Made by a program: the position numbers and the translations under genes. This document shows, one piece after another, positions 1 through 20,284 of a stretch of 20,284 nucleotides of DNA. The stretch comes from a virus. Under the pieces are notes generated by a model. It was not told where the DNA came from and made no database searches. It saw only the letters and a list, made by a program, of their open reading frames with translations. Numbering within the stretch: the stretch's first letter is position 1; every line of letters begins with the position of its first letter. The DNA lies in the IMG/VR virus record IMGVR_UViG_3300042321_002860, positions 1 through 20,284 of that record; one strand, written 5' to 3'.

Positions 1-102
1 CAGAGTGCTTTGTTTGAAGCTTACTCTTCTAAAAATATCAACAAGAGAATATTCTGTATTATTAAATGTATATGTTAATAATGGAAATTTTTCTAGGTAC
101 AT
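1..102 (-). CDS. 53: Baseplate wedge protein gp53, N-terminal part (runs off the left edge)
   Basis: Only the first 34 codons are in the window, beginning MYLEKFPLLTYTF and including VDIFRRV. This matches the N-terminus of T4-type gp53, where a short strand pair is followed by a DIFR segment. In T4, gp53 is a baseplate wedge component needed for wedges to join around the hub. The ATG overlaps the stop of the upstream gp48 gene by one base (TAATG), so translation is probably coupled. Adjacency to gp48 supports the call. The C-terminal LysM-like region cannot be seen. The assignment rests on a short segment and context. Confidence 0.65.
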   Translation of the reverse strand, partial: MYLEKFPLLTYTFNNTEYSLVDIFRRVSFKQSTL

Positions 103-1025
103 TAGACTGAGTTCTTAGAAATTATTGTAATGCCATCTTCAAGACGATAAACTGGATCTACTTCTGTAAATGATAATGAAAAGCTAGTTAATAATGGTTT
201 TGGCATATTTCCGCTATCTTCTATTGAATATGGACTTCCTCCAGCAGCTGTATTTATACTTACAGATTTTAAAACACATAGCTGTATTTGACCAAGCCAA
301 GATGGATCTATCTTACCAGTTAATCCCATACCAACACCAAATCTCCATAATGGTGGAGAATAACCTTTATCAATTTTGATTAAACTTCCAACTGCTCCTA
401 CAGCAGCACCAATAACAATACCAACTGGACCAGCTACAGCTCCAATCGCTGCACCACCACCAGCAGAAGCAGAAACAGAACCAGTAGATTCTGCTGAAGA
501 TACTTTGAGTGTAGGTAGTGCTAGAGCATGAAAGGTATTAGCGATAAGTGCTACTTCTCTTGCTTCTTCTGTAGTTGTCGCTAAAAGTGTAAAACTTAAA
601 TTAAATGATCGTTTTTCTGCATTTGAAAAAAGAGTTTGTGTATTATCAATATCTCTTCTACCCTCTGTTTGAGTGGCAACTGCCTTTTTTATACCAAGTC
701 CTTCAGTTATTAATTCAAGAGCACCTACACCAAATGATTTAAGTGATGTAACAGTTGTTGTGTCGTCTGTGTATTTTATATTCGTTGAACTTACTAATTG
801 TTTTGGTACTGGAACGAATATAGTAGCTATTTTTTCATCCATACCAGAATATACATCATTAGGGTTTATTAAACCATAACCACTAGAAGTAACAGTATCT
901 AGCCAACGTCTACAACAAAGCTTGAGAAACATAGTTTTATTTCTCTGCTCTTCGTTAGAATTCACCAACCTACTGGTAGGATAAATCATTGCTGAACTAA
1001 ATTTTAATGGATCTGATGTTGCCAT
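102..1025 (-). CDS. 48: Baseplate tail-tube cap/junction protein gp48
   Basis: A 307-residue protein (T4 gp48 is 364). It shares landmarks with T4 gp48: an ALELITEGL segment near residue 105 (T4 ALESITQGL), an AEKRSFNLSFTL strand followed by a TTEEA helix near 140-160, and a C-terminal tube-fold strand LTSFSLSFTEVDPVYR (T4 TFTLEITMREI..NRASLY). In T4, gp48 sits on the hub/wedge dome and with gp54 nucleates tail-tube polymerisation. Residues about 180-220 are an unusual Gly/Ala/Val-rich stretch resembling a membrane-type segment. Its divergent neighbour gp4 begins 14 bp away, so the two late genes share a very short AT-rich promoter region. Confidence 0.8.
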   Translation of the reverse strand: MATSDPLKFSSAMIYPTSRLVNSNEEQRNKTMFLKLCCRRWLDTVTSSGYGLINPNDVYSGMDEKIATIFVPVPKQLVSSTNIKYTDDTTTVTSLKSFGVGALELITEGLGIKKAVATQTEGRRDIDNTQTLFSNAEKRSFNLSFTLLATTTEEAREVALIANTFHALALPTLKVSSAESTGSVSASAGGGAAIGAVAGPVGIVIGAAVGAVGSLIKIDKGYSPPLWRFGVGMGLTGKIDPSWLGQIQLCVLKSVSINTAAGGSPYSIEDSGNMPKPLLTSFSLSFTEVDPVYRLEDGITIISKNSV

Positions 1026-1033
1026 ACTAAATA
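1026..1033 (+). promoter_or_regulatory. Late promoter octamer ACTAAATA for gp4
   Basis: ACTAAATA matches the T4 late -10 element TATAAATA at 6 of 8 positions. Six bases separate it from the gp4 ATG at 1040. With T4 spacing (-13 to -6), +1 falls at 1039, one base before the start codon. No Shine-Dalgarno sequence is present. Confidence 0.5.
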
Positions 1034-1039
1034 TATATT

Positions 1040-1471
1040 ATGGCATACAGAACTAAATATTTACCCAAAAATAAAAACAAATACAAAGGAAATCACGAAA
1101 ATATAACGTGTCGTTCTTTGTGGGAAAGAAAGTTTTGTAAATATCTTGATGAAAATAAAAATATCATTGGATGGGCTTCTGAACCATTAAAAATACCATA
1201 TTTATCACCAGTAGATAACCAAGTTCACTTCTATATACCAGATTTTTTAGTAGAGAAGCAGAATGCAGATGGTTCTATAGACACTCTAATGATTGAAATC
1301 AAACCTGAAAAACAAACAAAAATTCCAGAAAAGGGTAAAAAATCTAAAAAAACCATGATTACTGAAACCATGACATATGCCATAAATGTAGAAAAATGGA
1401 AGTCTGCTGATAAGTTTTGTAGAGATCATGGAATAAAGTTTAAAATTTTAACAGAAAAGGATTTATTCTAA
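1040..1471 (+). CDS. 4: Head completion nuclease gp4 (T4 gp4/gp50)
   Basis: A 143-residue protein close to T4 gp4 in length (150). The sequence shows a PD-(D/E)XK nuclease core of the TnsA-like type: SLWERKFCKYLDEN (residues 26-39, E29), SEP..IPY, Y-I-PDF (PD at 67-68) and IEIKP (E86, K88). In T4, gp4 acts on packaged heads before tail joining. Its stop codon overlaps the start of the next gene (TAATG), and it heads a rightward late operon of baseplate genes. It has no SD and appears to be read from a near-leaderless late mRNA. Confidence 0.88.
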   Translation: MAYRTKYLPKNKNKYKGNHENITCRSLWERKFCKYLDENKNIIGWASEPLKIPYLSPVDNQVHFYIPDFLVEKQNADGSIDTLMIEIKPEKQTKIPEKGKKSKKTMITETMTYAINVEKWKSADKFCRDHGIKFKILTEKDLF

Positions 1472-2061
1472 TGCCTTTAACAATAAGCGACTACAAAAAT
1501 TATATTGAAAGTCGTAAATTTGTTCAGAGTCCTTCAAATTACAGAATGACAATTTCTCCAGGAGAAACTAATTCTGGTTCTTCTCCAACTATGGTTTTAT
1601 ATCCAGATAGTGTGTTATTACCTGGAAGAAATTTTATTAACACTCCATTTGCATATTATGGTCCAGAATTTACACTACCTCTGAGAAGAGAATATAATGA
1701 ATTATCTGTAAATTTTATTGTATACCAAGATTGGATTGAACGTGGATATATTGAAACCTGGATGGATGCAGTTATGCCTTATACTAAAGTAAATTCGGGT
1801 GTTCAATCTTCAGATATATTTCCAAAAGATTTAATCAAACGACTAAGAACGATTCAACTTGAATTTTATTCAAGAGAAAAAATAGAAGAAAATGTTTTAT
1901 GCGCATTTACATTTTTTGATGCATATCCATTATTAATAACTCCAACTTCATTTAGTGCTGATAATTCTGGTTATACAATTTTTACTGTTAATTTTAGTTA
2001 TCGTTATTATAAAATAAATAATATAACACCAGCGACAACACATCAAAATAGGGACATGTAA
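1471..2061 (+). CDS. 54: Tail-tube-fold protein, probably baseplate tube initiator gp54
   Basis: A 196-residue protein. The middle and C-terminal parts have the pattern of the T4 gp19/gp54 tube fold: LPLRREYNELSVNFIVYQDWIERGYIETWMDAV, matching gp54 'ITGREFDPLVISFRMD..AMQDWVNAV' in spacing, then a late strand TIFTVNFSYRYYKI, matching gp54 'TFDVTFAYRVM'. gp54 in T4 starts the tail tube on top of gp48. The presence of gp48 and gp53 nearby and the baseplate operon context favour gp54 over the tube subunit gp19. The protein is shorter than T4 gp54 (about 320), so it may lack the N-terminal extension. gp19-like is the alternative. Confidence 0.6.
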   Translation: MPLTISDYKNYIESRKFVQSPSNYRMTISPGETNSGSSPTMVLYPDSVLLPGRNFINTPFAYYGPEFTLPLRREYNELSVNFIVYQDWIERGYIETWMDAVMPYTKVNSGVQSSDIFPKDLIKRLRTIQLEFYSREKIEENVLCAFTFFDAYPLLITPTSFSADNSGYTIFTVNFSYRYYKINNITPATTHQNRDM

Positions 2062-2063
2062 TT

Positions 2064-2783
2064 ATGATTCAAAAAACATTGATCGACAGCTTACCACGTT
2101 TTTCTTTTAAAAGACCAACTACAAATAAATTAGTTTATTTTAGACCAATATTAGTAAAGGAAGAAAAGAAACTACTTATGTGCCAAGAACTTGGCACAAG
2201 AAATGATATTATTTCTGGAATAACAGAAGTATTAAGTTCATGTTATTATGATATTAATATTGAAACATTACCTACATATGAATTTGATTATTTTTATGTA
2301 CAACTAAGATCAAAATCTGTAGGTGAAATAATTGATGCTAAATTTATATGTCCAGAAACCAATGAAAAAATAAATTTAAATCTAAATTTAAATGATATTA
2401 AAATTACAGGTCTTGAAAAATATTCGAATAGAGTAAAAATATCTGACGATTTAATTTTTGAATTTAAACCACCTTCATATAGTGATATAGAAGATTTTGA
2501 AAAGAAAGACTTTTCTTATGATGATATGATTAAATTAACTGCTAGATGTTTAACAAATATTCATAAAAAAGATGAATCAATTGATGCAAATAGTTATACT
2601 GAAGAAGATAAAATCAACAGTATTATGTTATTGACACAGAAGCAATTTGGTAAAATTATAGATTATTTTGATAATCTACCAAAATATGAGTATGAAATTG
2701 CTTATACGACTTCAGATAATATAGAAAGAAAAATTGTTTTATCGGGTATTGACGATTTTTTCACATTAGCCTCAGTCATATAA
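2064..2783 (+). CDS. 26: Baseplate hub protein gp26 (T4_baseplate family)
   Basis: A 239-residue protein that fits the T4 gp26 family of baseplate hub assembly proteins (T4 gp26 is 208 aa). Features are an N-terminal LPRFSFKRPTTNKLVYFRP segment, an LxxCYYDINIETLPTYEFDYFYVQLRSKSVGE core, a short beta region with C-P-E-T (residues about 97-100), and the closing motif YEYEIAYTTSDN...VLSGIDDFF. T4_baseplate-type proteins usually end in this way. An AGGGA Shine-Dalgarno lies 9 bases before the ATG. It is followed after 5 bp by a small gene that often accompanies gp26 in T4-like marine phages. Confidence 0.72.
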   Translation: MIQKTLIDSLPRFSFKRPTTNKLVYFRPILVKEEKKLLMCQELGTRNDIISGITEVLSSCYYDINIETLPTYEFDYFYVQLRSKSVGEIIDAKFICPETNEKINLNLNLNDIKITGLEKYSNRVKISDDLIFEFKPPSYSDIEDFEKKDFSYDDMIKLTARCLTNIHKKDESIDANSYTEEDKINSIMLLTQKQFGKIIDYFDNLPKYEYEIAYTTSDNIERKIVLSGIDDFFTLASVI

Positions 2784-2788
2784 GTCTA

Positions 2789-2971
2789 ATGTCATATTTT
2801 GACTTAAATTTCCAAATGATGCAACATCACAAATATTCATTAAATGAAATTGAATATATGATGCCATGGGAAAGAGACATATATGTTGAACAACTGAGGC
2901 AGTACATAGAAAATGAAAATTTAAAAACATTACAAGAGACAGCAAATAAGAAATCTAAGGGTGTAAGATGA
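2789..2971 (+). CDS. Small gp51-like baseplate hub assembly/tail chaperone protein
   Basis: A 60-residue protein with the motif HKYSLNEIEYMMPWERDIY (residues 14-32) and a charged helical tail. A hydrophobic/basic lead followed by M-P-W-E-R-(D/E)-I-Y is typical of the small phage proteins placed after gp26 and annotated as hub assembly catalyst (gp51-like). It also resembles the second half of tail-assembly chaperone pairs. No slippery sequence for a frameshift from the upstream gene was seen, so it is read as a separate gene. Its stop overlaps the next start (ATGA). The gene is well supported; the function comes from family and context only. Confidence 0.55.
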   Translation: MSYFDLNFQMMQHHKYSLNEIEYMMPWERDIYVEQLRQYIENENLKTLQETANKKSKGVR

Positions 2972-4302
2972 AAAATAAAAAAATAGAATTCGAAAAACTA
3001 AAAAATAAACTTAAAAAATTATTTTTTAAAAGACTAATACAAGTCGAAAGTTTTAATAATTCTATTAATTTAATTAAAAATGTTCCATCAGAAGAAAATA
3101 ATGAAAAAACATTTGATAAAGTAGTTGCTAATACTAAAGATAAATCTTTTATTGTTGTAAAAAATATAAAAAATGAAAATTTTGAACCAAAAAATATAGA
3201 AAAAATCAATAATATTATAACTTATTCATCAATTTCTAGCAAATCTGATAAAAAACAACCACTTAAATTGGAATATGATAAGAAAAACGCAAAAAATATT
3301 GGTTATAATCAAAAAAATATAGAAAAACATCAATTAGATAAAATTTCTCTAGAACCAAATAAATCAGAAAGCTCAAGTTCAAAATTTATTTTAAATAAAA
3401 ATATCAATAACTCAAAAAATACAAATAAAACTTTTGAGTTATTCAAAAATTATAATATAAAATTAATTACAAAACCTGAACAAATTAAAAATTTAAATAT
3501 ACAAAATATTTACAATCAAGAGTTTGAAATTGATGAGAAAAAAATAACAATTCCTTCTAAAGAACAACTTAAAAAATTACAAAAAAACGTAAAATTAAAT
3601 AAAGCCGATCTTAAAAAAGGAAATAATGTACAATTAAATAAAACCGTTATTGAAAAAGGTAATAATATACAATTAAATAAAACCGTTATTGAAAAAAGTA
3701 ATAATGTAAAATTAAACAAAAATAAAATTGAATCTCAAAGATCAAATATTCAAAAGATTGAAAATCATACATCGTATGTGAATAAAAATAACTTAATTTC
3801 AAATAAACAAATTCAAAATAAAAATTATGTAATAAATTTTTCTAAATTTAATCCAACTAATATAGAAAAAAATAAAATAATATATGCACTACCAGCTTAC
3901 CAAGAAGGTACTGGTGGTCCTACCACAACCGAAAGTATAGGTAAGATTCATAAAGGTGAAGTTATTTTAAGTCAAAAAGAATCTAAATCATTTTCTGAAC
4001 GATTGATGAAAAATACACCAAATACGAATCTTTCAATAAATAAACCAACTAGCACATTAGAATCAGATTCTGAACAATCTAAAAATAAAATGGAAATAGA
4101 GGAAGGATATAATCCAGACAAGCCTTTAATTCCTATGAATGAAATTACAAAATCTGAAGTATCTAATAAAATATCTGTAAAAGAAATTGATGAACTATAT
4201 AAACCAGATTTGTTAATAAAAGAAAAAATAGATGCTCCTTTATTCACTAGTTCAGCAATAAAAAAACAGTCGCCTCCAGAATGGAGAACGACTGTCGGAT
4301 AA
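2968..4302 (+). CDS. Lys/Asn-rich tail protein with tandem repeats and a C-terminal GEVILS motif
   Basis: A 444-residue protein not recognised as a named T4 gene. Roughly the first 310 residues are low-complexity, dominated by K, N, I and S, and predicted to be extended or disordered. Four 13-residue repeats occupy residues 207-258 (form NVQLNKTVIEKGN). From about residue 310 the sequence becomes ordered: ALPAYQEGTGGPTTTESIGKIHKGEVIL, a Gly-rich turn and I-G-x-I-H-x-G-E-V-I-L motif seen near the C-termini of many phage tape-measure and tail-lysozyme proteins. It is coupled by ATGA to the gp51-like gene. Position in the baseplate operon suggests a tail hub/tape-measure-associated role; this is inference. 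An AAGGG SD precedes the start. Confidence 0.5.
   Translation: MKNKKIEFEKLKNKLKKLFFKRLIQVESFNNSINLIKNVPSEENNEKTFDKVVANTKDKSFIVVKNIKNENFEPKNIEKINNIITYSSISSKSDKKQPLKLEYDKKNAKNIGYNQKNIEKHQLDKISLEPNKSESSSSKFILNKNINNSKNTNKTFELFKNYNIKLITKPEQIKNLNIQNIYNQEFEIDEKKITIPSKEQLKKLQKNVKLNKADLKKGNNVQLNKTVIEKGNNIQLNKTVIEKSNNVKLNKNKIESQRSNIQKIENHTSYVNKNNLISNKQIQNKNYVINFSKFNPTNIEKNKIIYALPAYQEGTGGPTTTESIGKIHKGEVILSQKESKSFSERLMKNTPNTNLSINKPTSTLESDSEQSKNKMEIEEGYNPDKPLIPMNEITKSEVSNKISVKEIDELYKPDLLIKEKIDAPLFTSSAIKKQSPPEWRTTVG
3586..3741 (+). repeat. Four tandem 39-bp repeats inside the Lys/Asn-rich tail gene
   Basis: The unit encodes 13 residues (N-V/I-Q/K-L-N-K-x-x-I/L-x-K-G/S-N). The two middle copies are nearly identical in DNA, and the first and last are degenerate. 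The frame is preserved, so copy number could vary without breaking the protein. Confidence 0.8.
4266..4295 (+). terminator. Hairpin at the 3' end of the late baseplate operon
   Basis: ACAGTCG (4266-4272) pairs with CGACTGT (4289-4295), with an inner CTCC/GGAG helix. It lies in the last codons of the Lys/Asn-rich gene, just before the convergent end of gp32. There is no strong T-run on either strand, so it may only stall or protect mRNA ends. Confidence 0.4.
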
Positions 4303-4319
4303 TTAATGGATTTTATTGA

Positions 4320-5213
4320 TTAAGCGTTTTTGAATTGTTCAAAATAACTTAATGCATCAATTTCTTCATCAGCAGAATCTTCTGCCTTTGGCTTTTGCTT
4401 AAGACTTGATGGTTTTTGTTGGAAATCATTTTCATCAAGATCTTCAGCAGTCTTTTCATTACCAGCACTGCCTCGAATATCTCCACCAAGAACATCATAA
4501 AGACGCTTCTTGAGATCATCATAAGACTTGAAATTATTTGGAGCAATGAATTCATTCAATGAATTTTGCTTATTCCAAATAGTTTCAATCTTTGCATCAT
4601 CCCCACCAAAAAGAGGACTTGGTGAATCAAATTCAGACTTATCATAATTTGTATATCCACCAATCTTACGCATCTTCAACTTGAAGTTGCATCCACCCCA
4701 AAAATCAAATGGATTAATTGGTTCCTCATCCTTAAATTCTGGCTTCATCTTTTCTTGAATCTTATCAAAAATCTTTGTGCCATACTTAAACAAGAAAACC
4801 TTACCTTCATTTTGAGGATTTGCTTCATCCTTAATTACAAGGATATTGGAAATATATGTTGTCTTGCGCTTACGATTTCGTGCAATATTCTTATCTTCTT
4901 CAGAACCAGTGTTCCAAAGTTGAGTATTCAACTCACTTACTGGATCCTTTTGGTTAAGGGTTGTAAGAGAATTTTCAATATACCAACCACCTGGTCCTTG
5001 GAATGCGTGTGAAAAAAGCTTCACCCATGGGCATTCTTCACCGTTGATTTCTGGGAGAAACCGAATCACTGCGAATCCGTTTCCCATCTTATCTTGTTCC
5101 AAACGCCAGAAACGATCATCCTTGTAATCCTTCTTGGATGATTCATCCAACTTCTTCATAAGATCACTAATACTATTCTTTGACTTGTTCTTGAAATCTT
5201 TAAATGAACTCAT
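4320..5213 (-). CDS. 32: Single-stranded DNA-binding protein gp32
   Basis: A 297-residue protein (T4 gp32 is 301). It has the full layout: a basic N-terminal cooperativity segment, an OB-fold core with FWRLEQDK...AVIRFLP, SHAF...GGWYIENS, RKRKTTYISNILVIKD...NEGKVFLFKYG and FDFWGGCNFKLKMRKIGGYTNYDKSEF, and an acidic C-terminal tail ending YFEQFKNA. T4 gp32 coats ssDNA and recruits gp59, UvsX/Y and the replisome. The histidine of the T4 zinc site is kept (H69), but the three cysteines are replaced (S82 and the KDPVSE stretch), so zinc binding as in T4 is not expected. It lies downstream of gp33, as in T4 where 33 and 32 are also neighbours. Confidence 0.95.
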   Translation of the reverse strand: MSSFKDFKNKSKNSISDLMKKLDESSKKDYKDDRFWRLEQDKMGNGFAVIRFLPEINGEECPWVKLFSHAFQGPGGWYIENSLTTLNQKDPVSELNTQLWNTGSEEDKNIARNRKRKTTYISNILVIKDEANPQNEGKVFLFKYGTKIFDKIQEKMKPEFKDEEPINPFDFWGGCNFKLKMRKIGGYTNYDKSEFDSPSPLFGGDDAKIETIWNKQNSLNEFIAPNNFKSYDDLKKRLYDVLGGDIRGSAGNEKTAEDLDENDFQQKPSSLKQKPKAEDSADEEIDALSYFEQFKNA

Positions 5214-5228
5214 ATTTTTTTACTTTCC

Positions 5229-5275
5229 CCGAAGATCTCCTTCGGACTTTTATACACAGGTAGGAACTCCCTACC
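5229..5275 (-). promoter_or_regulatory. Two-hairpin leader of gp32 mRNA, candidate translational operator
   Basis: On the minus strand the leader forms GGTAGG-GAGTT-CCTACC and then CCGAAG-GAGAT-CTTCGG. Both stems are 6 bp with 5-nt loops that begin GAG. The second is followed by an unstructured GGGAAAGTAAAAAAAT run to the ATG. The only good SD (AAGGAG) lies inside the second hairpin, too far upstream for normal use. T4 gp32 represses its own mRNA by binding an A-rich unstructured segment next to a pseudoknot; the arrangement here is analogous. The regulatory role is inferred. Confidence 0.5.
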
Positions 5276-5280
5276 ACTGA

Positions 5281-5308
5281 ATTATACTATATTTAGGTTA
5301 TATGTCAA
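5281..5308 (-). promoter_or_regulatory. Nested early (sigma70) and late promoter for gp32
   Basis: Minus strand TTGACA (5303-5308), 16-bp spacer, TATAAT (5281-5286): both hexamers are perfect. The spacer itself contains CCTAAATA (5290-5297), a late-type octamer. gp32 could therefore be transcribed by host holoenzyme early and by the gp33/gp55-modified polymerase late. The -35 overlaps the gp33 stop codon. Confidence 0.75.
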
Positions 5309-5532
5309 GCAAACGGCAATCGATTTTTTGGCTTTCTAATTAAATTTATTTCCAATCCCTCTTTTTCTATCTTTTCTATTAGAGGTTTAGTTAATAATTT
5401 TGGAGCCACTGTTAAGTCAATTGACGATTGTTCTAGATTATGAATTACAGCATCAATATATGAATACTTGTAACGCTTAACGGTATCTTCAACCTTACGG
5501 GAGAACTCTTCTTTTGTAATATCAAATATCAT
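5305..5532 (-). CDS. 33: Late-transcription coactivator gp33-like
   Basis: A 75-residue protein. It has the pattern of the short gp33 proteins of T4-like marine phages: FSRKVEDTVKRYKYSYIDAVIHNLEQSSIDL, a helix-rich clamp-like body, then LLTKPLIEKIEKEGLEINLI and a short tail KNRLPFA. T4 gp33 (112 aa) binds the RNA polymerase beta-flap and, through its C-terminus, the gp45 sliding clamp to activate late promoters. The gene lies upstream of gp32, as in T4. There is no SD: a TATAAAGA octamer ends 5 nt before the ATG. The assignment rests on pattern, size and synteny. Confidence 0.68.
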   Translation of the reverse strand: MIFDITKEEFSRKVEDTVKRYKYSYIDAVIHNLEQSSIDLTVAPKLLTKPLIEKIEKEGLEINLIRKPKNRLPFA

Positions 5533-5537
5533 GGTAA

Positions 5538-5545
5538 TCTTTATA
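5538..5545 (-). promoter_or_regulatory. Late promoter octamer TATAAAGA for gp33
   Basis: Seven of eight positions match TATAAATA. TTACC separates it from the ATG at 5532, so predicted +1 is the A of the start codon. Confidence 0.4.
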
Positions 5546-5566
5546 TATATTTTATAAGGGTTTTAT

Positions 5567-6844
5567 ATGCCAACAGCCGATACAAGTAGTAACATTATTA
5601 TTACAACATATGATGCCACAGCTATACTTGGAACCGATTATGGTACAAGTGGTACTGGCTTATCATTAGCACACATCCCATTACAAAAAGTTGTCTGGGG
5701 TTCAGATGCCCAGGCTTTCAGAGTAACCGAATCAACGCCATTACCTGTTAGTATTTTAGGAGTAACAGGTGGATCTAATGTTATTGGAGTTACCTTTGGA
5801 GCCATAACTGGTTCTGTTTCTGTAAGTAATAGATCTGGAACATATCTTGTTGTAGGTGGCCCGAGTGGATCAATTAGTGGTTATCAAAGCGTACCAGTAA
5901 CTGGTCATATTCAGGGTACTACAAACGGTATTTTACTAGGAGTTACTGGTTCTGTCAATATAGCAAATACAGTCACTATACAAGGTTTAAGTGGTGGAGT
6001 TGCTGTAGGTATTACTGGTGGAAGACCATTATCAAGTTCAAGAGACAGCGTGACCGTAACAGGATACGTCGGTATATGCGGCGGATTTGGCCTTGCAGCG
6101 GCCACAGACAGTGTTAGAGTCTATGGCTCTGATTCTGGAAGCAAAGTCTTAACGAAGCTCTACGCGAGCGATGGTGCCACTTTAGGGTATTCTGGTGATG
6201 CTCTCAATGTAAATGTGATTGGTGCTGGTATTAGTGCTACAGTCACAATAAATCCAGTAGTCGGTGTAACCAACGGAAACGGTTTACCACTAAAAGTAAT
6301 AGGAAGTGGAGTTACTTCAGATAGTCCAATTTTAGTCAAAGGTACTATTGGAAGTGGTGCGATAGATGTTACTGCTACGACTGCTCTTCCTGTAGGTGTA
6401 ACTGGTACAGTTGTAATCGATGATGCTGACATTATAAATTCATTAGAATCAACATCAAAACCGATAGTATCAAACTTAGCATCAATAAAAACAAATACCT
6501 CTGTAATATCAACTATCAATGATAAATTATCTGCTGGTACAATAACAGCTAAAATTACAGAAATAATTAAACCAACAAAACTATACAGTGGTTATAAAGA
6601 TTTAACAACCACTGCAAGTATAATTGTTTCTACATCTACTCCATTGAAGAGTGGTATACACATAAAAGCACCTTTAACAAATATTTCTACAATTTTTGTT
6701 GGAAGTAGTTCTCTTTCAACATCTTCAACGTCTGGATTCCCTCTAGATCCAGGTGAATCAATTTTCTTTGAAATAGACAATTTAAATAAAGTATATGCTT
6801 CTTCCGCAACTTCAGGGCAAAAAATTAATTACATTGCTTCATGA
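5567..6844 (+). CDS. Gly/Val/Thr-rich beta virion protein
   Basis: A 425-residue protein, not assignable to a named gene. Residues about 40-290 are a beta-repeat region in which short strands end in VTG, ITG or VGVT turns, as in phage fibre and head-decoration proteins. Residues about 295-330 form a helical linker (IINSLESTSKPIVSNLASIK). The last 80 residues form a separate beta domain with GIHIKAPLTN...STIFVGSSS...LDPGESIFFEI..LNKVYA, a pattern common at the C-terminus of small phage structural proteins. An AAGGG SD lies before the ATG. The stop overlaps the next gene's start (ATGA), implying coupled production of two virion components. It is probably a neck, head-surface or fibre-related protein. 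Confidence 0.55.
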   Translation: MPTADTSSNIIITTYDATAILGTDYGTSGTGLSLAHIPLQKVVWGSDAQAFRVTESTPLPVSILGVTGGSNVIGVTFGAITGSVSVSNRSGTYLVVGGPSGSISGYQSVPVTGHIQGTTNGILLGVTGSVNIANTVTIQGLSGGVAVGITGGRPLSSSRDSVTVTGYVGICGGFGLAAATDSVRVYGSDSGSKVLTKLYASDGATLGYSGDALNVNVIGAGISATVTINPVVGVTNGNGLPLKVIGSGVTSDSPILVKGTIGSGAIDVTATTALPVGVTGTVVIDDADIINSLESTSKPIVSNLASIKTNTSVISTINDKLSAGTITAKITEIIKPTKLYSGYKDLTTTASIIVSTSTPLKSGIHIKAPLTNISTIFVGSSSLSTSSTSGFPLDPGESIFFEIDNLNKVYASSATSGQKINYIAS

Positions 6845-7851
6845 TTTCAAAGTCTAATATATCCAAGCAAAATAATAGACCACAAGGACAGGGAAAAGAT
6901 TTTATTTCTGTCCGAAGTGGTTCTTTTTATGGATTGAAAATTCAGAAAAAAATACTAGAAGCATCATCATATAAAAGAGGAATTGTTGCCTCTCCTAATT
7001 TTTATTTTTATGATAATGATACTAAGGTGATGATTGATTTTTCAGATTATAAAAATTCTACTACGGATGAGCAGATAAAGGAATTTTTTACTTTAAATTT
7101 AACTGGTCAAACTTTTACAGTTGAGCAATCTGAATGGGTTAATACAGAATTATTTAAAAATAAAATATCATTAAATGGAACATATACAATTAATGTTTTT
7201 CAGAATAATATTTTATTTGCTAATGTAGTTGATGTTGAAGAATTTGAAACTAATATTAAGAGGTATGATAAAAAGTATTTTGTAGATGTTCCAAATTTTA
7301 CAATATTAGTAAATACAACTCAAGATGATATTCCAATCTCCCATATAGTAAATCATCTTGGAAAAAATTCAAAAAATTCTTTCTCATATCTTGGGGCAAA
7401 TATAGGTGACTATGTTTCTTTATCAATATCGTCTAAAAAATTTGAAATTATTGATATTTTTATAGATGAAGAAGGAAAAGAGATTGTTGAAATATTGGGT
7501 GATTTAAGCATTCAAGATTTAACAACATCATTAACCAATGTTGTGATTTATATCAAAAATCAAAACTTTACAAATATAACAGATTTCGATAATGTAATTA
7601 CTGGAAAATGTAATGTTACAAAATCAGGTGTTGCTTTCTGCTACGATAATCAAACAGAACTTCAATGTGAATGTAGAAAAAATAAAAATTTAAATGAAAT
7701 TTCTACTTTTACAAAAGGAATTTATTGTCCAGACGTTGATGTGGTGGTGAAACGAACAACACCAATTGAAGAACTCTCTATAATAGCTAGAGACACTAAA
7801 GCAATTTTAAACAATGTAACAACACAGCTATCGCAATCAAGAATACGTTAA
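6841..7851 (+). CDS. Virion-type protein with Cys-rich C-terminal region
   Basis: A 336-residue protein, not recognised. The N-terminus is basic (KQNNRPQGQGKDF) and is followed by a beta-rich body with several short aromatic strands (SPNFYFYD, YFVDVPNFTILV, FSYLGANIGDYVSLSI). The C-terminal 80 residues hold a cluster of six Cys (CNVT..AFCYDN..LQCECRK..IYCPDV), arranged like a metal-binding or disulphide knot, then a helical tail. It is translationally coupled to the preceding virion gene and probably assembles with it. A structural or accessory tail/head role is inferred from context only. Confidence 0.5.
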   Translation: MISKSNISKQNNRPQGQGKDFISVRSGSFYGLKIQKKILEASSYKRGIVASPNFYFYDNDTKVMIDFSDYKNSTTDEQIKEFFTLNLTGQTFTVEQSEWVNTELFKNKISLNGTYTINVFQNNILFANVVDVEEFETNIKRYDKKYFVDVPNFTILVNTTQDDIPISHIVNHLGKNSKNSFSYLGANIGDYVSLSISSKKFEIIDIFIDEEGKEIVEILGDLSIQDLTTSLTNVVIYIKNQNFTNITDFDNVITGKCNVTKSGVAFCYDNQTELQCECRKNKNLNEISTFTKGIYCPDVDVVVKRTTPIEELSIIARDTKAILNNVTTQLSQSRIR

Positions 7852-8069
7852 GATATCTTTATTTCTTTTTTTGGAAATATTTCATATCTTATGGCAAAGT
7901 ATTGCTTAAGTTTATCAACAGTAGCCTGTGAATCACAAATAACATTTAGGTAAACTTCATCATTATTTACATCATATGATGAAACTTTACATTCTTCAAT
8001 TTTTTCTACATCTCTTTTGGGCTTTCCGCCAAATAATGTAAAGTTGAAACTAAATGATAACTCATACAT
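7848..8069 (-). CDS. Small hypothetical protein with beta-alpha-beta pattern
   Basis: A 73-residue protein, not recognised. Predicted strands YELSFSFNFTLFG, EVYLNVICDS, a helix ATVDKLKQYFAIRY and a final strand EIFPKKEIKIS suggest one small alpha/beta domain. It converges with the preceding gene and overlaps its stop by 4 bp. There is no SD. The octamer AATAAATA ends 5 nt before the ATG, predicting a leaderless late transcript. A minus-strand terminator lies just upstream, so it is not read through from the membrane-protein gene. Confidence 0.6.
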   Translation of the reverse strand: MYELSFSFNFTLFGGKPKRDVEKIEECKVSSYDVNNDEVYLNVICDSQATVDKLKQYFAIRYEIFPKKEIKIS

Positions 8070-8074
8070 AAAAT

Positions 8075-8082
8075 TATTTATT
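8075..8082 (-). promoter_or_regulatory. Late promoter octamer AATAAATA
   Basis: Seven of eight positions match TATAAATA. ATTTT follows, then the ATG at 8069, so +1 is predicted at the start codon. Confidence 0.45.
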
Positions 8083-8091
8083 TAAATAAAA

Positions 8092-8119
8092 AAACCCAGT
8101 TGATTTCTCAACTGGGTTT
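8092..8119 (-). terminator. Rho-independent terminator for the tRNA-Arg/membrane-protein unit
   Basis: A perfect 12-bp stem AAACCCAGTTGA/TCAACTGGGTTT with a 4-nt loop is followed on the minus strand by a run of T (GGGTTTTTTTATTT). Confidence 0.9.
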
Positions 8120-8144
8120 CGAAAAGTAAATTAATTTACTTTCG
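8120..8144. repeat. AT-rich near-perfect palindrome
   Basis: CGAAA-A-GTAAATTAATTTAC-TTTCG reads as an inverted repeat with one unpaired base. It spans the end of the membrane-protein gene, immediately before its terminator. Confidence 0.7.
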
Positions 8145-8483
8145 TTTTGAGTCTAGACTATCTAGACGATTATGTACTTCTTGAATCTGCTGATCATAAA
8201 AACGATTAGAATCAGTATTCAAATCATTCATTTGATCTTCAATGAATCGGAATCGTTCCCATACAGATCGCATTTCTTCATTGAATGAATAAGCTTCATC
8301 ACGCTTCTTAGCCTCTGACGGCGTAGATAGACAACAAAGAAGTGTGCTGACAGCAATAAGCCCTACACAAACAAGACTTCCTATAGGTATTACTTGTGTA
8401 TTCTTTGTGTAATATGAAGCAATAAAACTAAAAACTAAAACGGCCAATGCCACGATAGATAGAACAATACTTGAATTACGCAT
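8136..8483 (-). CDS. Small two-helix membrane protein with cytoplasmic coiled coil
   Basis: A 115-residue protein starting MRNSSIVL at 8483, chosen because AAAGGAG lies 6 bases upstream. A longer reading frame back to 8534 would run through the tRNA and is rejected. Residues about 6-27 and 34-54 are hydrophobic transmembrane helices joined by a short polar loop (YYTKNTQV). The rest is charged and helical (EEMRSVWERFRFIEDQMNDL...EVHNRLDSLDSKR), a likely coiled coil. The family is not recognised. It is probably cotranscribed with the tRNA-Arg from the early promoter at 8600-8627 and ends at the terminator at 8092-8119, so early inner-membrane action is likely. Confidence 0.75.
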   Translation of the reverse strand: MRNSSIVLSIVALAVLVFSFIASYYTKNTQVIPIGSLVCVGLIAVSTLLCCLSTPSEAKKRDEAYSFNEEMRSVWERFRFIEDQMNDLNTDSNRFYDQQIQEVHNRLDSLDSKRK

Positions 8484-8500
8484 ATTTTCTCCTTTTAAAG

Positions 8501-8575
8501 CACGGGTGATAGGGATCGAACCTACATCATCCAATTACGGTACTTCTGCTTAGAAGGCAGAGCCGATACACCCGC
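8501..8575 (-). tRNA. tRNA-Arg (UCU) with aberrant D-arm arrangement
   Basis: The 75-nt span has a 7-bp acceptor stem (GCGGGTG/CACCCGT, one G-U), a normal T arm (GTAGG TTCGATC CCTAT) and a perfect anticodon arm TCTGC-CTTCTAA-GCAGA (anticodon UCU). Only 7 nt (TATCGGC) separate the acceptor from the anticodon stem. Nineteen nt lie between the anticodon stem and the T arm, including D-loop-like TAATTGGATGA. CGG before and CCG after the anticodon arm could pair. No CCA is encoded. It may be a rearranged but functional tRNA, a D-armless tRNA or a decayed gene. Confidence 0.65.
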
Positions 8576-8599
8576 ATCGAAACAACTACTTATCTATAT

Positions 8600-8627
8600 A
8601 TTATACACAAAGGTTCAATTATGTCAA
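8600..8627 (-). promoter_or_regulatory. Early sigma70 promoter for the tRNA-Arg/membrane-protein unit
   Basis: TTGACA (8622-8627), 16-bp spacer, TATAAT (8600-8605), both perfect. The -35 lies in the first codons of the divergent HNH gene. Confidence 0.85.
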
Positions 8628-9082
8628 GATGTCTTTACTGTAATAATATTACCAATAACCCAAAATTTTGCTCAAGATCCTGTTCTGCTAAAATTTCTAA
8701 TAAAAATCCAAAAAGAAAAGTTAAAAAATTATGCAAAACATGTAATAATAAAATACAATCTAGTAGAACTTACTGTAAAGAATGTTTTATAGAATTTAAT
8801 TCTGCTAAAGATTTAACATTAAAAGAAGCAATTTATGATAAAGGTCATAAATCATCTGCATTCGCTTTAGTTAGAGCAAGAGCAAGAGCAACAAATAAAA
8901 TTAAATCATCTTTCAAATGTGAACATTGTGGTTATGATAAACATATTGAAGCTTGTCATATAAAACCAATAAGTTCTTTTCCAGAGGATACTTTATTGAG
9001 TGAAATAAACCATGATCAAAATTTAATTGCTTTATGCCCAAATTGTCATTGGGAATTTGATCATGGTTTATTTCAAATATAA
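8621..9082 (+). CDS. HNH endonuclease with N-terminal zinc-finger pairs
   Basis: A 153-residue protein. The C-terminal HNH core reads CEHC (100-103), ACHIKP (C112, H113), N134 in NLIALCPNCHWEFDHG with C139, C142, H143 and H148. The N-terminal half carries two treble-clef-like pairs (C4/C7 with C17/C21, and C38/C41 with C52/C55), followed by a basic stretch ARARA. This is the layout of free-standing phage HNH homing endonucleases. It is the only rightward gene among leftward ones, sits directly divergent to the odd tRNA-Arg and ends at the convergent Sm-like gene, all consistent with a mobile insertion. An AAAGG SD lies upstream. Confidence 0.85.
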   Translation: MSRCLYCNNITNNPKFCSRSCSAKISNKNPKRKVKKLCKTCNNKIQSSRTYCKECFIEFNSAKDLTLKEAIYDKGHKSSAFALVRARARATNKIKSSFKCEHCGYDKHIEACHIKPISSFPEDTLLSEINHDQNLIALCPNCHWEFDHGLFQI

Positions 9083-9412
9083 TTAGTCAAGTGCTAACTT
9101 GAGATCTCCAGGACCAGCAATCTTCTTTTGGGGAATGAAGATATTATTCACAACTACTGATGTGTAGTGATCCTTAAGGTCATCCATAGGTTCTGCTTCG
9201 AATACAACTGTACTCTTTGGAATGGAGATTCCATTTTCTTGCTTTACATATGGAAGCCAACGAGCAAACATAAGTTTACCTTCTGGTCCTGGAATAAGAA
9301 TCGCAGGACTCATCAAATTATAAAAAATATTTTCACTAGTCTCTGTGACTGTGTATGAACAAATAATTTCTTCACCAGAATTCAAACGCAAAATTTTAAT
9401 ATTATCACTCAT
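9083..9412 (-). CDS. Sm-like phage protein
   Basis: A 109-residue protein. IKILRLNSGEEIICSYTVTETSENIFYNLMSPAIL follows the Sm1-type pattern: strand, sG-(D/E)xI, strand, then a hydrophobic-P-hydrophobic strand. The second half has beta strands (LMFARWLPYVKQ...STVVFEAEP) and a conserved-looking HYTSVV...PQKKIAG tail. Similar small proteins occur in many T4-like marine phages and are annotated as Sm-like or hypothetical; RNA binding is inferred, not shown. It follows the 74-aa gene with its own AAGGAA SD and a 2-bp gap, so the two probably form one operon. Confidence 0.55.
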   Translation of the reverse strand: MSDNIKILRLNSGEEIICSYTVTETSENIFYNLMSPAILIPGPEGKLMFARWLPYVKQENGISIPKSTVVFEAEPMDDLKDHYTSVVVNNIFIPQKKIAGPGDLKLALD

Positions 9413-9414
9413 AA

Positions 9415-9639
9415 TTATTCCTTACATTTACAATTGCCAAGAATTTTATCCCAAAATGAGCATTTTGGCGGTTGCTCAATTGGCCAACAGGTATTTACAT
9501 TATCAGGAATGAAATCTGAATTTACTGGATCAATAGTTCTATTTGATGCACGTATTACTTCTTTTTCAGTAAAAAGTAAATCTAAACATCTACCATCGAC
9601 TTCGATTTTAGTATAAAATAATTTATTTTTAGATTTCAT
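9415..9639 (-). CDS. Small conserved phage protein, Cys-containing
   Basis: A 74-residue protein. It contains VDGRCLDLLFTEKEVIRASNRTIDPVNSDFIP, a segment of the type G-R-x-L-D-L-x-F-T-x-x-E-V-x-x-A found in hypothetical proteins of T4-like phages, and then a C-terminal CxxxxxxPPKCSFWDKILGNCKCK cluster of four cysteines. No function is known. The start lies only 3 bases beyond the 3' end of the tRNA-like element and has no SD, so expression probably depends on processing of that upstream RNA. Confidence 0.6.
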   Translation of the reverse strand: MKSKNKLFYTKIEVDGRCLDLLFTEKEVIRASNRTIDPVNSDFIPDNVNTCWPIEQPPKCSFWDKILGNCKCKE

Positions 9640-9641
9640 AA

Positions 9642-9792
9642 TGGGAATAGTAGGAATTGAACCTACTAGTATATATATTGCTATTCAAACCTATGACGGG
9701 CCTAAGATTTCGTCCTGTTTTACACATGTAGCGTAATGAGACTCGATGAAATATAAACCAGAATAGTAATATTATACTACGCCTGTATTCCC
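9642..9792 (-). tRNA. tRNA-like element: clear 3' half, uncertain 5' half
   Basis: The 3' end has a standard T arm (GTAGG TTCAATT CCTAC) and acceptor strand TATTCCC with discriminator A (9642). No matching 5' acceptor lies at normal tRNA distance. The exact complement GGGAATA occurs at 9786-9792, inside the last codons of the next gene, giving a 151-nt span. CTATTC and GAATAG within it could also pair. A CTTAGGC loop-like string (Leu UAG-type) lacks a good 5-bp stem. It could be an insertion-bearing tRNA or a decayed tRNA; the 5' boundary is not established. Confidence 0.35.
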
Positions 9793-10131
9793 TTTTTTCT
9801 TTCGTTTATTTTTCTTTGTTTGAAGTTGTAGTTTATCTGCAAGATGCATTGCAGTAATTGGTATACCATGATCAGTAAATAATTCAAATTTTTGAATTAT
9901 TTTTTCACCATATACATTATCACCTACTTGTAGGTATGGACCATTTTCATATTCAATTATTAAAATTTTTTCTTTATCTTTTTCATCAAAAGCTTGACGA
10001 ACATAATTGGAAGGACCAAAACAATATAAGATATTATCTATCTCATTTAGAAAGAAACATCTATCTTCACCTGTTTTGGTTTTATTTCTACCAACAACTT
10101 TATAATTTTTAATAATATCTTCAATTGTCAT
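9772..10131 (-). CDS. Hypothetical protein with basic C-terminal tail
   Basis: A 119-residue protein, not recognised. The body is mainly beta (NYKVVGR, DRCFFLNEIDNILYCFGP, ILIIEYENGPYLQVGDNVYG) with one helix (NYVRQAFDEKDKE). The end is a lysine-rich tail KKNKRKKKGN that may bind nucleic acid. The final codons overlap the possible 5' acceptor strand of the neighbouring tRNA-like element. There is no SD; the octamer GATAAATA ends 7 nt before the ATG. Confidence 0.6.
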   Translation of the reverse strand: MTIEDIIKNYKVVGRNKTKTGEDRCFFLNEIDNILYCFGPSNYVRQAFDEKDKEKILIIEYENGPYLQVGDNVYGEKIIQKFELFTDHGIPITAMHLADKLQLQTKKNKRKKKGNTGVV

Positions 10132-10138
10132 TGTAAAA

Positions 10139-10146
10139 TATTTATC
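10139..10146 (-). promoter_or_regulatory. Late promoter octamer GATAAATA
   Basis: Seven of eight positions match TATAAATA. Predicted +1 at 10133 is two bases before the ATG at 10131. It overlaps the stop codon of the preceding gene. Confidence 0.4.
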
Positions 10147-10327
10147 TTGAGTATGATTCTTTAATCAGTTTACATTCAATGCGTTTATCAGCATCTTTTT
10201 GCATTTTACGTTGTTTGATAATTTTCTTACCCCAACCAACACGTGAAATTTGTGTTAGTTGAATTTTAAAAGCGGAGCCTTGCCTCTCCGCTTCTTCATC
10301 AATTGAATCCCATTTACGTTTTGCCAT
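10142..10327 (-). CDS. Small basic hypothetical protein
   Basis: A 61-residue protein (MAKRKWDSIDEEAERQ...), rich in K and R and predicted helical; not recognised. The start at 10327 is chosen because the longer frame to 10399 translates the tRNA-Ile. The ATG is 3 bases from the tRNA 3' end and has no SD, so the message is likely released by tRNA 3' processing from a transcript starting at the promoter at 10414-10441. Confidence 0.6.
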   Translation of the reverse strand: MAKRKWDSIDEEAERQGSAFKIQLTQISRVGWGKKIIKQRKMQKDADKRIECKLIKESYSR

Positions 10328-10329
10328 AA

Positions 10330-10404
10330 TACGCCGTCTTGGAATCGAACCAAGTCTTATTCGATTATAAGTCGAACTGAGATAACCAAGACCTCCCACG
10401 GCGC
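10330..10404 (-). tRNA. tRNA-Ile (UAU)
   Basis: It folds as a standard 75-nt cloverleaf. Acceptor GCGCCGT/ACGGCGT, D arm GAG-GTCTTGGTTAT-CTC, anticodon arm TTCGA-CTTATAA-TCGAA, variable TAAGA, T arm CTTGG TTCGATT CCAAG, discriminator A, no encoded CCA. The anticodon is UAU, reading AUA. Most bacteria read AUA with a lysidine-modified CAU tRNA, so a UAU form is unusual. Confidence 0.92.
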
Positions 10405-10411
10405 GTTAGTA

Positions 10412-10669
10412 TTATTCTACCATACTTTCATTCTTTGTCAAGTGGATCTTACACTTTTTATTATTCACATGTCCATTTTCATTCTTGATAAAATAATTAC
10501 TTTTCTGACGATCATCATCATGACCAAGACGATAATTAATCTCTGTAATATTACAACGATCAATTAGAATGGCATTATTAATTGCCCCTACAATCAGTTC
10601 AGAAGCCTTCATAGCCTCTTCTTCAGTGAATGGCATTGGAATATCAATATGGAGTCGATACTGGCTCAT
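10412..10669 (-). CDS. Small hypothetical protein
   Basis: An 85-residue protein. The sequence SQYRLHIDIPMPFTEEEAMKASELIVGAINNAIL, then RCNITEINYRLG, suggests one small alpha/beta domain with strands flanking a helix. The C-terminal part is polar with HDDDRQKSNYF and KCKIHL. The family is not recognised. Its ATG overlaps the stop of the deaminase-like gene (ATGA), so it is translationally coupled. A sigma70 promoter for the downstream tRNA-Ile starts within its 3' end. Confidence 0.65.
   Translation of the reverse strand: MSQYRLHIDIPMPFTEEEAMKASELIVGAINNAILIDRCNITEINYRLGHDDDRQKSNYFIKNENGHVNNKKCKIHLTKNESMVE
10414..10441 (-). promoter_or_regulatory. Early sigma70 promoter for tRNA-Ile
   Basis: TTGACA (10436-10441), 16-bp spacer, TAGAAT (10414-10419). 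The -10 is about 10 bases upstream of the mature tRNA 5' end. Confidence 0.75.
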
Positions 10670-11031
10670 AGACGCTTAAAACCCTCATTATCAGTATAAT
10701 AGATTCGATCAAAAACTTCAACACACCAACCACTACAAACTTCACACGGACGAGACATTCTTAGTTCTCCATCAGCATTCATGCGAATATTAATAAGAGT
10801 CAATTTCTTATCTCGCATATACTTAGGAACCTTTCGATATGCATCTAATTCAGAATGCATTTCGTTATAAAGATAACCTAACTTCTTAGCCTTTGGGTGT
10901 GTCTTGAAATAATTCGCACCCACTGATACCAAACGCTTCTTATTAAAGATTAAAGATAAGTGTTTCTTTTGCCGTGGAATACCAAGGCACATAGGAAACG
11001 CAAACTTTAAAAGATCATCATCTGGAATCAT
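10666..11031 (-). CDS. Zinc-dependent cytidine/deoxycytidylate deaminase-like protein
   Basis: A 121-residue protein. It carries the two-part zinc motif of the CDA/dCMP deaminase superfamily: H-S-E (residues 59-61) in EMHSELDAYRKV, and P-C-E-V-C (C96, C99) preceded by strand LTLINIRMNADGEL. A third Cys (C103) follows in SGWC. E61 would be the proton shuttle. The N-terminal part matches the usual strand order (HLSLIFNKKRLVSVGANYFKTHPKA). The substrate is unknown; dCMP, tRNA or another pyrimidine are possible. At 121 aa it is a minimal domain. Confidence 0.75.
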   Translation of the reverse strand: MIPDDDLLKFAFPMCLGIPRQKKHLSLIFNKKRLVSVGANYFKTHPKAKKLGYLYNEMHSELDAYRKVPKYMRDKKLTLINIRMNADGELRMSRPCEVCSGWCVEVFDRIYYTDNEGFKRL

Positions 11032-11039
11032 AAAAAGAA

Positions 11040-11061
11040 AGAGACAAAATTAATTGTCTCT
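11040..11061 (-). terminator. Terminator after the HTH gene
   Basis: AGAGACAA/TTGTCTCT stem with a 6-nt loop, then TTTCTTTTT on the minus strand. It separates the tRNA-Lys/HTH unit from the deaminase-like gene. Confidence 0.8.
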
Positions 11062-11077
11062 CCCCAAAAATTAATTA

Positions 11078-11359
11078 TTAGCGAGATGCTGCAATTGCAG
11101 TACGCGATCCATCAACGTCAAACTTAAACTTACGACGACCTGTGTGAGTATCGCGCATGAAGTAGCGTGTGCTGCCAGAACGAGTCTCTTCAGTTTCAAC
11201 TTCCCAATTACCGTAACGCTCAACGAGAACACGAATGTCGCTCATCATAGCACGAAGGTTCTTTACACCAAATCGACTACGAGCCTCTGCTGCGGTAATA
11301 CCACGACCAGCTGCCAAATAATTAATAACACGACGCTTCTTCGAAATAACATTTGCCAT
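11078..11359 (-). CDS. Small helix-turn-helix DNA-binding protein
   Basis: A 93-residue protein. Residues about 9-45 (RRVINYLAAGRGITAAEARSRFGVKNLRAMMSDIRVLV) form a winged-helix-type HTH: a helix, then the ITAAEARSRFGV turn and a recognition helix LRAMMSDIRVL. A beta wing follows (NWEVETEETRSGSTRYFMRD), and the tail is basic. Proteins of this type occur in T4-like phages without assigned function; a transcriptional or DNA-architecture role is inferred. A TAGGAGA SD precedes the ATG. It is downstream of tRNA-Lys and probably shares its early promoter. It has a higher GC content than most neighbours. Confidence 0.75.
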   Translation of the reverse strand: MANVISKKRRVINYLAAGRGITAAEARSRFGVKNLRAMMSDIRVLVERYGNWEVETEETRSGSTRYFMRDTHTGRRKFKFDVDGSRTAIAASR

Positions 11360-11427
11360 AATAAATCTCCTAAACGACTCTTGTTTTGATCACCATGGCG
11401 AGTCTTACATGATGACTAACGATTGAA

Positions 11428-11500
11428 TGCCCCCAGTAGGGATCGAACCTACGACCTTAAAATTAAAAGTTTTCTACTCTACCAACTGAGTTATAGGGGC
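11428..11500 (-). tRNA. tRNA-Lys (UUU)
   Basis: A 73-nt cloverleaf. Acceptor GCCCCTA/TGGGGGC, D arm ACTC-AGTTGGTA-GAGT, anticodon loop CTTTTAA (UUU), T arm GTAGG TTCGATC CCTAC, discriminator A, no encoded CCA. The anticodon stem has four A-T pairs and a G-A mismatch at its outer end. Confidence 0.92.
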
Positions 11501-11517
11501 TTTACTTGTGAGGCTTG

Positions 11518-11546
11518 ATTGTACCCTATTGGTTCTTCTTTGTCAA
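11518..11546 (-). promoter_or_regulatory. Early sigma70 promoter for tRNA-Lys and HTH gene
   Basis: TTGACA (11541-11546), 17-bp spacer, TACAAT (11518-11523), about 17 bp before the tRNA 5' end. Confidence 0.78.
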
Positions 11547-11887
11547 GGGATCACACCAAACTTTTTAAGTAACTCTTGATTCGTGTGTTCTACAGTATGA
11601 CAATTAGCACAAAGAATTACACATTTCTTTACTTCTTCATAACGATCAGCACGAAGAAGATTGCGTGAGTACAAAGAATATTTCTTTTCTTTTGGATCTA
11701 AATGATGAAATTGAAGAGTGGCTGGATTCCCAGAGTATCCACACTTAGTACACTTACCACCCATCATTTCAACTAATTCTTTTCTAGATTCCCAACGTCT
11801 TTTGGTTGTATTACATGAAGGACAAACAACACAACCCTTTTTATTTTTCTGAGTGAACTCTCGCTCACAATACTTGCATTTGCACAT
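11543..11887 (-). CDS. HNH endonuclease
   Basis: A 114-residue protein. N-terminal zinc knuckles (C4/C7 and C22/C25) are followed by the HNH core: CTKCG (C46, C49), QFHHLDP (H61, H62) and ILCANCHTVEH (C93, C96, H97, H101). This is the compact phage HNH type (HHL..K.....CANCH..H). Its start lies 23 bp inside the end of the upstream gene with an AAGGTG SD, which is unusual for a mobile gene and suggests long residence or insertion at the 3' end of that gene. It could be a homing endonuclease or a host-DNA nicking enzyme. Confidence 0.85.
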   Translation of the reverse strand: MCKCKYCEREFTQKNKKGCVVCPSCNTTKRRWESRKELVEMMGGKCTKCGYSGNPATLQFHHLDPKEKKYSLYSRNLLRADRYEEVKKCVILCANCHTVEHTNQELLKKFGVIP

Positions 11888-12380
11888 TGTTTACACCTTG
11901 TGTATACCATTCTGGCGGTTCAGTGAATTTCCACTTAGCAAATCTTGACTTTTCATGAATATAATAATCACGATATGCTTGAACCGAATCAGAGTTTTTA
12001 TATTTATCAGGCATTGCTTGAGCAAATGGTGTTAAATCGCCATATGGGATTTTCATGGGTGGAACTTTCAAAAACCACTTAGTCATCTGATGTGCTTTAT
12101 GTTCTCTATTATATCTTTCAGTATATTCTACCGAAAGTTCGTTTGTATGATAGGCAAGCCAAAAATAATTTTCAATTGTTTCTCTTGCCCAAATTGTACA
12201 TGGGTGATTGACAAATGATTGTTTGTATAGTTCAACGGGAGCATGAACAATATGTGATGCTCCTAAACGATGAATTGTAGAAAGCATCTGACAGCCTTCT
12301 ACAATCATCTTAACTACGTGTTTGTCGCAAAGAGAACGTGCTGCAATAATAGGATTTTCATGCACAGCAAAAATATTCAT
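11865..12380 (-). CDS. Conserved phage hypothetical protein (CDKHVVKM type)
   Basis: A 171-residue protein. It begins MNIFAVHENPIIAARSLCDKHVVKM and continues IVEGCQMLSTIHR, NHPCTIWARETIENYFWLAYHTNELSVEYTERY, FAQAMPDKYK, SVQAYRDYYIHEKSRFAKW. This set of motifs defines a family common in phages of diverse hosts that I know only as hypothetical. The many conserved His, Cys, Trp and Glu residues suggest an enzyme. The N-terminus aligns from Met1 with that family, so the start is firm. The start codon lies only 7 bases from the TATAAT hexamer, implying a leaderless early mRNA. Confidence 0.75.
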   Translation of the reverse strand: MNIFAVHENPIIAARSLCDKHVVKMIVEGCQMLSTIHRLGASHIVHAPVELYKQSFVNHPCTIWARETIENYFWLAYHTNELSVEYTERYNREHKAHQMTKWFLKVPPMKIPYGDLTPFAQAMPDKYKNSDSVQAYRDYYIHEKSRFAKWKFTEPPEWYTQGVNNVQMQVL

Positions 12381-12386
12381 GTCCCA

Positions 12387-12414
12387 ATTATAACAGAATA
12401 TATTCAGATGTCAA
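12387..12414 (-). promoter_or_regulatory. Early sigma70 promoter with the start codon at +1
   Basis: TTGACA (12409-12414), 16-bp spacer, TATAAT (12387-12392), both perfect. TGGGAC separates the -10 from the ATG at 12380, leaving no room for a ribosome-binding site. Confidence 0.82.
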
Positions 12415-12416
12415 GA

Positions 12417-12572
12417 TCACCATTCACCAGTGCTCTTCTTTATAGCCACTTCTTGATTACGTGCTTTTTTCTCTGATGAATGTGTACCAAGCACTTTACC
12501 TTTTTTACTCATAAGTAAATATTTGTCTCCGCGTTTAATTATAGTTTCAAGAAGAGTTTTAAATTTTTTCAT
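12417..12572 (-). CDS. 51-residue basic protein with a CTS-like N-terminus
   Basis: The protein starts MKKFKTLLETIIKRGDKYLL and ends STGEW. The first ten residues fit the capsid-targeting pattern seen in the 15-19.6 kb array (M-K-x-F-K...L-x-E), with possible cleavage after LLE. The remainder, GDKYLLMSKKGKVLGTHSSEKKA, is a small basic beta-hairpin-like domain with a G-K-V-L-G-T-H turn. It is followed closely by the early promoter of the next gene. No SD is visible. ACAAAATA lies 6 nt before the ATG, a weak late-octamer candidate. The gene is short but its frame is clean and the spacing to its neighbours is tight. Confidence 0.6.
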   Translation of the reverse strand: MKKFKTLLETIIKRGDKYLLMSKKGKVLGTHSSEKKARNQEVAIKKSTGEW

Positions 12573-12577
12573 TGGAA

Positions 12578-12946
12578 TTATTTTGTATATTTTCCAGTGG
12601 AAGTTTTATAGGCTCTAATTTGACTTGGTGTACCAAATCCTCTAGATAAAGCAGATGTTTGTTTTCCTACGGCTCCTCTTGAGATATCCTCAACACCCTG
12701 TAATGATGCTTCTACATCTCTGAATTGAGCAGACTTACTAGCTTGTTTAAATAATTTTCCACTAATTTTTCTTGCTTCTGTTGATTTCTTGACAGATGGA
12801 TCCTGTGAATATAATATTTTACTTTCATCAGGAGTAATTGTTGGTATTTCTGATCTGATACGTTCTAAACGAGAAAGTAGACGAGCCTCTTCTTGTTTTG
12901 GATCTTTTCGCATTTTTTCCGTAATAAAATCTTTAAAGTTCTTCAT
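12578..12946 (-). CDS. CTS-bearing protein, helical and basic
   Basis: A 122-residue protein with N-terminus MKNFKDFITE|KMRK, so a gp21-type site I-T-E is present at residues 8-10. The rest is charged and helical (EEARLLSRLERIRSEI, SVKKSTEARKISGKLFKQASKSAQF) and ends in a basic Gly/Ser-rich tail. That composition suits a DNA-associated internal head protein. No enzymatic motif is seen. It is read from a TATAAATA promoter whose predicted +1 is the start codon itself, hence late expression, in contrast to the early promoter of its downstream neighbour. Confidence 0.68.
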   Translation of the reverse strand: MKNFKDFITEKMRKDPKQEEARLLSRLERIRSEIPTITPDESKILYSQDPSVKKSTEARKISGKLFKQASKSAQFRDVEASLQGVEDISRGAVGKQTSALSRGFGTPSQIRAYKTSTGKYTK

Positions 12947-12951
12947 AAAAA

Positions 12952-12959
12952 TATTTATA
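12952..12959 (-). promoter_or_regulatory. Perfect late promoter octamer TATAAATA
   Basis: TATAAATATTTTTATG: the octamer is followed by five T and the ATG at 12946. The same 16-base string precedes the gene at 14514. Confidence 0.7.
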
Positions 12960-12967
12960 AAAAAAAA

Positions 12968-12984
12968 GAAGGCTCAGAGCCTTC
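12968..12984 (-). terminator. Terminator overlapping the end of the 54-aa gene
   Basis: GAAGGC-TCTGA-GCCTTC followed by a run of T on the minus strand. The loop contains the stop codon of the small gene. Confidence 0.85.
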
Positions 12985-13138
12985 CCAGTGCGATTTTAGG
13001 TAATCGACCTTCCTTATGTAATTTTTCCAATGTCTTTTTCTTAGCATTCTTAGCAATGTTTTCTTGATTCTGACGAGTAATACGGTTCTTCCTCTTTCGA
13101 TGCTTAATCTTAGCCTCACGATTTGTTGTATTTGGCAT
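12974..13138 (-). CDS. 54-residue very basic small protein
   Basis: The protein is MPNTTNREAKIKHRKRKNRI followed by QNQENIAKNAKKKTLEKLHKEGRLPKIALGRL. About a third of residues are K or R, and it is predicted as one long helix, suggesting nucleic-acid or ribosome binding. AAAGGAG lies 6 bases before the ATG, a strong SD. A TTGACA promoter is immediately upstream, and the stop codon sits in the terminator loop, so it forms a complete monocistronic early unit. No family was recognised. Confidence 0.8.
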   Translation of the reverse strand: MPNTTNREAKIKHRKRKNRITRQNQENIAKNAKKKTLEKLHKEGRLPKIALGRL

Positions 13139-13155
13139 AAAAGCTCCTTTGCTTT

Positions 13156-13183
13156 ATATTAGCATAAATATTCAAAATGTCAA
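13156..13183 (-). promoter_or_regulatory. Early sigma70-type promoter for the 54-aa gene
   Basis: TTGACA (13178-13183), 16-bp spacer, TAATAT (13156-13161; 4 of 6). It is back-to-back with the divergent late promoter at 13187-13194. Confidence 0.65.
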
Positions 13184-13186
13184 GTT

Positions 13187-13194
13187 TATAAATA
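13187..13194 (+). promoter_or_regulatory. Perfect late promoter TATAAATA for the 13.2-14.0 kb virion genes
   Basis: With T4 spacing the transcript starts near 13200, giving a 10-nt leader (GGAAAATAAT) before the ATG at 13210. Confidence 0.72.
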
Positions 13195-13209
13195 ATATAG
13201 GAAAATAAT

Positions 13210-13587
13210 ATGTCATTTAAACTCAATAATACAGACATTCGTAGCATTAAAGTATATGATCCAAAAGTAGTTCAAACTACAACTGGTCTGGTTGCCAACA
13301 CTGCAACTTCGTGGGTATATCTTCAAGGTGGTACATTTACAAAACCATCATCAACAGTATTATCAGAAGGCGTTCTTATAAGAAATGTTGGTTCTGTAAG
13401 CAATGCTGTTATTAGTATTGAAGGAAAAACTGCTGGTACTTATCCTGGTTCTGGTGCTACCGCTGATGGATTCCTATTAGCAACAAACTCAGAATTGTTC
13501 TTACCAGTGAATGATTTAAATGATGTTGTATTTAAAACATCTGGTTCTTCAGTAGTTGGTATAACATTAGGATTTATTGCATACTAA
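13210..13587 (+). CDS. Small beta-rich virion-type protein
   Basis: A 125-residue protein. Its ending, LLATNSELFLPVNDLNDVVFKTSGSSVVGITLGFIAY, follows the same order of strands as the C-terminal domain of the 425-residue virion protein at 5567-6844 (GESIFFEI..LNKVYA..SGQKINYIA). Upstream strands are TATSWVYLQGGTF and GVLIRNVGSVSNAVISIEGKT. This domain type is common in small phage surface or neck proteins. Expression from a perfect late promoter supports a virion role. The stop and the next start overlap (TAATG). Confidence 0.6.
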   Translation: MSFKLNNTDIRSIKVYDPKVVQTTTGLVANTATSWVYLQGGTFTKPSSTVLSEGVLIRNVGSVSNAVISIEGKTAGTYPGSGATADGFLLATNSELFLPVNDLNDVVFKTSGSSVVGITLGFIAY

Positions 13588-14030
13588 TGCGTAATTCAAG
13601 AAAATATGTAAATCCATCTATAAATGCAAGTAGAAATATTTTTACTTCTATAGACGCAACACCTGGTGCTATTACTTTCTCTCCAACAGCAATATCTGGT
13701 CTTATTTCTGGATCTGTATCAACAACAATAAGTGGAGTAAATTCTCCAGTAACATTAGCAGTTACAACATCAAACGGAACTTTTTCTGCAAATCATACAC
13801 TACAATTTTTTAAAAATAGTAGATTAATTGATACATTTACTGTTGCTTCAAGAATTGGTACAAATAGATTATTATCAGAACAATTTAATAATAATGATGT
13901 CTTAACAATAACAGCAACAGAACCTGGTAATGCTATATCTTATACATTAACATTAAAAGCTCTAAGATTAGAAATAACTAATCTATTAACTGACGCAGTG
14001 ACACAAACATTGTCAATAGGATTAAATTAA
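13587..14030 (+). CDS. Beta-sandwich virion-type protein
   Basis: A 147-residue protein, Ser/Thr/Asn-rich and almost entirely beta, with alternating strands (GAITFSPTAISGLI, TTISGVNSPVTLAVTTSNGTF, HTLQFFKNSRLIDTFTVASRIGT, DVLTITATEPGNAISYTLTL) that look like an Ig-like or jelly-roll domain. The family is not named. It is coupled to the preceding gene and expressed from the same late promoter. It ends exactly where the leftward gene at 14031 ends, without a visible terminator. Confidence 0.58.
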   Translation: MRNSRKYVNPSINASRNIFTSIDATPGAITFSPTAISGLISGSVSTTISGVNSPVTLAVTTSNGTFSANHTLQFFKNSRLIDTFTVASRIGTNRLLSEQFNNNDVLTITATEPGNAISYTLTLKALRLEITNLLTDAVTQTLSIGLN

Positions 14031-14321
14031 TTATTTCTTTTTGATTTCTTCTTCAGTATAGAAAGATTCAATATTATAAATGTAAAAGCTTTTCCATGAT
14101 TGTTCTTTTACGTCATAAAATGGTAAAAGATTTGGATCATCCTGGGCTTTGTGTATTTCCATAATTGTATTTTGATATCTGCCAGGTATCAATGTTGGTT
14201 TTAATGTACCAAAAATACTTCGAAATCTTCCATTGGTGGCTTTTCGAAATACTACCTTACATATACCTTTAGATAATTCTTCTATAAGAATCGTCCTACT
14301 TGCGTTTCTTTTTAACACCAT
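14031..14321 (-). CDS. WYL_2/DUF2693-like Sm-fold protein
   Basis: A 96-residue protein. CKVVFRKATNGRFRSIFGTL...LPFYDVKEQSWKSFYIYNIESFY follows the pattern of the phage family of small beta-barrel proteins known as DUF2693/WYL_2 (V-x-F-x-K-x-(N/D)-G-x-x-R...TL...(F/V)-D-V...W-(R/K)-S-F). The molecular role is unknown. The start lies 26 bp inside the upstream CTS-bearing gene, in another frame, with AAAGG 12 bases upstream. A start further inside the frame cannot be excluded. Confidence 0.6.
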   Translation of the reverse strand: MVLKRNASRTILIEELSKGICKVVFRKATNGRFRSIFGTLKPTLIPGRYQNTIMEIHKAQDDPNLLPFYDVKEQSWKSFYIYNIESFYTEEEIKKK

Positions 14322-14514
14322 GAACAGAATGACCTTTCTTAGAAAGTTTTCTTATTCTTTTTAAATTAAATGATGATATTCCTTTTCTACGTTTAGAAAG
14401 ACGAATACCACTTTTATGCAATGCATCAGCTGCTTTCTTTTCTCCAGGAGCATATTCAACTTCACGTCCACCCTTTTTAAATATTTCCTCGGTTAGTGCT
14501 TTAAATGTTTTCAT
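14296..14514 (-). CDS. CTS-bearing very basic protein
   Basis: A 72-residue protein from MKTFKALTEEIFKKGG. The start at 14514 is preferred over 14547 because it restores the capsid-targeting pattern (M-K-T-F-K-A-L-T-E, with L-T-E as a possible gp21 site) and sits exactly at predicted +1 of a TATAAATA promoter. The remainder is strongly basic (KSGIRLSKRRKGISSF, KRIRKLSKKGHSVHGVKKKRK), as expected of a DNA-bound internal head protein. Its 3' end overlaps the next gene. Confidence 0.65.
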   Translation of the reverse strand: MKTFKALTEEIFKKGGREVEYAPGEKKAADALHKSGIRLSKRRKGISSFNLKRIRKLSKKGHSVHGVKKKRK

Positions 14515-14519
14515 AAAAA

Positions 14520-14527
14520 TATTTATA
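14520..14527 (-). promoter_or_regulatory. Perfect late promoter octamer TATAAATA
   Basis: TATAAATATTTTTATG, identical in sequence and spacing to the element before 12946. Predicted +1 equals the A of the ATG at 14514. Confidence 0.7.
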
Positions 14528-14537
14528 TTTTTGCCAC

Positions 14538-14566
14538 TTGACAACATTATGAAAAATAATTATAAT
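14538..14566 (+). promoter_or_regulatory. Early sigma70 promoter for the HNH gene
   Basis: TTGACA (14538-14543), 17-bp spacer, TATAAT (14561-14566), both perfect. It is the only clear consensus early promoter seen on the plus strand. Confidence 0.88.
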
Positions 14567-14591
14567 AATTTTGTCTGGTATAAGGATAAAT

Positions 14592-15044
14592 ATGTCTATG
14601 AGTACTGTTGCGTTGTATAATATGTCTTATCAGAAGCTGATTGATATTGATTGGAAACATGCTGTCGTATTACTTATCAATGATAAAGTGGCTCCATGTA
14701 CTGAAGAAGAATATTTAGAAATCAAAACGGGAAGTGGGATATTTAAATTACCTCTTCACCTTGCTCTTAAAAAGTATGTGTATATTCCTTTTAGGGATTT
14801 AAGTCCTTCCAGAAAGAATATTTTTAAGAGAGATGATTATATCTGCCAATACTGTTCTTGTAAACTAGAATATACAAATGCCACAGTAGATCATGTCATT
14901 CCGAGATCAAAAGGTGGAAGACATGAATGGCAAAATGTTGTTACAAGTTGTTTGAAGTGTAATCGTAAAAAGGGTGATCGTACACCAAAAGAAGCAAATA
15001 TGCCTCTGAGTAAAAATCCAAAACCTTTACGGTTTGGGTCTTGA
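14592..15044 (+). CDS. HNH endonuclease (cyanobacterial McrA/HNH type)
   Basis: A 150-residue protein from the ATG at 14592, with AAGGAT just upstream; a longer TTG-initiated frame from 14571 is less likely. The N-terminal domain (VALYNMSYQKLIDIDWKHAVVLLINDKVAPC) is the typical lead of HNH proteins of the 'N-x-S-Y-x-P-L...W-x-x-A-V-x-L-L' type. The HNH core follows: C85-C88, VDHVIPRSKGG (D100, H101), N115 and C120-C123-N124 (SCLKCNRKKGDRTP). It differs from the two other HNH genes here and has its own early promoter against the local gene direction. It may act on host DNA or as a homing enzyme. Confidence 0.88.
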   Translation: MSMSTVALYNMSYQKLIDIDWKHAVVLLINDKVAPCTEEEYLEIKTGSGIFKLPLHLALKKYVYIPFRDLSPSRKNIFKRDDYICQYCSCKLEYTNATVDHVIPRSKGGRHEWQNVVTSCLKCNRKKGDRTPKEANMPLSKNPKPLRFGS

Positions 15045-15221
15045 TGGTTTTGTATAAGTTGGTCGAGGCTTTGGTGGAGGTGACTTTTCAAAAGTATCTC
15101 CGTCTGTTGTCACTGGCTTCACTGGTGGTATCTTCGGTTCTGCTTTTGCTTTTTGTGTAGATGGTGTAGATTGTCTTATTGGATTGATCATCTCACTCAT
15201 CAATTGTTTAAATGTTTTCAT
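15027..15221 (-). CDS. Proline-rich CTS-bearing peptide, last gene of the payload array
   Basis: A 64-residue protein: MKTFKQLMSE|MINPIRQSTP followed by a Pro/Lys/Thr-rich, presumably unfolded tail (KIPPVKPV, KSPPPKPRPTYTKPSRPKP). The potential cleavage site is M-S-E rather than L/I-x-E. Its ATG overlaps the stop of the preceding gene (ATGA). It converges with the HNH gene, and the two reading frames overlap by 18 bp. A flexible basic tail could bind packaged DNA. The function is unknown. Confidence 0.65.
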   Translation of the reverse strand: MKTFKQLMSEMINPIRQSTPSTQKAKAEPKIPPVKPVTTDGDTFEKSPPPKPRPTYTKPSRPKP

Positions 15222-16015
15222 TTTGGTAATATTCCTAAGAGAGTTTCATCTCTTGTTATCATTCCTTCAGTATCTACTCCATGTGGTAGATCAAATTTAT
15301 TTTTAATAACTTTTGATGTATTTCCAGATCGATCAGTTGAAACATCTCCAGTATAGGCATCCTGAAATGTTGACGGTGTTATCTTTCCAAGTGATTGTAA
15401 TTTAATAACTCTTGGTTGTCCAAATTTTCTAGGTCTAGATGGTTCTTCTGAAGTGTGTATAAATTTTCCTACATGATGATCATTTTCATGTCCGTGTTGT
15501 ACTGCTTTTCTCCACATATGAACTGAACCAGGACTCTGAATATCACCACTCATAATTCCATATCCTGTAGCATTGGCTATAGTATGTAAGAAATTATGTG
15601 GAAGTTCAAATACTCCACTCTTTACATCTCTTGTTTTTTTCTGTGGATTACCAGAAAACATTTTTATTTCTTTGCCATCTGGTGTTTTTACAACACTGTA
15701 GTTATCATGTGAAAGACGATATGTTGCTAAAGATGTGTTTTCATGACCAGGTGCATTTGAAAATACATTAACATTTAAATGATGCTTTGTATATCCACTC
15801 GAATCTGACTCAGAGAATTTTTTATAACGAATATGAAATTTATCATTCAAATCAACTCTTTGTGATTCTGGATCATGTGTATAATTATTACCCAACTTTT
15901 TGACTAATTCATCTAAAGATTTAATGTTTTTCTCTGGTGGTTTTTCATCATGTGTTACTTCTGGATCATATCCACCTAATATATCTTCAGAAATATATTG
16001 TTTAAAAGATTTCAT
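15218..16015 (-). CDS. CTS-bearing payload protein, 265 aa
   Basis: N-terminus MKSFKQYISE|DILGG, with a clear I-S-E site. The mature part is an alpha/beta protein of about 255 residues rich in His. One segment, TIANATGYGIMSGDIQSPGSVHMWRKAVQHG (near residue 150-180), follows a G-x-x-x-S-(G/D)...G...(I/M)-W-x-x pattern that resembles the motif of the GNAT-like neighbour at 16015-16617, so a distant acetyltransferase-like fold is possible. Many His residues elsewhere (HENDHHVGKFIH) could bind metal. No confident enzyme call can be made. TAATG overlap with the upstream gene indicates coupling. Confidence 0.65.
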   Translation of the reverse strand: MKSFKQYISEDILGGYDPEVTHDEKPPEKNIKSLDELVKKLGNNYTHDPESQRVDLNDKFHIRYKKFSESDSSGYTKHHLNVNVFSNAPGHENTSLATYRLSHDNYSVVKTPDGKEIKMFSGNPQKKTRDVKSGVFELPHNFLHTIANATGYGIMSGDIQSPGSVHMWRKAVQHGHENDHHVGKFIHTSEEPSRPRKFGQPRVIKLQSLGKITPSTFQDAYTGDVSTDRSGNTSKVIKNKFDLPHGVDTEGMITRDETLLGILPK

Positions 16016-16617
16016 TATTTACCTTTATACTTGAATAACCATCGTATTGGATTTGAAGTTCTTGTAGCTGTATAGAATTTAGTATAATGTTTTGGATTAT
16101 TAGAATCATACACTATAGGGCGACTACCTTCTCTGTTCGTGTCATGAGCCGTGACCGTACCTTTTTGAGACAACTCGGCCCATATATTCTTACCACCTCT
16201 AGTATGAACACGCCCAGAAATCAATGTATATTTGTTATGATCTGCCCATCTCTTATAGAGTTCAGACATCAATCCTTTACCAGTATGTTCTTTATTTAAT
16301 TTTGGAAAATTTGAATAATAAGTATTATGCTCAGAATCATGAGGATAGAAATCAGTATTACCAACAACCTTATGTGTTCCTTGAGAATCTTTCATCGTCA
16401 CATAGCCACTGTGTAATCGTTCTTGAGTAAAGGGTGAGTCTTTGTTTGAAGAATATCCATGAAAATGATATTCATTACCATCGATTACACTAGAACCCAA
16501 AGAATATAGATCTGAATGAGCCTTTGGTAATTCTGTTCGTATATTTGGTCTAACAAATTCATCCCTTGGTGGTTCTAATATAGGGTTTTCTATAAGATAT
16601 TCTTTAAAGGATTTCAT
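16015..16617 (-). CDS. CTS-bearing GNAT-like payload protein
   Basis: A 200-residue protein with N-terminus MKSFKEYLIE|NPILE. Residues about 65-160 look like a GNAT core: beta strands SGYVTMKDSQGTHKVVGNTDFYP, then NKEHTGKGLMSELYKRWADHN (the G-x-G acetyl-CoA-binding turn and helix), LISGRVHTRGGKNIWAELSQKGTV (a late strand and the 'G-G-x-x-I-W-x-x-L' segment common in phage GNAT-like proteins). If correct, it could acetylate a host protein or nucleotide-derived target after injection; the substrate is unknown. Coupled by overlapping stop/start codons on both sides. Confidence 0.62.
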   Translation of the reverse strand: MKSFKEYLIENPILEPPRDEFVRPNIRTELPKAHSDLYSLGSSVIDGNEYHFHGYSSNKDSPFTQERLHSGYVTMKDSQGTHKVVGNTDFYPHDSEHNTYYSNFPKLNKEHTGKGLMSELYKRWADHNKYTLISGRVHTRGGKNIWAELSQKGTVTAHDTNREGSRPIVYDSNNPKHYTKFYTATRTSNPIRWLFKYKGK

Positions 16618-16817
16618 TTCTTTGCGAGTTCCCTGGCTCTGGCTAATATGGCAGCAAATGTAGATGGTTGTTTTGGTTGTTGTTTAGGAGCTGGCTGTGC
16701 CTTTATTGGAATACCTTTTGGTTTTGGAACTGTTGGTGTTATAACACTAAAACCCCGAGGGAGTGGTTCTTCAATTCCAGTTGATGCTGGTTTGATATAT
16801 TGTTGAAATGATTTCAT
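16614..16817 (-). CDS. CTS-bearing Pro/Ala/Lys-rich peptide
   Basis: A 67-residue protein: MKSFQQYIKPASTGIEEPLPRG. The targeting block is present but the first potential site (I-E-E) comes later than in its neighbours, at residues 15-17. The body is a proline/lysine/glutamine-rich linker (KPKGIPIKAQPAPKQQPKQP) and it ends with a helix STFAAILARARELAKK that is amphipathic and basic. It may bind DNA or membranes. ATGA overlap with the upstream gene. Confidence 0.62.
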   Translation of the reverse strand: MKSFQQYIKPASTGIEEPLPRGFSVITPTVPKPKGIPIKAQPAPKQQPKQPSTFAAILARARELAKK

Positions 16818-17149
16818 TGTCTTATCCCCAGAGGAATATCTGTAATATGATTTGCTCGAATATTTACAAGTTTTGTAGAACCAGTTGCAAATTGTTTATA
16901 ATGACCAGTATTTGCTATATGTTGCATCATGTAAAAAGCATAATTTGGATCTAAACTATCTGTATTAATCACTCTGAAACCAAAATGCTGTGGATTGGGT
17001 TTTTTTGTTGGTTTACCGACTTCATGTTCAGCACCCCGACGAACAATATAAAAATGAGGATCTTTCACATTTGTGCCAACCTCGACAAAATCACCAAGAC
17101 GCATTTGCCTTTCTGATTCCTCTTGAAGATATATTTTAAAGGATTTCAT
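16814..17149 (-). CDS. CTS-bearing HsdS-like (type I specificity domain) protein
   Basis: A 111-residue protein with N-terminus MKSFKIYLQE|ESERQMRLGDFVEVGTN. The C-terminal half resembles the end of a target-recognition domain of type I restriction specificity subunits: FGFRVINTDSLDPNYAFYMMQHIANTGHYKQFATGSTKLVNIRANHITDIPLGI, with the usual 'yl...l......G-S-t...I....l..I-P-(I/L)' order. In known systems this fold binds DNA. In a protein packaged with phage DNA it suggests protection against restriction or subunit mimicry, by analogy with T4 IPI* acting on the GmrS/GmrD nuclease. The specific function is inference. Leaderless late promoter. Confidence 0.62.
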   Translation of the reverse strand: MKSFKIYLQEESERQMRLGDFVEVGTNVKDPHFYIVRRGAEHEVGKPTKKPNPQHFGFRVINTDSLDPNYAFYMMQHIANTGHYKQFATGSTKLVNIRANHITDIPLGIRQ

Positions 17150-17155
17150 ATAGTA

Positions 17156-17163
17156 TATTTAGA
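17156..17163 (-). promoter_or_regulatory. Late promoter octamer TCTAAATA for the 15.0-17.1 kb payload operon
   Basis: TACTAT separates it from the ATG at 17149; predicted +1 at 17150 is one base before the start codon. It follows directly on the terminator T-run. Confidence 0.6.
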
Positions 17164-17167
17164 AAAA

Positions 17168-17192
17168 AACAGTGTCTATGGAAGACACTGTT
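17168..17192 (-). terminator. Strong terminator splitting the payload array
   Basis: AACAGTGTC-TTCCATA-GACACTGTT followed by TTTTTTC on the minus strand. It ends the 17.2-19.7 kb transcript just before the late promoter of the next operon. Confidence 0.9.
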
Positions 17193-17214
17193 CTTTTTAT
17201 TTGTTTAAAAATAC

Positions 17215-17751
17215 TTATTTAAAGTATTTATTTCCCCTTGCGCGATTGAAATGTTGTATATCGTATGCTTGTTCAATTTCATGAAAAGGCGGCAAATTTT
17301 TAGGATCTATTGGTGGAACTTCAAAACCTCTACGCTCTAGTGCATCAGCAGCAAAATTAAGACCTGTTTCTGGATCATAATTCATTCTAGGTCTAAGAGT
17401 TGCAATTTTATATTTAAGTCTTTTATCTCTTCCCTTTTTATCTACTGATGGTTTAGTTCTAGGAGGTCTAGATCTTGCAGTATCTTTTGGATTTACGAAT
17501 CGTGGAGCTGGCTTACCTTGTACAAAACCTAAAATTCCTCTACTTTCTCCTGTTTTTTTAAATGGATAATCTATTGGATTTCTTTTATTACCATGAACAT
17601 CTCTTGGATTAAAATCAATCAAGTCGGTTCTTTGAGCTATTGCTCTTGTGGCTTCTGATAAAATATTTTTATAATAATCTTTTAAAGCCATAAACTCTTC
17701 ATTTTCTTTCATGTACTTCTTCTTTTTCATTTTTGATTTATTGCAATCCAT
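17215..17751 (-). CDS. CTS-bearing payload protein with alternative starts
   Basis: A 178-residue frame from 17751, where AAAGGA lies 8 bases upstream. Residues 21-34, MALKDYYKNILSE|A, match the variant targeting block MTLKEYYKNRLQE|A of the 19291-19656 gene, so a start at 17691 (158 aa) would place the block at the true N-terminus. The longer start would add a basic 20-residue leader in front of it. The mature part is Arg/Lys/Pro-rich (RPPRTKPSVDKKGRDKRLKYKI) with a C-terminal domain NYDPETGLNFAADALERRGFEVPP...EIEQAYDIQHFNRARGNKYF. No family was recognised. Confidence 0.62.
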   Translation of the reverse strand: MDCNKSKMKKKKYMKENEEFMALKDYYKNILSEATRAIAQRTDLIDFNPRDVHGNKRNPIDYPFKKTGESRGILGFVQGKPAPRFVNPKDTARSRPPRTKPSVDKKGRDKRLKYKIATLRPRMNYDPETGLNFAADALERRGFEVPPIDPKNLPPFHEIEQAYDIQHFNRARGNKYFK

Positions 17752-17771
17752 ATAATATCCTTTATTATTAT

Positions 17772-18239
17772 TTATTTCTTTTTAATTCTTGATTTCATAT
17801 TCTCATGAGCCATGAACATTCTATGAGCCTCTTGTCCAAGTTGCTCATCAGTAACATCTGCCTTCAGACCAGGATTGTATGTTAAGTCAGTTATTCCTGA
17901 ACGAATCTCTGCACCCACCATGCCATGTGTATAATTATGAGTATGAATTTTCTTGGCTTTTTCTCTCATTAATTCATCAAGAGACATGGCCATTGGATGT
18001 TCCTCGACTTCAAGGTGATATTCTGTAGATTTTAGTTTTGGAAGTCTTTGATCATCAATGTCAAATTCACCTTCATTCGTTTTCCTGGCAAGTCTCATCT
18101 CGGCCCTGTCTATTTTTTTCTGAGAACCACCAGCAGCATACATTTTATCAAGTCGAGTTTCTAATTTAGAAATGTCTCTTTGATATCTTTTTTGGCCTGT
18201 TGGTCTGGCTTCTGAGAGATATTGCTTAAAGGATTTCAA
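17772..18239 (-). CDS. CTS-bearing payload protein, helical N-domain, TTG start
   Basis: A 155-residue protein starting at TTG (18237-18239), which overlaps the preceding stop (TTGA). The start is fixed by the block MKSFKQYLSE|ARPTG. Residues about 18-60 are a charged helical region (YQRDISKLETRLDKMYAAGG, KIDRAEMRLARKT), and residues 70-150 a mixed domain with EYHLEVEEHPMAMSLDELM and QEAHRMFMAHENMKSRIKKK. The family is unknown. The first 31 bases of its coding region after the first T are identical to those of the neighbouring gene. Confidence 0.68.
   Translation of the reverse strand: MKSFKQYLSEARPTGQKRYQRDISKLETRLDKMYAAGGSQKKIDRAEMRLARKTNEGEFDIDDQRLPKLKSTEYHLEVEEHPMAMSLDELMREKAKKIHTHNYTHGMVGAEIRSGITDLTYNPGLKADVTDEQLGQEAHRMFMAHENMKSRIKKK
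18208..18238. repeat. 31-bp direct repeat, copy 1 (CTS-coding DNA)
   Basis: Identical, base for base, to 18759-18789. It encodes residues 1-11 of the targeting block (K-S-F-K-Q-Y-L-S-E-A) of two adjacent genes. Confidence 0.95.
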
Positions 18240-18790
18240 TTAAAATCTCCTTCTGCATTATAATTGATTCCCCGTGCATCTAAATCTCTTTTATGACGAT
18301 CAAGATCTGGAACAAAGTTAACATTAAAATGTTTTTTAATATGTTCTATTGGATCTTCTATTGTTTTTTGTGAGATGGGAGAAGGAGCCTTATCAGCCTG
18401 AGCAAAATATTCACCGCTATTAGCCTGAGATCTTTCAAACCCTTGTCTTACATTATATTGAGAGATTGTTGGTCTATGGGCGTTTATTGCCTCTCTGTCA
18501 TCTTCTGTGAAATGTATAGTTGGTTTCTCTTCTTTTGTTCTCTTACCCGTTACGAGCCACCTGGTAGATCTAGGAACAGCATACGAAAGAACATGGTGAT
18601 ATTGACCAGCAAACAATCCTTTTTTTTCTTTCCAGTCTTTTGGGGGAACCCATCCAACATTATTTTCTACATTACCAGAACCTGTACCATCTGGAGAAAA
18701 TGCATAAGTCTGGGCTTTCGGGATGAGTATTTTATCATCAAACCTATAGAGCTTTCCTGCTTCTGAGAGATATTGCTTAAAGGATTTCAT
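18236..18790 (-). CDS. CTS-bearing payload protein, possible ADP-ribosyltransferase-like fold
   Basis: A 184-residue protein with N-terminus MKSFKQYLSE|AGKLYRFDDK. After the targeting block comes LYRF, then AYAFSPDGTGSGNV...GWVPPKDW, GLFAGQYHHVLSYAVPRSTRWLV, and near the C-terminus SGEYFAQADKAPSPISQKTIEDPI. An early L-Y-R, a middle G-L-(F/Y)-x...YAVP and a late G-E-Y-F are arranged as in some phage/bacterial ADP-ribosyltransferases (R...E). T4 also packages an ADP-ribosyltransferase (Alt). The resemblance is weak and the first reading could be wrong. Late octamer GATAAATA ends 6 nt before the ATG. Confidence 0.6.
   Translation of the reverse strand: MKSFKQYLSEAGKLYRFDDKILIPKAQTYAFSPDGTGSGNVENNVGWVPPKDWKEKKGLFAGQYHHVLSYAVPRSTRWLVTGKRTKEEKPTIHFTEDDREAINAHRPTISQYNVRQGFERSQANSGEYFAQADKAPSPISQKTIEDPIEHIKKHFNVNFVPDLDRHKRDLDARGINYNAEGDFN
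18759..18789. repeat. 31-bp direct repeat, copy 2 (CTS-coding DNA)
   Basis: Exact copy of 18208-18238, 551 bp away. Confidence 0.95.
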
Positions 18791-18795
18791 GTATT

Positions 18796-19281
18796 TTATT
18801 TATCAGCCAAAAGACCAGTTAAATGTTTTAGATGTTCATCATAATTATGAGTTGTGATATCCGTGGTTACTTTGTCGCCATATCCAGGTTGTTGATGACC
18901 ACTAACATGAATTCTATAGTCAGGAAAATGTTGTCGAATATGTTTTACTGCGGTAATTCTATTAAATACATCATCTTCAAGTCTTTTTCCAGTAAGTCTA
19001 CTTGATGGAACCATTTGACCATTCTGAGTAATTATATGTACAATACGATTATCGTGATCTACTCTTCCCCAAGATTGTGCTGGAATTCTTTTACGTTGAG
19101 GTATTCTACGTTTTTCGTCTGCTTCCTTTCCTCGATCCATAAATTCTAGATGAGGAAAAACATCAAAATGTTCTCTTGCTCCACTTTTTTCATGAGCAAA
19201 ACCTGTATCTGGATGATATGCCCAGGATGAATTATTTTTAAAAGTTAATACTTCAATTAAATAATGCTTAAATGATTTCAT
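18796..19281 (-). CDS. CTS-bearing payload protein, 161 aa
   Basis: N-terminus MKSFKHYLIE|VLTFKNN, with an L-I-E site. The mature part is alpha/beta with many His, Arg and Asp residues: AYHPDTGFAHEKSGAREHFDVFPHLEFM, WGRVDHDNRIVHIITQNGQMVPSSR, AVKHIRQHFPDYRIHVSGHQQPGYGD. No family was recognised. The HVSGH and HDN..VH segments could supply catalytic or metal residues, but this is not established. An AAAGG SD lies 6 bases before the ATG. It belongs to the same leftward transcript as the first gene of the array. Confidence 0.65.
   Translation of the reverse strand: MKSFKHYLIEVLTFKNNSSWAYHPDTGFAHEKSGAREHFDVFPHLEFMDRGKEADEKRRIPQRKRIPAQSWGRVDHDNRIVHIITQNGQMVPSSRLTGKRLEDDVFNRITAVKHIRQHFPDYRIHVSGHQQPGYGDKVTTDITTHNYDEHLKHLTGLLADK
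18797..18804 (-). promoter_or_regulatory. Late promoter octamer GATAAATA
   Basis: Overlaps the stop of the preceding gene. AAATAC follows, then the ATG at 18790; predicted +1 is one base before the start codon. Confidence 0.4.
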
Positions 19282-19290
19282 AGAGCCTTT

Positions 19291-19656
19291 TTATTTTCTT
19301 CTTCCCTTTATTCTTCCTTTTAAGACTTCAGCAGCCATACCAGCACCAAGAAGTCCAACACCTAGTCCTGCTCCATATAAGGCTCTTTTACCAGCGGGAA
19401 CGGTTGATCCAACAAGACCCACCTTATTAGCGGCTTCTGCCCTTGCCCGACTAACTTCTTCTCCACCAACAGGATTTCCTATTGCTTTATGAAAAGTAGT
19501 TTTTGCATCTCTTATATACGGAGCTGCCACACCGACCGCTGCGCCTCCTCCAGCGAAAAGGCTAGACGCTAGGCCGACTGCGCCTAAAGTTCGGCGTAAT
19601 TTATTCGACAAAACAGCTTCTTGTAGTCTATTCTTATAGTATTCTTTGAGTGTCAT
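19291..19656 (-). CDS. CTS-bearing glycine-zipper membrane protein, first gene of the array
   Basis: A 121-residue protein with N-terminus MTLKEYYKNRLQE|AVLSNK, the second version of the targeting block. Two hydrophobic segments follow: about residues 25-47 (LGAVGLASSLFAGGGAAVGVAA) and about 90-112 (ALYGAGLGVGLLGAGMAAEVL). Both have Gly/Ala at 3-4 residue intervals (glycine zippers), flanked by basic residues (KGRIKGRRK at the end). This suggests a protein that inserts into or perforates a membrane after release from the head. AAAGGA SD. Preceded by a 47-nt leader from a late promoter. Confidence 0.68.
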   Translation of the reverse strand: MTLKEYYKNRLQEAVLSNKLRRTLGAVGLASSLFAGGGAAVGVAAPYIRDAKTTFHKAIGNPVGGEEVSRARAEAANKVGLVGSTVPAGKRALYGAGLGVGLLGAGMAAEVLKGRIKGRRK

Positions 19657-19709
19657 ATTTATTTTCCTTTCTATAATGTAGGAGATCAGGCTAAATGCTT
19701 CATTTAATA

Positions 19710-19717
19710 TATTTAGA
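19710..19717 (-). promoter_or_regulatory. Late promoter octamer TCTAAATA for the 17.2-19.7 kb payload operon
   Basis: TATTAA follows and then an ATG (19703) opening a five-codon ORF (MKHLA). The real gene starts 47 nt further on with its own SD. Confidence 0.55.
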
Positions 19718-19920
19718 AAACGCTAATAGAGCATTTTTTTCCCAGAAAAAATTTTTGAGGTCTGGGAGTCCCATTATAATTTAATAGGAATTTTGGGTGT
19801 GTTAGGGTTTTGGGACTCGCAAGCGGCTAAAGGGGATGGGTTCCCTTTTGTCAATTTCACTGTCCTGTGACGTGGTTTAGAAACGTGACCATATAACGAG
19901 GCTGGATGTTGATAGTACGA

Positions 19921-19940
19921 TGTGGATATCCTGTGGATAA
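19921..19940. promoter_or_regulatory. Two DnaA-box-like sites
   Basis: TGTGGATAA (19932-19940) is the exact complement of the DnaA box TTATCCACA. TGTGGATAT (19921-19929) differs at one base. They are spaced 11 bp apart, one helical turn. Confidence 0.5.
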
Positions 19941-19964
19941 CTCTAGGTCGCTTGACACTCTCAA

Positions 19965-19994
19965 TAGAATCGGGTAGGGTACTAGAATCGGGTA
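19965..19994. repeat. 12-bp direct repeat TAGAATCGGGTA, period 18 bp
   Basis: Copies at 19965-19976 and 19983-19994. The first overlaps the spacer of a weak TTGACA promoter, so it could be an operator or iteron pair. Confidence 0.7.
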
Positions 19995-20054
19995 ACTCCG
20001 TCCGATGCAAGGGCAATTCGGCCCACTTCAGACCGAACGAAAGGCTAGGCTACC

Positions 20055-20204
20055 ATGAAACCGAAGAAACGTTCAGAGACGGACGACGAGTGGGGCGATG
20101 ACTTCGACCCATATGAAGATTGTGAAGAGGAAATTGCCAGACAAATCGATGAAGATGCTGCTAATATTGAGAGCATCACTAGATCGATGGATGGATACAC
20201 TTAA
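20055..20204 (+). CDS. 49-residue acidic hypothetical protein
   Basis: The protein is MKPKKRSETDDEWGDDFDPY followed by EDCEEEIARQIDEDAANIESITRSMDGYT. It starts basic and becomes strongly acidic (about a third D/E), a type common among small phage inhibitors and DNA mimics; no family was recognised. AAAGG lies upstream of the ATG. A 7-bp hairpin follows the stop closely. Its codon use is less AT-rich than that of the genes to the left, like the surrounding control region. Confidence 0.55.
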   Translation: MKPKKRSETDDEWGDDFDPYEDCEEEIARQIDEDAANIESITRSMDGYT

Positions 20205-20211
20205 ACTTCAC

Positions 20212-20229
20212 GGGAGGCTTCGGCCTCCC
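20212..20229 (+). terminator. Hairpin with TTCG loop after the acidic ORF
   Basis: GGGAGGC-TTCG-GCCTCCC, a perfect 7-bp stem with a stable tetraloop. A weak T-tract (AAGCCTTTC) follows, so termination is plausible but not certain. Confidence 0.65.
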
Positions 20230-20245
20230 AAGCCTTTCAAATACT

Positions 20246-20284
20246 ATCAACATTGGTATTGGGCCTTTGGCCCCCAATGTTGAT
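20246..20284. repeat. Large imperfect palindrome at the right window edge
   Basis: ATCAACATTGG (20246-20256) pairs with CCAATGTTGAT (20274-20284); inside, GGGCC-TTT-GGCCC forms a second helix, with a 4-nt bulge TATT. The outer arm ends at the last base of the window. Confidence 0.8.

Follow-up and report, generated by a model that had tools for sequence, protein, structure and literature searches.

A probable T4-type internal-protein island: ten unrelated genes behind a shared leader in an uncultured aquatic phage

Organization of the array and its genomic context

The window, that is the whole 20,284-nt stretch of viral DNA analysed here, codes for several T4 core proteins: the gp32 ssDNA-binding protein (4320..5213, minus strand), which marks the phage as T4-like and served as the bait for finding relatives; a gp33-type late-transcription regulator (5305..5532, minus strand), which supports the presence of T4-style late promoters; and representatives of the gp4-type head closure, baseplate hub, tail tube and tube-cap families. 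The source phage is an uncultured T4-like virus of bacteria from an aquatic clade. Inspection of the sequence and its open reading frames reveals ten consecutive minus-strand genes at 15027-19656 (g1 to g10), whose products each open with a leader. The leftward ten-gene run with a common N-terminus claimed in the original prediction is real; its delimitation as one block holds for these ten genes, but three further leader genes (x1 to x3) lie outside it at 12417-14514 and the leaders fall into two classes. The same array is found on a near-identical 30.5-kb contig. It is adjoined by an HNH endonuclease gene (14571..15044, plus strand), a family that also flanks the array in the relatives L226 and L231.

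Eight of the array leaders conform to MK[ST]F[KQ]xxx (class 1) and two to M[AT]LK[DE]YYKNxLxE (class 2). In the descriptions that follow all genes are on the minus strand, and the residue given is the one before which the predicted cut falls. g1 (19291..19656; 121 aa) has the class-2 leader MTLKEYYKNRLQE, cut before A, and two Gly/Ala-rich hydrophobic stretches, with a mature pI of 11.3. g2 (18796..19281; 161 aa) has the leader MKSFKHYLIE, cut before V; the leader is kept in its homologues L151:774-1238 (MKSFNQFLNE, then V) and L034:14370-14852 (MLSFNQYLIE, then V). g3 (18236..18790; 184 aa; MKSFKQYLSE, cut before A) has one homologue with MKSFRQYLLE then S (L093:6529-7146) and another, at 38%, in LR756511, a 595-kb uncultured phage. 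g4 (17772..18239; 155 aa) uses a TTG start and reads (M)KSFKQYLSE, then ARPTGQKRY, with leader-bearing homologues in G007, G008 and G009. g5 (17215..17751) carries the class-2 leader MALKDYYKNILSE, cut before A, and encodes 178 aa from 17751 or 158 aa from an internal ATG at 17691; an AAAGGA ribosome site makes 17751 the best start, which places the leader at residues 21-33.

The second half of the array begins with g6 (16814..17149; 111 aa; MKSFKIYLQE, cut before E), which matches Pfam DUF6943 (E=4.5e-7) and has leader-bearing homologues in G008 and G009. It is followed by g7 (16614..16817; 67 aa), with an IpI-like long leader, MKSFQQYIKPASTGIEE, cut before P; g8 (16015..16617; 200 aa; MKSFKEYLIE, cut before N), with a homologue at L093:7390-7980 that reads MISFKQYLLE then A; g9 (15218..16015; 265 aa; MKSFKQYISE, cut before D); and g10 (15027..15221; 64 aa; MKTFKQLMSE, cut before M). 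The outlying genes are x1 (14296..14514; 72 aa; MKTFKALTE, cut before E), with a homologue in L132 (MKKFKTLMEE); x2 (12578..12946; 122 aa; MKNFKDFITE, cut before K), with homologues in L132, L136 and L147; and x3 (12417..12572; 51 aa; MKKFKTLLE, cut before T), with homologues in L155, L156, L132, L038 and G008.

Late-type promoter boxes accompany several of these genes on the minus strand. CTAAATA lies 53 nt before g1 (19710..19716) and 6 nt before g6 (17156..17162), the latter immediately after an intrinsic terminator hairpin between g5 and g6 (17168..17192). (T)ATAAATA lies 5 nt before the ATG of x1 (14520..14526) and of x2 (12952..12958, after a terminator at 12966-12986). A further box, ATAAATA, 6 nt before g3 (18797..18803), overlaps the end of g2 and may be due to chance. 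The boxes before g1, g3, g6, x1 and x2, together with the gp33 gene in the window, suggest that the array genes are expressed late; the excess of late boxes relative to controls is modest when one large family is left out (39/107 versus 244/1090, P=0.002).

The leader and its predicted cleavage site

The pattern [KR]x[FYL][KQ]x[YFL] at residues 2-7 is matched by 8/10 array genes, as against a maximum of 1 in 20,000 composition-preserving shuffles. All class-1 leaders have F at position 4 and Y, F or L at position 7, and class 2 displays the equivalent pattern LK[DE]YYK. Mutants of T4 IPIII have assigned residues 4 and 7 to targeting and residues 8 and 10 to processing (PMC9026906), and the conserved positions of the leader are these T4-critical residues 4, 7, 8 and 10. 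[LI]xE ends the leader in 9/10 array genes and in the three outlying ones, in keeping with the potential cut predicted after L/I-x-E; the site of g10 is weak because its P3 is M rather than L or I.

As conservation within our catalogue at the positions used to select it is circular, we turned to genes picked by an MKxF start only, on contigs found through gp32. [LI]xE occupies residues 8-10 in 18/29 of these versus 10/952 of the remaining genes (P=4e-24); of the neighbouring positions, residue 9 alone exceeded background too (4/29). At the conserved leader positions synonymous codons vary (AAA/AAG, TTT/TTC, TAT/TAC, GAA/GAG), implying that it is the protein that is conserved and not the DNA.

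The premise that T4 IPI to IPIII all begin MKTYQEFIAE is correct for IPII and IPIII but not for IPI, which starts MKTFKEFTSTTTPVSTITE, cut before A. This IPI start is nearer to the leaders of the window, and g7 resembles the IPI long form. When generalised at the DNA level, the leader pattern matches only ipII, ipIII and 61.1 in T4. Scanning with the leader pattern recovered 26 contigs in 257 Gb of cellular genomes versus at least 120 viral contigs. The 26 cellular-genome contigs may themselves include phage contigs.

Divergence of the bodies and turnover of the array

As predicted, the genes differ in content: the array bodies are mutually unrelated, without significant similarity, and the sole cross-match among the ten is a 49-residue stretch shared by g8, near its C-terminus, and g9 (E=0.025). 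Their mature forms have pI values of 8.1-11.8 throughout, as compared to 13/26 other window genes above 8. No function for the ten bodies was obtained from Pfam, PHROGs or PADLOC, nor from comparison with PDB sequences (g3, g9) or annotated phages (tblastn, seven bodies), and homology yielded just the DUF6943 match of g6 and the huge-phage homologue of g3. PADLOC also linked g6 weakly with type I specificity subunits (E 0.005-0.02), which we regarded as noise. The g9 model is of moderate quality (pLDDT 70), with residues 1-27 disordered; a fold search with it gave no PDB match at E<=0.001 and two viral matches below E=0.001, both uncharacterised, while weak N-myristoyltransferase/NAT matches merely hint at a GNAT-like fold. 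The g8 model is poor (pLDDT 39, from a two-sequence alignment). Motif look-alikes prompted a GNAT reading for g8 and g9 and an ADP-ribosyltransferase one for g3, both unproved. As no body matched a known anti-defence family in Pfam, PHROG or PADLOC, we term the array proteins IP-like and not anti-GmrSD.

Across five phages compared, 53 array genes sort into 35 families, of which 26 are singletons, and g9 represents the sole array family present in 5/5. Relatives have arrays of similar size at the same hotspot, though most of the contents differ. Searching IMG/VR for relatives of g1 and g8 with back-translated patterns recovered none beyond the near-identical contig. The leader is interchangeable, as illustrated by a homologue in L062 (10858-11190) with the same body as g1 and the class-1 leader MKTFKQYINE in place of the class-2 leader seen here; hence, the bodies would come and go as modules at a single hotspot. 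The set was predicted to be unusually large, which it is relative to T4 with its three pattern matches; it is not unique, close relatives having about 10 such genes or more.

Neither the 20-kb window nor the near-identical 30.5-kb contig yielded a gene for gp21, gp22 or gp23, and we therefore document the prohead protease in relatives only. gp21 is present in 15/46 records tested, and many of the 15 carry leader genes too. G010 and G013 are among the relatives that have both gp21 and a gp23 with [LI]xE sites; in the head cluster of G010, gp23 displays LLTE followed by A near residue 60, and a leader gene lies on the same contig.

Leader-bearing proteins in published virion proteomes

Virion data published for other phages provide independent support. 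In S-CREM2, 5/5 genes in which the motif coincides with the translation start are among the 52 (of 219) that encode virion proteins (hypergeometric P=6e-4; P=4e-5 without known structural proteins), and among their products are a SAM hydrolase, a kinase and a cytidylyltransferase. The leader-bearing GC190 of S-SM1, NMNAT of S-SCSM1 and kinase of S-CRM01 are likewise reported in virions by mass spectrometry. As published, the S-CREM2, S-SM1 and S-SCSM1 data speak to the presence of leader proteins in virions and not to their processing, and the authors of the S-CREM2 study warn that contaminants carried along in purification may account for part of the virion-associated set. Taken with the T4-critical residues, the co-occurrence of [LI]xE, and the gp21 and gp23 genes of relatives, these observations give good support to the prediction that the leader targets the capsid.

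Interpretation

The leader with its T4-critical residues, the unrelated bodies, the putative late promoters, the hotspot turnover, and the gp21 and gp23 genes of relatives, all read from sequence, suggest that the cassette is very probably an expanded, modular T4-type internal-protein (IP) island that would deliver packaged cargo to the next host. The predicted packaging of the array proteins is well supported by these features and by the virion data from other phages. Each array gene would encode a basic and mostly small cargo protein, preceded by a capsid-targeting sequence of 10-17 residues. Transcription would be late, from T4-style promoters, in two or more translationally coupled units (g1-g5 and g6-g10), with x1 and x2 each under a separate late box. 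The leader would dock the protein on the prohead core via residues equivalent to F4 and Y7, and gp21 is predicted to cut the ten array proteins after [LI]xE at residues 8-10, or later in the class-2 and IpI-like leaders, freeing the cargo in the head. Injection into the new host has been shown for the T4 Ips (PMC12373910, PMC9391042), and experiments by others have established T4 Ip1-3 as anti-restriction proteins. By analogy with these and with the S-CREM2 SAM hydrolase, the ten bodies would enter the next host alongside the DNA and act ahead of any phage gene expression, most likely against first-line defences or in early takeover. Given a removable packing tag of 10-13 residues common to unrelated proteins, a single virion probably brings an assortment of preformed proteins into the next bacterium.

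That the leader proteins are instead prohead-core or internal structural parts, comparable to gp67/gp68 or to IPIII in its morphogenetic role, appears unlikely: a core role would be conserved, yet turnover between close relatives is very high, with 26/35 families being singletons among five phages, and in other T4-like contigs the leader precedes recognisable enzymes, namely adenylate kinase, NMNAT, HD hydrolase and RNA ligase. This alternative draws on T4, where the leader docks proteins on the core and IPIII affects head assembly (PMC9026906), and on the core-like appearance of some widely conserved leader families, such as a 118-aa family with repeated [LI]NE-type sites; basic mature proteins could also just bind DNA. 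The same leader might address proteins to the tail, the baseplate or an intracellular site, as virion proteomics of the published kind cannot tell head cargo from tail proteins or contamination. However, it corresponds residue by residue to the T4 head-core CTS, complete with the site of the gp21 head protease, and in the S-CREM2 list the motif is absent from the N-termini of tail and baseplate proteins, leaving targeting to another compartment quite improbable.

Least credible of all, to the point of being nearly negligible, is that the leader is a relic of recombination or duplication at the DNA level, a homology patch for gene shuffling with no role as a protein signal. The mosaic nature of the array and the identical stretch of leader DNA in g3 and g4, AAATCCTTTAAGCAATATCTCTCAGAAGC, would fit such an origin. 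The variation of synonymous codons at conserved residues and the fixed position at which [LI]xE accompanies MKxF speak against it, as do the cyanophage leader proteins, which have little DNA similarity and are yet reported in virions.

Returning to the internal-protein island, we think it rather probable that its leader serves T4-like phages at large, aquatic and other, as a general address label, which is borne by dozens of unrelated bodies and, in some clades, by swappable islands of about ten genes. The enzymes so labelled would include SAM hydrolase, kinases, NMNAT/cytidylyltransferase, adenylate kinase, a SpoT-like HD hydrolase and RNA ligase, as well as zinc-protease-like, HAD phosphatase and 2H-phosphoesterase-like proteins. 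If so, virions deliver a multi-effector protein kit with a logic like that of the effector repertoire of a bacterial secretion system, and effectors could be found from the leader alone: what began as three injected internal proteins of T4 would become a readable code, in which a 10-residue tag predicts the packaged proteins of a T4-like phage. It would also account for the recurrent SAM hydrolases, kinases and NMNAT-like enzymes in cyanophage virions, for which the authors could not exclude contamination. The islands of about ten swappable cargo genes would then indicate where to seek new counter-defence or takeover proteins in uncultured aquatic phages.

Comparison with known systems

The closest parallel is with IpI, IpII and IpIII of T4, along with the injected Alt: these have a short N-terminal CTS with the same key residues and an [LI]xE cut, and the T4 IPs likewise feature unrelated bodies, basic cargo and accessory genes in variable loci (PMC12373910). 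The window differs from them in its ten uninterrupted genes with three more nearby, its two leader classes and its stop-start-coupled units; further, it belongs to an uncultured aquatic T4-like clade and no homologue of a T4 Ip body was recognised in it. The virion enzymes of T4-like cyanophages (S-CREM2, and the NMNAT of S-SCSM1) have a like leader and are reported in virions, and gp12-gp15 of S-CREM2 form a small array of virion proteins comparable to that of the window. The cyanophage enzymes are larger and recognisable, whereas the window bodies are short and without recognised function; the shared leader goes unmentioned in the accessible parts of the cyanophage virion reports. The ejection proteins of SPN3US-type giant phages are similarly many, packed in the head, matured through a prohead protease and ejected (PMC5694885, PMC7411985), and constitute an analogue only. 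The polyvalent proteins of phages and conjugative elements have likewise been proposed as protein cargo with an early role in genomic conflicts (PMC5512222); these are single multidomain polypeptides, whereas the cargo of the window would comprise many small proteins that share a leader.

Organization of the leader-gene array

The window, a 20,284-base stretch of an IMG/VR record, encodes gp32, a gp33-type late regulator, a gp4-type head-closure protein, a baseplate hub, a tail tube and a tube-cap: the phage is T4-like. Its gp32 shows 54-58% identity to marine single-cell phages and to phages of Methylophilales, Synechococcus and Prochlorococcus, and up to 100% to other IMG/VR contigs. The original prediction of a run of ten consecutive leftward genes (g1-g10; 15027-19656) combining a common N-terminus with differing bodies is upheld, the sole cross-match between bodies being 49 residues of g8 and g9 (E=0.025). 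Its single common block, however, holds for only eight, which start MK[ST]F[KQ]xxx (class 1), whereas g1 and g5 carry a second leader, M[AT]LK[DE]YYKNxLxE (class 2); and the ten are joined by three outlying leader genes: x1 (14296-14514), x2 (12578-12946) and x3 (12417-12572). The mature g1-g10 proteins are all basic (pI 8.1-11.8); 13 of the 26 other window genes exceed pI 8. A recognized function was found for none of the ten array bodies. At five array junctions the adjacent genes share 1 or 4 bases, and array translation is therefore probably coupled.

Late-type boxes (CTAAATA or ATAAATA) are present 53 nt upstream of g1 and 5-6 nt upstream of g3, g6 (17156-17162), x1 (14520-14526) and x2 (12952-12958), with one terminator between g5 and g6 and one ahead of x2. 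Late expression of proteins destined for an incoming phage makes sense if these are packaged. Across these T4-like contigs the box has a sharp end point 5-7 nt upstream of the start codon, with a distance peak at 5 nt (81/1090 control genes; 22/156 leader genes). Transcription would therefore start on the ATG, making leaderless late mRNAs possible.

The leader as a probable capsid-targeting sequence

The core [KR]x[FYL][KQ]x[YFL] occupies residues 2-7 in 8 of the 10 array genes, against at most 1 when each protein was shuffled 20,000 times. Among 46 records that are related or leader-bearing, a degenerate DNA pattern for the leader matches 33, and its reversal matches none. The conserved residues are encoded by synonymously varying codons, so it is the protein that is under selection.

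In T4 IPIII, ten residues are enough for packaging; targeting depends on residues 4 and 7 and processing by the prohead protease gp21, which cuts after [LI]xE, on residues 8 and 10 (PMC9026906). Most window leaders retain F4, Y/F/L7, L/I8 and E10. To avoid circularity, gp32 served as the sole criterion for picking contigs, to which the window was added, and MKxF as the sole criterion for picking genes: [LI]xE falls exactly at residues 8-10 in 18 of 29 non-redundant MKxF genes versus 10 of 952 others (P=4e-24), and the only neighboring end position with a further excess is residue 9 (4/29). Judged by its residues, the window leader resembles the T4 capsid-targeting sequence in every testable respect, as had been proposed. 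The cut site comes later in the leader of T4 IpI, MKTFKEFTSTTTPVSTITE, and the g7 leader, MKSFQQYIKPASTGIEE, shares this design.

In the T4 genome the generalized pattern matches only ipII, ipIII and gene 61.1. The latter (AF158101 18966-19130, minus strand; 54 aa, starting MKTFKEFIKE) is a candidate unrecognized T4 internal protein and adjoins 61.2, the anti-DarT gene adfA.

Relatives encode the protease, gp21 (PF03420) being found in 15 of 46 records. The head cluster of one, G010, comprises gp20, gp21, gp22 and gp23, the last with LLTE/A (slash, cut) near residue 60; the same contig has a leader gene starting MLHFKEYILE.

Independent experimental support: leader-bearing proteins in virions of other phages

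The published virion proteome of the T4-like cyanophage S-CREM2 comprises 52 of 219 ORFs (PMC10665884). Scanning its genome with M-(x)1-2-[FYL]-x-x-[YF]-[LIFM]-x-E yields six ORFs. Five have the motif at the first start or within five codons, and all are virion proteins: gp6 (SAM hydrolase, MKDFDSFLEE), gp13 (MKDLHSFLTE), gp14 (kinase; GTG start, KRFDAFLTE), gp136 (MQTFSMFFSE) and gp154 (cytidylyltransferase, MKNFSSFLTE). This 5/5 gives P=6e-4, or 4e-5 with the 24 structural proteins set aside, values that are indicative because the motif width was chosen after the window, T4 and the printed S-CREM2 virion N-termini had been seen. The sixth ORF, with the motif 17 codons past its first start, is absent from the virion list. 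In S-SM1 a relaxed DNA pattern gives a single match, T4-GC190, which is reported from S-SM1 virions (PMC3037559). The S-SCSM1 NMNAT (MKSFLQFLKE) is a virion protein. The S-CRM01 kinase starts MISFDQFLSE, and a kinase has been reported from virions of that phage. The S-CREM2 and S-SCSM1 authors allowed that such proteins might be contaminants; the leader common to them, which the available portions of the four reports do not mention, argues against contamination.

The S-CREM2 virion protein gp12 (OR473000 7704-10313, minus strand; annotated Cas9-like) and S-CRM01 128c have leader-like LRFASFMAE/A and LSLDSFIKE/A, respectively, behind 16-residue N-terminal extensions, paralleling g5.

A mosaic island with a probably interchangeable tag

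Leader arrays occupy the corresponding place in four relatives (G009, G008, G007, G046). From five phages, 53 array genes form 35 families, 26 of them singletons, and only the g9 family is common to all. Array homologs retain a leader of varying sequence, and the g1 body has a class-2 leader in the window and a class-1 leader in locus L062, as predicted by an interchangeable tag. The G009 array adjoins the same HNH endonuclease family as the window array. Members of this family border the array in the window and in relatives (window 14571-15044, plus strand; L226:6269-6739, minus; L231:3151-3603, plus) and could help the island move.

In the G009 sibling array, L226:1825-2256 (plus) encodes a leader protein that contains HxT twice (HHMTI, PHITL) and weakly matches tRNA-ligase-CPD: a 2H-phosphoesterase-like cargo whose substrates are perhaps cyclic nucleotides or RNA ends. 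The 1231-aa array product of L228:2170-5865 (plus), starting MKNFKRHLFRNNLSVLLE and having a 'WCTA' region, is a candidate very large cargo.

One new feature is the occurrence of the same leader, in other T4-like contigs, on adenylate kinase, NMNAT/cytidylyltransferase, SpoT-like HD hydrolase, RNA ligase, and zinc-protease-like, HAD phosphatase and DUF6267 proteins. The adenylate kinase fusions include L047:3506-4081 and L099:8134-8709 (both minus; PF00406, best E 3.6e-44); in L019:279-845 (plus) the leader is fused with an HD hydrolase of SpoT/MESH1-like type (PF13328), which hints that an alarmone hydrolase is packaged. A g3 homolog from the 595-kb phage LR756511 (L286:1423-1950, plus) starts MLNFKGWWEN and its neighbor MKLDFRDFTEA; a related tag may be in use among huge phages.

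Proposed function and comparison with T4

We propose that the array genes would be transcribed late, the leader would bring their products into the prohead core, gp21 would cut after [LI]xE to free the cargo inside the head, and the cargo would exit with the DNA and act early in the new cell. Most of the ten proteins are very probably packaged, and their injection is likely; counter-defense or takeover as their main role is modestly favored, by analogy to T4 Ip1-3, inhibitors that each target a single GmrSD enzyme (PMC12373910), and to the leader-bearing SAM hydrolase. The literature searched, mostly non-subscription papers, contained no prior account of arrays like these beyond the T-even phages. 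T4 has three classical internal proteins, and at least ten have been reported across its relatives (PMC12373910). New here is a single phage, that of the window, with thirteen leader genes, ten of them in a row; the set is unusually large relative to T4 but not to the phage's own relatives, whose arrays are similar in size and different in contents.
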